From an uncultured Prevotellaceae bacterium (GTDB lineage: Bacteria > Bacteroidota > Bacteroidia > Bacteroidales > Bacteroidaceae): 64,000 nucleotides of DNA. Below are positions 1 through 64,000 of the stretch, one piece after another; the stretch's first letter is position 1, and every line of letters begins with the position of its first letter. The DNA lies in assembly GCA_900315105.1 (NCBI GenBank), contig OMXX01000004.1:62001-126000 (forward strand), written 5' to 3'. Both the position numbers and the translations under genes were made by a program. The notes below the pieces were generated by a model. The model did not search any database. It was not told where the DNA came from and was given only the letters and a program-made list of their open reading frames with translations.

Positions 1-648
1 AACATAAGAAACGCGTTTTATAAACTTATACAAGAAACACAATCTGGTGATTTGGTATACATTCACTTTTCTGGGCATGGACAAGCTGTAGAAGATATAA
101 ACGGAGATGAAAGCGATGGTTGGGATGAAGCAATCATACCAATTGACGCAAATCCCGAATATTCTCCTGAATTGTATAAGGGAGGTAATCATATATTGGA
201 TGATGAGCTTCATGAATTCTTTAGGTCCTTAAGAAAAAAAATTGGTCCCCAAGGGATAGTCTATGCAATCATAGATGCTTGTCATGCAGGTTCTATTTAT
301 CGAGGAGATGAAGTGGAAGACACTATATATGCTAGAGGAACAAATAAAGGTTTTACATTCTCAGGCAAAAGATATAGTCCTCGTATAGACAAGAGAGGGA
401 ACATCCTTGTAGAAAAAGGAGAAAAGCTATCTGATATCACAATTATTGAAGCGTGTCGTTCTTATGAAGTCAATACAGAGATTAAGCAAAATGGGGAGTA
501 TTTTGGCCCACTCTCATACTATGTTCACAAAGTTTTATCTACACATTCTCTTTCAAAGGACACTGTATGGAGTCGTATTGTCGCCAATTTAATGGACATG
601 GATAAACGACTTATTAAACAACATGTTGTAATAGAAACGACAAAATGA
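1..648 (+). CDS. Caspase-like (peptidase C14) protein, 5' end cut by window edge
   Basis: The reading frame is open from base 1, so the apparent TTG start at 52 is an artefact and the gene begins outside the window. The visible part carries the two hallmarks of the C14 caspase/metacaspase fold: SGHG with the catalytic His (codon 76-78), followed by a WDEAIIP-type segment, and IDACHAG with the catalytic Cys (codon 280-282). No signal peptide or membrane segment is visible in the part seen, so it is probably cytosolic. Its stop overlaps the next start (ATGA, 645-648), so it is translationally coupled to the sigma factor gene. Substrate unknown. Family call firm; role in the module inferred. Confidence 0.85.
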   Translation, partial: NIRNAFYKLIQETQSGDLVYIHFSGHGQAVEDINGDESDGWDEAIIPIDANPEYSPELYKGGNHILDDELHEFFRSLRKKIGPQGIVYAIIDACHAGSIYRGDEVEDTIYARGTNKGFTFSGKRYSPRIDKRGNILVEKGEKLSDITIIEACRSYEVNTEIKQNGEYFGPLSYYVHKVLSTHSLSKDTVWSRIVANLMDMDKRLIKQHVVIETTK

Positions 649-1223
649 AATTATTTTTTTTCAAGAAAACTTCTACAGAAGTTCAAATTAATAGAATCTT
701 AAAAGAATTTAGAGAAAAGACACTTGCATATCTTTCCTCAAATTTTTCTATGTCAATTGATGATTGTCAGGATGTTTTTCAAGAATCTTCCATAATCTTA
801 TACCAACAGGCAGTAGAGGGGAAACTTGATAACATCAAATCATCTCTATATACATATTTTGTTGGTATTTGCAAAAATAAAGCCTACGAAAATATAAGAA
901 AGAACAGCAAAATTGTTAACCTTTCATTTGATATAGGAACTAAAGAAGAGGATCTTAATATGATTCGAGTTAATAATATCCTCACCATTATAGATGACAA
1001 TGAAGTTCGTAGAAAAGAAAAACAGAATCAAGTACAAAAGATTGTTGCAGACCTTCCAAGTCCATGCTATGAACTTCTTTGGGGATTCTATCGTGATTCA
1101 CTATCTATAAAAGAACTCACAAAAATGTTCAATTACTCTAATGAGAATACACTTAAGGTAACCAAACATCGGTGTTGTGAGAAATTCCGCAAAAGATATA
1201 ACGAACTAAAAAGCAATTTCTAA
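645..1223 (+). CDS. ECF-type RNA polymerase sigma factor
   Basis: 192 aa, the usual size of an ECF sigma factor. Residues about 25-95 look like sigma region 2 (helix with CQDVFQESSIILYQQ, then LYTYFVGICKNKAYENIRK). Residues about 130-185 look like region 4, with a helix-turn-helix around LSIKELTKMFNYS and a Lys/Arg-rich end. No region 1.1 or 3. It would direct RNA polymerase to a dedicated promoter. It sits between a caspase gene (4-nt overlap) and a membrane protein with an anti-sigma-like start, which suggests it is held inactive until a proteolytic signal. The target promoters are not identifiable from this window. Confidence 0.82.
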   Translation: MKLFFFKKTSTEVQINRILKEFREKTLAYLSSNFSMSIDDCQDVFQESSIILYQQAVEGKLDNIKSSLYTYFVGICKNKAYENIRKNSKIVNLSFDIGTKEEDLNMIRVNNILTIIDDNEVRRKEKQNQVQKIVADLPSPCYELLWGFYRDSLSIKELTKMFNYSNENTLKVTKHRCCEKFRKRYNELKSNF

Positions 1224-1245
1224 TAATGAAATAATTATAAACATC

Positions 1246-1914
1246 ATGCTAGATAAGAACTCTGATAATCTCATTGACAATGAGACAAGAATAGACAGGT
1301 ATATGAAAGGCCTGATGACAATTGAGGAGGAATCCGCATTTGTTGATGATCTCAAGTCTGACGAGCAACTTCGTACCCAAACAGAATCTATTGCTCAACT
1401 TATTAAGGCGATGAATGTGGTTGGAGAAGGTCGTGACAAGGTAATAATCAGTCAGCTAAAAGAGGTAAAACACACATCTCATAATAGAATTTATTGGGCT
1501 ATTGCTGCTTGCATTCTATGTTTCTGTATATTGAGTATAAAAGGATATGACTATATGAATGTCACAAGTCTTGGTGACAACTATTGTGGTACATTCCCAA
1601 TTTCTGATATTATAAGAGGAACTCAAAATCAAAATACTGTAGAGCAACTTAAAGAACTCTTTTCAAATATCGAAGAAGGAAAAGAAATAGCCAGCAGTCT
1701 AGCCCAACTATCCATTCTGTGGCAAGAGTCTCAGAGTGAAATATATAATGATTATACTGATTATTCTCCCTACATAGGCTGGTATCTCGCTGTTGGATAT
1801 CTGAAAAACTATGATAAACAAAGCGCAAAAGATATACTCCAAAAGATGAAGGAACAATATCCTGCTAATACAGCCATTGGAGAAAAAGTTCGTGAACTTT
1901 TAAATAAAATTTAA
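1246..1914 (+). CDS. Single-pass membrane protein, anti-sigma-like with TPR-like C-terminus
   Basis: 222 aa. Residues about 15-45 (DRYMKGLMTIEEESAFVDDL) resemble the short cytosolic N-terminal helices common in Bacteroidetes anti-sigma and anti-sigma-like proteins. One hydrophobic helix lies at about 84-102 (YWAIAACILCFCILSI). The remainder, about 105-222, is helical with a TPR-like pattern near the end (YLAVGYLKNYDKQSAKDILQKM). With the N-terminus inside, the C-terminal part would be periplasmic. No HxxxCxxC zinc motif. Position directly after an ECF sigma gene (22-nt gap) and before a secreted TPR-CHAT gene (6-nt gap) supports an anti-sigma or signal-transducing role, which is inference. 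Confidence 0.6.
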   Translation: MLDKNSDNLIDNETRIDRYMKGLMTIEEESAFVDDLKSDEQLRTQTESIAQLIKAMNVVGEGRDKVIISQLKEVKHTSHNRIYWAIAACILCFCILSIKGYDYMNVTSLGDNYCGTFPISDIIRGTQNQNTVEQLKELFSNIEEGKEIASSLAQLSILWQESQSEIYNDYTDYSPYIGWYLAVGYLKNYDKQSAKDILQKMKEQYPANTAIGEKVRELLNKI

Positions 1915-1920
1915 CGAAAC

Positions 1921-4401
1921 ATGCTACGATATTGCATAGTCTTATTAACAATCTTCACATCGTTAAATGTGAAGGCTAATGATTGGATACCTTCGTCTGA
2001 CACACTCTCTCTAATAAACGAACAAATTAAAAGAAACGAAATATCATTAGCAATTAGTTATCTTCCTAGAGTTCTCGCCTACATGGATGATAAACCTGAG
2101 AATTTCATAGATTCTGCTTATGTTCAGATTTCTATGGAATTAGCTATTGCATACCAAATGACTGGCGACATACAATCAAGTGATAAGGCTGTGGATAACG
2201 CATCATTAGCGCTAGAGAAGCGAGGTATTAATAAGATTTTTTCTGAATTTGAGTTTGTTTCTGGTATAAGACAATACCAATTTAGAAATTATGAAAAAGC
2301 CCTTAAGCATTTCACATTAATAAAAGATAGAGAAAAGTTCAACTATCAAAATAGTAATTATCTTTCGTTAATAAGTATTATAGTAAGTTGTTATGCATCA
2401 TTAAATGATACTTTAAGAGGCTACCAATGCATAGAGGAAACATTAGAAATTTTCCGCATGTATGGAACAAATTACAATTCCTTGTCAAAAGTACAGTTTT
2501 TATCAAACAGTGGAACTTTTCTTGCTGAACATGGAAGGGAACAAGACGGAATACAATTAATTAAAAATGCCTATGACATTGCATGTGCAGATTCATCATG
2601 CAATGGTTTTTATAATAGGTTAATAATTAATCTCGGAACTTATTCTTTAAACAAAGAAGATTATAAAAAAGCAGATTTTTATTATAGAAGTGCAAAAGAA
2701 GATATATTAAATACAAATGAGAGATACGAACTGCTCAATGGACTTTTTCTTTTAAGCTATTATGTTGACAAAGAACAAGAAACATGCAAATATGCATCAG
2801 AATATTGTGAAAATCTTCGCAAACAAATCATAAGTCTATTTCAGAATTATTCCCTATTAACATTGGATAATTATTGGGATAATTATTGTACGCAATTGAA
2901 AGTCTATATGGGGGCTTTGCATAAATACAAATATTGTGCACAGTTAAACTCTATGTGTTACGATAATGCTTTGTTTATTAAAAGTCTGCCATATAATATA
3001 AAATCTCATCATAGGAAATATATAAATACGCATCCAGAGATAAAGAAAATCTCGGATCAAATAAAAAAAATACGTCAATTATTGTTTTTTTCAGATATAA
3101 GTAGTCAATATATAGATGAATATAGAGACTCTATAAGCAATTTAGAAGAAACAATGTTGAATATTCAAGATGCAGACCACGAATCTCTATATACGCCAAT
3201 ATTTTGGAAGGATGTCAAAAATGCTATAACTAAAGATGAAGTTGCTATAGAAATTATATCGTCTGCTGGTTTTTATTGCAGTAAAGAATCTCCAAAACTT
3301 AAACTTGGTGCATTGATTGTCTATAGTGATAGTGACGCACCGCAATATATCGAATTATGTGATAATGATTTAATGCAAGATGCGATTTCAAATTCATATG
3401 CACATAATGAGATGGGCATAAACCAACTATATACCTTCAATGGCAAATTCACTTTGTTTAATCTCTTATGGAAAAACATAGAACCTTGTGTAAAAAACAA
3501 GAAGAAAATATACATTTCTCCCACACTATCAACCCAAAATATTAACTGGGGATTTATTCCATGTCCAGATGGGAAATATCTTAATGATAAATACGAAATT
3601 CATCATTTATCTACAACGGCATCTCTTTTAAACAGAGAAATCTCAAGACATAAGACCGTGGCCATTTTTGGGGATATGAATTATAGTCAAGAACGTGGAT
3701 GTGGAACTGAACCTATGTTACGTGGAATGATAGAGGAATACGAAAAAAATCGTGGCAATTTTCTGAATTTAAATTATACGAAAGAAGAAATAGTTTCTGT
3801 AAGAAATATATTGACAGAAAGCGGGCTTGACATTTCTGTGTATTCCAAAGATAATGCTAACGAAAACTCGTTTAGGTCATTGGATGAGCACTCTCCTTCT
3901 ATTATACATATTTCATCTCATGCTTACTATTTGGTTGGTTTCGATAAATTTAATGATTATTTCAATAGATTGACTCCATTGATATCAAGGGATGAAAATA
4001 TGATAAGGAGTGGTATTTTATTCAATATGGCAAATAATGCTCTGAACTCTATTTCATTGTCTGATGTAACAACAGATGGAGTCTTGACTGCAGAAGAAAT
4101 ATCTACTATGGATCTATCAAATACAGATATGGTTGTAATCTCAGCGTGTGAGTCAATGATCGGATGTTCAAACGAAGGGTTGGGAGGTTTACCTAAAGCA
4201 TTTAAACTAGCAGGAGTACGTTCAATATTAGGAAGTTTATGGAAAGTATCTGATAGTGTAACATCTTTGTTAATGAATGAATTCTATCAAAACCTAAACA
4301 AAGGCCTTAGTAAAAACGAGTCTCTTATCCGCGCACAATATAAAGTAAGAGAACTCTATCCAGATCCATACTATTGGGCCGCATTTATACTTTTAGACTA
4401 G
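1921..4401 (+). CDS. Secreted TPR-CHAT domain protein (caspase-like)
   Basis: 826 aa. The N-terminus looks like a signal peptide (hydrophobic stretch ending VKA-ND, about residue 19). Residues about 30-360 are helical repeats of TPR type. Residues about 430-826 form a CHAT domain: HISSH with the predicted catalytic His667, ISACES with Cys743, and the conserved tail (GLGGLPKAFKLAGVRSILG, then SLWKVSD). CHAT proteins are caspase-fold peptidases usually switched on through their TPR part. Secretion to the periplasm, next to a membrane anti-sigma-like protein and an ECF sigma factor, suggests CHAT cleavage feeds a transcriptional response. The family is clear; periplasmic location and substrate are inferred. 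Confidence 0.85.
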   Translation: MLRYCIVLLTIFTSLNVKANDWIPSSDTLSLINEQIKRNEISLAISYLPRVLAYMDDKPENFIDSAYVQISMELAIAYQMTGDIQSSDKAVDNASLALEKRGINKIFSEFEFVSGIRQYQFRNYEKALKHFTLIKDREKFNYQNSNYLSLISIIVSCYASLNDTLRGYQCIEETLEIFRMYGTNYNSLSKVQFLSNSGTFLAEHGREQDGIQLIKNAYDIACADSSCNGFYNRLIINLGTYSLNKEDYKKADFYYRSAKEDILNTNERYELLNGLFLLSYYVDKEQETCKYASEYCENLRKQIISLFQNYSLLTLDNYWDNYCTQLKVYMGALHKYKYCAQLNSMCYDNALFIKSLPYNIKSHHRKYINTHPEIKKISDQIKKIRQLLFFSDISSQYIDEYRDSISNLEETMLNIQDADHESLYTPIFWKDVKNAITKDEVAIEIISSAGFYCSKESPKLKLGALIVYSDSDAPQYIELCDNDLMQDAISNSYAHNEMGINQLYTFNGKFTLFNLLWKNIEPCVKNKKKIYISPTLSTQNINWGFIPCPDGKYLNDKYEIHHLSTTASLLNREISRHKTVAIFGDMNYSQERGCGTEPMLRGMIEEYEKNRGNFLNLNYTKEEIVSVRNILTESGLDISVYSKDNANENSFRSLDEHSPSIIHISSHAYYLVGFDKFNDYFNRLTPLISRDENMIRSGILFNMANNALNSISLSDVTTDGVLTAEEISTMDLSNTDMVVISACESMIGCSNEGLGGLPKAFKLAGVRSILGSLWKVSDSVTSLLMNEFYQNLNKGLSKNESLIRAQYKVRELYPDPYYWAAFILLD

Positions 4402-4555
4402 CCTCTATTGACTTTATTTTATACAGAAATCTTATAGACAAGCAACATTTTTGTTGTTTGTCTATTTTTTTTCTCTTTTTTTTCAGTATTCATGTAACCT
4501 TTTCTGGGTTGTCGACATTAAGGATAAACAATAACAAATTAAAAATTTTTGAATT
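4402..4555. other. Short AT-rich gap between CHAT gene and small ORFs
   Basis: About 150 bases with a T-rich run (around 4460-4485) that could end transcription of the caspase/sigma/CHAT operon. I see no convincing hairpin and no clear promoter. Confidence 0.3.
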
Positions 4556-4726
4556 ATGAAACAGAACATGACAAATGAAGAAATTAGAGAGTTCAACGAG
4601 AAAGTCAAATATAACGAAAGCGGTTTTAGCTGGTTCGTTGATTTGCTTAGTTGTATGATAGCATGGCCAATGATTGTTTTGGTTATATATCGGCGCTGTA
4701 AATACAATACAAAGATAGAGATATAG
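4556..4726 (+). CDS. Very small predicted membrane protein (56 aa)
   Basis: ATG at 4556 opens a 56-codon frame ending TAG. The first 25 residues are polar and charged (MKQNMTNEEIREFNEKVKY), followed by a hydrophobic helix with two Trp (WFVDLLSCMIAWPMIVLVIY) and a basic tail (RRCKYNTKIEI). This fits a single-pass membrane protein with the positive end in the cytosol. It lies just ahead of a second small membrane ORF. No family recognised. Coding status rests on composition and position only. Confidence 0.45.
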   Translation: MKQNMTNEEIREFNEKVKYNESGFSWFVDLLSCMIAWPMIVLVIYRRCKYNTKIEI

Positions 4727-4765
4727 TTAAAACAACAAATAAGTATAAAATAAAAATCTTGAAAA

Positions 4766-5005
4766 ATGGACAATAGTATAATAGTAATCATCGCCTTTGC
4801 TGTAGTCGTTGTGGGTTTAGCAATCGCTGCAGAACTCATCTTGACAATAATAGGTGGCATTATTGGTATGGTTGTATTCTTCATACCAGGAATATTGATA
4901 GCATGTGGAGCAAAAAAGTTTGGTCTAAATGATGGAGTATGTGCCTTAGCGGGATTTGTATGGATTATCTTCGCTTGTGTAATGGTGTCAAAAGTTATAG
5001 GGTAG
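4766..5005 (+). CDS. Small hydrophobic membrane protein (79 aa)
   Basis: 79 aa and almost entirely hydrophobic. Two or three membrane segments are visible (about 4-38, broken at a Gly-Gly pair, and about 58-78), with a short polar loop around AKKFGLNDG. No recognised family. Glycine-rich helices and tiny size are compatible with an effector-type membrane protein or a structural helper, but nothing shows which. It lies 39 nt after the 56-aa ORF and 92 nt before the LOTUS-domain gene, so the three may share a transcript. Confidence 0.55.
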   Translation: MDNSIIVIIAFAVVVVGLAIAAELILTIIGGIIGMVVFFIPGILIACGAKKFGLNDGVCALAGFVWIIFACVMVSKVIG

Positions 5006-5097
5006 TGAAATTCCGTTTTCCTATTTCCCCAATCCCAGGTGAAAGATATAAAGAACAGATTGATAGATTAACAACAAATACTAATAATTACAGAATT

Positions 5098-6291
5098 ATG
5101 GATTGCACAGTAGTGAATATAGTACAAGGAATTGTAAATACAAACAAGCGTAATGATGGCTGGACAGAGTTGGCATGTTTAGGAGTTGCGTTATCCAATA
5201 AAGGTGTAAACATTAAAGATTACGGTTATACAAAACTCAAGTCTTTTTTCGATTCAATGCCTGATACGTTCACAATTACTACTGATTCAAAAACCAGCTT
5301 ACCATTGGTTAAATGTGCTAGTAGCGATTTTGAAACAGAAACCACAACCGTTCCTTGTGTTGACCATGGAAGGGTTCAGAAGCCTATACAACTTACAAAA
5401 TGGGCATGTATTAATCAAAGAGAAGCAATAGATGCGCTCAAAGAAATTTCTTTAAAAGAGTGTTGGTCTTATAAGACAAAAGATGAAAACTATCCTTCTC
5501 CAATTCTTGCAAAGTACCTTAAGTGGACTTTTGTGAAGATTCTTAGAGAGAACAAGATTCTGTATGCCAACAAATATGCAGCATTCAATACAGGTTTGGT
5601 AGATAAGTTTTATAAACCAATTTACGCTTTATTCGAGAAAAATCGTATTCCAATGCAGCCATGGTATTTCAAGTCATTTTGTGTTGCAGGGAGTAGTTGT
5701 GTTGCATCTCGTATTTTGACAGACAATTTTTCTGTTTTACCACAGCGTGCAACTTATATAACAAATTATGACGATATCATATTTGACTGTTCTCTTCCTA
5801 TAGATGTAAATTGGGATCATATTATTTTAGAAAATATTGATAGACTTCCCAATGATTTTCTTAGACAGGTTTGCCTCGGACTTATTGAGATTCGTGATAA
5901 CGAAAGCATAAAAAATGAGTCGGGAAAACATTATTACGAAGAATTGAAGTCTGTGCTTCATAATAATCCTAATAGGTTGGCAATGCTGTCCAATTTACTT
6001 AACGCTGCTGTTGAAGTTGCAAAACTGAGAGTAGAGTGGAACTATAAGACTGCTATTCCAATATATTATCCTACGGATGATAAGATACATCTGATCCTTC
6101 CATTAGCTTTGGATTACAATGAACCTGATAAAATATCTTTAGCGTTGGTAATGACAAAAACACCATCAAAAAGATATCGAGCCGTTACGATTCTCACGTT
6201 GGATATGGCATATACAAATGCGAGATTGGTAACAAAGCCATCTAGCGACTGGCTTAATGCAGAAGCCATTCATACTGCAAATAATGAATAA
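5098..6291 (+). CDS. LOTUS/OST-HTH plus DUF3825-like protein
   Basis: 397 aa from ATG 5098. The open frame reaches back to 4939, but that would overlap the preceding gene and the added residues look non-coding. Residues about 8-70 match the OST-HTH/LOTUS pattern (DGWTELACLGVALSNKG, then YGYTKLKSFFDSMP), a winged helix that binds RNA (G-quadruplex binding reported for some members). Residues about 100-390 resemble DUF3825 (PILAKYLKWTFVKIL, AAFNTGL, IYALFEKN, PWYFKSF). Linkage of LOTUS domains to uncharacterised bacterial domains in predicted RNA-related contexts is known; the biochemical role here is unknown. LOTUS call is good, DUF3825 call moderate. Confidence 0.7.
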   Translation: MDCTVVNIVQGIVNTNKRNDGWTELACLGVALSNKGVNIKDYGYTKLKSFFDSMPDTFTITTDSKTSLPLVKCASSDFETETTTVPCVDHGRVQKPIQLTKWACINQREAIDALKEISLKECWSYKTKDENYPSPILAKYLKWTFVKILRENKILYANKYAAFNTGLVDKFYKPIYALFEKNRIPMQPWYFKSFCVAGSSCVASRILTDNFSVLPQRATYITNYDDIIFDCSLPIDVNWDHIILENIDRLPNDFLRQVCLGLIEIRDNESIKNESGKHYYEELKSVLHNNPNRLAMLSNLLNAAVEVAKLRVEWNYKTAIPIYYPTDDKIHLILPLALDYNEPDKISLALVMTKTPSKRYRAVTILTLDMAYTNARLVTKPSSDWLNAEAIHTANNE

Positions 6292-6318
6292 TCACCAAAT
6301 TTTAATTTAAATTATAAT

Positions 6319-6954
6319 ATGAAATACAATACAAATCTTGAGAATGTTTTCAATAACACAAGAATGCTTATTAGCAACATATCCGCATCAACTCTTTTGA
6401 TAGAGGAAATGGAGATATATGGATATGTGACAGATGAAATGGTCGACAAATTTGGGGATTCTAACATGATAAATCTTGATGGTTCCAACAGGATTGTATG
6501 TTCTGACAGAATCTTCCAACTTCAGCCTGTAATTGAAAATACATGTTATGGATCATCAATTAAATCGATTGGCATAACTATCCCAATTTTTAAATCTGCT
6601 AAAAAAGAGGAAGAAGATATGTGCATTCCTCTAAAGCAAATATATGTTCCTTCACTTGTCTCAAATCCACTTTACATAGCTATCAGATCAAGAACAAAGA
6701 ATGGAATTTGTGAAGTAAATGAATATAAGTTGTCGAAAAACAAAATGCCAGACAATATTATTGTTGTAGAGAAAGAAGCTTATTACAAGACAACTGTAGG
6801 CGAAATCATTTGTAGGGACAAATATGGCAATATCAAAGGTGTATGTAATAATATCATGGCTGTATGCCGATACATCAATCAAACTACAGGTTCCATGAAC
6901 TATACCATATTACCTTTAGAAGATATATATGTTAAATCAGATATATATTCATAG
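6319..6954 (+). CDS. Unknown protein (211 aa)
   Basis: 211 aa, soluble, no signal peptide or membrane segment. The first 35 residues look helical; the rest looks beta-rich with repeated hydrophobic/charged alternation (for example QIYVPSLVSNPLYIAIRSRT). I recognise no family motif. It starts 27 nt after the LOTUS-domain gene and its stop codon overlaps the Shine-Dalgarno of the next gene, so it is probably part of the same operon. Confidence 0.6.
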   Translation: MKYNTNLENVFNNTRMLISNISASTLLIEEMEIYGYVTDEMVDKFGDSNMINLDGSNRIVCSDRIFQLQPVIENTCYGSSIKSIGITIPIFKSAKKEEEDMCIPLKQIYVPSLVSNPLYIAIRSRTKNGICEVNEYKLSKNKMPDNIIVVEKEAYYKTTVGEIICRDKYGNIKGVCNNIMAVCRYINQTTGSMNYTILPLEDIYVKSDIYS

Positions 6955-6968
6955 GAGGATAGATTATG
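6953..6968 (+). promoter_or_regulatory. Strong Shine-Dalgarno overlapping a stop codon
   Basis: AGGAGG at 6953-6958 lies 7 nt before ATG 6966 and overlaps the TAG of the upstream gene. Perfect Shine-Dalgarno sequences are uncommon in Bacteroidetes, so this one decides the start and suggests coupling or an unusual translation rate. Confidence 0.6.
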
Positions 6969-7379
6969 GCACAGACATATATACAGGAACTGTCAGACAG
7001 GTTTGAATTCGGTAAGTATAGAGGATGCTCTTTAAGCGAAGTTATGGATTGTAATCCTTCTTATGTCAGGTGGGTGTTGAGGAATATAGATGATAGTATA
7101 TTTTATATTTCTCGTAATGCAATAGATGAAATGAAGAAAATATATCCAGATTTCGTAATTGATGAAGGCCTCGCACAAATACTTGAACAAAAATCTCATT
7201 CAGATGAATCTGAGGAATATTACGAAGATGATGGTTCGGAGTCATGTTCTCCTTACTACGAAGAACCAACATACGATAGATATAATGGTTCCTACGCGCA
7301 GGATGAGATGGGATATAGTGATGAAGATATTGATATAATATTTGATGGAGATCCTGATGCATATTGGAATATAGACTAA
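6966..7379 (+). CDS. Small protein with ExoX-C/DUF3820-like domain and acidic tail
   Basis: 137 aa. Residues about 12-45 (FEFGKYRGCSLSEVM, then PSYVRWVL) match the short 'FGKYKGK..EEV...P.YL.W' module seen at the C-terminus of exodeoxyribonuclease X-like proteins and in small stand-alone proteins. Residues about 75-137 are strongly acidic and Tyr-rich (for example DESEEYYEDDGSES), probably disordered. No nuclease domain is present, so it is likely a binding or adaptor protein. It is the last gene of the AT-rich island before the housekeeping block. Confidence 0.55.
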   Translation: MAQTYIQELSDRFEFGKYRGCSLSEVMDCNPSYVRWVLRNIDDSIFYISRNAIDEMKKIYPDFVIDEGLAQILEQKSHSDESEEYYEDDGSESCSPYYEEPTYDRYNGSYAQDEMGYSDEDIDIIFDGDPDAYWNID

Positions 7380-7487
7380 AATGGCACATATCTAAAAAAT
7401 GGTTTGCGCACAAGAACAAAAGAATAGTATAGTAATGTATATAGTTCGGATACATTTTACGATTTCCGGCTGACTTATTGCGAGTAC

Positions 7488-7517
7488 GCTCTAAATTACT
7501 GAGAATAAGTACCTTTG
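7488..7517 (+). promoter_or_regulatory. Putative promoter (TACCTTTG)
   Basis: TACCTTTG at 7510-7517 fits the Bacteroidetes -7 consensus TAnnTTTG, with TTG at 7488-7490 about 19 bp upstream as -33. No open reading frame of note follows within 150 bp, so it may drive a non-coding RNA or be a relic. Confidence 0.45.
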
Positions 7518-7623
7518 CAGATTTGCAACATAAAATGCTCTGTTTCCTGAATGTAACAATGCACTATTGCGCAAATGTAAAAAGTGTAGCATGTTATAAA
7601 TCACTAACTTTATGAAACAATAA

Positions 7624-7657
7624 TTTGTATGAATCTCGGGAAAAGTTTATAACTTTG
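7624..7657 (+). promoter_or_regulatory. Putative promoter (TAACTTTG) without clear gene
   Basis: TAACTTTG at 7650-7657 with TTTG at 7624-7627 (22-bp spacing, slightly long). The following 290 bases have short hairpin-forming stretches but no convincing reading frame. Confidence 0.4.
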
Positions 7658-7946
7658 CACTCAGAAAAGGTAAACATTTAGCGTTTGTTTATATCATGAC
7701 AGATCGAAAAATATGGTTACAATCATTGTGAAAACTGAATTGTAAGACAAAGAAATACAATTGAGTGTTTAGCTTAGACGGTACAAAAATTGTATTAATG
7801 GGATTAACGCAAGGCGCAAGGTCAATGTCAGCGAAAGCTGGTGTTGACTTTGTTCTTTTATTGTGTACTAAGTCCATTCCCCTTTTCCTGTTCTTTTTCT
7901 CGAACAGCGACACTTGTCCCTTGCAAGTGATTCCGTTGCCATTCCG

Positions 7947-8087
7947 CTCTTCCTCCGAACCAAACCCGATGATAATACCATTATAATACCATTATATTAC
8001 CATAATAATACCATAATATTACCATTAACTATGGTATTTTAATGGTATCTTAATGGTAATTTAATGGTAATTACATCGGAGGAAGAG
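7947..8087. repeat. Large palindrome with variable TACCATTA units
   Basis: An outer 12-bp inverted repeat (CTCTTCCTCCGA at 7947-7958 and its complement at 8076-8087) encloses repeated 'aataccatta' units on the left and their complements ('taatggtat') on the right, around a centre near 8025. The units recur every 9-12 bp with small changes. Transcribed, it would form a very long hairpin. Confidence 0.8.
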
Positions 8088-8219
8088 TTTAGGTGCTTGA
8101 ATTTGTGTTCTTGGTGTGCTTGTGGGATGGCTTTTATTGATGAATGTATAGAAACTTATGTGTGGAAACCTGACTTTATACTAAAATGAGCGATTTTTTT
8201 CAACTTTTTCAAGGAAATA

Positions 8220-8251
8220 TTTGGAAAATCCATAAAAAATGTGTAACTTTG
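8220..8251 (+). promoter_or_regulatory. Promoter of the rimP-nusA-infB operon
   Basis: TAACTTTG at 8244-8251 and TTTG at 8220-8223, 20 bp apart, match the Bacteroidetes sigma-ABfr promoter. Start codon of rimP is 73 bp downstream. Confidence 0.75.
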
Positions 8252-8323
8252 CACCTGTTCAGTGGAATGAGAGGCTCACCGAGATGAGCTTCTCATTCTT
8301 GTTTTATTACTTAAATTGAGAGA

Positions 8324-8791
8324 ATGATAGACAAGAACGTCGTTAAGACAGTAGTTGAGGAATGGCTCCAGGACAAGGAGTATTTCCTGGTTGACATTGA
8401 GGTCAGCACAGATGACCGTATCGTAGTGGAGATTGACCATGCTGATGGTGTGTGGATTGAGGATTGTGTGTCCTTGAGCCGTTTCATCGAAGAACACCTT
8501 AACCGTGATGAGGAAGACTATGAGCTTGAGGTGGGAAGTGCCGGTATTGGTCAGCCATTCAAGGTAGAGCAGCAGTATATAAACTGCATCGGTAAGGATG
8601 TGGAGGTGCTTGCGGCCGACGGAAAGAAGGTCGTGGGTGTGCTGAAATCGGTTGATGGCAGGAAGTTCGTCGTTACTGTCAGCGAGAAGCAGACTGTAGA
8701 GGGCAAAAAGCGCCCGCAGCTCGTTGAGGTGGAGAAGGCATACTCCATGGACGAGGTGAAATACTGCAAATACTTGATAAATTTTAAATAA
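8324..8791 (+). CDS. rimP: Ribosome maturation factor RimP
   Basis: 155 aa, full length for RimP, which binds the 30S subunit and aids its maturation. The N-terminal alpha/beta domain carries VDIEVSTDDRIVVEIDHADGVWIEDCVSLSRFIE and ELEVGSAGIGQPF (the family's 'LEVSSPGLDRPL' motif in a Bacteroidetes variant). The C-terminal SH3-like part covers about 90-155. ATG 8324 follows its own promoter. Directly followed (8-nt gap) by nusA, the standard rimP-nusA-infB order. Confidence 0.95.
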   Translation: MIDKNVVKTVVEEWLQDKEYFLVDIEVSTDDRIVVEIDHADGVWIEDCVSLSRFIEEHLNRDEEDYELEVGSAGIGQPFKVEQQYINCIGKDVEVLAADGKKVVGVLKSVDGRKFVVTVSEKQTVEGKKRPQLVEVEKAYSMDEVKYCKYLINFK

Positions 8792-8799
8792 AATATATA

Positions 8800-10068
8800 A
8801 TGGCAAAGAAAGATGCAATTTTACAGCCAAATATGATTGAGACGTTCAAGGAGTTCAAGGACACCAAGAACATCGATCGTACTACTTTGGTTAGTGTGTT
8901 GGAAGAAAGTTTCCGTAATGTCATTGCGAAGATCTTCGGTAGTGACGAGAACTTTGACGTAATCGTGAACCCAGACAAGGGTGACTTCGAGATCTATCGT
9001 AACCGCGTTGTCGTTGCTGACGGTGAGGTGGCAGACGAGAACAAGGAGATAGCTCTCACAGAGGCTCAGAAGATAGAGGCTGACTATGAGGTTGGCGAGG
9101 ACGTATCAGAGCGTGTTGATTTCGCTAAGTTCGGTCGTCGTGCTATCCTTAACCTTCGTCAGACACTTGCAAGTAAGATTCTCGAGCTTGAGCACGACAG
9201 TCTTTACAATAAGTACAAGGATCGTGTAGGCGAGATTATCTCAGGTGAGGTTTACCAGACTTGGAAGCGTGAGGTCCTCATTGTTGATGATGAGAACAAC
9301 GAGCTTATCCTTCCAAAGGCAGAGCAGATTCCACAAGACCAGTACCGTAAGGGTGAGACCGTTAAGGCTGTCATCCTTCGTGTTGATAACGAGAATAACA
9401 ATCCGAAGATCATCCTTTCACGTACAAGCTCACTCTTCCTCCAGCGTCTTCTTGAGGCTGAGGTTCCTGAGATTGCAGAAGGCCAGATAGCAATCCGTCG
9501 TATTGCTCGTCTCCCGGGAGAGCGTGCAAAGATCGCGGTTGAGAGTTTCGACGATCGTATTGATCCTGTTGGAGCCTGCGTAGGTGTTAAGGGTAGTCGT
9601 GTGCATGGTATCGTTCGTGAGCTCTGCAACGAGAACCTTGACGTTATCAGCTATACAGCTAATACAAAGCTCTTCATACAGCGTGCCCTCGCTCCTGCAC
9701 GTATCAACAGTATCGTGCTCGACGACGAGAACCACAAGGCAGAGGTTTACCTCTCGCCAGAGGAGGTAAGTCTTGCCATCGGTCGTGGCGGTCAGAACAT
9801 CAAGCTCGCTTCAATGCTTACAGAATATACAATTGATGTATATCGTGACCTCGGTGAGGATGGTAACGTGGATAGCGATGATATCTATCTCGACGAGTTC
9901 AACGATGAGATTGACCAGTGGGTTCTCGATGCTATCAAGGGTATCGGTCTTGATACTGCAAAGGCAGTTCTCAATGCTCCACGCGAGATGCTCATCACCA
10001 AGGCAGACCTTGAAGAGGAGACTGTTGATCAGGTGCTTGAGGTTCTGAAGGCAGAGTTCGAGAAGTAA
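8800..10068 (+). CDS. nusA: Transcription termination/antitermination factor NusA
   Basis: 422 aa. The N-terminal RNA-polymerase-binding domain (about 1-130) is followed by an S1 domain (GEIISGEVYQTWKREVLIV), KH1 (RIARLPGERAKIAVES, DPVGACVGVKGSRV) and KH2 (LSPEEVSLAIGRGGQNIKLAS). A short helix-hairpin-helix-like tail (GIGLDTAKAVLNA) closes it. It lacks the long acidic repeats of the E. coli protein, as is normal outside proteobacteria. NusA acts on pausing, termination and antitermination, and could work with the NusG paralogue at 32498. Confidence 0.96.
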   Translation: MAKKDAILQPNMIETFKEFKDTKNIDRTTLVSVLEESFRNVIAKIFGSDENFDVIVNPDKGDFEIYRNRVVVADGEVADENKEIALTEAQKIEADYEVGEDVSERVDFAKFGRRAILNLRQTLASKILELEHDSLYNKYKDRVGEIISGEVYQTWKREVLIVDDENNELILPKAEQIPQDQYRKGETVKAVILRVDNENNNPKIILSRTSSLFLQRLLEAEVPEIAEGQIAIRRIARLPGERAKIAVESFDDRIDPVGACVGVKGSRVHGIVRELCNENLDVISYTANTKLFIQRALAPARINSIVLDDENHKAEVYLSPEEVSLAIGRGGQNIKLASMLTEYTIDVYRDLGEDGNVDSDDIYLDEFNDEIDQWVLDAIKGIGLDTAKAVLNAPREMLITKADLEEETVDQVLEVLKAEFEK

Positions 10069-10095
10069 GCCAAGGCTCTGCAAGTTACGGGTTAC

Positions 10096-10233
10096 AAATT
10101 GCTAATTACTTAGTTACGCCTTTCTCCTTTGGGCAACAGCCTTTGGAAGAAAAAAGAAAAATAGATGAAGTAATACTGTAATTCGTAATACGACAATACA
10201 CAAAGAAATGTAACTAAGTAATTAGTGATTTTG
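10096..10233. repeat. Inverted repeat (CTAATTACTTAGTTAC family) between nusA and infB
   Basis: Arms at 10096-10117 (AAATTGCTAATTACTTAG and following TTAC) and 10210-10233 are near-perfect complements around a 90-bp spacer. It occupies the nusA-infB gap inside an operon that should be co-transcribed. Confidence 0.7.
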
Positions 10234-10252
10234 AAAATAGTAATATCATTAG

Positions 10253-13036
10253 ATGAGTATAAGATTAAATAAAGCAATACGTGAACTTAACATCGGCTTA
10301 GGAACTGCTGTTGAGTTTCTGGAGAAAAGGCCTGATCTGGGTGAGGTGAAGTCCGATCCTTCATGCAAGATTAGCGATGAGCAGTATAATGCTCTTTCTG
10401 CTGCTTTTGCCAAGGATAAGGAAGTCCGCACTCAGGCAGAGAAGCTATTCCAGAAGAAACCGAAAGAGCATAAGGATTCCAAGAAGGCCGAGGAGAAGAA
10501 AGCTGTTGAGGCTGCTCCGAAAGCTGAGGAGAAGAAGGAAGCACGTCAGGAGTTCAAACCTCTTGGCAAGATAGACCTTGACTCCCTTAACGGTAAGAAG
10601 AAGCCGGAGCCTAAGGTAGAGGAAAAGGCAGGGAAGAAGGCTGAGCCTGTAAAGGTTGAGAAGCCGGAGCCTGTCAAGGCTGAACCTGAGAAGAAGGAAG
10701 TTGCAAAGGCTGAGGCTCCAAAGGCTGAGCCAAAGAAGCCGGAGCCTGTAAAGGTTAAGGTTGATGACTATGTTGAGCAGGAGGTTGAGGTATTTACCAC
10801 GAAGAACGAGCGTAAGATGCTTGGTCAGAAGATGAATGTGGTAGGTAAGATAGACCTTGACTCATTGAACCAGAGCACTCGTCCGAAGAAGAAGACCAAG
10901 GAGGAGCGTCGTAAGGAGCGTGAGGAGAAAGCTCAGCAGGCTCGTGACGCTCAGAAGGCAGCTAACGGCGAGAGGAAGAAGCGCAACCGCATGAACAAGG
11001 AGCGCGTCGATATCAATGCCGCAGCTAACCAGCCTCAGGGCAATGGCAAGAAGAATGGAAACAACCAGAATGGCCAGGGAGGCAAGAAGAATAAGAACAA
11101 GAATAAGAACAATAAACCTCAGGAGGTAAACGAAGAGGATGTAGCACGTCAGGTAAAGGAAACCCTCGCACGTCTGACTTCTAAGTCAAGTCAGAATAAG
11201 AAGGGTGCCAAGTACCGTAAGGAAAAACGTGATGCTGCTGCCGAAAAGCGTGATGAGGAACTTCTGGAACAGGAGCTAGGCGAGAAGACTTTGAAACTCA
11301 CCGAGTTCGTTACTGTTTCAGAACTTGCCACCATGATGGATATTCCTGTTACGAAGCTTATCGGTACTCTGATGTCTATCGGTGTGATGGTAAGTATCAA
11401 CCAGCGTCTTGACGCTGAGACCATCAACATCGTGGCTGAGGAATTCGGCTTTACTACCGAGTATGTAAGTGCTGAGGTACAGGAGGCTGTTCAGGAGGCA
11501 GAGGATGACGAGAATGATCTCGTCAGCCGTGCTCCTATCGTAACTGTGATGGGTCATGTTGACCATGGTAAGACATCTCTCCTCGACTATATCCGTCAGA
11601 CCAACGTTATCGCTGGTGAGGCTGGTGGTATCACACAGCACATCGGTGCATATAACGTGAAGCTTGAGGATGGTCGTAAGATTACATTCCTTGATACCCC
11701 AGGTCACGAGGCGTTCACAGCTATGCGTGCCCGTGGTACTCAGGTTACCGATATCGCGATTATCATCATCGCAGCCGACGACTCTATCATGCCTACTACC
11801 AAGGAGGCTATTGCGCATGCTCAGGCTGCTAATGTTCCTATGGTGTTCGCAATCAATAAGATTGATAAGCCGGGAGCTAATCCAGACAAGATCCGTCAGG
11901 ACCTTGCTGCCATGAACCTTCTCGTAGAGGAGTGGGGCGGTAAGTACCAGTGTCAGGAGATAAGTGCCAAGAAGGGTACAGGCGTAGCTGAGCTTCTTGA
12001 GAAGGTACTTCTTGAGGCTGAGATGCTTGACCTGAAGGCTAATCCTAACCGTAAGGCTACTGGTTCTGTTATCGAGGCATCTCTTGACAAGGGACGTGGC
12101 TATGTGGCTACAATGCTCGTAAGCAATGGTACTCTGAAGATGGGTGATATCGTCATCGCAGGTACATACTATGGTCGTGTGAAGGCAATCTTCAACGAGC
12201 GTAACCAGCGTATCGATAATGTTCGTCCAGCTGAACCGGCTATCATCCTCGGTCTTAACGGTGCTCCAAGTGCCGGTGACTCTTTCCATATCATGGAGAC
12301 AGAGCAGGAGGCAAGGGATATTGCCAACAAGCGTTTGCAGTTGCAGCGTGAGCAGAGTCTCAGAACGACTAAGGTTGTCGGTCTTGAGGAAATCGCTCAC
12401 CGTATCGCTCTTGGTGAGTTCCACGTTCTCAACCTTATCGTCAAGGCTGATACTCAGGGTTCTGTCGAGGCTCTCTCTGACTCTTTCATCAAGCTCTCTA
12501 CGGAGAAGATCCAGGTGAACGTGCTTCAGGGTGCTGTAGGTCAGATCTCGGAGAACGATGTGATGCTCGCTTCTGCTGCAGAGAACTCTATCATCATCGG
12601 CTTCAACGTTCGTCCTTCTGCTGCCGCTAAGAAAGTGGCTGAGCAGCACGGAGTGGAAATCAACACTTACTCTGTCATCTACGATGCTATCGACGATATC
12701 ACTTCTGTGATGGAGGGTATGCTCGACAAGGTTAAGAAAGAGGTTGTTACCGGTCAGGTTGAGGTACGTGAGGTTTACAAGATTTCCAAGGTCGGTACAG
12801 TTGCCGGTGCTATGGTTGTCGAGGGTAAGGTTCACCGCACAGACAAAGCTCGTGTCATTCGTGATGGTATCGTGGTTCACACAGCCGAGATCAACGCCCT
12901 CAAGCGCTTCAAGGATGATGTCAAGGAGGTTGCTACCAACTTCGAGTGCGGTATCTCACTCGTTAACTTCAATGATATACAGCAGGGTGATATCCTCGAG
13001 ACCTTCATGGAGATTGAGGTAAATCAGACTCTGTAA
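10253..13036 (+). CDS. infB: Translation initiation factor IF-2
   Basis: 927 aa. An N-terminal IF2_N helix bundle is followed by a long Lys/Glu/Ala/Pro-rich linker (about 65-340). A second IF2_N-type segment covers about 345-400. The GTPase domain has [13 protein letters not shown] and NKID, then come beta-barrel domains and the C-terminal fMet-tRNA-binding domain. A direct internal duplication of GKIDLDSLN occurs twice in the linker. IF-2 delivers initiator tRNA to the 30S subunit. Codon use and GC are clearly higher than in the island upstream. A 520-codon open frame on the opposite strand is only a shadow of this gene. Confidence 0.97.
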
Positions 13037-13053
13037 TCATATAGGGATTGTAA

Positions 13054-14493
13054 ATGTCAGAAAAGAATGAATTCGTCAAGCAGGTTGCCGAACAGAAATA
13101 TGAGTTCGGCTTCACTACTGACGTACATACTGAGATAATACCTGTAGGACTGACTGAGGATGTGGTCCGACTTATTTCTGCAAAGAAAGGTGAGCCGGAT
13201 TGGATGCTGGAGTTCAGACTCAAGGCCTTCCATTTTTGGGAGACCCTTGAGCAGCCTACCTGGGGGCATCTTGACATACCTCCGATAGACTATCAGGCAA
13301 TATCATACTATGCCGACCCTTTGGCAAAGAAACCGAAGAACAGGGAGATTGATCCGGAACTGGAGAAGACTTTCGATAAACTCGGTATTCCACTTGAGGA
13401 ACGTCTTGCCCTGAGTGGTACGGCTGTTGATGCCATCATGGACTCTGTATCGGTGAAGACTACCTTTAAGGATAAACTGAAGGAGAAGGGCATCATCTTC
13501 ATGTCGATAGGTGAGGCTATCAAGGAGCATCCAGACCTTATCAAGAAGTATCTGGGTACCGTTGTGCCTTACCGTGACAACTATTTTGCTGCTCTCAACT
13601 CTGCCGTGTTCTCTGATGGCTCTTTCGTCTATATCCCGAAAGGAGTGCGTTGTCCTATGGAGCTGAGTTCGTATTTCCGTATCAACGCGGCTAATACAGG
13701 TCAGTTTGAGCGTACTCTTATCGTGGCAGACGATGATTCATACGTTTCTTATCTCGAAGGATGTACCGCTCCTATGCGTGATGAGAACCAACTTCATGCT
13801 GCTATCGTGGAGATTATCGTAAACGATAGGGCAGAGGTGAAGTACTCAACCGTACAGAACTGGTATCCGGGCGATGAGAACGGCAAGGGTGGCGTGCTTA
13901 ACCTCGTGACAAAGCGTGGTGAGCTTCGCGGTGAGCGTTCAAAACTCTCTTGGACTCAGGTAGAGACTGGTTCGGCTATCACTTGGAAATACCCGTCATG
14001 CGTATTGAGAGGTGATGATTCTGTGGCAGAGTTCTATTCCGTAGCTGTCACCAACAACTATCAGCAGGCAGATACAGGAACGAAGATGATACATCTTGGC
14101 AAGAATACAAAGTCAACGATTATCTCTAAGGGTATCTCTGCAGGTCATTCTCAGAACTCATACAGAGGACTTGTGAGAGCAGGTTCAAAGGCAGACAATG
14201 CCCGCAACTATTCTTCATGTGACTCGTTGTTGCTCGGTTCTGAGTGTGGTGCGCATACGTTCCCTTATATGGACGTGCATAATGACACCGCAATCTTTGA
14301 GCATGAGGCTACCACTTCAAAGATTTCAGAGGATCAGCTCTTCTATTGTCAGCAGAGAGGCATTCCAATGGAACAGGCTGTAGGTTTAATCGTCAATGGA
14401 TATGCCAAAGAGGTGATACAGAAACTGCCTATGGAGTTTGCTGTCGAAGCGCAGAAACTGCTTAGCGTGAGCCTTGAAGGAACTGTAGGATAA
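13054..14493 (+). CDS. sufB: Fe-S cluster assembly scaffold protein SufB
   Basis: 479 aa, standard length. It shows the SufB/SufD beta-helix core and SufB-specific segments ([61 protein letters not shown]). SufB holds the nascent cluster together with SufC and SufD. It starts 17 nt after infB. The partner genes follow but are separated from it by an aquaporin gene and repeat elements. Confidence 0.96.
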
Positions 14494-14499
14494 TACTGA

Positions 14500-14575
14500 T
14501 GTTTAGTGATTAGAGATTAGTGTTTAGTGACCTGAGTGTCACTATACCTAAAACTCTAAGATCTAAACCCTAAAC
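14500..14575. repeat. Inverted repeat (GTTTAGTGATTAGAG family)
   Basis: Arms 14500-14527 and 14548-14575 (left: tgtttagtgattagagatta; right: ctaagatctaaaccctaaac) pair imperfectly. It is a simple, text-like repeat of the kind scattered through this window. Confidence 0.6.
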
Positions 14576-14643
14576 GACAAAGATGCAGGCTTCGGCCAGC
14601 TATCATAAATTAACCATTATCAATAACTAAAACCTCTTAGAAA

Positions 14644-15318
14644 ATGAAAAAGTATCTTGCAGAAGCAGTTGGAACATTCGTTCTCACACTTCTTGGTTGC
14701 GGCACAGCCGTATCTCTCGCATGTGGTCCTGAAACCGCATCAGTAATAGGCACAGCAATGGCTTTCGGCCTTTCTGTTATTGCTATGGCATATACCATAG
14801 GTGGCATTAGCGGTTGCCATATCAATCCAGCAATCACTCTCGGTTGCCTCATGACGAAGCGCATAAGCTGTAAGGATGCTATCGGATACATGATTGGACA
14901 GGTATGTGGCGCAATCATCGCTGCTGCTGTTCTCTATGTATTCACGCATTTTTCAGGTGCAAGTTTCGGAGGCACTCTTACCGGAGCTAATACCTGTGAC
15001 GGCTGTAATGACAGTCAGATAGGTGGTTTGATCGTTGAGATTGTACTTACCTTCATCTTTGTGCTCGTTGTGCTTGGCACTACCGATGCAAAGAAGGGTG
15101 CAGGCAACTTTGCAGGTCTCGCTATCGGTCTCTCTTTGATACTCATTCACCTTGTAGGTATTCACTATACAGGTACATCCGTAAACCCAGCTCGTTCTAT
15201 CGGTCCTGCTCTCTTCGAAGGAGGGGTGGCTCTCGAGGATCTCTGGGTATTCATCATAGGCCCATTCATCGGTGCAGCTCTCTCTGCATGTGTATGGAAG
15301 GCTATTGGTGAGGAGTAA
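14644..15318 (+). CDS. aqpZ: Aquaporin (MIP family), AqpZ-like
   Basis: 224 aa with six hydrophobic helices and both pore motifs, NPA in GCHINPAITLG and NPAR in TSVNPARSIGPA. The length and motif context fit a water-selective AqpZ type rather than a glycerol facilitator. An unusual cysteine/glycine/asparagine-rich extracellular loop (TCDGCNDSQIGG) is present. It lies within the suf operon between sufB and sufC, flanked on both sides by inverted repeats; whether it is co-expressed with suf for a reason is unknown. Confidence 0.9.
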   Translation: MKKYLAEAVGTFVLTLLGCGTAVSLACGPETASVIGTAMAFGLSVIAMAYTIGGISGCHINPAITLGCLMTKRISCKDAIGYMIGQVCGAIIAAAVLYVFTHFSGASFGGTLTGANTCDGCNDSQIGGLIVEIVLTFIFVLVVLGTTDAKKGAGNFAGLAIGLSLILIHLVGIHYTGTSVNPARSIGPALFEGGVALEDLWVFIIGPFIGAALSACVWKAIGEE

Positions 15319-15327
15319 AGAAAATGC

Positions 15328-15493
15328 GGCCTCTCCCCCCCCCGGCTTTACACATACTCCGATGTTATCAACATCGGACTTCCCTCTGTAGGGAGGGAGC
15401 TGGAAGGTGATGGGCATTTCGATTATTAGTTTTTAATAAGCCTCAGTTAGCGCTCCGGCTCCCTCCCTATGGGGGAGGGCGGGGGAAGAGGCC
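15328..15493. repeat. GC-rich intra-operon inverted repeat element
   Basis: The ends pair (GCGGCCTCTCCCCCCCCC at the left, GGCGGGGGAAGAGGCC at the right). An inner hairpin with 'catactccgatgttatcaac' then 'atcggact' is shared with the element near 37386. It sits between the aquaporin gene and sufC. Confidence 0.75.
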
Positions 15494-15513
15494 ATAATTT
15501 ATAATTATAAATC

Positions 15514-16263
15514 GTGTTAGAAGTCAAAAACCTTCACGCCCGTATAGGCGATAAGGAAATTCTTAAAGGCATAAACCTTACCATCGGTGATGGTGAGGTT
15601 CATGCTATTATGGGACCTAACGGTTCCGGAAAATCAACTCTTAGTGCCGTTCTCGTTGGAAATCCTCTCTATGAGGTTACTGAAGGCGAGGCTTGGTATA
15701 ATGGCAAGAACCTGCTTGAGATGAAGCCTGAGGATCGTGCTCATGAGGGACTCTTCCTTTCTTTCCAGTATCCTGTGGAGATACCTGGTGTCTCTATGAC
15801 AAACTTCATGAAGGCTGCTATCAACGAAAAGCGAAAGTATCAGGGACTTGCCCCTCTCTCTGCTTCCGAGTTCATCAAACTGATGAAGGCTAAGCGTGAG
15901 ATTGTTCAGCTCGATGCTAAACTCGCCAACCGCTCTGTAAACGAGGGTTTCTCTGGCGGTGAGAAGAAGCGTAACGAGATATTCCAGATGGCTATGCTTG
16001 AGCCTACTCTCTCCATACTCGACGAGACCGACTCTGGTCTTGACGTAGATGCAATGCGCATTGTGGCAGATGGCGTAAACATGCTTCATACAGACAAGAC
16101 AAGCACTATCGTGATAACTCACTATGAGCGCTTGCTCGATATGATTAAGCCAAGTGTCATCCATGTGCTTTGGAATGGCAAGATAGTGAAGACTGCCGGT
16201 CCTGAACTTGCCAAGGAGATTGAGGTGCGCGGCTATGACTGGATTAAGGCTGAGGCGAAGTAA
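15514..16263 (+). CDS. sufC: Fe-S assembly ATPase SufC
   Basis: 249 aa ABC ATPase without membrane part. Walker A is GPNGSGKST, the signature is FSGGEKKRNEI, and the Walker B region reads LSILDETDSGLDVD, all typical of SufC. The start is GTG 15514 (LEVKNLHA follows), since no upstream ATG is in frame. It powers the SufBCD scaffold in the cytosol. Confidence 0.95.
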   Translation: MLEVKNLHARIGDKEILKGINLTIGDGEVHAIMGPNGSGKSTLSAVLVGNPLYEVTEGEAWYNGKNLLEMKPEDRAHEGLFLSFQYPVEIPGVSMTNFMKAAINEKRKYQGLAPLSASEFIKLMKAKREIVQLDAKLANRSVNEGFSGGEKKRNEIFQMAMLEPTLSILDETDSGLDVDAMRIVADGVNMLHTDKTSTIVITHYERLLDMIKPSVIHVLWNGKIVKTAGPELAKEIEVRGYDWIKAEAK

Positions 16264-16398
16264 AGCCCACCCAGGCCCTCCCAAAGGGAGGGATGCGATA
16301 TAGCTTTATAGATAATATTAATAGTTAACAATTTATATGCCTTTTTGGGCGATAAATACTATCAAACATCCTTCCCTTTGGGAAGGCTTGGTTAGGCT
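16264..16398. repeat. Dispersed AACCAAGCCTTCCC inverted-repeat element (sufC-sufD)
   Basis: The left end reads agcccacccaggccctccca and the right end is a perfect copy of the family end (CCTTCCCTTTGGGAAGGCTT then GGTTAGGCT). It is a member of the family also seen at 29174-29311, 37328-37442 and 63662-63806. It fills the gap between two cotranscribed genes. Confidence 0.8.
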
Positions 16399-16404
16399 TT
16401 TTAT

Positions 16405-17736
16405 ATGGAAAGCGAAAAGCAATATATAGACCTCTATGCACAATGCCGTGATATGATCAATGGTCATAGCAATGAGGTGATGAACTCTGTGCGCGAAAAG
16501 GCATTTGAGGATTTCAAACGTCTGGGATTTCCTACGAGGAAGGTGGAGAGATATAAGTACACCAATATGGCGGAACTCTTTGCGCCTGACTATGGACTTA
16601 ACCTCTCTCGTCTTGAGATTCCCGTAAATCCATACGATGCCTTCAAGTGTGATGTGCCAAATATGAGTACGTCGCTCTATTTCGTGGTTAATGATGCCTT
16701 CTACGACAAGGCTCTTCCGAAGGCAGAACTGCCAGAGGGCGTGTTTGTCGGCAGAATGGCTGATGCTGAGGATAAGGTAGCAGGTTTGTATGGTTCACTT
16801 GCCGATACCTCAACCGACGGTATCACGGCACTTAACACCATGCTTGCCCAGGATGCCCTTCTCATCTATGTATCAAAGAACGTAAAGGTAGATCGTGCTA
16901 TTCAGGTCATCAACATTCTCCGTTCTGATGTCGAGCTTATGGTGAACCGTCGTGTGCTTATCGTTCTTGAACAAGGGGCAGATGCAAAGATATTGTTCTG
17001 TGACCATGCTGCTGACGACCGTAAGTTCCTTGCTACTCAGGTTGTTGAAGTCTTTGTGGACGAGAATGCCCATCTTGACATGACCTGTCTTGAAGAGACT
17101 CACTATAAGAATGTGCGCGTGAGCAACGTGTATATCGACCAGAAGGCAAATTCACGTGTTGACCATAATGTCATCACCTTGCATAATGGTGTGACAAGAA
17201 ACCGCACCGACCTTGTCTTCTCTGGTGAGGGTGCAGAATGTTATATGAACGGTTGTGTGATAGCCGACAAGGAGCAACATGTGGACAACAACACCCTTAT
17301 TGACCATAAGGTGCCACATTGTGATTCTCACGAGCTGTATAAATATGTGCTTGACGACAAGGCGGTTGGTGCATTTGCAGGTAAGGTTCTTGTGCGTAAG
17401 GATGCTCAGAAGACGACTTCTCAGGAGACCAACCAGAACCTGTGTGCTACAAAGGAATGTCGTATGTACACCCAGCCAATGCTTGAGATATATGCAGACG
17501 ACGTGAAATGTGCTCATGGCTCAACCGTAGGTCAGTTGAACGACAAGGCATTGTTCTATATGCAGCAGCGAGGCATCTCTCTTGAAGAAGCTCGTACCTT
17601 GCTTCAAAACGCCTTTATCGGCGAAGTGATAGACAGAATACAGGTAGAACCGCTCCGTGACCGTCTTCGTCATCTCGTAGAGAAGCGTTTCAGAGGCGAG
17701 CTGAATAAGTGTGAAGGCTGTAAGCTATGTAGATAG
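16405..17736 (+). CDS. sufD: Fe-S cluster assembly protein SufD
   Basis: 443 aa. N-terminal helices (FKRLGFPTRKVERYKYTNM) are followed by the SufBD beta-helix core with HNVITLHNGVTRNR, KTTSQETNQNL, CAHGSTVGQLNDKALFYMQQRG and a Cys-rich end (CEGCKLCR). It forms the SufBC2D complex with the two genes upstream. The usual next gene, sufS (cysteine desulfurase), is absent; a terminator follows instead. Confidence 0.95.
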   Translation: MESEKQYIDLYAQCRDMINGHSNEVMNSVREKAFEDFKRLGFPTRKVERYKYTNMAELFAPDYGLNLSRLEIPVNPYDAFKCDVPNMSTSLYFVVNDAFYDKALPKAELPEGVFVGRMADAEDKVAGLYGSLADTSTDGITALNTMLAQDALLIYVSKNVKVDRAIQVINILRSDVELMVNRRVLIVLEQGADAKILFCDHAADDRKFLATQVVEVFVDENAHLDMTCLEETHYKNVRVSNVYIDQKANSRVDHNVITLHNGVTRNRTDLVFSGEGAECYMNGCVIADKEQHVDNNTLIDHKVPHCDSHELYKYVLDDKAVGAFAGKVLVRKDAQKTTSQETNQNLCATKECRMYTQPMLEIYADDVKCAHGSTVGQLNDKALFYMQQRGISLEEARTLLQNAFIGEVIDRIQVEPLRDRLRHLVEKRFRGELNKCEGCKLCR

Positions 17737-17757
17737 GAAGTAATAATAAAAGATATA

Positions 17758-17795
17758 AAAAGAGTGTAGGGCCGTGGCTCTACACTCTTTTCTTG
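17758..17795 (+). terminator. Rho-independent terminator after sufD
   Basis: Stem AGAGTGTAG / CTACACTCT (17761-17769 and 17780-17788) with a GC-rich loop-side extension (GGCC/GGCT), followed by a T-rich tract. Ends the suf operon. Confidence 0.85.
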
Positions 17796-17842
17796 TTTCT
17801 TCCGAGGTTTTTAATACCGTTAATTTGACAACTTGTTTTTAG

Positions 17843-17872
17843 TTTTAACGTGAGCTCGACGACTTGCTTTAG
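17843..17872 (+). repeat. TTTAACGTGAGYTCGACGA repeat, left end of Rhs segment
   Basis: Bases 17843-17872 (ttttaacgtgagctcgacga followed by cttgctttag) match the reverse complement of 20585-20613 at nearly every position. Related copies occur at 20383-20420, 60057-60081 and 60213-60237. Confidence 0.8.
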
Positions 17873-18117
17873 ATTGGTGAGTCTTTGCGAATAAATAGGG
17901 CGTGTCGCTCATAGAGCGGTGCCCGTCTCAATTGATGAGTGCAACGTGCGCAGCATCTTCGCACGAAGAAGGAAGTGCGTGTCAGCCCCCTAAAGGCTGG
18001 CGCACGGTCTTTGATCCTTCGAGTGCAAAGTTACATTTTTTTCTTTCTTCTCCAAAGAAAACGGCTTCTTTTTTCATTTTGCCCGAGAAGAGCCTCGCAT
18101 ATTCCGCCCTTGTTTCT

Positions 18118-18243
18118 CCTATGATTCTCCCATGTACCTCCGTACCAAAGTCGGTGCAAACTCGGTGCAAAGTCGGTGATAATACCATTCGGAATAAGAG
18201 CTTCACCGAGTTTGGTTAGGAGGCACAAGGGAGGAGCATAGGA
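18118..18243. repeat. Large imperfect palindrome with tandem 'agtcggtgcaa' units
   Basis: Outer arms of about 29 bp (CCTATGATTCTCCCATGTAC and its imperfect complement near 18220-18243) enclose tandem 'aagtcggtgc / aactcggtgc' units and their inverse 'caccgagttt'. Same architecture as 7947-8087 but with different unit sequence. Confidence 0.65.
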
Positions 18244-18448
18244 GGAAGAACAGACCTAAAGAAAAAGAAAATTCCCTTCTCTCAGCACTAAAGACAAGAA
18301 GTCTAAAGGTTGAGAGAAGGGAAGTTGAGATGGGATAAAATTGGCTTTCCTTTCAGCCGCCGAACTAAAGTTTCCCACACCGCCAAGGAATTCACGAGGA
18401 ATTGATGGAGTTTTTGGAAAAAATAGTCGAAACGACTTTTGAATGCTT

Positions 18449-19030
18449 TTATTCTACTAAAAAAACAACCTTTTCTATATACCTCATACCGAAGATGCCT
18501 CTCCTTGCAGAAATAAGGCATTTGCTTCCATACGATTTAGAATCTTTATTTAAGCAATACCAGAAAGAAAGATCTTCATCGATTATTTTTATTTTTTCAT
18601 AATTTCTTTGAGAACTAGGAGATTTGTTTACAGGAGCAGTTGTTTGATCTACGACGACGCCTTTATATTCTGTTCCTTTTTCTATTGGTATGTATCTATT
18701 TGGGAGGAAAATAATTGCAGGAACAATTATTAGTGTCATAATAATCTTCCAAACATAAGGGTCTATAATAGACTCCTTTCTGCTTATTTTTTCCCAAAAA
18801 AGCTTTCTGATAGAAGCAATCAAAAATGGTAATAGAAATATACCCAATACAACATATTGATAATACATCCATGGAATACATATTGGCAATAAAGTTTCCA
18901 TACAACTTTTTTGCGTCACAATTTGGAGAATAACCAAAAGGATGCAAATAAGCGTAAAAAGCGTACCTTTATGTTTTGATGGAAATTTATCCATTCGTTT
19001 TTCTAACCAGCTCTTTTTAGATATATTCAT
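18449..19030 (-). CDS. Unknown multi-pass membrane protein (possible immunity protein)
   Basis: 193 aa from ATG 19030 (a TTG at 19039 is also in frame). Three hydrophobic helices are visible at about 22-40, 55-75 and 97-112, followed by a soluble C-terminal half with several Cys. No family recognised. It starts 11 nt after the stop of an orphan Rhs C-terminal fragment on the same strand, the position where polymorphic-toxin immunity genes sit. The immunity role is inference from position; the helices would suit protection against a membrane-acting or translocating toxin. Confidence 0.55.
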   Translation of the reverse strand: MNISKKSWLEKRMDKFPSKHKGTLFTLICILLVILQIVTQKSCMETLLPICIPWMYYQYVVLGIFLLPFLIASIRKLFWEKISRKESIIDPYVWKIIMTLIIVPAIIFLPNRYIPIEKGTEYKGVVVDQTTAPVNKSPSSQRNYEKIKIIDEDLSFWYCLNKDSKSYGSKCLISARRGIFGMRYIEKVVFLVE

Positions 19031-19041
19031 TGTTATCAATG

Positions 19042-19839
19042 TTAATTTCCTCGTTGGGTAGTACTATAAAGGAGGTTCAAAGAGGCATCTGTCCATCCTT
19101 CTACTTTGTTTGTATATTCTTCCTTCTGTTTTCGTAAGTTCCTGTTTGCTCTGCGTTGCGAGGATTTTGAATACCTTTTCTGTCCTGCTCTTTTATGTTT
19201 AATAGCATTTTGGGGAGTTGCTTTGGCTCCTTTGAACTTGATGTCGGTTCTTGTCTTTGCAAATTTTCCAGCTGCACCAGTAATAGCAATACTGGAAATA
19301 ACATTTTTACCAACTTTTTGAAGATTTATATCTTTATAAGACTTGGCTCCTTCCTTTATCTGTTGAGAAACTTCTTTAGTTGCAGAAGATATAGCGGATA
19401 CAGCAACTTTAGCACCAACACCTTTTAAAGCAGACACCCCACTTGTAAGAGCACCTTCTCCTGCTGCAATAGCAACATTAGTCCAATTCACATTCTTTGA
19501 TAGATTATCCATAACAGACATATCTCCATCATATTGTTCAATGAGTTGAGATGCCAATTCTACACCAGCACCAATGGCACCTCCTAAAAGCCAATTAATC
19601 GCACGACCATCAGGGTCATTAGCATTCACCGGATTATTTGCACAATACGCATACGGACTTGTGCTATAGTACTTTTCGCATAGCGGATCAATCCTATCCC
19701 ATCTTGCGAGGATAGGGTCATGCTGCCTTGCACCATAGTCGTAGGTGTTAAGACCATGCATACGGTCAAGTTCCTTTCCGTTGTACTTGTATGGCTGAAC
19801 GTCCGCACCCCTTGAGGGCATAGCATTATGCATAGGCAT
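19042..19839 (-). CDS. Orphan Rhs C-terminal fragment (Rhs core end plus variable tip)
   Basis: 265 aa. Residues about 15-80 are the conserved end of an Rhs repeat-associated core (YKYNGKELDRMHGLNTYDYG, ARQHDPILARWDRIDPLCEK, YAYCANNPVNANDPDG). The rest, about 85-265, is a variable tip with a Gly/Ala-rich hydrophobic helix and a very basic end (KHKRAGQKRYSKSSQRRANRN). The N-terminal Rhs repeats and any secretion signal are missing, so this is an orphan module or decayed gene rather than a complete toxin. The basic tip could be a nucleic-acid-acting toxin, but no catalytic motif is recognised. Confidence 0.75.
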   Translation of the reverse strand: MPMHNAMPSRGADVQPYKYNGKELDRMHGLNTYDYGARQHDPILARWDRIDPLCEKYYSTSPYAYCANNPVNANDPDGRAINWLLGGAIGAGVELASQLIEQYDGDMSVMDNLSKNVNWTNVAIAAGEGALTSGVSALKGVGAKVAVSAISSATKEVSQQIKEGAKSYKDINLQKVGKNVISSIAITGAAGKFAKTRTDIKFKGAKATPQNAIKHKRAGQKRYSKSSQRRANRNLRKQKEEYTNKVEGWTDASLNLLYSTTQRGN

Positions 19840-20069
19840 GATGAGTTATAGGCTAAAGTTTACTAATTGCGTACAAAGGTAAGCGAATTTTCTCATACCG
19901 CCAAATCATATCCCGTATTTTTCGTATTATCCCAAACAATAGCCATGTTCTTCCTCCCATGTAACTCCTATGATCCTCCGCTCTTCCTCCTATGTTCCTA
20001 TAGTTCCGGAACGGAGGAGAAGCGAAGGCATAGCGAAGGGAGAGCGAAGGCAAGGCGGATGTAATAGAT

Positions 20070-20365
20070 TGGTGTAATACTCTTGAAATGAAAAAATCTA
20101 AAAGTTTTTAGAGAGAGTATTACACCATTTGCTGTTATGTGTGAAATCTTTCTTGATTATCAACGTGTTAGGTGTGGTGTAATACCCTTGAAAGTATAAC
20201 ACCATTTTGGGGGATTTGGTGTAATACTTTCGGGGGTATTACACCAAGGGAAATTGATTGATACACAATTGTTTAGCATGCTTAAAACAACAAAGATGTA
20301 ATACTCGGCGTTGAAAACTTTTTTCAAAAAGTATTACACCGACTATTACACCAGTATTACACGAG
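20070..20365. repeat. Array of GGTGTAATAC / GTATTACACC units
   Basis: At least four 'tggtgtaatac' units and five 'tattacacc' complements occur within 300 bp, several paired as hairpins (for example around 20071-20134 and 20200-20252), with 'cttgaaa' often next to the unit. Spacing is irregular and orientation alternates, unlike a CRISPR array. Confidence 0.75.
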
Positions 20366-20382
20366 TTTCTGGAAACCTTCTA

Positions 20383-20420
20383 TTTAACGTCAGTTCGACG
20401 AAATACCCCACTTGCTCAAG
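20383..20420 (+). repeat. Diverged TTTAACGTGAGTTCGACGA copy
   Basis: Tttaacgtcagttcgacgaa followed by accccacttgctcaag: same order of blocks as 17843-17872 with a short insertion. Direct orientation relative to the left copy. Confidence 0.6.
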
Positions 20421-20584
20421 AAAAAATTAATGCGACATTAATGTGTCATTTGTGATCATTAATGTAGGTTCGCAGAGCGAAAACATATAATATCTCATTA
20501 ATATCACGTTAATACCGTATTAATTTTCCGTAAAGTACAAGCATCGGAGATGCATCCATGAAATTTTCGCTAAGGCTCAACAAG

Positions 20585-20613
20585 CTGAAGCAAGTCGTCG
20601 AACTCACGTTAAA
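20585..20613 (-). repeat. TTTAACGTGAGTTCGACGA repeat, right end of Rhs segment
   Basis: Reverse complement of the copy at 17843-17872, so the two form 30-bp inverted ends around a 2.77-kb segment holding the Rhs fragment and its neighbour. Confidence 0.8.
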
Positions 20614-20706
20614 TTTATCAAATCAAAGATTTCTTACCGGACAACAATAAATATCAAGCAAGTTTTGGGGATAATCTGCACTTATTTGTAATGAATGGAT
20701 AAATAA

Positions 20707-20738
20707 AACTGCCCCATTTTTGTTAAAATGAGGCAGTC
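20707..20738 (-). terminator. Terminator after the cupin gene
   Basis: AACTGCCCCATTTT / AAAATGAGGCAGT hairpin; read on the minus strand it ends in a T-run (AGTTTTATTT). Lies 28 bp past the cupin stop. Confidence 0.75.
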
Positions 20739-20765
20739 TCTATATGTTTCTACTCTCTCTGAATA

Positions 20766-21149
20766 TCAGCAGAGGGCGGGTATGAACTTGGCAAAGAGAT
20801 AAAGCCCTTCGTTGCCAGCGATTACTTCGTGCTTTATTTTTGCAGGCATTATTGATATTACACCTGGTACGTAGTCTATAGATTTACCGTTGTTAAGACA
20901 GATTCCGCTACCGGCTACAACCTCGTGCGTTTCGAGTTGCGTTTCATGAGTGTGCAACCCAATTTTGCAGTTTGGTGCAATTCTTACCAGATGATAGCTG
21001 AAAAGACCACCGCTATCCTTTGCTGTTACAATGTGTTTCAGAGCCACACCCTCGAATGTTGGGTGCTCGTTCCATTTCAGACTGTTGAAATCTACCACTC
21101 TTTCGGGCAAGGCTAGTTGCCCTTTGTCAAATTTTTTAAATATTTCCAT
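20766..21149 (-). CDS. Cupin-domain protein
   Basis: 127 aa, one cupin barrel. The metal-site motifs are visible as GLHTHETQLETHEVVAG and a later PAKIKHEVIAGNEGLYL. It is soluble, with no regulator domain. Small cupins of this kind bind a metal and a small ligand; the substrate cannot be told. Its own promoter lies upstream on the minus strand, and the AraC regulator gene sits just beyond, so the regulator may act on it (both recognise small ligands). Function unassigned. Confidence 0.8.
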   Translation of the reverse strand: MEIFKKFDKGQLALPERVVDFNSLKWNEHPTFEGVALKHIVTAKDSGGLFSYHLVRIAPNCKIGLHTHETQLETHEVVAGSGICLNNGKSIDYVPGVISIMPAKIKHEVIAGNEGLYLFAKFIPALC

Positions 21150-21179
21150 TTTGTGTAACTGTATAATGATTTAACGCTG

Positions 21180-21187
21180 CAAAATTA
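21180..21187 (-). promoter_or_regulatory. Putative promoter of the cupin gene
   Basis: TAATTTTG on the minus strand, about 30 bp before the cupin ATG, fits TAnnTTTG. No clear -33 element. Confidence 0.4.
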
Positions 21188-21228
21188 CGAAAATGGAAAA
21201 TATTATGCTTGTATAAAATTGCTGATTT

Positions 21229-21963
21229 TCAGATGTCGCGGATTTTTCTCTGATATTCCGACGGAGAGATGCCCACAATCTTTTTGAAACACTTGTCAAA
21301 ATGGCTCGAATCGTAGAAGCCGTTGTCTAAGGCGGCATCAATCAGTCGACCGCCAAGGCCAAGTTCCTTCTGCGCTTTTCGCACTCTTACCTGAATCATT
21401 AACTGATGAGGCGTCAGTCCGATTTTCGACTTGAACTTTCTGATTAAGTGATATTTGCTTATGTAAACATCTTCCGAAAGTTGGTCGAGCAAGTATATAT
21501 CTGATGATTTCTCAGCTATCTTGTCGGCAACCCTCTGAATGTCTTCTGACAATTTGTAACGCTCATCGCCTATACTTTCCGCAATCAGTTCGATGGCGTC
21601 GGTCAGTTCGGTTTTAATTCTGTTATCAAAACCGTTTTCTGCCGAGATTTCATCGAACTTAGCACTTACTTTCTGGCTAATTTCGTTGGCAGACTCTGAA
21701 GAAAACAATTCTTTGTTTATGCAGATTGACAGGATCTGCGAATCTGCTTCCACCTTAACAGAATGAGGCATATACGGACGCACGATGAATGTATCGCCTT
21801 TCTTTAGAATTATGCTTACATTGTTGTATAAGAGCATTGCCTCGCCCTTTGTGATGAATGTAATTACATAATGATCGGTATGGTTATGCAGACCGAAATC
21901 TTTTGTAATATCTTCTGTTACAACAAATTCAATACTTCTGTCATCAAGAATGAAATATTGCAT
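21229..21963 (-). CDS. AraC-family transcriptional regulator
   Basis: 244 aa from ATG 21963; a TTG at 22011 would add 16 residues. The N-terminal half is a cupin-type ligand domain (HNHTDHYVITFITKGEA, GDTFIVRPYMPHSV). The C-terminal two-HTH AraC domain covers about 145-244 (SEDVYISKYHLIRKFKSKIG, then AALDNGFYDSSHFDKCFKKI and GISPSEYQRKI). It probably controls the adjacent small cupin gene, both on the minus strand. Confidence 0.9.
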   Translation of the reverse strand: MQYFILDDRSIEFVVTEDITKDFGLHNHTDHYVITFITKGEAMLLYNNVSIILKKGDTFIVRPYMPHSVKVEADSQILSICINKELFSSESANEISQKVSAKFDEISAENGFDNRIKTELTDAIELIAESIGDERYKLSEDIQRVADKIAEKSSDIYLLDQLSEDVYISKYHLIRKFKSKIGLTPHQLMIQVRVRKAQKELGLGGRLIDAALDNGFYDSSHFDKCFKKIVGISPSEYQRKIRDI

Positions 21964-22020
21964 AAAACAACGATAGGTGAGATCATAATGAGAATTTATT
22001 TCCCGAAACAAAAGACGGAC

Positions 22021-24963
22021 TTAATATCCGAATACCTCTTCGAGTGTAAGGCGACGGATAGGAGCTATCTGTTCCAAAGCCTTGATGTCGAGTTCCTTCT
22101 CGTCGCCGAGGATGATGTAGCGATAAGGCTTGTTAGCCATGTTCTGCTTCTCGAAATCCACGATGTCCTTCAGACAGAGGGAAGGCAAGAGGTTATATAC
22201 CTTCTCGTTGAGGTCATAGTCAAGTCCAAGTCGCTTTGCGTTGACATAGGCATTGAGTACAGAGAACTTGGTGGTGCGCTGACTGGCAATCTGCTTCATT
22301 GCTGCATCCTTGGCAATTTGGAAAGCAGCCTCGCTCTGTGGCATGTTGTTCAGAATCTCGTGGAACTGCTTTACGCAGTCCATCATCTTGTCGTTCTGTG
22401 TGATGATATGAGTGAAGAAATGCTCGGTTTCACCGATTCTGTTAGGACGATTATAGTATGCGTATGCGTTGTATGCAAGTCCGCGAGCCTCACGCATTTC
22501 CTGGAACACGATTCCGTTCATACCACCGCCATAGTATTCGTTGAACAACGTTGTTATGCCCTGCTTCTCAGGATTCCATGCACGTGCCTCGTTATGGTAC
22601 ATACGCATGTAGATGTTCTTGGCATCGTAAGGCGCAATCCAAACCTCGTTGGCAGGTGTCTGCTGCATGGCGAATGGCTGTCCCTGTGGGGCTGGGGAGA
22701 GAGTCTTGGCAGTCTTGTGGTATTTGCCCACAACATCCGACAGTTCCTTCTCGCTGAGAGGACCATAATACAAAACGGTATGCTCAAAGCCTGAGATGTT
22801 CTTCAACAGGTCGGTGAACATCTTAGGATCGGCTTCTTGCAGTTGCTGGGCAGTCATATCGTCACGACGCATGTTGTGAGGACCATAGACAGCATAGTTA
22901 TAGAGGTAGTCGAAGCAGTTGCGCTGATCCTTCTTGGCATCCTCACGATCCTTCATGATAAGGTCAACAAACTGCTTGTAAGCATCCTTGTCAGCCTTTG
23001 CGTTGGTCAGTACATCTTCAAGAAGAGCGAGAGCCTGTGGCATATTCTCGCTGAGACCGCTGAGTGAGATTGTTATAACATCGCTGCCAGCGTTCACATT
23101 CATGTTGCATGCAAGTTTGTAGAACTGCTGCTTTACCTCGGTGGCAGATAGCTTGTCGGTTCCCAGATAGTCGAGGTAGTGAGATGCAATGTCGTAGCGG
23201 TTGTCATCTTCATGTCCGAAGTCGTAGCGGAAAGAGAGGTTGAAAAGTCCGTCGGTGGTATTCTGCTTGTAGAGCAGAGGAAGTCCGGATTTTGTCTTGC
23301 TTATGGCGAGATCTTTCTTGAAATCGAGGAACACAGGCTGTATAGGATCAACCTTGGTATTCTGAATGTCCTTTACAAACTGGCTGACCTGATCGCGGTT
23401 GGTAGGGATGGCTGTAATTGCTGGCTTGTCAATCTTCTTCTGGAGAGAATCCACGCCCTGTTTCTTAAATACGGAGATATAGCCATCAGTAAAGAAACGG
23501 TTGGCAAATGCCACAATCTGTTCCTTCGTCATGCCACTCAAGCGGTCGAGTTTCTTTACGGCCTGTTCCCATTCCGTGCCACAGATGAAGGCATCCATGA
23601 ACTGCGATACGCGAAAACGGTTGTTGTCGAGTGAACGGAAAAAGTTGAGTTTCTTGTTATTGATGACAGAAGGCAAGAGATCATCGGAGAACTCTCCGCG
23701 CTTCAATTTGCCGATTTCATCGAGCATAAGCTGACGGACTTCCTTCAGATCCTGACCTTGTTTTGGTGTACCTATAAGGATGAAACCTGAGTAGTCTTGA
23801 AGTGATTCCAAGCCTGCCTCAGCCCCTTGCACCTTCATGCTCTGGTTCAGGTTGAGGTCGAAGAGTCCGGCTTTGCCATTGCTGAGAATATCGCCGATTA
23901 CATCGAGCGTATCGCATTGCAGGGAAGCGGCTCTTTCTGCCGGCCATGCCATAAATAGCGTTTCTGCCTGTTGACCAACAACCGTGGTATCTACAGGAGC
24001 GGAGTATGGCTTCAGGGCAGGGAATACAGGCTGACGTACATCATCGCCCTTCTTCCAACCGCCGAAGTACTGGTCGAGTAGGGCAATGGTCTTGTCTGGG
24101 TCGAAATCACCTGCCATGCAGATAGCCACATTGTTTGGAACATACCATTTCTTGAAGTAGTTCTCTATGTTGACGATAGAAGGGTTCTTGAGGTGATCCT
24201 GAGTACCGATGACCGTCTGTGTGCCGTATGGGTGGTTAGGGAAAGCCTTTGCCATTAGGGCGTCAAAGCACTTGTTCATATCGCTTGACAATCCTATGTT
24301 GTATTCCTCATAAACAGCCTCAAGCTCGGTGTGGAAACCGCGGATAACCATATTCTGGAAACGGTCACTCTGAATCTTTGCCCAGTTCTCAATTTCGTTG
24401 CTTGGGATGTCCTCGGTATAGCAGGTCACGTCGTAGCTTGTGAAGGCGTTTGTGCCGTCTGCACCGATGGTAGCCATGAGTTTGTCGTATTCGTTAGGGA
24501 TGAAATACTTAGCAGCCAACTGTGAAACAGAGTCAATCTCGTGGTATTTCTGCTTGCGAAGGGCAGGATCCTTTATGGTGCGGTATTCCTCGTAACGCTT
24601 TGTGATATCGTCGAGCAATGGCTTCTCTGCTTCAGGATTATTAGTTCCGAACTTCTTTGTACCCTTGAACATAAGGTGCTCCAGATAGTGAGCCAGACCG
24701 GTAGTCTCGGCAGGGTCGTTCTTAGAACCGGTACGCACAGCGATATATGTCTGGATGCGTGGCTTTTCCTTATTCACAGACAGATACACCTTTAGACCAT
24801 TATCGAGAGTATAGATACGAGTTTGCATCGCATCGCCTGCCACCGTCTGATACTTATAGTCCTTGGCATTCGCACTTATGCAGATAGAAAGAAGGGCAAA
24901 GACCCCCCAGCCCCCCAAGGGGGAGTTCTTGGATAGTAATGAGAGGATATTTTTGATTCTCAT
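22021..24963 (-). CDS. M16 family zinc peptidase, secreted
   Basis: 980 aa. Two M16 halves (each with active and inactive domains) fit the pitrilysin/insulinase type. The inverted zinc motif is HYLEH (His92, Glu95, His96), followed by the distal Glu region (ELEAVYEEYNIGL). The signal peptide region (about 1-33) has an odd insertion, NSPLGGWGV, encoded by a GC-rich dispersed repeat at 24901-24930, before the hydrophobic stretch FALLSICISANA. Likely periplasmic and degrades peptides. Follows the nucleosidase gene by 17 nt on the same strand. Confidence 0.92.
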   Translation of the reverse strand: MRIKNILSLLSKNSPLGGWGVFALLSICISANAKDYKYQTVAGDAMQTRIYTLDNGLKVYLSVNKEKPRIQTYIAVRTGSKNDPAETTGLAHYLEHLMFKGTKKFGTNNPEAEKPLLDDITKRYEEYRTIKDPALRKQKYHEIDSVSQLAAKYFIPNEYDKLMATIGADGTNAFTSYDVTCYTEDIPSNEIENWAKIQSDRFQNMVIRGFHTELEAVYEEYNIGLSSDMNKCFDALMAKAFPNHPYGTQTVIGTQDHLKNPSIVNIENYFKKWYVPNNVAICMAGDFDPDKTIALLDQYFGGWKKGDDVRQPVFPALKPYSAPVDTTVVGQQAETLFMAWPAERAASLQCDTLDVIGDILSNGKAGLFDLNLNQSMKVQGAEAGLESLQDYSGFILIGTPKQGQDLKEVRQLMLDEIGKLKRGEFSDDLLPSVINNKKLNFFRSLDNNRFRVSQFMDAFICGTEWEQAVKKLDRLSGMTKEQIVAFANRFFTDGYISVFKKQGVDSLQKKIDKPAITAIPTNRDQVSQFVKDIQNTKVDPIQPVFLDFKKDLAISKTKSGLPLLYKQNTTDGLFNLSFRYDFGHEDDNRYDIASHYLDYLGTDKLSATEVKQQFYKLACNMNVNAGSDVITISLSGLSENMPQALALLEDVLTNAKADKDAYKQFVDLIMKDREDAKKDQRNCFDYLYNYAVYGPHNMRRDDMTAQQLQEADPKMFTDLLKNISGFEHTVLYYGPLSEKELSDVVGKYHKTAKTLSPAPQGQPFAMQQTPANEVWIAPYDAKNIYMRMYHNEARAWNPEKQGITTLFNEYYGGGMNGIVFQEMREARGLAYNAYAYYNRPNRIGETEHFFTHIITQNDKMMDCVKQFHEILNNMPQSEAAFQIAKDAAMKQIASQRTTKFSVLNAYVNAKRLGLDYDLNEKVYNLLPSLCLKDIVDFEKQNMANKPYRYIILGDEKELDIKALEQIAPIRRLTLEEVFGY
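24901..24930. repeat. GC-rich repeat inside the M16 signal-peptide codons
   Basis: Gaccccccagccccccaagg then gggagttctt: a CCCCCC/GGGGG palindromic repeat typical of intergenic space, here read as part of the protein (SPLGGWGV). Confidence 0.6.
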
Positions 24964-24980
24964 CTTTGTTTTTTTTATTG

Positions 24981-25700
24981 TTACTTTTTACTTGTCAATT
25001 GTTCTATCACTTTCACATTTGCTTTCCTCAGCGATTCACTTGCTGCTGCAAGGTTCTTTGAGAACTCTTCAAAGGTCTCAGCACCAGAGTCGCAGAGATC
25101 GGTGACGGACTTCACGAAAAGGATAGGCTTCTGGAAAAGAGAGCATACGAAAGCTATCGCAGCACCTTCCATATCTTTTAGCTGACCGCCATTCTCGTGG
25201 ATTATCTCCTCGTCGCATGGCTGCATGTCAAGGCTTGAGCCGGTCGTTACCTTGCCCATCTTGAAACCGAGTTGCTTAGCCAAAGCCTCTGAGCCTTCCC
25301 ATACTGGGTAATTGCCGAGAGCTTGAGTTCCCCAGGCATCATCGCCGGGAACACGGCGGTCGTGGAACATCACGCCATTGCCGATGAATACCTGTGCTAT
25401 ACTTGCGCCTTCGCTTTTGAAACCTCCGCAAGTGCCGCTGTTAATAATGATATCAGGATTGATCTTCTGGATTGCAGCAAGGGTGGCAACCGATGCTGCC
25501 TCGCACCCAACGAGGTCCGAACCATGTTGCTGACCATTGAGAACAATGTTCAGTTCTGAGTTTCCGCCGTTAGTGGAAATGATACTTCTGTACAGTTTGC
25601 AAGGAAGTGGGGCAAAGAAGTCTTTTACCTCCTTTACGCCGAAATGATCGATGAAAGGTTGGGCTTCGGCTTGCATCGCCACAATGTAACATATTTTCAT
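24981..25700 (-). CDS. mtnN: 5'-methylthioadenosine/S-adenosylhomocysteine nucleosidase-like protein
   Basis: 239 aa, phosphorylase/nucleosidase fold. Motifs: MKICYIVAMQAEAQPF at the N-terminus, INSGTCGGF (ribose/base site), KDMEGAAIAFVC (ribose-binding Met-Glu pair) and VKSVTDL with the catalytic Asp. It would split adenine from MTA or SAH to recycle methyl-donor by-products. The family also includes futalosine and inosine/guanosine-type nucleosidases, so the exact substrate is open. A TAACTTTG promoter lies 32 bp upstream; the M16 peptidase gene shares the transcript. Confidence 0.82.
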   Translation of the reverse strand: MKICYIVAMQAEAQPFIDHFGVKEVKDFFAPLPCKLYRSIISTNGGNSELNIVLNGQQHGSDLVGCEAASVATLAAIQKINPDIIINSGTCGGFKSEGASIAQVFIGNGVMFHDRRVPGDDAWGTQALGNYPVWEGSEALAKQLGFKMGKVTTGSSLDMQPCDEEIIHENGGQLKDMEGAAIAFVCSLFQKPILFVKSVTDLCDSGAETFEEFSKNLAAASESLRKANVKVIEQLTSKK

Positions 25701-25731
25701 TTTGTGATAAATTTTTGTTAAATCGGGTTTG

Positions 25732-25739
25732 CAAAGTTA
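25732..25739 (-). promoter_or_regulatory. Promoter of mtnN-M16 operon (minus strand)
   Basis: TAACTTTG on the minus strand matches the Bacteroidetes -7 element, about 32 bp before the start codon. Confidence 0.6.
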
Positions 25740-25824
25740 ATAATTAAGAAACAGAAAAACGAAGAAATGCACAACTTAATTAAATAAAAATGGAAAAATA
25801 GCTTAAAAAGACGTTTTTTTTTAC

Positions 25825-25832
25825 TAACTTTG
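25825..25832 (+). promoter_or_regulatory. Promoter of the nqr operon
   Basis: TAACTTTG at 25825-25832 with an A/T-rich upstream region; nqrA begins about 135 bp downstream, leaving a long leader. Confidence 0.65.
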
Positions 25833-25967
25833 TGCGCGAATATTAAAATGTGCGCCAGCCTTTTTGACTGACGTGCAATTTTTTCTTCACTCGAAGAGAA
25901 TAAGTATAGTATTTTGGAAATGATTTTTTTGTGAGATAAAATTCAGTAAGTTTAATAGATAAGTAAA

Positions 25968-27302
25968 ATGACACGTGTAATTAAATTGTCAAAAGGTCTT
26001 GACATCAATCTTGCAGGTAAGGCAGAGCCAAAGAAGGTGAGCTTGTCTGCAGGGAATGTTTATGCCTTGAACCCAGCCGACTTTGAGGGCGTGAAGCCAA
26101 AGGTGGTTGTGAAGGAAGGCGACAAGGTCAAGGCCGGTGATGCTTTGTTCGTCAACAAAGACTTTCCACAGGTGAAGTTTGCTTCTCCAGTCAGCGGTAC
26201 TGTAAAGCTCGTAGAGCGTGGTGACCGTCGTAAGCTGCTCAGCGTTCAGGTTGAGGCTGATGCGCAGCAGGAGTTCGTGGACTTTGGAAAGAAGGATGTG
26301 AAGTCGCTTGACGCACAGGCTGTGAAGGACGCTCTGCTTGACGCAGGCCTCTTCGGGTACATTAACCAGTTGCCATACGCTATCTCTACAAACCCAGAGA
26401 CAGCTCCAAAGGCAATCTTCGTCTCTGCCTTTAGGGATATGCCACTCGCTGGTGATTTCTCTTTCGAGCTTCAGGGACAGGAGGCTGACTTCCAGGCTGG
26501 TCTTTCTGCACTCGCAAAGATTGCAAAGGTTTATGTAGGCGTTAATGAGTCTATGAGCCTTAGCGATGTAGAGGTTGTTGAGTTCCGCGGTAAGTGTCCT
26601 GCTGGTAATGTTGGTGTTCAGGTTAACAACATTGATCCGGTGAACAAGGGAGAGATTGTTTGGACAGTTGAGCCAAGTGCAGTAATCTTCTTTGGCCGTC
26701 TTTTCAACACAGGTAAGGTAAATCTCACTCGTACTGTTGCCGTTGCAGGTAGTGAGATGAAGGAGAATGGATATGTTGACGCTCTCGTTGGTCAGCAGTT
26801 GACTGTAAACGTAGATGCCAACGCTCGTGTTATCATGGGCAATCCTCTGACAGGTAAGGCTGTTGCTACAACACAGCAGGCTTCAGCAGTAGTGGTAACC
26901 CTTGGTGCTCACAGCAGCGAGATCACAGCTATTCCAGAGGGAAACAACGCTGACGAGATTCTTGGTTGGATCATGCCACGTTTCGGACAGTTCTCTGTAA
27001 ACCGTAGTTACTTCTCTTGGCTCTTCGGTAAGAAGCAGTATAAGCTCGACGCTCGTGTAAAGGGTGGTGAGCGTCACATGATTATGAGTGGTGAGTATGA
27101 CAGCGTTCTTCCAATGGATATCTATGCTGAGTATCTCATCAAGGCAATCATCACTGGCGACATCGACAAGCAGGAGCAGCTCGGTATCTACGAGGTAAGT
27201 CCGGAGGACTTCGCCCTCGCAGAGTTCGTTGATAGTAGTAAACTTGAATTGCAGCGCATCGTCCGTGAAGGTCTCGACGTGCTGAGAAAGGAAAATGAGT
27301 AA
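25968..27302 (+). CDS. nqrA: Na+-translocating NADH:quinone reductase subunit A
   Basis: 444 aa, usual length. The N-terminal biotinyl-like fold (IKLSKGLDINLAG, VKEGDKVKAGDALFVNKDFP, FASPVSGTV) and the later GQQLTVN and ERHMIMSGEYDSVLPMDIY segments are typical of NqrA, the cytosolic quinone-side subunit of the sodium pump. It overlaps nqrB by one base (TAATG) and heads the six-gene operon. Confidence 0.95.
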   Translation: MTRVIKLSKGLDINLAGKAEPKKVSLSAGNVYALNPADFEGVKPKVVVKEGDKVKAGDALFVNKDFPQVKFASPVSGTVKLVERGDRRKLLSVQVEADAQQEFVDFGKKDVKSLDAQAVKDALLDAGLFGYINQLPYAISTNPETAPKAIFVSAFRDMPLAGDFSFELQGQEADFQAGLSALAKIAKVYVGVNESMSLSDVEVVEFRGKCPAGNVGVQVNNIDPVNKGEIVWTVEPSAVIFFGRLFNTGKVNLTRTVAVAGSEMKENGYVDALVGQQLTVNVDANARVIMGNPLTGKAVATTQQASAVVVTLGAHSSEITAIPEGNNADEILGWIMPRFGQFSVNRSYFSWLFGKKQYKLDARVKGGERHMIMSGEYDSVLPMDIYAEYLIKAIITGDIDKQEQLGIYEVSPEDFALAEFVDSSKLELQRIVREGLDVLRKENE

Positions 27303-28453
27303 TGGGCTTCTTAAGAAATTATCTGAATCAAATAAAGCCGAACTTCGAGGAAGGTGGTAAGCTTCACGCTTTCCGTAGCGTCTTCGACGGTTTCGAGACT
27401 TTCCTGTACGTACCAAATACTACAGCCAAGTCAGGCGCAAGCATCCACGATGCCATTGACTCTAAGCGTATCATGTCAATGGTAGTTATTGCTCTTATGC
27501 CTGCACTTCTCTTCGGTATGTACAACGTAGGATACCAGAACTATCTGGCTGCAGGTGTTGATGGTTCTTGTCTTGATATGTTCATCTATGGCGCATTGGT
27601 AGTGCTGCCAAAGATTCTTGTAAGTTATATCGTAGGTCTTGGCATTGAGTTCGCATGGGCTCAGTGGAAGAACGAGGAGATTCAGGAGGGTTATCTCGTA
27701 AGTGGTATCATCATTCCGATGATTCTTCCTGTTGGTTGCCCACTCTGGGTTATCGTACTTGCTGTTGCATTCGCTGTTATCTTCGGTAAGGAGATTTTCG
27801 GTGGTACGGGTATGAATATCTTCAACGTGGCACTCCTCGCGCGTGCGTTCCTCTTCTTCTCTTATCCAACCAAGATGTCAGGTGACACAGTATGGGTAAG
27901 CACAGAGAGCATCTGTGGCTTTGGAAATACACTTCCTGACGGCTTCACATGTGCTACTCCTCTCGGTCAGATGGCTACAGGCAACGCTCCTACAGCATCT
28001 CTCGTGGATAGCGTTATCGGTCTTATCCCTGGTTCTATAGGTGAGACAAGCGTTATCGCTATCGCTATCGGTGCTGTCATCCTCCTTTGGACAGGTATTG
28101 CGTCTTGGAAGACTATGTTCAGCGTATTCGCTGGTGGTGCTCTTCTTGGCTATATCTTCCAGGCTACAGGTCAGAGCACAATAGAGTGGTATCATCAGTT
28201 CGCTATCGGTGGTTTCTGCTTCGGTGCTGTGTTCATGGCTACCGACCCTGTTACCTCTGCACGTACAGAGACAGGTAAGTACATCTATGGTTTCATCATC
28301 GGTGCTCTTGCAGTTATCATCCGTCAGATGAACCCTGGTTTCCCAGAGGGTATGATGCTTGCTATCCTCTTCGGTAACATGATGGCTCCAACAATAGACT
28401 ACTTCGTAGTTCAGAGAAATATCAACAAGCGTCTTAACCGTGTAAAGAAGTAG
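27302..28453 (+). CDS. nqrB: Na+-NQR subunit B
   Basis: 383 aa membrane protein with about ten helices. It is homologous to RnfD and carries the flavin-attachment context (DGFTCATPLGQMATGNAPTAS), where Thr of the GNAPT segment is the expected covalent FMN site. NqrB forms part of the Na+ channel and quinone site. It starts within the nqrA stop and ends 4 nt before nqrC. Confidence 0.95.
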   Translation: MGFLRNYLNQIKPNFEEGGKLHAFRSVFDGFETFLYVPNTTAKSGASIHDAIDSKRIMSMVVIALMPALLFGMYNVGYQNYLAAGVDGSCLDMFIYGALVVLPKILVSYIVGLGIEFAWAQWKNEEIQEGYLVSGIIIPMILPVGCPLWVIVLAVAFAVIFGKEIFGGTGMNIFNVALLARAFLFFSYPTKMSGDTVWVSTESICGFGNTLPDGFTCATPLGQMATGNAPTASLVDSVIGLIPGSIGETSVIAIAIGAVILLWTGIASWKTMFSVFAGGALLGYIFQATGQSTIEWYHQFAIGGFCFGAVFMATDPVTSARTETGKYIYGFIIGALAVIIRQMNPGFPEGMMLAILFGNMMAPTIDYFVVQRNINKRLNRVKK

Positions 28454-28457
28454 AACT

Positions 28458-29165
28458 ATGGCAAAACTGAATACAAATTCAAATGCTTATATCATAGCAT
28501 ATAGCTGCGTGATGGTTGTCATCGTGGCTTTCCTGCTCGCTTTCATCAGCAGTTCACTCAAGGACACACAGGACAAGAACGTAGCTCTTGACAAGAAGAA
28601 GCAGATACTTGCAGCTCTCAATATCCGTGACCTCTCCAACGATGCAAGTGAAAAGAAGTATAAAGAGGTCATTACTGCTGACGCTATCGTTGATGTTGAC
28701 GGCAACATCGTAGAGGCAGGCGAACAGGGTGGTGTAAATGCAGGTTTCAAGCTCAACAGCGCTGACTATAAGGCTGGCAAGCTCGCTCTCTATATCTGTA
28801 ATGTAGATGGCAAGAAGATCTCTGTTGTTCCTGTATATGGCATGGGACTTTGGGGACCTATCTGGGGTTATATCGCAGTTGCCGAGGATGGAAATACCAT
28901 CTATGGCGCATACTTCAACCACGAAGGTGAGACTGCCGGTCTTGGTGCTGAGATCAAGGACTCAAAGGCTTGGCAGGATAAGTTCATCGGCAAGACTATC
29001 TATGATGCTGCCGGTACACCTGTCATCAAGGTGCTGAAGTCAAGTGAGGTTAAGAACCCTCAGAGCGAGGTTGATGCTGTTACTGGTGCTACACTTACAT
29101 CAAACGGTGTTAGTGATATGCTTCAGGATGGTTTCAAGAAGTATAACGCAGCTCTGAAAAAGTAA
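28458..29165 (+). CDS. nqrC: Na+-NQR subunit C
   Basis: 235 aa. One N-terminal membrane helix (IIAYSCVMVVIVAFLLAFI), then a periplasmic FMN-binding domain. The covalent FMN motif is seen as VTGATLTS, with the attachment Thr near residue 212. The FMN relays electrons in the pump. Confidence 0.95.
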   Translation: MAKLNTNSNAYIIAYSCVMVVIVAFLLAFISSSLKDTQDKNVALDKKKQILAALNIRDLSNDASEKKYKEVITADAIVDVDGNIVEAGEQGGVNAGFKLNSADYKAGKLALYICNVDGKKISVVPVYGMGLWGPIWGYIAVAEDGNTIYGAYFNHEGETAGLGAEIKDSKAWQDKFIGKTIYDAAGTPVIKVLKSSEVKNPQSEVDAVTGATLTSNGVSDMLQDGFKKYNAALKK

Positions 29166-29173
29166 AAAAAAGC

Positions 29174-29311
29174 AGCCTAACCAAGCCTTCCCAAAGGGAA
29201 GGATGTTAGGTAGAAAAATTCATCATAAAAATGACCAAGCCTTTATAAAGAAAAGGTCTTACGCTCTAAGTGTATAAAACATCCTTCCCTTTGGGAAGGC
29301 TTGGTTAGGCT
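29174..29311. repeat. Dispersed inverted-repeat element between nqrC and nqrD
   Basis: 138 bp. Ends are perfect inverted copies (AGCCTAACCAAGCCTTCCCA ... plus AAGGGAAGGATGTT), each end itself palindromic. The interior has a third partial 'accaagccttt' and 'ctaagtgtataaaac'. The whole element recurs in opposite orientation at 63662-63806. Confidence 0.9.
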
Positions 29312-29326
29312 TTAATTTTTAAAAGT

Positions 29327-29947
29327 ATGGCAAACAGTAAAATGAAAGAGGTCTTCACAGCTCCGATCAACGTGCTCAACCCTGTGCTTGTACAGGTGCT
29401 TGGTATTTGTTCGGCTCTCGCTGTTACCTCTCAGCTTAAACCGGCTCTCGTGATGGGTCTTGCCGTTACTGTTATTACGGCGTTCAGTAACCTCATCATT
29501 TCAATACTGCGCAACACCATTCCTACACGTATCCGTATCGTGGTACAGCTTGTAGTGGTTGCTGCCCTTGTAACTATCGTTTCACAGATTCTCAAGGCAT
29601 TCGCATACGATGTTAGCGTTCAGCTCTCTGTATATGTAGGTCTTATCATTACCAACTGTATTCTCATGGGCCGCCTTGAGGCATTCGCTATGCAGAACGG
29701 TCCTGTACAGTCACTCATTGACGGTTTCGCCAATGGTCTCGGTTATGGTCTTATCCTCGTTATCGTAGGTGCTTTCCGTGAGTTGCTCGGCCGTGGTTCA
29801 CTTCTTGGCTATCAGATTATCCCAGAAGGAGCATACGACTTCGGCTATATTAATAATGGTATGATGACAATGCCTGCTATGGCGCTGATTATGATCGGTG
29901 TCGTAATCTGGGTTCATCGTGCTTATTTCTATAAGGAGGAGAAATAA
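29327..29947 (+). CDS. nqrD: Na+-NQR subunit D
   Basis: 206 aa with six membrane helices; typical NqrD/RnfE family (NPVLVQVLGICSALAVTSQL, NCILMGRLEAFAM). NqrD and NqrE together hold an intramembrane Fe-S centre through conserved Cys (here in GICSA and TNCILMG). A dispersed repeat element separates it from nqrC, yet gene order is unbroken. Confidence 0.94.
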   Translation: MANSKMKEVFTAPINVLNPVLVQVLGICSALAVTSQLKPALVMGLAVTVITAFSNLIISILRNTIPTRIRIVVQLVVVAALVTIVSQILKAFAYDVSVQLSVYVGLIITNCILMGRLEAFAMQNGPVQSLIDGFANGLGYGLILVIVGAFRELLGRGSLLGYQIIPEGAYDFGYINNGMMTMPAMALIMIGVVIWVHRAYFYKEEK

Positions 29948-30574
29948 ATGGAACAGTTGATAAATCTATTCTTCAGGTCCATCTTCGTGGACAACATGAT
30001 CTTCGCATTCTTCCTCGGTATGTGTTCATTCCTTGCCGTTAGTAAGAATGTAAAGACATCTCTCGGACTCGGTCTCGCCGTTACCTTCGTGCTCTGCGTT
30101 ACCGTTCCTACCAACTATTTGCTCCAGACAAAGATTCTCGGTCCTGACTGTCTTGTAGAAGGCGTGGATCTCAGCTATCTTGCTTTCATCCTCTTCATCG
30201 CAGTCATCGCTGGTATCGTGCAGCTCGTGGAAATGGTTGTTGAGCGTTTCTCTCCATCACTCTATGCAGCTCTTGGTATCTTCCTTCCATTGATTGCTGT
30301 GAACTGTGCTATCATGGGTGCTTCGCTCTTCATGCAGCAGCGTATCAATCTCGATCCATCTAACACTCAGTATATCGGTAGTGTTCTCGATGCGTTCGTA
30401 TATGCTCTCGGTTCTGGTTTCGGTTGGCTCCTTGCTATCGTCAGCATGGGTGCTATCAGCGAGAAGATGGCATATAGCGATGTTCCAAAGCCTCTCCGTG
30501 GTCTTGGTATCACATTCATTACCGTAGGCTTGATGGCTATCGCAATGATGTGTTTCTCAGGACTCAAGCTTTAA
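29948..30574 (+). CDS. nqrE: Na+-NQR subunit E
   Basis: 208 aa with six helices; NqrE/RnfA family ([29 protein letters not shown]), each with a conserved Cys that ligates the intramembrane Fe-S centre. Starts immediately after the nqrD stop. Confidence 0.94.
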
Positions 30575-30605
30575 AATAATAATTACAAATTGGTAATTAA
30601 GTATT

Positions 30606-31892
30606 ATGAATATAGCATTTAATTTACTCAGCATAGGGGTATTCCTCGTGGTTATCCTCGTACTTGTAATAGTACTGCTGGTAGCAAAGAAATATCTGAG
30701 CCCAAGCGGTCAGGTTACTCTGACTGTGAATGGCGATACCAAACTGACCGTTAATCAGGGTGGTTCCGTTATGGCTACCCTCAATGAGAACGGCATCTAC
30801 CTTCCATCTGCTTGTGGTGGTAAGGCAAGCTGTGGTCAGTGTAAACTTCAGATTCTCAAGGGTGGTGGCGAGATTCTCGACTCAGAGAAGCCTCACTTCA
30901 CTCGTAAGGAGATCAAGGACCACTGGCGTCTCGGCTGTCAGGCTAAGATCAAGGGTGATATGGAAGTAAAGGTTCCTGAGTCTGTATTGGGCGTTAAGGA
31001 ATGGGAGTGTACCGTTATCGGCAACCGCAACGTGGCTACATTCATCAAGGAGTACAAGGTTGCTCTTCCTCCAGGCGAGCATATGGACTTCGAGCCTGGT
31101 TCTTACGCTCAGATTCGTATCCCAGCATTCGAACTCGACTACGACAAGGACTTCGACAAGTCTCTTATCGGTGATACCTACCTCCCAGCATGGGAGAAGT
31201 TCGGTCTCTTCGGCCTCAAGTGCGTAAACCCAGAGCCAACAATCCGTGCTTACTCTATGGCTAACTATCCTGATGAGGGCGATATCATCACACTTAACGT
31301 TCGTATCGCAACTCCTCCATTCAAGCCAAAGGATCAGGGTACAGGCTTCATGGATGTAAACCCAGGTATTGCATCTTCTTATATCTTCTCTCTGAAGCCA
31401 GGCGACAAGGTAATCATGTCAGGTCCTTACGGAGAGTTCCGTCCACAGTATGGCACAGGTCGTGAGATGATCTGGGTAGGTGGTGGTGCCGGTATGGCTC
31501 CTCTTCGTGCACAGATCATGCACATGCTCAAAGGTCATGGTATTGCTCCAGAGGATCGTCAGCGTCCAATGCACTATTTCTATGGTGCACGTGCTCTTGA
31601 GGAAATTCCATTCCTCGACGACTTCCTCCAGCTTGAGAAGGACTTCCCTAATTTCCACTTCCATCTTGCCCTCGACCGTCCAGATCCAAAGGCAGATGCA
31701 GCAGGAATCAAATATACTCCGGGCTTCGTAGCTCCAGTTATGGGCGATACATACCTCAAGCAGCATGAGACTCCAGAGGATTGTGAGTACTACCTCTGCG
31801 GACCTCCGATGATGGCTAAGACCGTTCTTGATCTTCTCCACTCACTCGGCGTTGAGGACAATATGATTAGATTCGATAACTTCGGTGGCTAA
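30606..31892 (+). CDS. nqrF: Na+-NQR subunit F (NADH-oxidising)
   Basis: 428 aa. One N-terminal membrane helix (about 7-28), then a [2Fe-2S] ferredoxin domain with Cys70, Cys76, Cys79 and Cys111, an FAD domain with RAYSMANYP, and an NADH domain with GGGAGMAPLR and CGPPMM. It takes electrons from NADH and passes them to the other subunits. Last gene of the operon; a terminator follows. Confidence 0.96.
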   Translation: MNIAFNLLSIGVFLVVILVLVIVLLVAKKYLSPSGQVTLTVNGDTKLTVNQGGSVMATLNENGIYLPSACGGKASCGQCKLQILKGGGEILDSEKPHFTRKEIKDHWRLGCQAKIKGDMEVKVPESVLGVKEWECTVIGNRNVATFIKEYKVALPPGEHMDFEPGSYAQIRIPAFELDYDKDFDKSLIGDTYLPAWEKFGLFGLKCVNPEPTIRAYSMANYPDEGDIITLNVRIATPPFKPKDQGTGFMDVNPGIASSYIFSLKPGDKVIMSGPYGEFRPQYGTGREMIWVGGGAGMAPLRAQIMHMLKGHGIAPEDRQRPMHYFYGARALEEIPFLDDFLQLEKDFPNFHFHLALDRPDPKADAAGIKYTPGFVAPVMGDTYLKQHETPEDCEYYLCGPPMMAKTVLDLLHSLGVEDNMIRFDNFGG

Positions 31893-31897
31893 ATACT

Positions 31898-31934
31898 TAA
31901 AGGCGAGCATCATTACGATGCCCGCCTTTTTATA
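31898..31934 (+). terminator. Rho-independent terminator after nqrF
   Basis: AGGCGAGCATC / GATGCCCGCCT hairpin with a short loop and a T-run (TTTTTA). Ends the nqr operon. Confidence 0.85.
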
Positions 31935-32380
31935 TCTTTAAATGCTCTTCCCTTTTATTTCGACCACAGATCTCACAGATTAAACGGATTTGTACGAATT
32001 TCTTCCTGGTTATCGAACTAACATTATTTTAACCATATCTTTTCTTTTCTAAAATTATACGTTATGACTCCGTACATACTCCATCGATAGTCCATCAGTA
32101 GTCCATCGATCCTCCATCGAAACGATGGACCATCGATGGAGTATCGATGGAGCATCGATGGAGTATCTACCTTGTTTTTGCCTTAAACTATACTACTTTT
32201 CACGGAAAGGGAAGAAGGCTTGTGTTAGAAAATCACTATCAAAACCATAAAAACTGTGTTTTTAAAAATTGTTGTGATGATAGGGACAATAATACAATTT
32301 AAGAGGTGGGGGAGCGTGTGGAATACGCGGATTTTGGCTGTTATTATATTAAAAAGTGTTGGATAAACAAAATATCATCG
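31935..32380. other. 450-bp gap with a large palindrome
   Basis: Between the nqr terminator and the promoter of the NusG paralogue. It contains the CATCGATGGA palindrome at 32076-32165. I see no reading frame of substance; a long frame from 32306 belongs to the next gene but its first 64 codons lie ahead of the promoter. Confidence 0.5.
32076..32165. repeat. CCATCGAT palindromic array, copy 1
   Basis: Units 'tccatcgat' on the left and 'atggagtatcg/atcgatgg' on the right meet at a centre 'cctccatcgaaacgatgg' near 32115. It is nearly identical over about 90 bp to 61192-61281, 29 kb away. Confidence 0.85.
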
Positions 32381-32387
32381 CTATTTC

Positions 32388-32418
32388 TTGTTTTCTCGGG
32401 AAAAAAAGTGTATTTTTG
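32388..32418 (+). promoter_or_regulatory. Promoter of the NusG-like/polyene operon
   Basis: TATTTTTG at 32411-32418 matches TAnnTTTG, with CTTG near 32387-32390 about 20 bp upstream. This promoter supports translation starting at ATG 32498 rather than upstream. Confidence 0.55.
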
Positions 32419-32497
32419 CCAAATATTTCTGGCATTTATTGCTGATAAGCTATGCCAGTATTGCGACATATATCAAAACCTTGTAATCATTTCTGAT

Positions 32498-33205
32498 ATG
32501 TCAATATCTTCTGCCGCATTGGTTAATGGGCAGAAAATCTCCGTTTTAGGAGACAATTTACAGAAAAAAGTAGCGGAAAAAGCTACGATCCTCTACCAAA
32601 AGTCTTTTGAAGGGGTGTCCCCCAATTGTATCCGTACGTCAGATGTAGGAAACAAGTGGTTCCTTATGCGTGCTGCGTATGGGCAGGAGAAGAAGGCAGA
32701 GGAGATCCTGATGCAGATGGAGGGAGTGGAGAGTGCGTATGTTCCACAATGGTATAAGAAACGTACGTTTGCAGGGAAGACAAAGAATGTCCTTGTAAGT
32801 ATTATCCCGAATAATCTGTTTGTGCGTAGTAAGGAAAGTGTGCTTGCCAAGTTGGTTGGCAGAGAACCTCTGTCTTTCCTTCATTTCAGCTATCAGCCGC
32901 ACAAGGATGAGTTTGGCAGACCTATCGGTACGGGACGTACTCCTGTGGTGATTCCTGACAGACAGATGGATTCTTTCAGAAGATGGGTGGATGCTGATGC
33001 CGAGGATAAGATTTTCAGGCAGACATCATTCATCTTTAAGGAAAATGATCTCGTAAGAGTTACCGAAGGCGTGTTTGAAGGACTTGTAGGGCATATTGTC
33101 CGTCTCAAGGGACAGACGCGCGTTGGTGTGAATATTGACGGAATAGGTTTTATCTCTACAGCCTATATCCCGAAGAATTGTATTGAGAAAATTGAAAATG
33201 GGTGA
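32498..33205 (+). CDS. NusG-family antiterminator (UpxY-like)
   Basis: 235 aa from ATG 32498, chosen because a promoter lies at 32411. Residues about 50-150 form the NGN domain (NKWFLMRAAYGQEKKAEEIL, YVPQWYKKR). Residues about 180-235 are a KOW domain (NDLVRVTEGVFEGLVGHIVRLKG). Specialised NusG paralogues of Bacteroidetes (UpxY) let RNA polymerase read through long capsule operons by loading at the leader. Here the gene heads a roughly 24-kb polyene-like operon instead, so it probably does the same job for that operon. Confidence 0.88.
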   Translation: MSISSAALVNGQKISVLGDNLQKKVAEKATILYQKSFEGVSPNCIRTSDVGNKWFLMRAAYGQEKKAEEILMQMEGVESAYVPQWYKKRTFAGKTKNVLVSIIPNNLFVRSKESVLAKLVGREPLSFLHFSYQPHKDEFGRPIGTGRTPVVIPDRQMDSFRRWVDADAEDKIFRQTSFIFKENDLVRVTEGVFEGLVGHIVRLKGQTRVGVNIDGIGFISTAYIPKNCIEKIENG

Positions 33206-33289
33206 TGGGTGTTAGGTGATAGGTGTTGGCGTATAGCATTTTCGCGAACATTTCAAACCACCAACACCTAACACCCATCACCCAACACC
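33200..33289. repeat. GGGTGATGGGTGTTAGGTG inverted repeat
   Basis: Left arm 33200-33229 and right arm 33259-33289 (ccaacacctaacacccatca then cccaacacc) are complementary over about 28 bp. Member of the family whose sequence also appears inside four reading frames of this operon. Confidence 0.85.
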
Positions 33290-33304
33290 AAAAAAGAATA
33301 GAAA

Positions 33305-34036
33305 ATGAAATATGCACTCGTGACAGGTGGATCAAGAGGTCTGGGTAGGGCAGTATGCCTTGCTGTGGCTGAGATGAAGATTCCTGTAATCATAAACTAT
33401 CAGAGTAATAAGGAGGCGGCTGAGGCTGTAAAGGCTGACATAGAGGCTGCTGGCGGTAAGGCAGAGCTGATGCAGTTTGATGTGGCTGACAAGGCTCAGG
33501 TGGATGCGGCTCTCGATAACTGGGAGGCTAATCATCCAGAAGACTATATAGCCTATCTTGTGAACAATGCAGGTATCAGGAAGGATAATCTTATGTTTAT
33601 GATGCCAGAGGCTGATTGGCATGCCGTAATTAATGTTACGCTTGACGGTTTCTATAATGTTACCAGTCATCTCCTTCCAAAGATGATGATGCGTAAGCAT
33701 GGTGGCAAGATTGTCAATATGGCTTCTCTCTCAGGTTTGAAGGGAATGCCGGGACAGGTGAACTATAGTGCTGCTAAGGCTGCTCTGATAGGTGCTACGA
33801 AGGCTCTTGCACAGGAGACGGCTGCAAGAAACGTGACTGTAAATGCTGTTGCTCCTGGTTTCATCGAGACAGATATGACGAAGGATCTTCCACAGGATGA
33901 GTTGAAGAAGCTTGTGCCTATGAACAGGTTCGGCAAGCCAGAGGAGGTTGCTGCCCTTGTGAAGTTCCTTCTCTCTGATGCTGCTTCGTATATCACGGGT
34001 GAGTGTATTTCGATAAATGGAGGGTTGTATACTTAA
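33305..34036 (+). CDS. fabG: 3-oxoacyl-ACP reductase, FabG-type SDR
   Basis: 243 aa short-chain dehydrogenase. The cofactor site is TGGSRGLGRA, NNAG follows in YLVNNAGIR, and the catalytic Ser-Tyr-Lys is seen as NMASLSGLKGMPGQVNYSAAKAA. The end ASYITGECISINGGLYT is typical FabG. As the first enzyme gene of the polyene cluster it would reduce the 3-keto group after each chain extension (ApeQ-type role), using NADPH. Confidence 0.92.
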   Translation: MKYALVTGGSRGLGRAVCLAVAEMKIPVIINYQSNKEAAEAVKADIEAAGGKAELMQFDVADKAQVDAALDNWEANHPEDYIAYLVNNAGIRKDNLMFMMPEADWHAVINVTLDGFYNVTSHLLPKMMMRKHGGKIVNMASLSGLKGMPGQVNYSAAKAALIGATKALAQETAARNVTVNAVAPGFIETDMTKDLPQDELKKLVPMNRFGKPEEVAALVKFLLSDAASYITGECISINGGLYT

Positions 34037-34038
34037 AT

Positions 34039-34114
34039 AGGTGATAGGTGATGGGTGTTAGGTGTTGGTGGTTTGTACTATACGCTAACAGCTAACACCC
34101 ATCACCCAACACCC
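34039..34114. repeat. Second GGTGATGGGTGTTAGGTGTTGG inverted repeat
   Basis: Arms 34039-34071 and 34091-34114 pair as a hairpin between fabG and the first ketosynthase gene. Same family as 33200-33289. Confidence 0.85.
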
Positions 34115-34125
34115 GAAGAAAGAAT

Positions 34126-35349
34126 ATGAACAGAAGAGTCGTAATAACAGGTATGGGCATATGGTCTTGCCTGGGAACTACAATAGAAGAAGTAAAGAAC
34201 TCCCTCTATGAGGGAAAGTCAGGTATCGGACTTGAGAAAGAGCGTCTGGAATATGGCTATCAGTCGGCTCTGACGGGTATTGTTGAGCAGCCAAAGCTCA
34301 AGGGACTTATAGACCGCCATATGCGAAGAGGCTTCTCAGAGGAGGCAGAATATGCATATATGGCTTCGCGTCAGGCTTTCGAGATGGCGGAGATAAGCGA
34401 TGAGTATCTTTTGCAGAATGAGGTTGGCTGTATCTTTGGTAATGACTCTTCGGCAAAGCCAGTTATTGAGTCGGCTAAGATTATGGAAGAGAAGCGTGAT
34501 ACAGAGCTTCTTGGTCAGAACTTCATCTTCCAGGCAATGAACTCAACCGTCAATATGAATATGAGTACGGTATTCCATTTGAGGGGCGTGAACTTCAGCG
34601 TTAGTGCTGCTTGTGCAAGTGGAAGTCACTCTATAGGTTTGGCATATATGCTCATCAAGCAAGGACTTCAGGATATGGTTCTCTGTGGTGGTGCTCAAGA
34701 AGTAAACTACTATTCTATGGCCTCCTTCGATGCTCTGGGGGCATTCTCAAAGCGTATGGATGAGCCAACGAAAGCTTCACGTCCTTTTGAGCGTGATCGT
34801 GACGGCTTGATTCCAAGTGGTGGAGCAGCGGCTCTTGTGCTTGAGGATTATGACCATGCTGTGGCTCGTGGTGCTAAGATAATCGCAGAGGTTGTGGGTT
34901 ATGGCTTCTCTTCAAACGGAACAGCGGTTATCAGTCAGCCAAGTGATGAGGGTAGTGTTATTGCTATGTCGCGTGCTTTGAAGGATGCAGGTGTTGATGT
35001 GAAGGATGTTGACTATATCAACGCTCATGCCACAAGTACCCGTCAGGGAGATATGTTTGAGGCTATAGCTTTGGATCGTATGTTCCATGGACAGCATGCC
35101 TTGATAAGTTCTACAAAGGGAATGACAGGTCATGAATGCTGGATGGCAGGAGCTTCTGAGATTGTCTATTCAGCTATTATGATGCAGAATAATTTTGTTG
35201 CTCCTAATATCAATTTCGAGAATCCTGATGAACATTCCGCAAAACTGAATATCGCGGCTAAGACCGTTGATACCGAGGTTAATGTTGTTCTCAGCAACTC
35301 CTTCGGTTTCGGAGGAACTAATAGTGCGCTTGTAATTAAGAAGGTTTAG
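34126..35349 (+). CDS. Beta-ketoacyl-ACP synthase (KAS I/II type)
   Basis: 407 aa, a complete KS. Active-site Cys163 lies in SAACASGSHS, with the two His in INAHATSTRQGD and KGMTGHECWMAGASE, and the final glycine loop SFGFGGTNSALV. It condenses malonyl-ACP with the growing chain. It resembles the chain-initiating/elongating KS of aryl-polyene clusters (ApeO/ApeR group). This is the only stand-alone KS in the cluster; two others carry extra C-terminal halves. Confidence 0.93.
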   Translation: MNRRVVITGMGIWSCLGTTIEEVKNSLYEGKSGIGLEKERLEYGYQSALTGIVEQPKLKGLIDRHMRRGFSEEAEYAYMASRQAFEMAEISDEYLLQNEVGCIFGNDSSAKPVIESAKIMEEKRDTELLGQNFIFQAMNSTVNMNMSTVFHLRGVNFSVSAACASGSHSIGLAYMLIKQGLQDMVLCGGAQEVNYYSMASFDALGAFSKRMDEPTKASRPFERDRDGLIPSGGAAALVLEDYDHAVARGAKIIAEVVGYGFSSNGTAVISQPSDEGSVIAMSRALKDAGVDVKDVDYINAHATSTRQGDMFEAIALDRMFHGQHALISSTKGMTGHECWMAGASEIVYSAIMMQNNFVAPNINFENPDEHSAKLNIAAKTVDTEVNVVLSNSFGFGGTNSALVIKKV

Positions 35350-35372
35350 AGTAATTTAATTATATCTGTTTT

Positions 35373-36113
35373 ATGAAGAAATGTTTGTTTACCATTTTGG
35401 GAGTCATATTTCCTTTGCTCGTTTCTTCACAAACGATTATTGCTACCAAATCAGGTGACTTTATAAAAGGATATAATGTGGATATAGGCGAGGACTATGT
35501 ATATTATACGCAAGATATCTCAGAAGAATCGCCTATAAATAAAATTGCGAAAAATAATGTTTTTGCAATTCGAAAAGAGAATGGTGAACAAGTCGTATTT
35601 GATTCTAAAGCAGAGGAATTGGCAGATAGTATCTATATTCGAGAGGAAGGTTATGGTGACAAAAGTTTGCCAGATGTAGATATAGATAATTATGAAGGTT
35701 TTTTACTTCAGAAAGGGAATGTAGTATATGTGGAGTCAGGTGATACCGATTATGAAAAGGCTGGTGCAAATAGGCTTCGTGAACATATTCTGGAGGATGG
35801 CTTTTGGAAATTGGCTTCACGTAAAGAACAAGCTCACTTTATCTTTAGGTATCGTGTGATAACAAAGGGGCCTGATCATCTTGATCCTCAATACATAGAC
35901 ACAAGAAGTGGCTTAACTCCTAAAGGACATAAGAAACTCTTTTTATATTTTTTTGGAAACAAAAAGATTAGCGCAAATGAATCTGTTGAAGATAATGTAG
36001 AATTGGCAGATAAGCTATACAAGGTAATTAAACGCCTACAAAAGTATGTGGAAAAAGGAAAGGATCCTGAAAAAGACGGGGTATTGAAACATTTCTATAA
36101 CAAGAAAATATGA
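35373..36113 (+). CDS. Secreted protein of unknown function
   Basis: 246 aa with a signal peptide (MKKCLFTILGVIFPLLVSSQ). The next part is short beta strands (TKSGDFIKGYNVDIGEDYVYY, a pattern common in Bacteroidetes secreted proteins). The second half (from VVYVESGDTDYEKAGANRLRE) looks like an alpha/beta fold with a lysine-rich C-terminus. Lower GC than its biosynthetic neighbours. It is the first of three secreted unknowns in a row. No family assigned. Confidence 0.6.
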   Translation: MKKCLFTILGVIFPLLVSSQTIIATKSGDFIKGYNVDIGEDYVYYTQDISEESPINKIAKNNVFAIRKENGEQVVFDSKAEELADSIYIREEGYGDKSLPDVDIDNYEGFLLQKGNVVYVESGDTDYEKAGANRLREHILEDGFWKLASRKEQAHFIFRYRVITKGPDHLDPQYIDTRSGLTPKGHKKLFLYFFGNKKISANESVEDNVELADKLYKVIKRLQKYVEKGKDPEKDGVLKHFYNKKI

Positions 36114-36244
36114 TAAAAACCCAATAATATAAATTGTGTTTGCTCATCTTCTTGTTTCTTTTTTACAAGTCAACTTTATAGTAAAGATGTAGATTAAGGT
36201 GAGGAATGGTTTAAGAAAACATATTAACAAATAAAAATAAGAAA

Positions 36245-36805
36245 ATGAAAAAGATTTTGTTTTTGATGGTAGCATTGTTTTCTACAATAACAATGTCAGC
36301 AAAGGATGATGTAACAGTAAAGAGTGGTTCACTTTCTGAAGTTAAGGCTGCTGGAAGTTCTTTTGTGTATATAGTTTGGGATTATTCTGCTGCTACATTG
36401 GAAGGTCAGAATGTTGATGCTTTCCTAAAGGCTAAAGGTGAAGACTGGGTAGCGAACTATCCACAGGAACTTGCTGAGGCAGAAGCTGAGTTTGCTAAAG
36501 CTGTTGGAAAGAGCAAGTATGTTAATGTTACAACTGAGCAGGATCAGGCTCAGTATGTTATTACTATCAAGGTTAAGGATTTCCACTATGGAAGTACTGG
36601 AGTATCTGTAATGATTGGTTTTGGTGCAGGTGATGCTCACCTTAGCGGTTCTGTTGAGTTTACCAAGAATGGCAGCACAGAGACTATTTCCGTACTTGAT
36701 GTAGATGGTGTTCCTGGTGCTGGTTTCGGTAACGAGCGTCGTCGCAGAGAGGCATATAAGGAACTTGGTGAGTGGGTTGTGAAGCTTATCAAGAAAGCAA
36801 AGTAA
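36245..36805 (+). CDS. Secreted protein of unknown function, related to next gene
   Basis: 186 aa with a signal peptide (MKKILFLMVALFSTITMSA-KD). The mature part begins with a strand-rich region, then EDWVANYPQELAEAEAEFAKAVG, and ends in a beta region with GFGAGDAHLSGSVEF and a helical basic tail. The layout (strand, helix, strand pairs, final Lys-rich helix) parallels the following 164-aa protein, so the two may be diverged paralogues (DUF4410-like fold suspected, not certain). Starts 131 nt after its neighbour, with an unexplained AT-rich gap. Confidence 0.6.
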   Translation: MKKILFLMVALFSTITMSAKDDVTVKSGSLSEVKAAGSSFVYIVWDYSAATLEGQNVDAFLKAKGEDWVANYPQELAEAEAEFAKAVGKSKYVNVTTEQDQAQYVITIKVKDFHYGSTGVSVMIGFGAGDAHLSGSVEFTKNGSTETISVLDVDGVPGAGFGNERRRREAYKELGEWVVKLIKKAK

Positions 36806-36825
36806 TTAATAAATATTCCTAATAT

Positions 36826-37320
36826 ATGAAAAGGATATTATTTATTATATTTACGTGTCTGTCTCTCTGTAGCTATGCGCAAATGCCGTTAAGCACAGAA
36901 GTAGTGACAGGCTCCTTTGAGGCTTTGTATAATAAGACTGCTAATCTGGAGATTGAATATGTAAAGATACATAACAGATCTGAGGCTGAGTTTGCAGAGT
37001 ATGAGAAGGACTGGAAAGTGGATAAGCCGGATGTTGAAGACCTGATTTTGCAAAATGCTAATGCTGCATTGAAAAAGGTTTGTCATTTGAATTTTGGCAA
37101 GGAGTCGGATTTAACAGTCAGAGTCGTGGTAACTACAATTAGCGCTAAAGGCGATTATTCTTTTGTTGTGCAGCTTCTTGACAAGAAAGGAGAGATTGTC
37201 GGTAATATTACAAACTTATTTGGCAAAGGCGGTATATTCGGCACAAAACTGAATCTTATCAAGGATGGCGCAAAGAGCACAGGTAAAAAGTTAGGTACTA
37301 TACTGAAGAAGTATATTTAA
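36826..37320 (+). CDS. Secreted protein of unknown function
   Basis: 164 aa, signal peptide MKRILFIIFTCLSLCSYAQ. The mature part has helices (EAEFAEYEKDWKVDKPDVEDLI), then strands (LTVRVVVTTISAKGDYSFVVQLLD, GEIVGNITNLFGKGG) and a Lys-rich C-terminal helix. Arrangement resembles the preceding 186-aa protein. Periplasmic or outer-membrane-associated location is likely; the role in the polyene cluster is unknown. Confidence 0.6.
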   Translation: MKRILFIIFTCLSLCSYAQMPLSTEVVTGSFEALYNKTANLEIEYVKIHNRSEAEFAEYEKDWKVDKPDVEDLILQNANAALKKVCHLNFGKESDLTVRVVVTTISAKGDYSFVVQLLDKKGEIVGNITNLFGKGGIFGTKLNLIKDGAKSTGKKLGTILKKYI

Positions 37321-37327
37321 AAAAGAA

Positions 37328-37442
37328 ACCCACTCGGGCCCTCCTAAAGGGAATAGTGGGACTCTATTACTATAAAACATCAAGTCACATACTCCGATGT
37401 TATCAATATCGGACTACCCATTTGGGAAGGCTTGGTTAGGCT
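37328..37442. repeat. Dispersed inverted-repeat element before methyltransferase
   Basis: Right end ccatttgggaaggcttggtt plus aggct matches the family end, while the left end (cccactcgggccctcctaaa) is diverged. Also contains the 'catactccgatgttatcaat / atcggact' hairpin shared with 15351-15383. Confidence 0.7.
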
Positions 37443-37449
37443 TTATAAT

Positions 37450-38553
37450 ATGAATTTATTTCCTGATTTAAAGAAAAGGTACACCAAAGACGATATGTCT
37501 GCGCGTGAGGCTCAGCGTTTGGCGGAGTTCATTGCGTGGGGACCTATTGTTTTTCAGGCATCGCGTCTGGTAGTAAAGTTTGGCATCCTTGACGCTCTTT
37601 GCGATAGCAAAGATGGTCTGACAGAGGACGAGGTCGTAGAGAAGACGGGGGTGTCAAAATATGCTGTGAAATGTCTTCTAGAGGCTGCTCTGAGCATCGG
37701 TACCGTGATTATTGATGATGTAACGAACAGGTATTCAATTACCAAGACTGGATTCTTCTTGCTTAATGATCCGGCAACAAGGGTGAATATTGACTTCAAT
37801 CACGATGTCAACTATCAGGGATTATTCAATCTGGAGGAGTCTATGAAAGAGGGTAGGCCTGCAGGTTTGAAGTGGCTGGGAGATTGGCCGACGATTTATG
37901 AAGGACTTTCCTCTCTGCCTAAGCAAGTGCAGGATAGCTGGTTTGGTTTTGACCATTTCTATAGCGACTCTTCATTCCCAGAAGCATTGGAGATTGTGTT
38001 TAAGAAGCACAAGGTACGCTCTCTGTATGATGTTGGTGGTAATACCGGCAAGTGGGCGTTGCAATGTGTCGGCTATGACAAGGATGTAGAGGTTACAATT
38101 CTCGACCTTCCTCAGCAGATTGGTATGATGAAGGAGAATACGAAGGGAAAGGAAGGTGCAGAGCGTATCAAGGGCTATGGCATAAATCTGCTTGATAAGG
38201 ATGCTGCATTCCCGAAGAGGGAAGGAGGTCTTGATGCTATCTGGATGAGTCAGTTCCTTGATTGCTTCTCAGAAGAGGAGATTGTCAGTATCCTTACACG
38301 AGCAAAGACCGTAATGGATGCCGATACACGTATCTTCATTATGGAGACTTTGTGGGATAGGCAGAGATTTGAGACCGCTGCATTCTGTCTGACTATGACA
38401 AGTCTGTACTTTACAGCTATGGCTAATGGTAATAGTAAGATGTATCATTCCGAGGATATGACTCGACTGGTGAATGAGGCCGGTCTTGAGGTTGAGCATA
38501 TATATGATGGCCTCGGACAATGCCATAGTATCATGGTTTGTAAAATAAAATAG
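37450..38553 (+). CDS. SAM-dependent O-methyltransferase-like protein
   Basis: 367 aa from ATG 37450 (a TTG at 37432 lies inside the repeat element and is rejected). An N-terminal winged-helix dimerisation domain (FGILDALCDSKDGLTEDEV) is followed by a Rossmann methyltransferase domain with SLYDVGGNTGKWALQ (SAM site) and VTILDLPQQIG. The layout is that of the plant-type/acetylserotonin O-methyltransferase group. It would methylate a phenolic or hydroxy group, for example on the aryl head of the product. The substrate is inferred from the cluster context only. Confidence 0.85.
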   Translation: MNLFPDLKKRYTKDDMSAREAQRLAEFIAWGPIVFQASRLVVKFGILDALCDSKDGLTEDEVVEKTGVSKYAVKCLLEAALSIGTVIIDDVTNRYSITKTGFFLLNDPATRVNIDFNHDVNYQGLFNLEESMKEGRPAGLKWLGDWPTIYEGLSSLPKQVQDSWFGFDHFYSDSSFPEALEIVFKKHKVRSLYDVGGNTGKWALQCVGYDKDVEVTILDLPQQIGMMKENTKGKEGAERIKGYGINLLDKDAAFPKREGGLDAIWMSQFLDCFSEEEIVSILTRAKTVMDADTRIFIMETLWDRQRFETAAFCLTMTSLYFTAMANGNSKMYHSEDMTRLVNEAGLEVEHIYDGLGQCHSIMVCKIK

Positions 38554-38619
38554 TCTAAGGTCAAAAGCTTTAGACAAAAATAAAATAGTAAATAGTTAAA
38601 TAGTAAATAGTAAATAAAA
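38554..38619. repeat. Text-like repeats before the first ACP gene
   Basis: 'taaggtcaaaagctttagac' and four 'aaatagtaaatagt' units, members of simple repeat families seen elsewhere in the window. Confidence 0.5.
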
Positions 38620-38865
38620 ATGACACGTCAAGAAGTAGAAGAGAAAGTAAATAACTTCCTCATTGAGGATTTGGAAATCGATGAAGAAAAGATTGCCCCA
38701 GAGGCAGAGCTGAAGGCTGGTCTCGGTATTGACAGTCTTGATTTCGTTGATATCGTTGTAATCGTAGAAAAGAACTTCGGTTTCAAGATTAAGCCGGAGG
38801 AAATGGCTGGTGTTCAGACACTCTCCCAGTTCTATGATTATATTGAGAGTAAGGTAAACGCCTAA
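38620..38865 (+). CDS. Acyl carrier protein
   Basis: 81 aa, acidic, four-helix ACP. The phosphopantetheine-binding Ser is in GLGIDSLDFVDIV (DSL motif). One of three ACPs in the cluster. In aryl-polyene systems separate ACPs carry the starter and growing chain, so this is likely one of those. No phosphopantetheinyl transferase is seen in the window. Confidence 0.93.
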   Translation: MTRQEVEEKVNNFLIEDLEIDEEKIAPEAELKAGLGIDSLDFVDIVVIVEKNFGFKIKPEEMAGVQTLSQFYDYIESKVNA

Positions 38866-38870
38866 CCGAA

Positions 38871-39755
38871 ATGGAAGAACAGAAATGGGCGGGAACAACC
38901 TTCGGTAATGGAGGTATGCATAGCGCACTTATAGCTGTGATGAAAGTCATGGATGTAAGGTTGATTTATGCTTTCGTGTCCGTTTTTGTTGTTCCTGTAT
39001 GTCTGATTCTCAATACTAATGGCAGTCGTAGCGTGGCATATCGCTTTTACAGAAAGCGTTTTGGCTATGGCCGGCTGAGGGCTGCATGGAATACCTATGT
39101 CAACCATAGCCTGTTCGGTCAGGTGGTTGTGGATAGGTTTGCTATGTATGCAGGCAAGAAGTTTGAGATAGAGATTGACGGCTATGACAAGTTCCTTGAG
39201 CTTGCATCCAAGCCTGACGGGTTCATCCAGATGAGTGCCCATATAGGGAACTATGAGATAGCTGGCTATACCCTTACCGCAGACCCGAAGGTGTTCTATG
39301 CCCTTGTATTTGACGGTGAGAAGGAATCGGTGACGAAGAACAGGAACAAGATGTTCGCATCTACCAATATCCGAATGATATCTGTAAAGCCAGATATGAG
39401 TCATCTCTTCGAGATAAATGGAGCTCTTCAGAGAGGTGAGACCGTTAGTTTGCCGGCTGATAGATTCAATGGTTCTCCACGTTATGTAGAACAGGTTTTC
39501 CTTGGAGCAAAGGCACGTTTTCCTCAGGGACCTTTAAGCGTTGCTACGATGAGAGAACTTGATGTGTTGGCTGTCAATGTCATGAAGGAGTCGATGAATA
39601 AATATCATGTCTATGTCACTCCTCTTGAATATGACAAGACCGTTTCGCGTAAGGAGCAGATTGACCAACTATCAAAGGCATATGTATCGGAACTTGAGAG
39701 AATGGTGAGGAAATATCCGCATCAATGGTATAATTTCTTTGAGTTCTGGCAATAA
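38871..39755 (+). CDS. LpxL/HtrB-like lipid A acyltransferase family protein
   Basis: 294 aa. An N-terminal membrane helix (IYAFVSVFVVPVCLILN) precedes the acyltransferase core with the HxxxxE-type motif in SAHIGNYEIAGYTL, then ALVFDGEKESVTKNRNKM and FPQGPLSVATM. It would move an acyl (polyene) chain from ACP onto a lipid or sugar acceptor at the inner membrane. Located directly after an ACP gene (6 nt), as expected for an ACP-dependent acyltransferase. Confidence 0.85.
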   Translation: MEEQKWAGTTFGNGGMHSALIAVMKVMDVRLIYAFVSVFVVPVCLILNTNGSRSVAYRFYRKRFGYGRLRAAWNTYVNHSLFGQVVVDRFAMYAGKKFEIEIDGYDKFLELASKPDGFIQMSAHIGNYEIAGYTLTADPKVFYALVFDGEKESVTKNRNKMFASTNIRMISVKPDMSHLFEINGALQRGETVSLPADRFNGSPRYVEQVFLGAKARFPQGPLSVATMRELDVLAVNVMKESMNKYHVYVTPLEYDKTVSRKEQIDQLSKAYVSELERMVRKYPHQWYNFFEFWQ

Positions 39756-39783
39756 AAGGCAAAAGTCTTAGATAATATATAAG

Positions 39784-40224
39784 ATGGAAACAGAGGAATC
39801 CCTCAGAAATATAGATATACACGAACTACTACCTCAACAAGAGCCTTTTGTGATGGTTGGTAAACTCACGGCTTTTGATGAGAAACGTACTGTGACGGAA
39901 ACATTTATTAAAGAAGATAATATTTTTGTCTGCGATGGCGTATTCTCTGCTCCTGGTTTGGTTGAGAATATCGCCCAAACATGTGCAGCTAGGATAGGAT
40001 ATGTTAACAAGTATATCTTGAATAAGGGTATTCAACTCGGTTTTATCGGAGCTATTAGAAACCTTGAGATTACCGGATGTCCAAAGGTTGGTGATACGAT
40101 TACTACCTGCGTAACGGTGATTGACGATGTGCTTGGCATGACATTGGCTAATGCCGTGGTTACTTGCAATGGCGAGACATTGGCTACAACAGAGATTAAA
40201 ATAGCGGTCAGGGAGGCGGAATAA
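39784..40224 (+). CDS. Hotdog-fold dehydratase (ApeP/FabZ-like)
   Basis: 146 aa. The start DIHELLPQQEPFVMVGKLTAFD is the usual beginning of FabA/FabZ-like dehydratases, and FSAPGLVENIAQTCAARIGY is the central helix region. The catalytic His of standard FabZ (HF) is not obvious here (FVCDGVFSAPG instead), as in the ApeP type. It probably pairs with the second dehydratase at 45787 to remove water after ketoreduction, giving the polyene. Its final A is the first base of the next start codon. Confidence 0.8.
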   Translation: METEESLRNIDIHELLPQQEPFVMVGKLTAFDEKRTVTETFIKEDNIFVCDGVFSAPGLVENIAQTCAARIGYVNKYILNKGIQLGFIGAIRNLEITGCPKVGDTITTCVTVIDDVLGMTLANAVVTCNGETLATTEIKIAVREAE

Positions 40225-40637
40225 TGGAGCTTGTAACGGAGAAGGAACTTGAGATTAGATTCAGCGAAGTGGATATCATGAAGGTGGTATGGCACGGATC
40301 TTATCCTTTATATCTTGAAGATGCGCGTGAGGCATTCGGTGCCCAGTATGGGTTGAGCTATCAGAACTATATAGACAACAATGTGTTTGCGCCTATTGTG
40401 GAGATGGATATAAAATACAAGCGTCCTGTACTCTATGGAATGAAGCCCCATATCAGAATTACGTATCGCCCAAAGCCTTCGGCAAAGATAGTGTTCGATT
40501 ACGAAATCTTTGACCCAAAAGACGGTACTGTATTTCTGACTGCTCGTACTGTGCAGGTATTCATGGATATGAACTATCAGCTAATGTGGGATAATCCTCC
40601 TTTCTTCGTCGAATGGAAGAATAAATGGCAACAGTAA
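40224..40637 (+). CDS. Acyl-CoA/ACP thioesterase, hotdog fold (YbgC/4HBT-like)
   Basis: 137 aa. SEVDIMKVVWHGSYPLYLEDAREAF is the 4-hydroxybenzoyl-CoA thioesterase-type motif (usual D-x-x-x-x-V/x-N/H-x-x-x-Y-x), with a Trp-His in place of the common Tyr-Asn. It would release or proofread acyl chains from the ACP. It overlaps the KS gene behind it by 13 nt. Confidence 0.85.
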   Translation: MELVTEKELEIRFSEVDIMKVVWHGSYPLYLEDAREAFGAQYGLSYQNYIDNNVFAPIVEMDIKYKRPVLYGMKPHIRITYRPKPSAKIVFDYEIFDPKDGTVFLTARTVQVFMDMNYQLMWDNPPFFVEWKNKWQQ

Positions 40638-42349
40638 TCTCAGATAATATAACATCCCCTCTTGGACTGACTACAGAACAGACCTATAAGGCTGTACGTG
40701 AAGGTAAGTCCGGTTTGTCGCACTATCCCTGTGAGAATGGGGAAGGAGGATGGAATGACCTGCCATTTCCAATAGAGGCTTCTCTGTTCAGTAAAGAGCA
40801 ATGGGATAAGATTATGGTTGACGGATTCTCAAAATTCGAGAGTCTGGTGCTTCATTCTGTAAAGGCAGCTATATCTTCTCTTACTTTTGACAAGGAGCGT
40901 GCAATTCTTATTCTGAGTTCAACGAAGGGAGACATTGATGATTTACCATATTCAACACCCAACGCCCAACATCCATCACCCGGTATTCTTGCTGATGCTG
41001 CAAAGAAGGTGAGTCAAGCAATAGGCATTGGGAATGATCCTATAGTGGTATGCAATGCCTGTATTTCCGGTGTCTCAGCTATAATACTTGGACAGCGACT
41101 TGTGGATTGTGGTAACTATACACATGCCATTGTGTGTGGTGCAGATGTTCAGGGAAGGTTTATTGTTTCGGGTTTCCAATCGCTGAAGGCATTATCTGAT
41201 GAGCCTTGCAGACCTTTCGATATAGAAAGACTTGGTTTGAATCTCGGAGAGGCTGCTGCGACTATTGTTCTGTCAAGGGAAATTGATTTCCCAGATGGCT
41301 GGAAGATAGATAAGGGAGCGGTATGTAATGATGCATATCATATCAGTGCTCCACATCCTAAGGGACTTGGTGCAGGGTTGGCTCTTGGTAAGGTGAAGGA
41401 TGCAGATAATCCGATTTCTGTGATAGGAGTTCATGGCACAGCCACGATGTATAATGACCAGATGGAGTCTAAGGCCATAGAAATGGCGGAGTTGCAGGAT
41501 GTCCCACTCTCTGCATTGAAAGGATACTTCGGCCACACTATGGGGGCTGCCGGTGTGCTAGAGACCATTATCATGATGAGGGCACTTAAGGATGGTATTA
41601 TTCTGCCTTCAAAGGGTTTTGGAACTTGTGGTGTAAGTGGCAAAGTGAAGCTGTCGGACAAACAGAAGACCGCCGAAGGAAAGACTTTCATTAAGATGTT
41701 GTCAGGCTTTGGCGGTTGTAATGGAGCAGTACGTGTTTCTGATAGATCCCTTCCTCTGAATATTGTTAATGATATTCTTGTCAAGCTGTCTCATTCAGTT
41801 AGGATTACACAGGAAGATATAATTGTTGACGGAGAAAGACTTTCTTTGGAGTCACGAGGCAAAGAAATGCTGACAGAGGTTTATAAGACGAAGATAGGAG
41901 ACTATCCAAAGTTTTATAAGATGGATATGCTCAGCCGTCTTGCCTTTGTCGCTTCCGAACTGCTTATAGAATCTGAAGGTCAAAGGACTCTAAACTCTAA
42001 TCCCTCAACTTTAGACTCTAGCCGTGCTGTTATCCTTTTCAACCATTCTTCATCTATAATAGCAGATTGCCAGTATATGAAATCCATAGAAAAGGATGAC
42101 TTTTTCCCTTCACCAGCTGCATTTGTATATACTTTGCCAAATATCACTACGGGTGAGATTGCACTAAGGAATGGTTATCATGGTGAGACATCGTTCTATC
42201 TTCTTGCAGAAAGAAATGAAAAGCTAATGCAGAGGGTGATAAAATCCACTTTCATTGATCGTGATATTAAAAGTGTCATTGGAGGTTGGATAGACTGTCC
42301 TTCGGAGGACAAGTTTGAATGTGATATCAGAATATATGTTAAAGAGTAA
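40625..42349 (+). CDS. Ketosynthase with fused second KS-like C-terminal domain
   Basis: 574 aa. Residues 1-385 are a KS: Cys146 in CNACISGVSA, His in GVHGTATMYND and GYFGHTMGAAG, GFGGCNGAV near the end. Residues about 390-574 form a second, KS-like half without an active-site Cys (RAVILFNHSSSI, FFPSPAAFVYTLPNITTGEI). Two low-complexity insertions are present: STPNAQHPSP at about 110 and NSNPSTLDSS at about 455. Both are encoded by copies of intergenic repeats. It likely acts with a partner as chain elongation unit. Confidence 0.85.
   Translation: MATVISDNITSPLGLTTEQTYKAVREGKSGLSHYPCENGEGGWNDLPFPIEASLFSKEQWDKIMVDGFSKFESLVLHSVKAAISSLTFDKERAILILSSTKGDIDDLPYSTPNAQHPSPGILADAAKKVSQAIGIGNDPIVVCNACISGVSAIILGQRLVDCGNYTHAIVCGADVQGRFIVSGFQSLKALSDEPCRPFDIERLGLNLGEAAATIVLSREIDFPDGWKIDKGAVCNDAYHISAPHPKGLGAGLALGKVKDADNPISVIGVHGTATMYNDQMESKAIEMAELQDVPLSALKGYFGHTMGAAGVLETIIMMRALKDGIILPSKGFGTCGVSGKVKLSDKQKTAEGKTFIKMLSGFGGCNGAVRVSDRSLPLNIVNDILVKLSHSVRITQEDIIVDGERLSLESRGKEMLTEVYKTKIGDYPKFYKMDMLSRLAFVASELLIESEGQRTLNSNPSTLDSSRAVILFNHSSSIIADCQYMKSIEKDDFFPSPAAFVYTLPNITTGEIALRNGYHGETSFYLLAERNEKLMQRVIKSTFIDRDIKSVIGGWIDCPSEDKFECDIRIYVKE
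40953..40981 (+). repeat. ACACCCAACgCCCAACATCC-type repeat inside a KS gene
   Basis: Copy of the family at 33200/34039, read in frame as STPNAQHPSP in the loop about 35 residues before the active-site Cys. Confidence 0.75.
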
Positions 42350-42379
42350 AGTGTAAAGTTGAAAGAATAAAGTATAAAT

Positions 42380-42640
42380 ATGGAAAACCTAATTAATGAA
42401 CTCAAGATTCAGATTAAGGAGGCACTTAATCTTGAAGACCTCTCAATTGAAGAATTTGATGAAAATGCTCCTCTTTTCGGAGATGATGGTATAGGACTTG
42501 ATTCTATCGATGCTCTGGAGATAATCGTATTGCTTGAGAAGAAATACGGAATACGTCTGGCTAATGCTGCTGAAGGTAAGGATATCTTCAAGAATGTGGC
42601 TACTATAGCTGAGTACGTAGAGAAGAATAGGAAAAAGTAA
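42380..42640 (+). CDS. Acyl carrier protein
   Basis: 86 aa. The carrier Ser is in GIGLDSIDALEIIVLLE (DSI variant). It is the second ACP of the cluster, between two KS genes, and probably the main carrier during chain growth. The upstream 30-nt gap holds the 'aaagtgtaaagttgaaagaataaagt' type simple repeat. Confidence 0.93.
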   Translation: MENLINELKIQIKEALNLEDLSIEEFDENAPLFGDDGIGLDSIDALEIIVLLEKKYGIRLANAAEGKDIFKNVATIAEYVEKNRKK

Positions 42641-42642
42641 TT

Positions 42643-44406
42643 ATGAATATCGCAATAACCGGACTGGGGATTATTTGTGCTATAGGTAATAATAGCCAGC
42701 AGGTTCTTGACTCCCTTGTAAACAAGCAAACAGGTGTTGGTATGATGAAAAATCTTCAGTCATGCCATACGGAATTGCCTGTTGGCGAGGTTAAGCTGTC
42801 GGATGATGAACTGAAGACGTTGCTTGGCTTGCCAGTTGAGAGCCTGTATAGCAGAACAACCTTGCTCGGTGCTGTTGCGGTAAAGCAAGCAATGGCTGAT
42901 GCTGGATTATCAGTTGATATGCTTGTAGGAAAGAAAGTCGTACTCATTTCCGGCACTACGGTCGGTGGCATGGATGTAACGGAGAGAATTCTTGTAGATA
43001 TGCGAGACGCCCTTCAAACACCCAACAACCAACAACCATCACCCGTTGACTATGTCAAACGCCATGACTGTGGCAGTACCACGAATGAGATTGCTCAGAT
43101 TTGCGGACTTGATTGTGAGGTTTGTACTATATCAACAGCTTGTTCATCTGCAATTAACTCAATAATAGTTGGTTGTGAGATGCTTCGTAGTGGTGAGGCT
43201 GATATTATCATTGCTGGTGGTTCGGAGGCTTTGAGTAAGTTCCATCTCAATGGCTTTAATACGCTTCATATTCTTGATACAGAGGTGTGTCGTCCGTTTG
43301 ATGCTACTCGTGTTGGTCTCAATCTTGGTGAGGGCGCTGCTTTCGTGGTTCTTCAGAAGGATAAAGTCGATGGTAAGGCATATATTGGAGGATATGGCAA
43401 CAAGTGCGATGCCTTTCATCAGACGGCTTCTTCCGATGATGGAGAAGGCGCTTATCTCGCAATGCGTGAGGCCTTGGAGTCTTCGGGCATAGATAAGTCG
43501 CAGATAGACTATATTAATGCACATGGAACGGGTACTCCGAATAATGATCCTAGTGAGAGCGTTGCATTGAAGCGTATCTTTGGTGATGATATGCCTTTGG
43601 TTTCAAGTACGAAAGGATTTACTGGTCATACAACATCAGCTTCTGGCAGTATTGAGACCGTGATATGTGTTCTTGCGATGCAGAATAACTTTGTACCTGT
43701 CAACTATGGATTCGGTCATGTAGATGAGACCTGCATTCATCCTTTTGAAGGTGATGACAAGCAGCATAGAATGGATTATGTAATCTGTAACTCATTTGGC
43801 TTTGGAGGCAACGACAGTTCGCTGTTGCTGATGAGAGAAGCCAAGGATTGTAGTATGGCATCAGCTAAGATTCCAGAACTGGAGATTGCAGCAGATATTA
43901 CGATTGATTCTATGGAACAGCTTGCAGACTACAAGGAATACATATCTCCGAAAGAAGGTCGTAGAATGGGTAAACTTATGAAGGCTGCTACGTTGACATC
44001 TCTTATGGCTCTTCGTGAGGCAGGAATAGAATGCCCTGATGCGATAATCACAGCTACTGCAAATGGTATGCTTGAAACAAGTGAGAAATTCCTCGTTGAC
44101 ATGGTGGATAATGGTGAGGAAACTCTAAGTCCAACTCTTTTCATGCAAAGCACGCATAACACCATAGGAAGTGCTATAGCAATACGTACCCAGTGTCATG
44201 GATATAACATTACATATACTCAGGGTAAGGACTCGATGAAATGGGCACTTCGTGATGCGGAGCGACTGATAAGAATGGGTATGGCAAAGACTGTGCTTGT
44301 GGGATGTCATGATGAGTCATCTCCATTGTTCAAGAGTTTTTATGAATACCTTAATCTCTCTATTCCACAGATATATTCACGTAGTGTGCTTCTGAAAGCT
44401 AAATAA
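42643..44406 (+). CDS. Ketosynthase fused to a chain-length-factor-like domain
   Basis: 587 aa. Residues 1-400 form a KS: Cys167 in TISTACSSAINS, His in NAHGTGTPNND and KGFTGHTTSASG, and FGFGGNDSS. Residues about 405-587 resemble the KS-like chain-length-factor (Ketoacyl-synt_2) half, lacking an active-site Cys (KAATLTSLMALREAGIEC, ITATANGMLETSEKFL, TLFMQSTHNTIGSAIAI). In aryl-polyene systems KS and CLF are separate subunits of a heterodimer; here they are one chain. A repeat-derived insertion QTPNNQQPSP lies at about 125. Confidence 0.87.
   Translation: MNIAITGLGIICAIGNNSQQVLDSLVNKQTGVGMMKNLQSCHTELPVGEVKLSDDELKTLLGLPVESLYSRTTLLGAVAVKQAMADAGLSVDMLVGKKVVLISGTTVGGMDVTERILVDMRDALQTPNNQQPSPVDYVKRHDCGSTTNEIAQICGLDCEVCTISTACSSAINSIIVGCEMLRSGEADIIIAGGSEALSKFHLNGFNTLHILDTEVCRPFDATRVGLNLGEGAAFVVLQKDKVDGKAYIGGYGNKCDAFHQTASSDDGEGAYLAMREALESSGIDKSQIDYINAHGTGTPNNDPSESVALKRIFGDDMPLVSSTKGFTGHTTSASGSIETVICVLAMQNNFVPVNYGFGHVDETCIHPFEGDDKQHRMDYVICNSFGFGGNDSSLLLMREAKDCSMASAKIPELEIAADITIDSMEQLADYKEYISPKEGRRMGKLMKAATLTSLMALREAGIECPDAIITATANGMLETSEKFLVDMVDNGEETLSPTLFMQSTHNTIGSAIAIRTQCHGYNITYTQGKDSMKWALRDAERLIRMGMAKTVLVGCHDESSPLFKSFYEYLNLSIPQIYSRSVLLKAK
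43015..43044 (+). repeat. ACACCCAACAACCAACAACC-type repeat inside the KS-CLF gene
   Basis: Read in frame as QTPNNQQPSP; it sits in the loop about 42 residues before the active-site Cys, comparable to the insertion in the KS gene at 40953. Confidence 0.7.
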
Positions 44407-44408
44407 AG

Positions 44409-44765
44409 ATGTGGTTGAAGTTATTGCCATTGGCATTGATACAGAGTGCGTTGCTTGCTATAGGTCAGGTGTTTCTGAAATATGGCTTACAACGTATGGT
44501 TAGTTTCGGTTGGAACTGGACTTTTTTCAAATCAGCCTTGCTTAACTGGCAATTTGCCATGAGTGGTATAACGATAGGAGCAGCCAGTCTTTTATGGATG
44601 TATATTATCAGACAGTTTCCGTTAAGTCTTGCCTATCCAATGGGTTCTTTGAGCTATGTTTTCACGATGCTCTTTGCTATATTGTTCTTTCATGAGAATG
44701 TAGATATCGTGAAATGGATAGGTTTATTTTTCATAATAACAGGTTGTATATTACTGACAAAATGA
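44409..44765 (+). CDS. Small four-helix transporter (EamA/SMR, ArnE/F-like)
   Basis: 118 aa with four hydrophobic helices, and signature-like GQVFLKYGLQ in helix 1 and PLSLAYPMGSLSYVFTML in helix 3. Such half-size DMT proteins flip lipid-linked sugars or export small molecules as dimers. In this cluster it may flip an intermediate across the inner membrane. Its stop overlaps the start of the LolA-like gene (ATGA). Confidence 0.75.
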   Translation: MWLKLLPLALIQSALLAIGQVFLKYGLQRMVSFGWNWTFFKSALLNWQFAMSGITIGAASLLWMYIIRQFPLSLAYPMGSLSYVFTMLFAILFFHENVDIVKWIGLFFIITGCILLTK

Positions 44766-45373
44766 AGAGATATCTAATTATATTAATGATGAGCATGGTA
44801 TCACCTGTTGTGTCTGCTCAGAATAATCAGAAGATAATAGACCATATTAATCAGGTTGCACACTCGTTAAAGAGTATGCAGGCTGACTTCATTCAGACAA
44901 AGACAATGAAGATGTTGGGTGATAAGATGGTGTCAAATGGAAAAATGTATTATCAGCAGAGTGATAAGCTACATTGGGAATATACAACACCATATATTTA
45001 CACTTTCATTCTCAATGGTGACAAGGTTCTTCTGAAGAAAGGAACGCGTAAGGATGTTATTGATGTAAATAAGAATAGGGTGTTCAAGGAAATAGCTCGT
45101 ATAATGATGAACAGTATGGTTGGCACCTGCCTGACAGAGAAGAAGGATTTTAGCGTTTCCGTTGTAGAGTCAGATCAGTCATATACAGCTACACTCATTC
45201 CGCAGAAAAAGAAGATGAAACAGATGTACACAAAGATTGTACTGACTTTCACAAAGAAGACATCCATGATATCTCGTGTGGTGATGTATGAGAAGAATGG
45301 TGACAATACTGAGATTGTATTGAAGAACGTCGTGACAAACAAAACAATAAATCCATCATATTTTGCTATCTAA
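44762..45373 (+). CDS. LolA-like periplasmic carrier protein
   Basis: 203 aa from ATG 44762, overlapping the upstream stop; the frame is open back to 44714 but those codons belong to the transporter. Signal peptide MKRYLIILMMSMVSPVVSA, then SLKSMQADFIQTKTMKMLGDKMVSNGKMYYQQSDKLHWEY, the start of the LolA-type open beta-barrel. A LolA-like protein is a regular member of aryl-polyene clusters and is thought to carry the lipid through the periplasm. Confidence 0.88.
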   Translation: MKRYLIILMMSMVSPVVSAQNNQKIIDHINQVAHSLKSMQADFIQTKTMKMLGDKMVSNGKMYYQQSDKLHWEYTTPYIYTFILNGDKVLLKKGTRKDVIDVNKNRVFKEIARIMMNSMVGTCLTEKKDFSVSVVESDQSYTATLIPQKKKMKQMYTKIVLTFTKKTSMISRVVMYEKNGDNTEIVLKNVVTNKTINPSYFAI

Positions 45374-45803
45374 GAGATTCATTAGTCTTTTGTCTTTTGC
45401 CTTCTGCCTTTTACTTGTAGAGGCTCAGACATTACCTTCTGATGAAGGGGAGAGGGCACGTTATAGTGTGCAGATAGATGTAAAGAAGGCATATATAAGT
45501 GGAATATGCGGTATGCTGTTCGAGGATGGCAAACTCAAGGCAAGTGTGGTCAATGAATTTGGATTATCTGCTATGGATTTCGAATATAATCCTCAGAAAG
45601 ACAAGGTTAAAATCATCAATGTCATAAAGAAACTAGACCACTGGTACATTAAACGTGTTCTGAAGCGTGACCTTCGTATATTGCTTCACAACTTAGAACA
45701 AGGTATTTACAAGCATGAAAATGCGAAATACGAAATAACATATACTTTTCAGCCTTTACAACCAATAACCGAAGAGGCAACTGATAATGGAAATACAAAC
45801 TAA
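45363..45803 (+). CDS. Secreted unknown protein with repeat-derived signal peptide
   Basis: 146 aa. The only suitable start is TTG 45363, overlapping the LolA-like stop. The signal peptide KRFISLLSFAFCLLLVEAQ is encoded by a 'tagtcttttgtcttttgcct' type repeat. The mature part (YSVQIDVKKAYISGICGMLF) is beta-rich and may be a small barrel or lipid-handling protein comparable to the lipoprotein found in aryl-polyene clusters. No lipobox. Confidence 0.6.
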   Translation: MLSKRFISLLSFAFCLLLVEAQTLPSDEGERARYSVQIDVKKAYISGICGMLFEDGKLKASVVNEFGLSAMDFEYNPQKDKVKIINVIKKLDHWYIKRVLKRDLRILLHNLEQGIYKHENAKYEITYTFQPLQPITEEATDNGNTN

Positions 45804-46185
45804 AGTACTCCCTCTTGGGGGAATCGGAGACTTATATAGCATAGTTGCTAAGGAAATCACTGATGATGGTGGCGTTTTCCACCTTCATCTGAATCCGGAA
45901 TGTATTATATATAAGGCTCATTTTCCAGAACAACCTATTACCCCAGGCGTTTGCATTACTCAGATAGCAGTAGAACTAGCTGAGAATGTCGTGGGACATA
46001 GCCTCCAGATGATTGGAATCAAGAATGTGAAGTTCTTGTCAATAATGACTCCAGATTCTCAGACGGAGGTAATATACAACATTACGATTAAAAGTTCTGA
46101 CGATAAGGAAACACGTATTCAAGCTGTGGCACAGTCGGATGATGTGGTCTATGCGAAAATGTCGCTTATATGCAAGAGGAAATAA
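45787..46185 (+). CDS. 3-hydroxyacyl-ACP dehydratase (ApeI/FabZ-like)
   Basis: 132 aa hotdog protein. YKAHFPEQPITPGVCITQIAVELAE is the FabA/FabZ active-site segment, with the catalytic His in AHFP and the central helix after PGV. Likely dehydratase partner of the ApeP-like protein at 39784. It starts inside the previous gene's end (17-nt overlap) and overlaps the next by 16 nt. Confidence 0.85.
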   Translation: MEIQTKVLPLGGIGDLYSIVAKEITDDGGVFHLHLNPECIIYKAHFPEQPITPGVCITQIAVELAENVVGHSLQMIGIKNVKFLSIMTPDSQTEVIYNITIKSSDDKETRIQAVAQSDDVVYAKMSLICKRK

Positions 46186-47681
46186 GCACATTGACTTCGC
46201 GTGAGCGCCTTCATCGTCGTGGTGTCTGTGTGATTGTTCCCACTTTCAACAACGAGAAAACAATTCGTGATGTTGTTGAAAGATGTAAGGAACAATCGGA
46301 TGATGTTATAGTAGTAAATGACGGTTGTACAGATTCTACAGCTTCAATACTTGCGGATATAAAAGGTATCACCGTTGTTACGTTAGGTCATAATAGCGGT
46401 AAGGGAACAGCCTTGAAGATGGGCTTCCGTAAGGCTTTAGAAATGGGATTCTCATACGCTATAACGCTTGATGCGGATGGGCAGCATTTCCCAGAGGATA
46501 TACCTTTGATGTTGAAGGCTAACATTGAGAATCCTGGTGCACTTATTGTTGGTGAGCGTAAGGATCTTGAAAGTAAGGAGCGTTCTGGCGGTAGTAAGTT
46601 TGCAAATGCCTTCAGTAACTTCTGGTTCTTTGTTCAGACATGGAAGCGTCTTAAAGATACCCAGACAGGTTTTCGCTTATATCCTCTTCGTAAGCTTCAC
46701 GGACTTTCGCTTCTTACATCTCGATATGAGGCAGAACTTGAACTGCTTGTATTTGCTGCGTGGCATGGTGTGAAACTGGTATCACAGCCGATAAATGTGT
46801 ATTATCCACCACGAGAGCAGCGTGTGTCGCATTTCAGACCGGGACTTGACTTTACTAGAATCTTCATTCTCAATACAATACTCTGTTTCCTTGCCTGCGT
46901 TTATGGACTTCCGCTTTATATTTGGCGGACATTTATGGTTGTCTTTCGCACTACATACTCATTGCTTTTCTTTGTTGTATGCTCAATAGGATTGATGACT
47001 CCATTGGTTACGCTATATATAAAGATTGGTAAGATGACAGAGGATAAGCGTGACAATCTGCATGGAATACTGCAATGGATATCGAAGTTCATAATGATAT
47101 GGCATGGTATTCCGGGGGTGAAGTATAAGCCAAGAAGTAATACTGATGAGTCTTTGGACGGGCCTTCAGTATTGATATGCAATCATCAATCGCATCTCGA
47201 CCTGATGACTCTTCTGCCTCTGAAGAAGAAGATAGTTGTGCTGACAAATGACTGGGTGTGGCGAAATCCATTCTACGGCTATGTTATAAGACAAGCCGAG
47301 TTCTATCCCGTATCAGCAGGTGTTGACGCTCTGATTCCAAAGTTAAGGAGTCTTGTTGATAGGGGATATAGTGTAGCGGTATATCCAGAGGGAACACGTT
47401 CTGAAGATTGTAGTATAGGCCGTTTTCATCAGGGGGCATTTTATATTGCGGAACAATTGAATCTTGATATAGTGCCACTAATCCTTTATGGAGCAGGGAA
47501 AGTTCTTCCAAAGAAAGATAAGCATTTGCATAAGGGAATTATCAGTTTGGATGTGGATAGACATTTCTCACCAGAAGAGGTTATCTCGCTCGGAACTCTG
47601 AAACAGCGTGCTTCATGGTTCAGAAAATATTATAAGTCACGATACGACGAGGTGAGTGATGAATATGAACAGTATGCGTAA
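46170..47681 (+). CDS. Glycosyltransferase family 2 - acyltransferase fusion
   Basis: 503 aa. Residues about 18-235 are GT2 (IVPTFNNEKTIRDVVERC, VVNDGCTDST, LDADGQHFPEDIP). Two or three membrane helices follow at about 230-290. Residues about 315-490 are a PlsC-type acyltransferase with NHQSHLD (His339, Asp344) and YPEGTRSED. Fusions of this kind occur in aryl-polyene clusters and probably build the glycolipid anchor on which the polyene is fixed. Acceptor unknown. Confidence 0.88.
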   Translation: MQEEISTLTSRERLHRRGVCVIVPTFNNEKTIRDVVERCKEQSDDVIVVNDGCTDSTASILADIKGITVVTLGHNSGKGTALKMGFRKALEMGFSYAITLDADGQHFPEDIPLMLKANIENPGALIVGERKDLESKERSGGSKFANAFSNFWFFVQTWKRLKDTQTGFRLYPLRKLHGLSLLTSRYEAELELLVFAAWHGVKLVSQPINVYYPPREQRVSHFRPGLDFTRIFILNTILCFLACVYGLPLYIWRTFMVVFRTTYSLLFFVVCSIGLMTPLVTLYIKIGKMTEDKRDNLHGILQWISKFIMIWHGIPGVKYKPRSNTDESLDGPSVLICNHQSHLDLMTLLPLKKKIVVLTNDWVWRNPFYGYVIRQAEFYPVSAGVDALIPKLRSLVDRGYSVAVYPEGTRSEDCSIGRFHQGAFYIAEQLNLDIVPLILYGAGKVLPKKDKHLHKGIISLDVDRHFSPEEVISLGTLKQRASWFRKYYKSRYDEVSDEYEQYA

Positions 47682-49155
47682 GAAGGTTGCAATTATAGGC
47701 AGTGGTCTTGGTGGTTTGTCGTGCGGATATATTCTGCAACGCAATGGCTTTGACGTCACAATTTTTGAAAAGAATGCTGTCTTGGGCGGCTGCCTACAAT
47801 GCTTTCGTCGTAAAGGGGCTGTGTTTGAGACTGGTATGCACTTTATCGGTAGTGCTGCACCTGGGCAGACAATGTATAAGATGATGCATTATTTGGGACT
47901 TGCATCGGATGTGCATCTCAGTCAGCTTAATCCTTCGGCATACGATACTGTTTCTTTGGGAGGTCAGAGCTTTGAGTTCCCTAACGGAAAGGAACAGTTC
48001 ATAGAGAAAATGTCATCGTATTTTCCTCGCGAGAAGGATGCAATAGTGCGTTACTATGACATCGTAAACAAGATAGCCTCAGCTTCCACTCTACATTCTC
48101 TCACTAGCGAAAGTCGTGATGTGGCTATTGATACGGAATATCAGCAGCGAAGTATGAATGATGTCATGGATGAACTTTTCAATGACAGTTTGCTAAAAAA
48201 TGTCCTTGTTGGTAATCTGCCACTCTATTCGGCTGAATTGAACAAGACTCCTTTCTCTCAACATGCGTTCATCATGGATTTCTACAACCAGAGTGCTTTT
48301 CGTGTAGAGGGGGGGAGTGATGCTATTGCCAAGTCACTCGTGAAGTCAATAGAGCATTTTGGCGGACAGGTAATTACTTCTGCAAAGGTTCAGAGAATTG
48401 TATGTGATGCGACACATGCCATTGGTGTAGAGACTATTGATGAACAACTGCATACAGCTGACTATGTTATCTGTACTGTTCATCCAGCGCGTACGCTTGA
48501 GATGCTTGAAGATACCAATCTTATTCGTCCTGCTTTCCGTTCGCGTATCAAGTCATTGCCACAGACTGCCGGATGTTTCGCTGTATATGTAAAGTTCAAG
48601 GATGAGGTGATGCCTTATATGAACACTAATTATTATGGGTATCGTGGTGATACACCTTGGAATTGTGAGCATTATTCTGGGGAGGATTGGCCAAAGGGCT
48701 TCCTCTATATGCACATGTGCCATAAGGATAAGGCAAAGTGGGCAAAGAGTGGTGTTATCCTTTCATATATGAATATGGAAGATGTAGCACCATGGGTAGG
48801 TACTCATGTTGGGAAGCGTGGTGAAGATTACGAGGCTTTCAAGACACAGCATGCAGAGCGTCTTCTTGATGAGGTAGAGACTCATTTCCCGGGACTTAGG
48901 GCTTCGATAGATTGCTATTACACATCCACTCCTCTTACATATATTGACTATACAGGTACAGAGGGAGGCTCGATGTATGGTGTGGCAAAAGACATAACGA
49001 TGGGAGCGGCAGGTAGAGTTCCTTATAAGACGAAAATCCCGAATCTCTTGCTTGCTGGACAGAATGTCAATTCGCATGGAATGTTAGGGGTGTTGGTTGG
49101 AACAATAGTGACATGTTCAGAACTGGTTCCTAATCTGAAACTTAGAATCAATTAA
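47674..49155 (+). CDS. FAD-dependent desaturase/saturase (CrtI/retinol saturase-like)
   Basis: 493 aa from ATG 47674 (ATGs at 47659 and 47665 also possible). The FAD-binding start VAIIGSGLGGLSCGYILQRNG is followed by FEKNAVLGGCLQCFRRKGAVFETGMHFIG. The C-terminus GTEGGSMYG, then LLAGQNVNSHGMLG, is typical of the phytoene desaturase/retinol saturase group. It would act on conjugated double bonds. Two such enzymes in succession here suggest the polyene or lipid is modified after assembly. Start overlaps the upstream stop. Confidence 0.85.
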   Translation: MRKKVAIIGSGLGGLSCGYILQRNGFDVTIFEKNAVLGGCLQCFRRKGAVFETGMHFIGSAAPGQTMYKMMHYLGLASDVHLSQLNPSAYDTVSLGGQSFEFPNGKEQFIEKMSSYFPREKDAIVRYYDIVNKIASASTLHSLTSESRDVAIDTEYQQRSMNDVMDELFNDSLLKNVLVGNLPLYSAELNKTPFSQHAFIMDFYNQSAFRVEGGSDAIAKSLVKSIEHFGGQVITSAKVQRIVCDATHAIGVETIDEQLHTADYVICTVHPARTLEMLEDTNLIRPAFRSRIKSLPQTAGCFAVYVKFKDEVMPYMNTNYYGYRGDTPWNCEHYSGEDWPKGFLYMHMCHKDKAKWAKSGVILSYMNMEDVAPWVGTHVGKRGEDYEAFKTQHAERLLDEVETHFPGLRASIDCYYTSTPLTYIDYTGTEGGSMYGVAKDITMGAAGRVPYKTKIPNLLLAGQNVNSHGMLGVLVGTIVTCSELVPNLKLRIN

Positions 49156-49159
49156 TAAT

Positions 49160-49215
49160 TGGACTAAGGTCTAAGGACCGGGGCTTTTGACTTTTGGCCT
49201 TTGACTTTAAACACA
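49160..49215. repeat. Text-like repeat (CTTTTGACTTTTGGCCTTTG family)
   Basis: 'ggactaaggtctaaggaccg' and 'cttttgacttttggcctttg' occupy the gap between the two FAD enzymes. The same family occurs at 45382-45415 and 51901-51960, where it is translated. Confidence 0.6.
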
Positions 49216-49217
49216 AA

Positions 49218-50723
49218 ATGGAAAAAACAGCGGTAATTGTTGGCGGTGGCCTTGGCGGTTTGTTTACAGCTGCTATCCTTTCTAAGGAAGGGGTTAAGGT
49301 TACTGTTCTTGAGAAGAATCTCAACCTTGGCGGAGGATTGCAGAGCTTCAAGAGGTTTGGTGAGGTCTATGATGCTGGTATGCATATCCTTAGCGGTATG
49401 CACAAGGGGGGAAGTATTCGCAAGATATGTAATTATCTTGGCCTAACGGATAAGATGCATATACGTCCTGTGGATAATGACTGTATTGATGAACTTCATT
49501 TTGTAGAAGATGGTTCTACGTATCGCATAGGGAAGGGGCGTCAGGGATTTGTTGACTCATTAGTTAAGTATTTCCCCGACCAGCGAGAGGCATTGACGAA
49601 ATATGTTGATGCTATGTACACCTTGCTCGATGAAATGGACATGTTTCATCTCCGTCCGTTGAAAACGACCATCTTCATGCATTCTGAGGATTTCCTCATC
49701 TCTGTTGGCGATTTCATAGCCAAATATATCAAGGATGAGAAACTTAGGGCGGTACTTGCATATATGAATCCTCTCTATGGTGGAGAGAAGGATAAAACCC
49801 CAGCATACGTCCATTCCATTATCAATGTGCTGTATATCAATGGTGGTAACAGATTTGAAGGAGGATGCAATCTCTTTGTAAATGAACTTCGTAAGTTGAT
49901 TGAAGATAACGGCGGAACAGTTATCGTTAATGATGGAGTGGTTAGTGTTTCTTCTAAGAACAAATTGATTACCCATGTAACGACAGAAAGTGGCAAAATC
50001 TATTCTGCCGACTATTATATCTCAGCCATTCATCCTTGTTCATTCATTAAATTGTTAGAGGATAAGTCAATCCTGTCAAAACCATATCGCGAGAGACTTG
50101 AAACTATCCCGAATTCTTACTCTGCATTTACCTTGTTTGTCAAGCTCAAGCCCGGTAAGGTGAAATATTTCAACTATACGCGCTATTGCATGACACGATA
50201 TGATGAGATTTGGAATATTGGTATTACTGACGAGCAATGGCCAAGAGGTGTAATGTATATGACTACACCTGAAATAAACCAAGGGGAGTATAGTACGAAG
50301 ATGATAATCACCACTCCAATGTCATGGGATTTTGTAAAGAAATGGGAAAATACCACTGTAGGGCATCGTGGTGAGGATTATAAGGCATGGAAACAGGAAT
50401 GCGCGAAGAAATTGCTTGATAGGATTGAGAAAATCCATCCTGGTTTTATTGATAGCATTGAGGCTATAAATACAGCTTCTCCACTTACCATACGTGATTA
50501 TTTCGGAATAAAGGAAGGATCAATGTACGGATTTATGAGTGATTGCAACAATATAGTTCTGTCACAGGTACCTGTAGTTACGAAAGTCAAGAACCTATAT
50601 CTTACTGGTCAGAACAATAACCTTCATGGGTTCTGTGGAGTGCCGCTTACAGCTATCAACACGTGTGAGGCTATATTCGGCATGAACTATATCATTAATA
50701 AAATTAATGCTGCAAACCCTTGA
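49218..50723 (+). CDS. FAD-dependent desaturase/saturase, paralogue of preceding gene
   Basis: 501 aa from ATG 49218; the upstream TTG at 49194 is repeat DNA. FAD site TAVIVGGGLGGLFTAAILSKEG, then LEKNLNLGGGLQSFKRFGE and DAGMHILSGM. The C-terminus IKEGSMYGF and LYLTGQNNNLHGFCGVPL parallels the upstream paralogue. The two enzymes likely act on the same substrate chain or as a pair. Substrate not identifiable from sequence. Confidence 0.85.
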   Translation: MEKTAVIVGGGLGGLFTAAILSKEGVKVTVLEKNLNLGGGLQSFKRFGEVYDAGMHILSGMHKGGSIRKICNYLGLTDKMHIRPVDNDCIDELHFVEDGSTYRIGKGRQGFVDSLVKYFPDQREALTKYVDAMYTLLDEMDMFHLRPLKTTIFMHSEDFLISVGDFIAKYIKDEKLRAVLAYMNPLYGGEKDKTPAYVHSIINVLYINGGNRFEGGCNLFVNELRKLIEDNGGTVIVNDGVVSVSSKNKLITHVTTESGKIYSADYYISAIHPCSFIKLLEDKSILSKPYRERLETIPNSYSAFTLFVKLKPGKVKYFNYTRYCMTRYDEIWNIGITDEQWPRGVMYMTTPEINQGEYSTKMIITTPMSWDFVKKWENTTVGHRGEDYKAWKQECAKKLLDRIEKIHPGFIDSIEAINTASPLTIRDYFGIKEGSMYGFMSDCNNIVLSQVPVVTKVKNLYLTGQNNNLHGFCGVPLTAINTCEAIFGMNYIINKINAANP

Positions 50724-50751
50724 TGTCTATAGGGGGCAGGAAAAGTTTATT

Positions 50752-51927
50752 ATGGAGTATAATAAGTTTGAGGAGATACGTCCTTATACGGATGATGAGA
50801 TACCTGCAGCAATGGATAGAATTGCGGGTAGCACGTCATTCCCTCTGCTTGCATCGTATGTATTTCCTGATAGGAGTATAGATGATGTTCGTAAGGAAGT
50901 ACGTTCATATAAAACCATTCATGATTTTCAGATAGGAATCATGTATTGGGCAAACCGCAAGATTATAGAGGATAGCACAGAATCGTTTACTTGTGGAGGA
51001 ATGGAGAACATAAGTCCCTCAACACCCAATACCCATCACCCATCAGCCAATGCCCACCTCTACGTATCCAACCATCGTGATATAATGTTGGATGCAGCTC
51101 TGTTCCAGAATGTACTTGTTGACAACGGACATGACACTACGGAGATTACGTTTGGTGCAAATCTTATGCAGGGACAGATAGTCATCGATATTGGCAGGTC
51201 GAACAAGATGTTCAAGGTGGCTCGCCCTGGTGGTAGCGTAAGGGAGTTCTATAAGTCTTCCCTCCTCCTTTCTGAATATATGCGTCATGTCATTACGGAG
51301 AAGCATCAGTCTGTGTGGATTGCTCAGCGTAATGGACGCACTAAGGATGGAAAGGACCGCACAGATCAGGGCATTATAAAGATGCTATGCATGAGTCGTT
51401 CTGACGATAAGGTTAGGGCTATTGCTGATCTGAATATAGTGCCTGTCTCTGTTTCATACGAATGGGAGTCTTGTGATATCCTCAAGACTGTGGAACTATA
51501 TGAGCGCCAGTTCGGACCTTACATCAAGAAACCGGGTGAGGATTTGAACAGTATCCTGATAGGTATTACCCAGTATAAAGGTAATGTGCATTTCGAGGTC
51601 TGCAAGCCTCTTTGCTTTGACGAACTCAACGAGTTCTCCGACCTCACTTCTGTAGAATTTCATAAGGCTGTTGCCAACTTGCTCGACCAGCGTATCTGCT
51701 CTTCATATCATCTTTATCCAAACAATTATATAGCCCATGACATTCTCTATGGTAACAAGAAATATTCGGCTATGTATTCCTCTGAGGAAAAGAATGCTTT
51801 CATGCATAGAATGAACAAACTCCAGAAATACGAGGAAGAGTGCGATATGGATAGGCTGTACGAGATATTCCTTGGTATATATGCTAATCCTGTGGATTCA
51901 AAAAGTCAAATGTCAAAAGTCAAATGA
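50752..51927 (+). CDS. PlsC-like acyltransferase with repeat-derived segments
   Basis: 391 aa from ATG 50752; ATG 50707 would overlap the previous gene. The acyltransferase motif LYVSNHRDIMLDAALFQ (His-x4-Asp) lies at about 100-116. Just before it is STPNTHHPSANAH, encoded by a copy of the ACACCCAACACCC repeat. The last residues (SKSQMSKVK) and the stop/start overlap with the next gene (ATGA, 51924-51927) are encoded by an 'aaaagtcaaatgtcaaaagt' repeat. Probably attaches an acyl chain to a lipid or glycolipid. Confidence 0.8.
   Translation: MEYNKFEEIRPYTDDEIPAAMDRIAGSTSFPLLASYVFPDRSIDDVRKEVRSYKTIHDFQIGIMYWANRKIIEDSTESFTCGGMENISPSTPNTHHPSANAHLYVSNHRDIMLDAALFQNVLVDNGHDTTEITFGANLMQGQIVIDIGRSNKMFKVARPGGSVREFYKSSLLLSEYMRHVITEKHQSVWIAQRNGRTKDGKDRTDQGIIKMLCMSRSDDKVRAIADLNIVPVSVSYEWESCDILKTVELYERQFGPYIKKPGEDLNSILIGITQYKGNVHFEVCKPLCFDELNEFSDLTSVEFHKAVANLLDQRICSSYHLYPNNYIAHDILYGNKKYSAMYSSEEKNAFMHRMNKLQKYEEECDMDRLYEIFLGIYANPVDSKSQMSKVK
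51019..51055 (+). repeat. ACACCCAATACCCATCACCC repeat inside acyltransferase gene
   Basis: In-frame copy read as STPNTHHPSANA, immediately before the catalytic NHRDxxxD region. Confidence 0.8.
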
Positions 51928-51960
51928 CGAAGTTCTTTAGTCTTTTGGCTTTTGCCTTTA
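51901..51960. repeat. Inverted text-like repeat spanning a gene junction
   Basis: 'aaaagtcaaatgtcaaaagt' (51901-51928) and 'ctttagtcttttggcttttg' (51935-51960) are imperfect complements. The first encodes the C-terminal tail, stop and next start codon; the second encodes the signal peptide core of the next protein. Confidence 0.75.
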
Positions 51961-52829
51961 TCTCAATAGCAGCTTTCGCAACAGGGCCGGGCAATATCAT
52001 ACATCTTTGGGAAGGAACATCGGTAAACAATAAGAGCGTTACGCTTGAGATATTTTTGCCTGAGAATACCAATGCAGGAAAGACTCCTGCAATGATAGTA
52101 TGCCCTGGCGGTAGCTATAGCTGGCACGACTATGAGGTGGAAGGAACTGATGTGGCAAGGTGGCTATGCAGTAATGGGATTGCGGCATTCGTACTAAAAT
52201 ATAGGGTTCAGGGTGTGTTTAATTTCATTACCCATGCCAGATTAATAGTTCCAGGAAATCATCATCCGCACATGTTACAGGACGGACAACGTGCTATTCA
52301 GTATGTCCGTGAACATGTTGATGAATACAATATCGACATAAACAGGGTGGGGGCAATGGGCTTTTCTGCAGGAGGACATCTTGTTATGTCACTTGCGGAA
52401 TTTTCATCAACGGACTTCCTGAAACCCTTGGGTATTGTTTCAAAAGTGTCGCTGAGACCTGATTTCACCGCACCAATCTATCCCGTAGTGACTATGAGCG
52501 AGAAAGTGTGTCATACACGTTCTCGCCGTGCTCTTTTAGGCGAATATGGAAAGTTCCGTAAGTCCTTGCGCGATTCTCTCTCGCTTGAGCGCCATGTGCC
52601 TTCCGATTGCCCTCCTGTCTTCCTTGTTAATTGTAAGGATGACCCGATAGTGAAGTATCAGAACTCGGAATTACTCGATTCTGCCCTCACTAGCAAGGGA
52701 ATCAAGCATACATATATACAATATCAGACAGGAGGTCATGGTTTTGGAATCTCCGAAATAAAAGGTTCTGCTGAGTGCCGTCAATGGAAACAAAGGTTTC
52801 TGGAATGGCTAAACGAAATTAAAATGTAA
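51924..52829 (+). CDS. Secreted alpha/beta hydrolase (esterase-like)
   Basis: 301 aa. Signal peptide MTKFFSLLAFAFISIAAFA. Oxyanion region CPGGSYSWHDYEVEG, nucleophile GFSAGGH, acid in VNCKDDPIV, His in TGGHGFGI. The carbohydrate-esterase/xylan-esterase type of Bacteroidetes is the closest pattern. In the polyene cluster it may act in the periplasm on an ester intermediate, or it may be unrelated to the product. Translationally coupled to the acyltransferase upstream. Confidence 0.85.
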   Translation: MTKFFSLLAFAFISIAAFATGPGNIIHLWEGTSVNNKSVTLEIFLPENTNAGKTPAMIVCPGGSYSWHDYEVEGTDVARWLCSNGIAAFVLKYRVQGVFNFITHARLIVPGNHHPHMLQDGQRAIQYVREHVDEYNIDINRVGAMGFSAGGHLVMSLAEFSSTDFLKPLGIVSKVSLRPDFTAPIYPVVTMSEKVCHTRSRRALLGEYGKFRKSLRDSLSLERHVPSDCPPVFLVNCKDDPIVKYQNSELLDSALTSKGIKHTYIQYQTGGHGFGISEIKGSAECRQWKQRFLEWLNEIKM

Positions 52830-52900
52830 AAATTTAAAAGTATGATTAGTAACATTGCGAAAAACAGTAATTATACTTCTTGCTTTTTACTTTGAATTAG

Positions 52901-55297
52901 ATGATAATCAAATTCTTTGACTTCTTCCACAAGCATGTATTGCTCAGACGTTCTGTCTTACTGACTTTGACAATAGCGCTTGTTGTGTCTGTCTTCCAAT
53001 TGTCATATAAGGAGGACATATCTGATTTCATGCCTCTTACTGATGAGGAGAAACAGGATATGGAGATATACCAGGACATATCGGGTGTCAATAAGCTTGT
53101 TGTCCTGTTTTCCTGCGACAAGGAAAATCCTGATAGTACCATAGCGGCCATAGACCTTTTCCAAGAGAGCGTGAAGGAATTGGACTCTCTGAATTGGACG
53201 AGTGATATGGTTACTCGCTTTGATATGGAGAAGGTAGGGGAGGTTACTGAATTTGTATATCAGAACATTCCATATTTCCTGACAGAGCGCGATTATGCTC
53301 GCATGGACTCTTTGTTGTGCGCAGAAAATTATGTTGGCGAACAACTTGACCGTGATCGTGAGATGCTGATGTTCCCTTCTGGAGGTCTGCTTTCTGAGAA
53401 TATCTCGCGTGATCCACTCAATCTGTTCACGCCTGTACTGAGCAAGTTACAGGGCTTGCAGCAGGAAAACAAGTTTGAGATGTACGATGGCTATATCTTC
53501 ACGCCTGATATGAGTCGTGCAATAGTCATGCTCTCATCTCCTTTCGGCAATTCAGAGACTGATAAGAACTCACAGCTCCTGCAACTCCTCACGTCTGGCA
53601 TTGAGCAGATGAACGCTCGTTTTCCTAATATCGAGGCTCACGTATTGGGAGGACCACAGATAGCCGTGGGCAATGCCATGCAGATAAAGCATGACTCTAT
53701 TCTTGCCGTCAGTCTTGCCGTTGTTCTTATTCTTGCCTTGCTTTTCTTCTCATTCCGCTCATTGCGAAATATATTGCTCATAGCTTTCTCAATAGGGTGG
53801 GGATGGTTGTTCGCCCTTGGTGCACTTGCTTTATTCCACGATAACATTTCTATTATCGTTGTCGGTATTTCGAGCGTTATCCTTGGTATTGCACTCAATT
53901 ATCCGCTACACCTTATTGCCCATATAGGGCATGAAACAAATATCCGACAGGCATTAAAGGAAATCTCTGCGCCATTGTTAGTAGGAAACATAACAACGGT
54001 AGGTGCTTTCCTTGCCCTCGTACCGCTTAATTCCGTGGCTCTCCGTGACCTCGGTCTTTTTGCGTCCCTACTTCTTATTGGCACAATATTCTATGTGTTG
54101 GTGTTCTTGCCGCATCAGGTGAAGATAGGTGATTGCGGTCAGAATAATACAACACACCAACACCCATCATCTATCACCCATCTGCTATCTCGCATCTCCA
54201 ACATCCAACTCGACAACAAATCATGGGTGGTAGGTATTGTCATCATATTGACTCTTGTCTTTGGATGGTTCAGTTTCCAAGTTGAGTTTGATAGTAATCT
54301 TGCCAATATCAATTACATGACCGATGAACAGCGTGCAGATATGGATTATTTCCAGAAACTAACGGCTGATGATACCGTTTCTACCAAGCGCACACTCTAT
54401 GTCGTGTCTTCCGCTCCAACTATTGATGCTGCCCTTGATTCTTGCAATAGCAAGAAAATAAATGGTGTGTCTCAGTTCCTTGCCTCTGAGTCTATGCAGA
54501 AGGAACGTATAAGCCGTTGGAAGGAATTTGTATCTAAGCATCATGATTTGCTTAACGCACAGTTTGCAAAGGCTGCAAAGGATAAGGGCTTCTCTGTTGA
54601 TGCGTTCTCTGATTTCCAACAAATAATCAACGGCAATTATGAACCTCGTGAGTTCAGCTATTTTGCCCCTCTGACATCAACTGTGTTTAATGGAAATATC
54701 GTAAAGCAAAACCAATATTTCATTGTCGATAAACTGAGTGTTGAGCCTTCAGAGATAGAGAAAGTGAAGAGCAGCATCCCTGGCAGTTTCGATATTGAGA
54801 GTCTTAACAGTTCGTTGGCTAATAGCCTGTCTGACAACTTTAACTATATCGGCTGGGCATGTTCGCTTATCGTGTTCTTCTTCCTGTGGTTCTCGTTCCG
54901 TAAGATAGAATTGGCTATAATATCCTTCGTGCCTATGGCTATCAGTTGGGTGTGGATTCTCGGTCTTATGGCTATACTCGGCATAAAGTTCAATATCGTT
55001 AATGTTATCCTTGCCACGTTTATCTTCGGACAGGGTGACGACTATACCATATTTATGACCGAGGGTTGTATCTACGAGCATAAGACGGGTAAGCCAATCC
55101 TTGCATCTTATAAGCGTAGCATACTGCTATCTGCCATTATCATGTTCATAGGCATCGGCACTCTTATTGTTGCCAAGCATCCTGCCCTACACTCGCTTGC
55201 AGAGATAACAATCGTAGGAATGTCGAGCGTGGTCTTCATGTCATGGCTCGTACCACCATTGCTGTTCAGATTGATATATAAGAAGAAGGGAGAATAG
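52901..55297 (+). CDS. MMPL/RND family lipid exporter
   Basis: 798 aa with about 12 membrane helices in two halves (first helix about 15-33; clusters about 270-390 and 640-790), with a large periplasmic loop after the first helix of each half (about 35-265 and 455-640). GDDYTIFMTEG in the second half is the typical RND-4 motif. Segment about 417-432 between the halves (TTHQHPSSITHL) is encoded by an ACACCAACACCC repeat. It probably exports the polyene lipid from the inner membrane, to the LolA-like protein. Confidence 0.88.
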   Translation: MIIKFFDFFHKHVLLRRSVLLTLTIALVVSVFQLSYKEDISDFMPLTDEEKQDMEIYQDISGVNKLVVLFSCDKENPDSTIAAIDLFQESVKELDSLNWTSDMVTRFDMEKVGEVTEFVYQNIPYFLTERDYARMDSLLCAENYVGEQLDRDREMLMFPSGGLLSENISRDPLNLFTPVLSKLQGLQQENKFEMYDGYIFTPDMSRAIVMLSSPFGNSETDKNSQLLQLLTSGIEQMNARFPNIEAHVLGGPQIAVGNAMQIKHDSILAVSLAVVLILALLFFSFRSLRNILLIAFSIGWGWLFALGALALFHDNISIIVVGISSVILGIALNYPLHLIAHIGHETNIRQALKEISAPLLVGNITTVGAFLALVPLNSVALRDLGLFASLLLIGTIFYVLVFLPHQVKIGDCGQNNTTHQHPSSITHLLSRISNIQLDNKSWVVGIVIILTLVFGWFSFQVEFDSNLANINYMTDEQRADMDYFQKLTADDTVSTKRTLYVVSSAPTIDAALDSCNSKKINGVSQFLASESMQKERISRWKEFVSKHHDLLNAQFAKAAKDKGFSVDAFSDFQQIINGNYEPREFSYFAPLTSTVFNGNIVKQNQYFIVDKLSVEPSEIEKVKSSIPGSFDIESLNSSLANSLSDNFNYIGWACSLIVFFFLWFSFRKIELAIISFVPMAISWVWILGLMAILGIKFNIVNVILATFIFGQGDDYTIFMTEGCIYEHKTGKPILASYKRSILLSAIIMFIGIGTLIVAKHPALHSLAEITIVGMSSVVFMSWLVPPLLFRLIYKKKGE
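54150..54185 (+). repeat. CACACCAACACCCATCATC repeat inside MMPL exporter gene
   Basis: In-frame copy at the junction between the two transporter halves. Confidence 0.7.
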
Positions 55298-55313
55298 ATT
55301 CCCCCCATAAAAT

Positions 55314-55541
55314 ATGAAAGAAAGAATTCGTACAATACTTGAAGACAATCTGCCATTGGCAGACCTTGATTCTGATTTTCTGTTTGCAGAACTCAGTTCT
55401 TTGGATATAACCACTATCATGATGCTGCTTTCTGATGAGTATCATATCACTCTCGACTCTCGTGATGTCTCTCCAAAGAACTTCATGACGGTTGATAGCA
55501 TCGTTGCTATGGTACAGAGAAAACTTGAAGAGAAGAAGTAA
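55314..55541 (+). CDS. Acyl carrier protein-like
   Basis: 75 aa, acidic, four-helix pattern. The carrier Ser is in AELSSLDITTIM (SSLDI instead of DSLE/D), so the family motif is kept though the preceding residue is Ser. It stands directly before the AMP ligase gene (0-nt gap) and so is probably the carrier loaded by that ligase. Confidence 0.85.
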   Translation: MKERIRTILEDNLPLADLDSDFLFAELSSLDITTIMMLLSDEYHITLDSRDVSPKNFMTVDSIVAMVQRKLEEKK

Positions 55542-56741
55542 ATGAGCACTATACTTGATTATGTTCATCGTTGGGCAGAAGAGTGTCCAGAAAAACCTGC
55601 CATAATATCCCGTGACGGAGTTATTGCTTATCGGGAGCTTTATGAGAGGATGAAGATGCAGCTCTACTTGCCAATCCCCCTCCTCGGTGAATCCTGGGAG
55701 TCTGATTTCTGCCTATATACCACAGGAACTACGGGCAAGTCGAAGGGCGTTGTGATCTCCCAGAAGGTTGTTATTGCTAATTCCGAGAACCTTATTGCCG
55801 GACAGGGCTTTTCCCATGGCCTTGTGTTTGTCATAGCTGGTAATATGGAGCATTTAGGATGCTGGTCGAAGATATTCCCAGTTCTGATGCTTGGCGCAAC
55901 CATTTATATAATAGAGGATGGAATGAAGGATATTGACGGCTTCTTCAAGGCTTTCGACCTTCCTCTTGAAAAGTATTCTTTGCCTGCCAATACCAGGTTC
56001 GCCACATTCCTTGTGCCTTCAAACATCCGCATCCTTCTTCAGTTTGCGAGTGACAGGTTAGAGGCTCTGGCCGACCGTATGGATTTCCTCGAGACAGGCG
56101 CGGCTCCAATGCCTCATTCTGATATGCTTACTCTTTGTAAGATACTGCCAAATACCCGACTCTATAACACTTACGCATCAACAGAGACTGGTATAATCTC
56201 AACGTATAACTATAACGACGGAGAGTGCATAGCGGGATGTCTTGGTCATGCTCTTCCTCATTCCCAATTTCTCATCACTCCTGAGGGTCGTATAGCTTGT
56301 AAGGGCGATACCTTGATGACTGGTTATAAGGATGAACCGGAACTTACTCTGACTGTCCTTCAAGATGATACGCTTTTCACAGCTGATAATGGATATATTG
56401 ACGAGAAAGGTCGTCTTCACATACTCGGTCGTGATGACGATACAATCAACACAGGCGGTTTCAAGGTTGCTCCTTCTGAGGTTGAGGAGGTTGCTCTTTC
56501 CATGCCCGATATCGAGGATTGCATCTGCATCTCTCAACCGCATCCTGTACTTGGCAATGCCCTCGCTTTGCTCGTTGTACTTAAGAATGGCGTAAAACTT
56601 GATAAACGTGCCATTGCCTTGCATCTCAGCGAGAAACTGGAACGGCATCAGATACCACTTACCTATAAGGAGGTTGATAAGATTCAACGCACTTTTAATG
56701 GCAAGCTAGATAGGAAGTATTATAAAAAGAGTGTAAAGTAG
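55542..56741 (+). CDS. AMP-dependent acyl/aryl ligase, shortened N-terminal part
   Basis: 399 aa, about 100 residues shorter than usual. Starts normally (EECPEKPAIISRDGVIAYRELYERM) but jumps almost at once to the ATP motif YTTGTTGKSKGVVIS at about 65. The rest is intact: NTYASTETG, FTADNGYIDEKGRLHILGRDDD and the C-terminal Lys in RTFNGKLDRKYY. It would adenylate the aryl or acyl starter and load it on the neighbouring ACP (ApeH/DarC-type role). Last gene of the operon. Confidence 0.85.
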   Translation: MSTILDYVHRWAEECPEKPAIISRDGVIAYRELYERMKMQLYLPIPLLGESWESDFCLYTTGTTGKSKGVVISQKVVIANSENLIAGQGFSHGLVFVIAGNMEHLGCWSKIFPVLMLGATIYIIEDGMKDIDGFFKAFDLPLEKYSLPANTRFATFLVPSNIRILLQFASDRLEALADRMDFLETGAAPMPHSDMLTLCKILPNTRLYNTYASTETGIISTYNYNDGECIAGCLGHALPHSQFLITPEGRIACKGDTLMTGYKDEPELTLTVLQDDTLFTADNGYIDEKGRLHILGRDDDTINTGGFKVAPSEVEEVALSMPDIEDCICISQPHPVLGNALALLVVLKNGVKLDKRAIALHLSEKLERHQIPLTYKEVDKIQRTFNGKLDRKYYKKSVK

Positions 56742-56769
56742 AAAGTATAGAGTAAATAGTATAAAAGCA

Positions 56770-56815
56770 TAAAAAAGCCGCCTGAGGATTATTCCTTAGG
56801 CGGCTTTTTGTACCT
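56770..56815. terminator. Bidirectional terminator closing the polyene operon
   Basis: GCCGCCTGAGGA / TCCTTAGGCGGC stem with 4-nt loop, AAAAAA on the left and TTTTT on the right; serves the plus-strand operon and the minus-strand FKBP gene. Confidence 0.9.
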
Positions 56816-56817
56816 TG

Positions 56818-57285
56818 TTAATTCTTCTCTATAACCTCTATAAGCTCTACATCAAAGATGAGGGCGGCATAAGGAGGGATATTGCCGACACCACGAGAGC
56901 CGTATGCAAGGTAGTAAGGAATGTAAAAGCGGAATTTGCTACCTTCTTTCATCAGTTGCAAGCCTTCTGTCCAGCCTTTGATAACCTGATTAAGAGCGAA
57001 CTCCGAAGGCTCCCCGCGCTTATAGCTTGAGTCGAATACAGTACTGTCGATGAGACGGCCTTCATAATGACAGCGCACAATATCAGTAGCCGACGGACTC
57101 TTTCCGTTGCCCTCCTCCAGAACCTCATACTGAAGTCCGCTACTTGTCACTTTCACACCTTCACGCTTGGCATTCTTATCAAGATATTCCTTGCATTGCT
57201 GTTCGTAGTTGTCTTCATCCTTTGAGCATGAGGTCAATCCAAGACCGCATACAATCATTGTTATTAATAGCAGAATTTTCTTCAT
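56818..57285 (-). CDS. FKBP-type peptidyl-prolyl isomerase lipoprotein
   Basis: 155 aa from ATG 57285; the frame is open to 57351 but those codons lie ahead of a lipoprotein signal. Signal peptide with lipobox LTSC (MKKILLLITMIVCGLGLTSC). The FKBP domain covers about 50-155 (YEGRLIDSTVFDSSYKRGEP, VIKGWTEGLQLMKEGSKF, YGSRGVGNIPPYAALIFDVELIEV). Helps fold outer-membrane or periplasmic proteins. A TAATTTTG promoter lies at 57349-57356. Confidence 0.93.
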   Translation of the reverse strand: MKKILLLITMIVCGLGLTSCSKDEDNYEQQCKEYLDKNAKREGVKVTSSGLQYEVLEEGNGKSPSATDIVRCHYEGRLIDSTVFDSSYKRGEPSEFALNQVIKGWTEGLQLMKEGSKFRFYIPYYLAYGSRGVGNIPPYAALIFDVELIEVIEKN

Positions 57286-57348
57286 AAAGACTAATATAAT
57301 CTTGTGTATAAACAATCTCTTGTGCACAAAAGTTGTGCTTAGCGCGGA

Positions 57349-57356
57349 CAAAATTA
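57349..57356 (-). promoter_or_regulatory. Putative promoter of the FKBP gene
   Basis: TAATTTTG on the minus strand, about 64 bp before the FKBP ATG. Confidence 0.45.
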
Positions 57357-57465
57357 CTCAAAATTTTTGTAATACAGATGTTTTTCACATTTATTTTAAT
57401 ATTCAGACGCTATAATCCCTATGTTGATACTGCTATTATATAGTTTGAAAACCAGACAGATATAA

Positions 57466-57506
57466 TCTGACATTTACTTGGAGGATAATGTCAGACAAAT
57501 GTCAGA
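57466..57506. promoter_or_regulatory. Operator-like dyad TCTGACAT / ATGTCAGA
   Basis: TCTGACAT at 57466-57473 and two ATGTCAGA at 57488-57495 and 57499-57506, just upstream of the barrel gene promoter. Placement 32 to 72 bp before the -7 element suits a regulator-binding site. Confidence 0.45.
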
Positions 57507-57537
57507 AAGTTTTATCAGCAATTTAGGAATCTCTTCA

Positions 57538-57545
57538 TACCTTTG
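57538..57545 (+). promoter_or_regulatory. Promoter of outer-membrane barrel gene
   Basis: TACCTTTG matches TAnnTTTG; start codon 19 bp downstream. Confidence 0.6.
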
Positions 57546-57563
57546 CAATAAAAAACAGAGGAC

Positions 57564-59582
57564 ATGAAGAGATTATTGTTTTGCTCGTTGCTCGCTTTTG
57601 CCATTAATGCTACAGCACAAGATACAGATAAGGATGTATCGCTCAACGAGGTGACCGTACAGGGGGCACGTAAAATTCAGAAAGTGATCTATCCAACAAA
57701 ACAGCAGATAGAGAATTCGCCTAATGGATACTCGCTTTTGGCAAAACTCTCTTTGCCACACATTCGGGTTGATGAGGCTATGAATAGTATTACGGCTCTG
57801 ACAAATCTTGGAACGGTACAGGTGCGTATTAATGATGTCATAGCCTCTCAGGAGGATTTGCAAACGCTCGATATGCAGGGCATAGAACGTATTGAGTTTA
57901 TCGACAATCCTGGTGTCCGCTATGGAGAGGATATCGCGTATGTTATAAATATCAAGGTGAAGAAAGCTGCGAGTGGCTATGTCGTCGGATCTCAACTTAC
58001 TAATACCCTGACCACGAAAAATGGTAGTGAGTCTGTTTTCGGCAAGATAAACCACGGACTTAGCGAACTGGCATTCAGCTACAATCTCGATTATCGTAAT
58101 TTCAAGGGGATAGAATACGATGAACGGGCAAACTACGAACTGGAATCTGGCGATATTGTTTCTTTACATAGGAAAAGTTTGAGACAGCAAAGCAAAAATC
58201 TTACTCACAATGCCCAAATTACCTATAGCTTGAGCGATTCTAATTATGTGTTTCAAGCAAAACTATCTGGTAATCGTGATATCCAACCTCGAAGAGACTA
58301 TTCGGAGATGTCTGTTGATGGGATTCCGTATGATGAATGCAGCTTTGCTCGAAACTCATCCCCTTCGCTCGATCTCTATTATCATCAGGACTTTTCTCGT
58401 CATCAATCGTTGACGGCAAATATTGTGGGAACATATACCAAGACAACAGGTGATATGGAAAATAACGAGGGTTATGCCTATCGATATAGTTCCTTACGCA
58501 ATATGTATAGCCTTTGGAATGAGACTATCTATGAGAATCGGTTAAAGCCCTTTACGCTTTCCTGTGGTTTGCAGTTCTTGCAACGCTATAGCTATAGCGC
58601 TTTTAGTGGAGATATAAATTATACATATGATACGCATACATGTGAACTTTATTTTTTCTCCCAAATGAAAGGACAGTTGGGCAATTTAAGCTATGTCGTT
58701 GGTCTTGGAGTTAGCCGTCGATATAATCGTCAGGGGGATATACATCATGATTTCGTGCTTTTCCGCCCTAAAATCTCCTTCTGCTATCCTTTGGCAAACA
58801 ACCTAAAACTGAACTATGATTTCGAGACTCACCAACATGTGTCTCAAGTTGTTACCACCGGCGATATAAGTATCAAAAAGAATGCGATGGAAACTATACT
58901 CGGTAATCTGGATATTCGTCCTAACCGAGTAACCTCACATCAACTTAAGCTCTCTTACTCCACACCTCGCTTTACATCCGAGTTGCAAGGCTATTATCGC
59001 CTTAATGCCCATTGTAATATGGAAAAATATATCCGTAAGGATGATCATTTCTATTACACTCAAACTAATGCTGATAATGAATGTAGCTTTTTCTATTTCG
59101 AATCATACAATCAGTATGATGTTGTTCCCCAGAAACTTACGGCTACTGTCTATGGCGGAATCTACCGTTTCTTCAATTTCGGCGATGGATATACCCACAC
59201 CTATACTTCTTTCAATGGAGGATGCTCGTTGCAAGCCTATCTTGGACATTGTACGCTTGGAGCCTATGCTGATAATGGCTGGAATTTTATGGAAGGTGAA
59301 CATCGTGGACATCAGGCCCCTGCATGGTATTTCTCCTGCAACTATCGCCTGAACGATGCTTTTGCTGTTGCCCTATATCTTCAGCATCCGTTCTGTCAGA
59401 ATCCTCTGACCAACAAGACGGAAATCGTTAGCCGTTATGTGCAGAAAGAACTATCTCAGCACTCTCGCGACTATGGTAATGTGCTGACTCTCAAACTCTC
59501 TTGGCATCTCAATCATGGAAGGAAATACCGCGATATACATCGCGCCACGAACTATACTGATAGTGGAACTAATGTTCTGTAA
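57564..59582 (+). CDS. Outer-membrane beta-barrel protein (TonB-receptor-like, OMP_b-brl_3 type)
   Basis: 672 aa. Signal peptide MKRLLFCSLLAFAINATAQ, then a short plug-like domain at about 25-135 (LNEVTVQGARKIQKVIY, RIEFIDNPGVRYGEDIAYVINI). No carboxypeptidase-like N-terminal domain is present. The rest is alternating strands of a barrel (about 140-660). Such barrels import or export substrates under TonB or serve as two-component sensors. The substrate is unknown. Its 3' end overlaps the convergent minus-strand gene by 14 nt. Confidence 0.8.
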   Translation: MKRLLFCSLLAFAINATAQDTDKDVSLNEVTVQGARKIQKVIYPTKQQIENSPNGYSLLAKLSLPHIRVDEAMNSITALTNLGTVQVRINDVIASQEDLQTLDMQGIERIEFIDNPGVRYGEDIAYVINIKVKKAASGYVVGSQLTNTLTTKNGSESVFGKINHGLSELAFSYNLDYRNFKGIEYDERANYELESGDIVSLHRKSLRQQSKNLTHNAQITYSLSDSNYVFQAKLSGNRDIQPRRDYSEMSVDGIPYDECSFARNSSPSLDLYYHQDFSRHQSLTANIVGTYTKTTGDMENNEGYAYRYSSLRNMYSLWNETIYENRLKPFTLSCGLQFLQRYSYSAFSGDINYTYDTHTCELYFFSQMKGQLGNLSYVVGLGVSRRYNRQGDIHHDFVLFRPKISFCYPLANNLKLNYDFETHQHVSQVVTTGDISIKKNAMETILGNLDIRPNRVTSHQLKLSYSTPRFTSELQGYYRLNAHCNMEKYIRKDDHFYYTQTNADNECSFFYFESYNQYDVVPQKLTATVYGGIYRFFNFGDGYTHTYTSFNGGCSLQAYLGHCTLGAYADNGWNFMEGEHRGHQAPAWYFSCNYRLNDAFAVALYLQHPFCQNPLTNKTEIVSRYVQKELSQHSRDYGNVLTLKLSWHLNHGRKYRDIHRATNYTDSGTNVL

Positions 59583-59970
59583 GCATTTTCTCCTTATCTT
59601 TTCGGAGGAAATATCTGATAGGAATTATTGAAAAGAATCCTGCTATAATAAATGTAATAGGAAGGACAAATACAAGAGGTGAAAGGCATTGAGGACCAGG
59701 CTCACTCGATGGGTTAAATAGAAAATGGGTAAGAATAGGAATTGAAATGATATTAACGATTAGCCATACTGCTATAGCTTGAACGATTACGGTTGTCTTT
59801 CTAAGCAAATAGCAGACAGGTGTACCCAATACGATATAAGCCACCAGATTAAACAGAAATATAAATGGTGCAAGAATTAAGAAAAACCATGCGCTAGGAT
59901 TCAATGCTGTGGCTGCAACCGAGCATTTCACCATGCACAGGATATTATTCTTGATAAGTTTTGTTTGCAT
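59569..59970 (-). CDS. Small multi-pass membrane protein of unknown function
   Basis: 133 aa with three hydrophobic helices (about 26-50, 62-85 and 97-117) and a Lys-rich C-terminus. Start codon ATG 59970. No family recognised; overlaps the tail of the barrel gene on the other strand. Confidence 0.55.
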   Translation of the reverse strand: MQTKLIKNNILCMVKCSVAATALNPSAWFFLILAPFIFLFNLVAYIVLGTPVCYLLRKTTVIVQAIAVWLIVNIISIPILTHFLFNPSSEPGPQCLSPLVFVLPITFIIAGFFSIIPIRYFLRKDKEKMLTEH

Positions 59971-60296
59971 TTCCGTGGGGATTGATTATCATGAATTGGA
60001 TGAATTGATAATAACTTCGATGCAGAACGGACAATAATTATATGCTTTAGTGATGATAAAATAACGTGAGTTCGACGAATTCAAGACCGCGAGGGCTGAA
60101 AGCCCGACACCTAATAGGGCAGTCCGTTAGGGCTGTTATTCGGTAGATGCGTGATTAAAGGCTCCTTCAGAGCTCTTTCAACTACGTGATATTCAATAAT
60201 ATACAAGTGGATAAATTCATCGAGCTCACGTTAAAATAATAACTTGGGACGATTTATTATTTTATCATCACTTAGCTTTATAAGTTTTGCGAATAA
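59971..60296. other. 325-bp gap with an inverted-repeat element
   Basis: Holds TTTTAACGTGAGYTCGAYGA ends at 60057-60081 and 60213-60237 around a 'gagggctgaaagcccgacac' core; otherwise no reading frame. Confidence 0.5.
60057..60237. repeat. Element with TTAACGTGAGYTCGACGA inverted ends
   Basis: Left end aaaataacgtgagttcgacg, right end complementary (cgagctcacgttaaaat). Same end family as the 2.77-kb Rhs segment at 17843-20613, with a different interior. Confidence 0.7.
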
Positions 60297-61151
60297 TTAC
60301 TTATAGCTCTTGTATGCCTTTGCAAACGCCTCATCACTACAATAGCAATCATACATGGCTGTATCGCTCAAGCATAATTGCTGAGTGGAAACGATCTTTT
60401 CACGACCTTCTCCTCTGCCATGAACCACAGCAAAAGCGTATGCGTGTTTTTTCGCATCGGCAACCTTTACCGCCAACTTGCCGTTAACGTTGCACAATGA
60501 AAAACGAGACATATTTGATAGACTTTCAAGTACAGGAATCTCACCAATCTTCGTTGCACTTGAATTGTCAAGATTAACGATGATTGAACTGCACGTTGGA
60601 AGTGTAATTCTTTCATTTAACGATGCCACACGTTTCTGTTTCAGAAGAATCACCTGCAAGCTATCATTATTCGCCCAACTTTCGTTGTTTTTGCATATAA
60701 CAGACGAAAGAGCACTTTCTATTGTCTCGTCATTTATTTCCAAATCCCCAACGTTGATATCAGTAACGAACATGCCATTCTTGAACTCATATCCTAAGGT
60801 GTTAATGCGACCTTGAGCCACCACGTATGGAGCAAGAATAAACTTATACGACTCCTTCTGCGACTTCGTCATCCAAACGGGAGTCTTCATAAGGTTGTAG
60901 CTACGGAAAAAGCCCGCCGCATTCTTATTGCCAACGATACCCTCAAAATTCTGCTGCAAATACCCCTTGATGTATTTGTACGTATTGAGGATATTATTCA
61001 TCTTGATGCGCTGTTTCATCTGCGCCTCAGTCTTGGGGTTGCCCATTTTGCGAGGTAGAGACCTGCCAATGGTCACGCCATTAACTTCAAAATAACTGAT
61101 ATTACCAGACTTTCCAGTCATTTTTCCAACTGAAGATTTTACTTTAACCAT
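60297..61151 (-). CDS. Unknown protein, DUF6266-like
   Basis: 284 aa. The N-terminal part KMTGKSGNISYFEVNGVTIG, then RSLPRKMGNPKTEAQMKQRIKM, matches the pattern of the DUF6266 family found in Bacteroidetes ('NPKTxxQxxxR'). The remainder is beta-rich and not recognised. No signal peptide. Promoter on the minus strand at 61300-61307, so the palindromic array at 61192-61281 would lie in its mRNA leader. Confidence 0.65.
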   Translation of the reverse strand: MVKVKSSVGKMTGKSGNISYFEVNGVTIGRSLPRKMGNPKTEAQMKQRIKMNNILNTYKYIKGYLQQNFEGIVGNKNAAGFFRSYNLMKTPVWMTKSQKESYKFILAPYVVAQGRINTLGYEFKNGMFVTDINVGDLEINDETIESALSSVICKNNESWANNDSLQVILLKQKRVASLNERITLPTCSSIIVNLDNSSATKIGEIPVLESLSNMSRFSLCNVNGKLAVKVADAKKHAYAFAVVHGRGEGREKIVSTQQLCLSDTAMYDCYCSDEAFAKAYKSYK

Positions 61152-61191
61152 ACCTTTTCCTTTCTTTAATTATTTGTTTAGATTTCGTACA

Positions 61192-61281
61192 TACTCCATC
61201 GATAGTCCATCAGTGGTCCATCGATCCTCCATCGAAACGATGGACCATCGATGGAGTATCGATGGAGTATCGATGGAGTAT
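61192..61281. repeat. CCATCGAT palindromic array, copy 2
   Basis: Nearly identical to 32076-32165 (differences such as 'cagtggtcc' for 'cagtagtcc'). It lies between a minus-strand TATCTTTG promoter and the DUF6266-like gene, so it would be transcribed as a long leader hairpin. Confidence 0.85.
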
Positions 61282-61299
61282 CTCCCTTGTTTTTGCGTA

Positions 61300-61307
61300 C
61301 AAAGATA
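61300..61307 (-). promoter_or_regulatory. Promoter of the DUF6266-like gene
   Basis: TATCTTTG on the minus strand matches TAnnTTTG; 149 bp upstream of the start codon. Confidence 0.5.
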
Positions 61308-61368
61308 CTACTTTTTCCGGAAGAAAAAGAAAACAAAAGTACAAAAAAAGTGAAAAATGTTCAGGGTA

Positions 61369-62004
61369 TTAATTTTCCATGTCGTAATATCGTGCCTCGT
61401 TACCCTCTTTGTACAGCACTTCTATCTGGAAAGTAGGAAATTTCTGGATATACACCTTCTCATCAAAATAAATATAATGAAGCGTTTCAGGATATTTTGA
61501 TTTGTCGGTATTCGCACTACTTATAGTCGCAGTATTATAGGATGTGAAGTCGTACGTTGCTGAGCCTGAGCTTTGTGTCGTAAAGCTGCATGACTTCCCT
61601 ACAAGTCCGTTGTCCTTGCTCACAGGTTTCTTATTTGACTTCGTTAGTCTTAAATCCTCTTTGTAGTTCTCTCCAAATGCGTTTATATAACTTATCTCCA
61701 AGTCCAAGTGAGTATCAGAAACGCTTTTGATGTAATAAATGGTCGTATGATTGAAGTACGTGTTAAAACAAGAAAAAGATTTATTATCGGAAGCCACTTC
61801 GTATGTTCCGTTATCAATAAACTTGTTGTTAATATAAGCCGTAAGGAATTTGTCTTTGTTTAGTGAAACGAAATACTTACCATTCTCCCAGACACCAACG
61901 ATTGACTTAGGACTATCATCTTCGTCATCTCCGCAAGAAGACAAAGTTAATCCACTAATAGAAAAAATTGTTATTAGCAGCAATAGATAATATATCTTTC
62001 TCAT
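61369..62004 (-). CDS. Lipoprotein of unknown function (lipocalin-like)
   Basis: 211 aa from ATG 62004; an upstream TTG-type extension to 62136 is rejected because the lipobox signal begins here (MRKIYYLLLLITIFSISGLT, then LSSC). The mature part starts with an acidic stretch (GDDEDDSPKSIVG), then VWENGKYFVSL and GTYEV, a pattern of small lipocalin-like lipoproteins of Bacteroidetes. Promoter TATCTTTG at 62073-62080. Confidence 0.7.
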   Translation of the reverse strand: MRKIYYLLLLITIFSISGLTLSSCGDDEDDSPKSIVGVWENGKYFVSLNKDKFLTAYINNKFIDNGTYEVASDNKSFSCFNTYFNHTTIYYIKSVSDTHLDLEISYINAFGENYKEDLRLTKSNKKPVSKDNGLVGKSCSFTTQSSGSATYDFTSYNTATISSANTDKSKYPETLHYIYFDEKVYIQKFPTFQIEVLYKEGNEARYYDMEN

Positions 62005-62072
62005 ACCGATAAAACAGATTAAATTTCTTTTATTGTTGCACAGTAATCTCATCATTTTTTTGTTTCTGGTTG

Positions 62073-62080
62073 CAAAGATA
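62073..62080 (-). promoter_or_regulatory. Promoter of the lipoprotein gene
   Basis: TATCTTTG on the minus strand, 69 bp before ATG. Confidence 0.5.
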
Positions 62081-62146
62081 CTATTTTTTTCTGAGGAAAA
62101 AGAAAACAAAAGCACAAAAAACGTAAAAACGCTCAAAGAAGCTCAA

Positions 62147-62178
62147 AAACCACCGCCTTGATATGGGGCGGTGGTTCC
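62147..62178 (-). terminator. Terminator after rodA (minus strand)
   Basis: Plus-strand ACCACCGCC ... GGCGGTGGT; read on the minus strand the stem is followed by TTTTTG. Just beyond the rodA stop. Confidence 0.8.
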
Positions 62179-62186
62179 TTATATAA

Positions 62187-63656
62187 TTATGTCCTAATCA
62201 GATTTCTTCCTGCATCTATTCTTAGGAAGATGAACAGGAGGATGGTGAAGCCCCAGAGACTTGAGCCGCCATAGCTGAAGAAGGGTAGGGGAATGCCGAT
62301 AACGGGCGTTAGGCCGAGTACCATACCCACGTTTACGAAGACGTGGAATAGGAATATACTTAGTACGCAATAGCCATAGACTCGCCCGAACTTGAATGGT
62401 TGTCGCTCGGCTACGTGGATTAATCGCAGAATAAGGGCGAGGAATAATAGTAGAACGCCTGCTGAGCCTACAAAACCTTCTTCCTCACCTACGGTACAGA
62501 AGATGAAGTCTGTGTCCTGTTCAGGCACGAATTTCAGCTTTGTCTGTGTTCCGTTGAGGAATCCCTTTCCCTCGATACCTCCAGAACCTATGGCAATCTC
62601 ACTCTGATGAACATTATATCCGGCACCTGCAAGGTCTTCTTCCAATCCCAGCAATACGTTGATACGCACGCGCTGGTGGGCTTGCATCACGTTGTTCAAC
62701 ACATAGTCGGCAGAATAGAAGAACGCTATACTTCCAACGGTAAACAAAGAGATAAAGAAATACTCCTTTATTCGCCATTCCATCGCTATATATGTAAGAT
62801 ATAGGATCACGAGTACGGAGAGAGCCAGCTGTACCCAAACAATGTCGAAAGGAATGACATATTCAGAGAACAGAACAGCCCCGAGAGTTATTCCGAGAGT
62901 TGTATAGAGCACTATGAGGGCTCGTTGTCTGTCGTGGCAATATATCTCTACGAGGGCAGCGGTGAATATCTGTACCATCAGCAGTACGGAGAACTTGCCT
63001 ACGGATGCAGGCATATCCCATAGCTGTACGTCGGCAAAGCGGATTCCCACCACGAAGTAGATAATCATAGCCAAGCCCGTGAAAAGGAAACTGCCCGACA
63101 TTCCCTCACGATAGAGCATGAGGAAGAAAGCCGAATAGACGAGTGCAGAGCCCGTTTCTTTCTGTCCTATGATAAGGAGCATCGGGAAGATGATGATTCC
63201 GCAGGCAATAGCCAAATCACGCCATTTGTTAAGGTCGAAACCATACGTGGACATCAGTTTGGATATTGCCAAGGCTGTGGCAAACTTAGCAAACTCAGCC
63301 GGCTGTATTCGCAATGGTCCCATGACGATCCACGATCGGGAGCCCTTGATTTCGTGAGGGTTGAAGATGGTGGCAAAGAGCAGAAGCATCATCAAACCAT
63401 AGATGACGTATGAGAATGTATCATAGAGGCGGTCGTCGGTCATTAGGATGACAAAGCCGAGGCATATACTCGTGCCTATCCACATGATCTGCATACCGCT
63501 TCGGGTTGACATTGAGAAGATATCCTCATCGCCATAGTTATAGCTGGCACCACACACGCTAATCCATCCGAATACTAAAAGTACCAGATAGATTGCGATT
63601 GTAACCCAATCGAGCGATGCAAGAATACCTTGCTGATTTGTCTGTCGTTGTGCCAT
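62187..63656 (-). CDS. rodA: Rod shape-determining protein RodA (SEDS glycosyltransferase)
   Basis: 489 aa with about ten membrane helices. SEDS motifs: PAEFAKFATALA, KETGSALVYSAFF, and the conserved loop EGKGFLNGTQTKLKFVPEQDTDFIF, then GEEEGFVGS. RodA polymerises glycan strands for elongation with PBP2. It is longer than the E. coli protein because of a bigger middle region (about 200-300). Upstream (on the minus strand) is mrdA. Confidence 0.95.
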   Translation of the reverse strand: MAQRQTNQQGILASLDWVTIAIYLVLLVFGWISVCGASYNYGDEDIFSMSTRSGMQIMWIGTSICLGFVILMTDDRLYDTFSYVIYGLMMLLLFATIFNPHEIKGSRSWIVMGPLRIQPAEFAKFATALAISKLMSTYGFDLNKWRDLAIACGIIIFPMLLIIGQKETGSALVYSAFFLMLYREGMSGSFLFTGLAMIIYFVVGIRFADVQLWDMPASVGKFSVLLMVQIFTAALVEIYCHDRQRALIVLYTTLGITLGAVLFSEYVIPFDIVWVQLALSVLVILYLTYIAMEWRIKEYFFISLFTVGSIAFFYSADYVLNNVMQAHQRVRINVLLGLEEDLAGAGYNVHQSEIAIGSGGIEGKGFLNGTQTKLKFVPEQDTDFIFCTVGEEEGFVGSAGVLLLFLALILRLIHVAERQPFKFGRVYGYCVLSIFLFHVFVNVGMVLGLTPVIGIPLPFFSYGGSSLWGFTILLFIFLRIDAGRNLIRT

Positions 63657-63661
63657 TTATA

Positions 63662-63806
63662 AAGCCTAACCAAGCCTTCCCAAAGGGAAGGATGTTTTAT
63701 ACACTTAAAGCGTATATGCCTTTCTTTAAAAAGGCTTGGTTGTATTTTGTTTTAGTTGAAATATTGCTATCTAACATCCTTCCCTTTGGGAAGGCTTGGT
63801 TAGGCT
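63662..63806. repeat. Dispersed inverted-repeat element between mrdA and rodA
   Basis: 145 bp; reversed version of the element at 29174-29311, with the same perfect ends (AGCCTAACCAAGCCTTCCCA) and interior 'acacttaaagcgtatatgcc'. Its end overlaps the TAA stop of mrdA. Confidence 0.9.
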
Positions 63807-64000
63807 TATCTATTCCTCGTTCCGTATGCTATTCTCTTATGCTGGAACACGGATGCTGTTGCTTCGGATGAAGGAGAGAGCTTGCCGTTGATATACTGTT
63901 CCATCATCAATGAGCCGATAGGAACACCATAGTCAGCTCCGAAACCGCCATTCTCCACATATACGGCTATTGCAATCTTCGGATCATCCATCGGGGCAAA
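63806..64000 (-). CDS. mrdA: Penicillin-binding protein 2 (MrdA), 3' end only
   Basis: 65 codons visible, open to the window edge. Sequence FAPMDDPKIAIAVYVENGGF, then GADYGVPIGSLMMEQYING, is the end of the PBP2 transpeptidase domain; followed by a short Ser/Lys/Arg tail (SPSSEATASVFQHKRIAYG). The pair mrdA-rodA is the standard elongation operon. Family call rests on this short end and on the neighbour. Confidence 0.8.
   Translation of the reverse strand, partial: FAPMDDPKIAIAVYVENGGFGADYGVPIGSLMMEQYINGKLSPSSEATASVFQHKRIAYGTRNR

Follow-up and report, generated by a model that had tools for sequence, protein, structure and literature searches.

A conserved gene module of gut bacteria combining caspase-like proteases, an ECF sigma factor and a probable membrane anti-sigma factor

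Results

The 64-kb window, that is, the whole stretch of DNA analysed here, begins with four closely spaced genes on the forward strand. The first of them (1..648) is the 3' part of a C14 peptidase gene, which is truncated by the window edge, so that its reading frame is open at the 5' side and its 5' end lies outside. The encoded protein matched Peptidase_C14 (PF00656, E 5.9e-10) in a profile search, with the catalytic His and Cys codons at 76-78 and 280-282. This gene overlaps by 4 nt the gene for a 192-aa ECF sigma factor (645..1223), which is followed after a 22-nt gap by the gene for a 222-aa single-pass membrane protein (1246..1914) and, after another 6 nt, by that for an 826-aa TPR-CHAT protease predicted to be exported (1921..4401). 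The four genes with their tiny gaps, as well as the catalytic positions of both proteases, had been proposed in the original prediction, and both were found exactly there in the sequence and the ORF list.

The sigma factor scored above the cut-off of the NCBIfam sigma70-ECF profile (TIGR02937; 43.8 bits against 42.9, residues 17-184), by which it belongs to the ECF class (regions 2 and 4 only); its match to Pfam Sigma70_r2 reached 17.9 bits, under the cut-off of 24. A sigma gene occupies the same place in relatives of the window locus. The fourth protein showed a highly significant match to the CHAT domain (PF12770, E 4.9e-49, profile search), with His667 and Cys743 encoded at 3919-3921 and 4147-4149, respectively. 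This His-Cys dyad was present in all 8 CHAT proteins of a first comparison, and each of the two residues was found in 38 of 39 CHAT domains, the one exception falling each time where the contig or the fetched stretch ends. A helical-repeat N-terminus joined to a CHAT domain with the dyad identifies the protein as a TPR-CHAT protease, and its fold is closest to Csx29/TPR-CHAT, separase and DdvA. An N-terminal export-type segment was predicted for the window protein and for most of the other module CHATs.

The C14 peptidase, hereafter the caspase, had been described as a cytosolic enzyme without a visible signal peptide. However, a database protein that is identical over the 215 aa visible in the window (P0042, 316 aa) carries at its N-terminus a hydrophobic segment preceding AQNKRALIVGIS. 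Such a segment was also found in the relatives P0043 and P0045 and in nearly all module caspases, the exception being L104, whose ORF as called shows none within its first 60 residues. Because the full-length caspase has this export-type segment, the cytosolic assignment was dropped and both proteases are predicted to be periplasmic.

The closest solved structures to the window caspase are those of metacaspases. His127 and Cys195 were present in all 48 aligned caspases, and Asp75 and Asp193 were likewise invariant (48/48). In the cited part of PMC6426788, the acidic S1 pocket of TbMC2 consists of Asp95 and Asp211, and C14B metacaspases cleave after basic residues. Judging from motif position, in an HMM alignment that is loose at the N-terminus, Asp75 and Asp193 would be the two S1-pocket residues. 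Since the enzyme is metacaspase-like and has an invariant Asp pair, a preference for cleavage after Arg is expected. An Arg-Gly pair in the caspase's own linker was considered as a module-specific autoprocessing site and rejected, because it occurs equally in 25/25 readable sigma-less caspases.

A survey of 301 genomes of one family yielded 47 related caspases. In 45 of these 47 loci, a same-strand ECF sigma gene lies within 8 kb (within 500 bp in 39), against a background of 1 match to the same sigma profile in 167,381 bp of sequence at distances above 6 kb from the caspases. A single-TM ORF directly 3' of sigma was found in 40 of the 47 loci under a strict hydropathy rule, and a CHAT gene lies within 8 kb in 35 (expected 0.0022 each, about 0.1 in total). 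CHAT is absent or on the opposite strand in 19 of the 47 loci, which is not the case for sigma. Among 18 loci fetched via the membrane protein, 14 were complete with all four genes, and contig ends truncated the remaining 4. Co-variation, measured as distance correlation across 41 distinct loci, was high for caspase and sigma (r 0.90), caspase and membrane protein (0.88) and sigma and membrane protein (0.91), but only 0.49-0.61 between CHAT and the other three, the lowest value being that with the membrane protein (0.49). The co-occurrence check called for in the original prediction thus gave a conserved association, which supports its claim that the four genes act together. Overall, these data indicate that neighbouring genes in gut bacteria probably form a module of an exported caspase-like enzyme, a sigma factor, its probable membrane inhibitor and, usually, a second caspase-like enzyme. 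The picture is refined in that CHAT appears to be a looser, exchangeable partner in comparison with the caspase.

A profile search with the 222-aa membrane protein gave no match over a cut-off. Its N-terminus weakly matched profiles of FecR-type anti-sigma proteins, and on this similarity it is probably an anti-sigma factor. Its predicted layout comprises a cytosolic helical N-terminus, a TM helix (residues 80-113), a linker and a helical TPR-like periplasmic domain (129-221), which, next to a sigma gene, is the layout of anti-sigma factors subject to regulated intramembrane proteolysis (RIP). The periplasmic linker (residues 114-128; 1585..1629) is predicted to be disordered, as the AlphaFold2 model has helices at 80-113 and 129-144 but no regular structure in the stretch that joins them, and contains a candidate cleavage site, Arg124-Gly125 (P1-P1'; 1615..1620).

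This pair was invariant in 21/21 aligned membrane proteins. Arg-[Gly/Ser/Ala] shortly after the TM helix was found in all 52 non-redundant partners (<70% identity) versus 18.7 expected by shuffling, and in 26/26 partners below about 40% identity versus 8.0 expected; the motif was spotted first and these statistics were run afterwards. Lys-[GSA] occurred in only 9 of the 52. Among control anti-sigma-like proteins that are sigma-adjacent, not FecR-type and lack a caspase, 2 of 8 had Arg-[GSA] (Fisher 5.6e-7, kinship uncorrected), and among all 19 control proteins found, 6 had it in the same interval, three of these being FecR-type. One protein without a caspase (L158) nevertheless has Arg-Gly at a similar place. 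A conserved cut-type spot in every membrane protein examined suggests that cutting may turn the switch on, and strengthens the earlier proposal of cleavage of the membrane anti-sigma factor by a caspase-fold protease.

Discussion

With modest confidence, we favour a model of a self-amplifying sigma switch of the RIP type, with the caspase acting as site-1 protease. In this model, the single-pass anti-sigma-like protein would keep the ECF sigma factor tethered to the inner membrane until an envelope signal activates the exported metacaspase-like protease. The caspase would then cut the anti-sigma protein in the periplasmic linker next to the membrane, with the conserved Arg at P1 (Arg|Gly/Ser/Ala), as the site-1 cut of RIP, and a general RseP-type site-2 protease would complete the cleavage and release sigma. 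A site-2 protease gene was present in 12/12 module genomes but equally in all 14 control genomes, so that its presence carries no information. Free sigma would induce the module's own genes, including those of the caspase and TPR-CHAT, closing a positive loop that yields more periplasmic protease, while TPR-CHAT may play an accessory part, as an output under the same control or as a sensor or activator of the caspase. We infer the anti-sigma activity, the cleavage, the identity of the protease, the site-2 step and the signal from these sequence patterns. A more specific version is possible and offered tentatively: an Arg-specific exported metacaspase would cut Arg-[GSA], the regulon would comprise little beyond the module, the output would be a burst of periplasmic caspase-fold protease, and the module would in some genomes sit on mobile islands.

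Alternatively, the sigma/anti-sigma pair could be served by an ordinary site-1 protease or a ligand, with the caspase and CHAT as outputs and Arg-[GSA] as a structural site or one for another protease. In one subclade of six genomes, the same promoter-like element precedes the caspase operon and the CHAT gene, which is transcribed separately. This is what one would expect of outputs and also counts in favour of the positive loop of the caspase model; operon position alone cannot tell regulator from target. The module sigma may read this element, the -10-like part of which also fits the Bacteroides housekeeping consensus. The element is nearly absent elsewhere; a variant precedes the G263 caspase outside the subclade, and none was found ahead of the caspase in L001-L017, the loci most closely related to that of the window. 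The strong co-variation of caspase and membrane protein argues against this alternative, as does the retention of a basic plus a small residue in a linker that diverges elsewhere, in most cases restricted to loci with the caspase module, and we consider it doubtful.

The module might also serve mobile islands as a means of defence or cell death, in which periplasmic proteases kill upon envelope attack by phages or rivals and the sigma loop amplifies the response. Consistent with this, AbiH or SLFN_AlbA_2 genes are located inside some copies, and three copies (L003 of the isolate Prevotella sp. MA2016, L004 and L005) share a near-identical block beside tRNA-Met, each in a different background. 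However, PADLOC returned only a weak, generic caspase match, and searches of phage and plasmid records and viral contigs gave no match. We regard this purpose as unlikely, and it can be compatible with the caspase model.

As for the protease itself, TPR-CHAT might make the site-1 cut at the Arg site, as Csx29 does for Csx30, leaving the caspase as an output or second-stage enzyme. One genome (G018) has sigma, an Arg-Gly membrane protein and CHAT, with no caspase match at E 1e-10; therefore, CHAT may cut there. On the contrary, no CHAT match was obtained in eight genomes that carry the caspase, sigma and the Arg site, and the caspase is therefore favoured as the protease for this site. The lower correlation of CHAT with the membrane protein (0.49 versus 0.88 for the caspase) and its frequent absence or opposite orientation, not shared by sigma, also point to the caspase, making this alternative quite unlikely. 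That the genes are merely chance neighbours, functionally unconnected, has a negligible probability, as no supporting point was found and the conserved linkage, background rates and co-variation refute it.

To our knowledge, caspase relatives are common in prokaryotes, with known substrates for very few. Here, the sequences of 44 caspase loci from 42 genomes point to a candidate substrate, pinpoint the bond that may be cut (Arg124-Gly125) and offer sigma activity as a readout. If the caspase model is true, a metacaspase joins the systems of anti-sigma proteolysis as a site-1 protease, and the self-amplifying periplasmic circuit would represent a bacterial caspase cascade coupled to transcription across the inner membrane.

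Several known systems resemble this logic. CalpL-CalpT-CalpS is a cascade of protease, anti-sigma-like protein and sigma factor. Unlike the module, it relies on a Lon-SAVED protease activated by a cyclic oligonucleotide, and a profile search detected no Lon-SAVED or CalpT domains in the four module proteins. According to PMC8999054, ECF54 sigma factors have CHAT, subtilase and carboxypeptidase neighbour genes and a proposed proteolytic control; they are, however, described as lacking an anti-sigma factor and being controlled by sigma proteolysis, whereas the module core includes a membrane anti-sigma-like gene. In DdvS/DdvA of Myxococcus xanthus, the anti-sigma and TPR-CHAT-like parts are fused in DdvA, but here they are separate genes accompanied by a caspase. 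In the published outline of the DegS-RseA-RseP (sigma-E) pathway, a single-pass anti-sigma factor is cut in the periplasm near the membrane before the site-2 step, as proposed here; the proposed site-1 enzyme is, however, a metacaspase-like Cys peptidase of the same operon with Arg specificity, not a PDZ serine protease. Finally, the TPR-CHAT fold is shared with Csx29 of type III-E CRISPR, which ranked among the best matches listed by Foldseek (E 3e-13 to 8e-12), and Csx29-Csx30-CASP-sigma likewise places a caspase-fold protease beside an ECF sigma factor and its inhibitor, the cleavage of which releases sigma according to the outline of the published model. The parallel drawn in the original prediction holds in the sense of working alike. 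No Cas or Csx30 families were found among the first seven window proteins in a profile scan, and, unlike the cytosolic CHAT of Craspase, the module CHAT has a predicted export-type segment, as does the caspase. The module further differs from type III-E in its membrane-bound inhibitor, its metacaspase-like second protease and a CHAT that is missing from some copies, and, if the caspase model is true, would be a non-CRISPR, membrane-spanning counterpart to Csx29-Csx30-sigma and DdvA.

Conservation of the four-gene module

The window opens inside a caspase gene (1-648, + strand, open at its 5' side), which is followed on the same strand by genes for an ECF sigma factor (645-1223), a single-pass membrane protein of 222 aa (1246-1914) and a TPR-CHAT protein of 826 aa (1921-4401). 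These four genes and the gaps between them, as originally predicted, were borne out by the sequence and the ORF list; the caspase, sigma and TPR-CHAT genes had profile support, and the membrane protein matched no family over its cut-off in profile searches. The caspase had also been described as lacking a signal peptide, which proved to be an artefact of the window edge, as its 5' end lies outside. The full-length form (P0042, an identical database protein of 316 aa) and its close relatives start with a hydrophobic N-terminal segment, likewise present in nearly all module caspases.

A genome scan using the membrane protein yielded 18 loci, 14 of which held all four genes, while the remaining four (L002, L011, L013, and L018) were interrupted by contig ends. 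L011, L013, and L018 are short contigs from genomes labelled Lachnospiraceae or Bacillota, labels that are probably misassigned. A survey of 301 genomes from the family of Prevotella sp. MA2016 (genome G001), using the caspase profile at E 1e-10, gave 47 matches in 44 genomes, and the surroundings of all 47 were fetched. Of the 47 caspases, 45 had a sigma gene on their own strand no more than 8 kb away (39 of them within 500 bp), and none was found in this range at G015 and G180:C48; the background at >6 kb from caspases was one match in 167,381 bp. A membrane-protein profile match occurred within 8 kb of 35/47 caspases, and under a strict hydropathy rule a single-TM ORF immediately followed sigma at 40/47 loci. 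CHAT domains lay within 8 kb of 35/47 caspases (same strand in 28 cases, opposite in 7), the chance expectation being 0.0022 per caspase. The survey held 117 CHAT genes in 71/301 genomes, including 35 of the 44 caspase genomes (Fisher p 6e-18). These data demonstrate the gene linkage, and the co-occurrence in other genomes on which the original prediction hinged was thus found in both the scan and the 47-caspase survey. In a phylum sample, the caspase profile matched in 52/296 genomes; no sigma gene was found in the ~1.5 kb flanks of the 29 loci inspected.

Protein distances were correlated across the 41 distinct loci holding all four genes. The values were 0.90 for caspase-sigma, 0.88 for caspase-membrane protein and 0.91 for sigma-membrane protein, and those of CHAT were 0.61 with caspase, 0.56 with sigma and 0.49 with the membrane protein; 0/2000 permutations equalled any of the six, to which common genome ancestry also contributes. 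Because just 38/117 CHAT genes are near such a caspase, CHAT also has roles apart from the module. The variant loci L109 and L111-L118 (not L110) contain caspase, sigma (3-5 kb from the caspase in L112, L114, and L115) and a shorter membrane protein; no CHAT lies within 8 kb of them, and 8/9 variant genomes gave no CHAT match anywhere, genome incompleteness being possible.

In the CHAT-less L116, L117, L118, and L113, the caspase, sigma and membrane protein genes are followed by genes for two secreted proteins that match no known family, and the same chromosomal place recurs; the next protein resembles glycyl-tRNA synthetase. L053 has a tandem CHAT pair 5' of the caspase (10260-16359). A tRNA-Met-associated module block occurs in L003, L004, and L005 (from about 6985). 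In these three genomes it begins at the tRNA-Met gene and is 98.4-99.8% identical across 9 kb, although the left flanks differ. In G001, the 3' end of the tRNA recurs as a near-copy 23 kb further on, next to a tyrosine recombinase (PF00589, PF13102; L188, 4605-5867); the block looks like a tRNA-Met genomic island. Some copies carry AbiH (PF14253) and SLFN_AlbA_2 (PF04326) between membrane protein and CHAT (L003, 8696-9658; L017, 8764-10332). In the window, the module is followed by a DUF3825 gene (4939-6291) that has an OST-HTH/LOTUS domain; a DUF3825 gene also adjoins the module in L012 (6848-7660).

A conserved Arg-[GSA] site in the membrane protein

The candidate cleavage site, Arg124-Gly125, is invariant in 21/21 membrane proteins of alignment A3, and Arg-[GSA] is kept in divergent partners, some with only ~50 residues beyond the membrane. 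We pooled 65 partners (the 35 that the profile matched in the caspase survey, the 9 proteins of the variant loci and the 21 rows of A3); 3/47 caspase loci (L099, L103, and L110) contributed none. Among the 52 non-redundant ones (<70% identity), all had Arg-[GSA] no more than 60 residues past the best hydrophobic segment, versus 18.7 expected from individually shuffled tails, with related proteins counted as independent and the motif noticed first and tested afterwards. The runner-up residue preceding [GSA] in this stretch reached 38/52. Narrowing the interval to 8-50 residues still gave 52/52, and an identity threshold of ~40% gave 26/26 versus 8.0 expected. The residue following Arg was Gly in 37, Ser in 9 and Ala in 6; in comparison, Lys-[GSA] occurred in 9/52. 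As controls, eight anti-sigma-like proteins adjoining a sigma gene, not of FecR type and without caspase, were used, of which two had Arg-[GSA] (Fisher 5.6e-7, kin proteins counted as independent): L158 in the same kind of place and L173 further on. All 19 control proteins found included six with the motif.

Candidate proteases for the site

The closest solved relatives of the module caspase are metacaspases, which cleave after basic residues and have two Asp in the pocket (PMC6426788). Asp75 and Asp193 of the caspase, by motif position the likely equivalents of this pair, are invariant (48/48), and so is the catalytic His-Cys dyad. Eight genomes that gave no CHAT match still keep the Arg-[GSA] site, and the membrane protein co-varies far more closely with the caspase than with CHAT. 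CHAT is the other candidate: since its catalytic residues are intact too, it is surely, by prediction, a working enzyme. Moreover, G018 is a counter-case to the caspase: a profile search of this genome detected none, yet L064 (7216-11734) has a sigma gene, a membrane protein that carries Arg-Gly, and a CHAT gene in convergent orientation.

A promoter-like element at module genes

At loci where CHAT is encoded opposite to the caspase, the element TTTTATAC-N-AAAAGGTAAC-N(about 20)-TGTA-TTTG was found upstream of both the caspase operon and the CHAT gene. Its GTAAC is similar to ECF -35 elements. The strict upstream pattern occurred six times in six genomes, every time at the module: five copies are at caspase operons, and the sixth is at CHAT in G189. 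Since the G189 copy lies within the first codons of the called CHAT ORF, translation must really begin further downstream. A relaxed pattern gave 12 matches in ten genomes (reversed control pattern, 2), with five at caspase operons, five at CHAT genes, one in G241 and one elsewhere in G263; G120, G018, and G243 had none. The extra G241 copy (G241:C1:126941-126970) is separated by ~1.3 kb from the one at the CHAT gene and points into an adjacent gene on its antisense side. The promoter of the window's own copy falls outside the window, and the element was not found upstream of the caspase in its nearest relatives.

Proposed mechanism and known parallels

Beyond gene linkage and site conservation, we infer that the caspase would cut the membrane protein at Arg124, that a site-2 protease would then act on the cut protein, and that the freed sigma would transcribe the module genes, such expression closing a positive loop that spans the inner membrane. 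Searches of open-access literature turned up no description that we recognised as this module. Parallels are offered by DegS/RseA, DdvS/DdvA and Csx29-Csx30-sigma. ECF54 is a further parallel in having CHAT neighbours, yet it is described as having no anti-sigma (PMC8999054).
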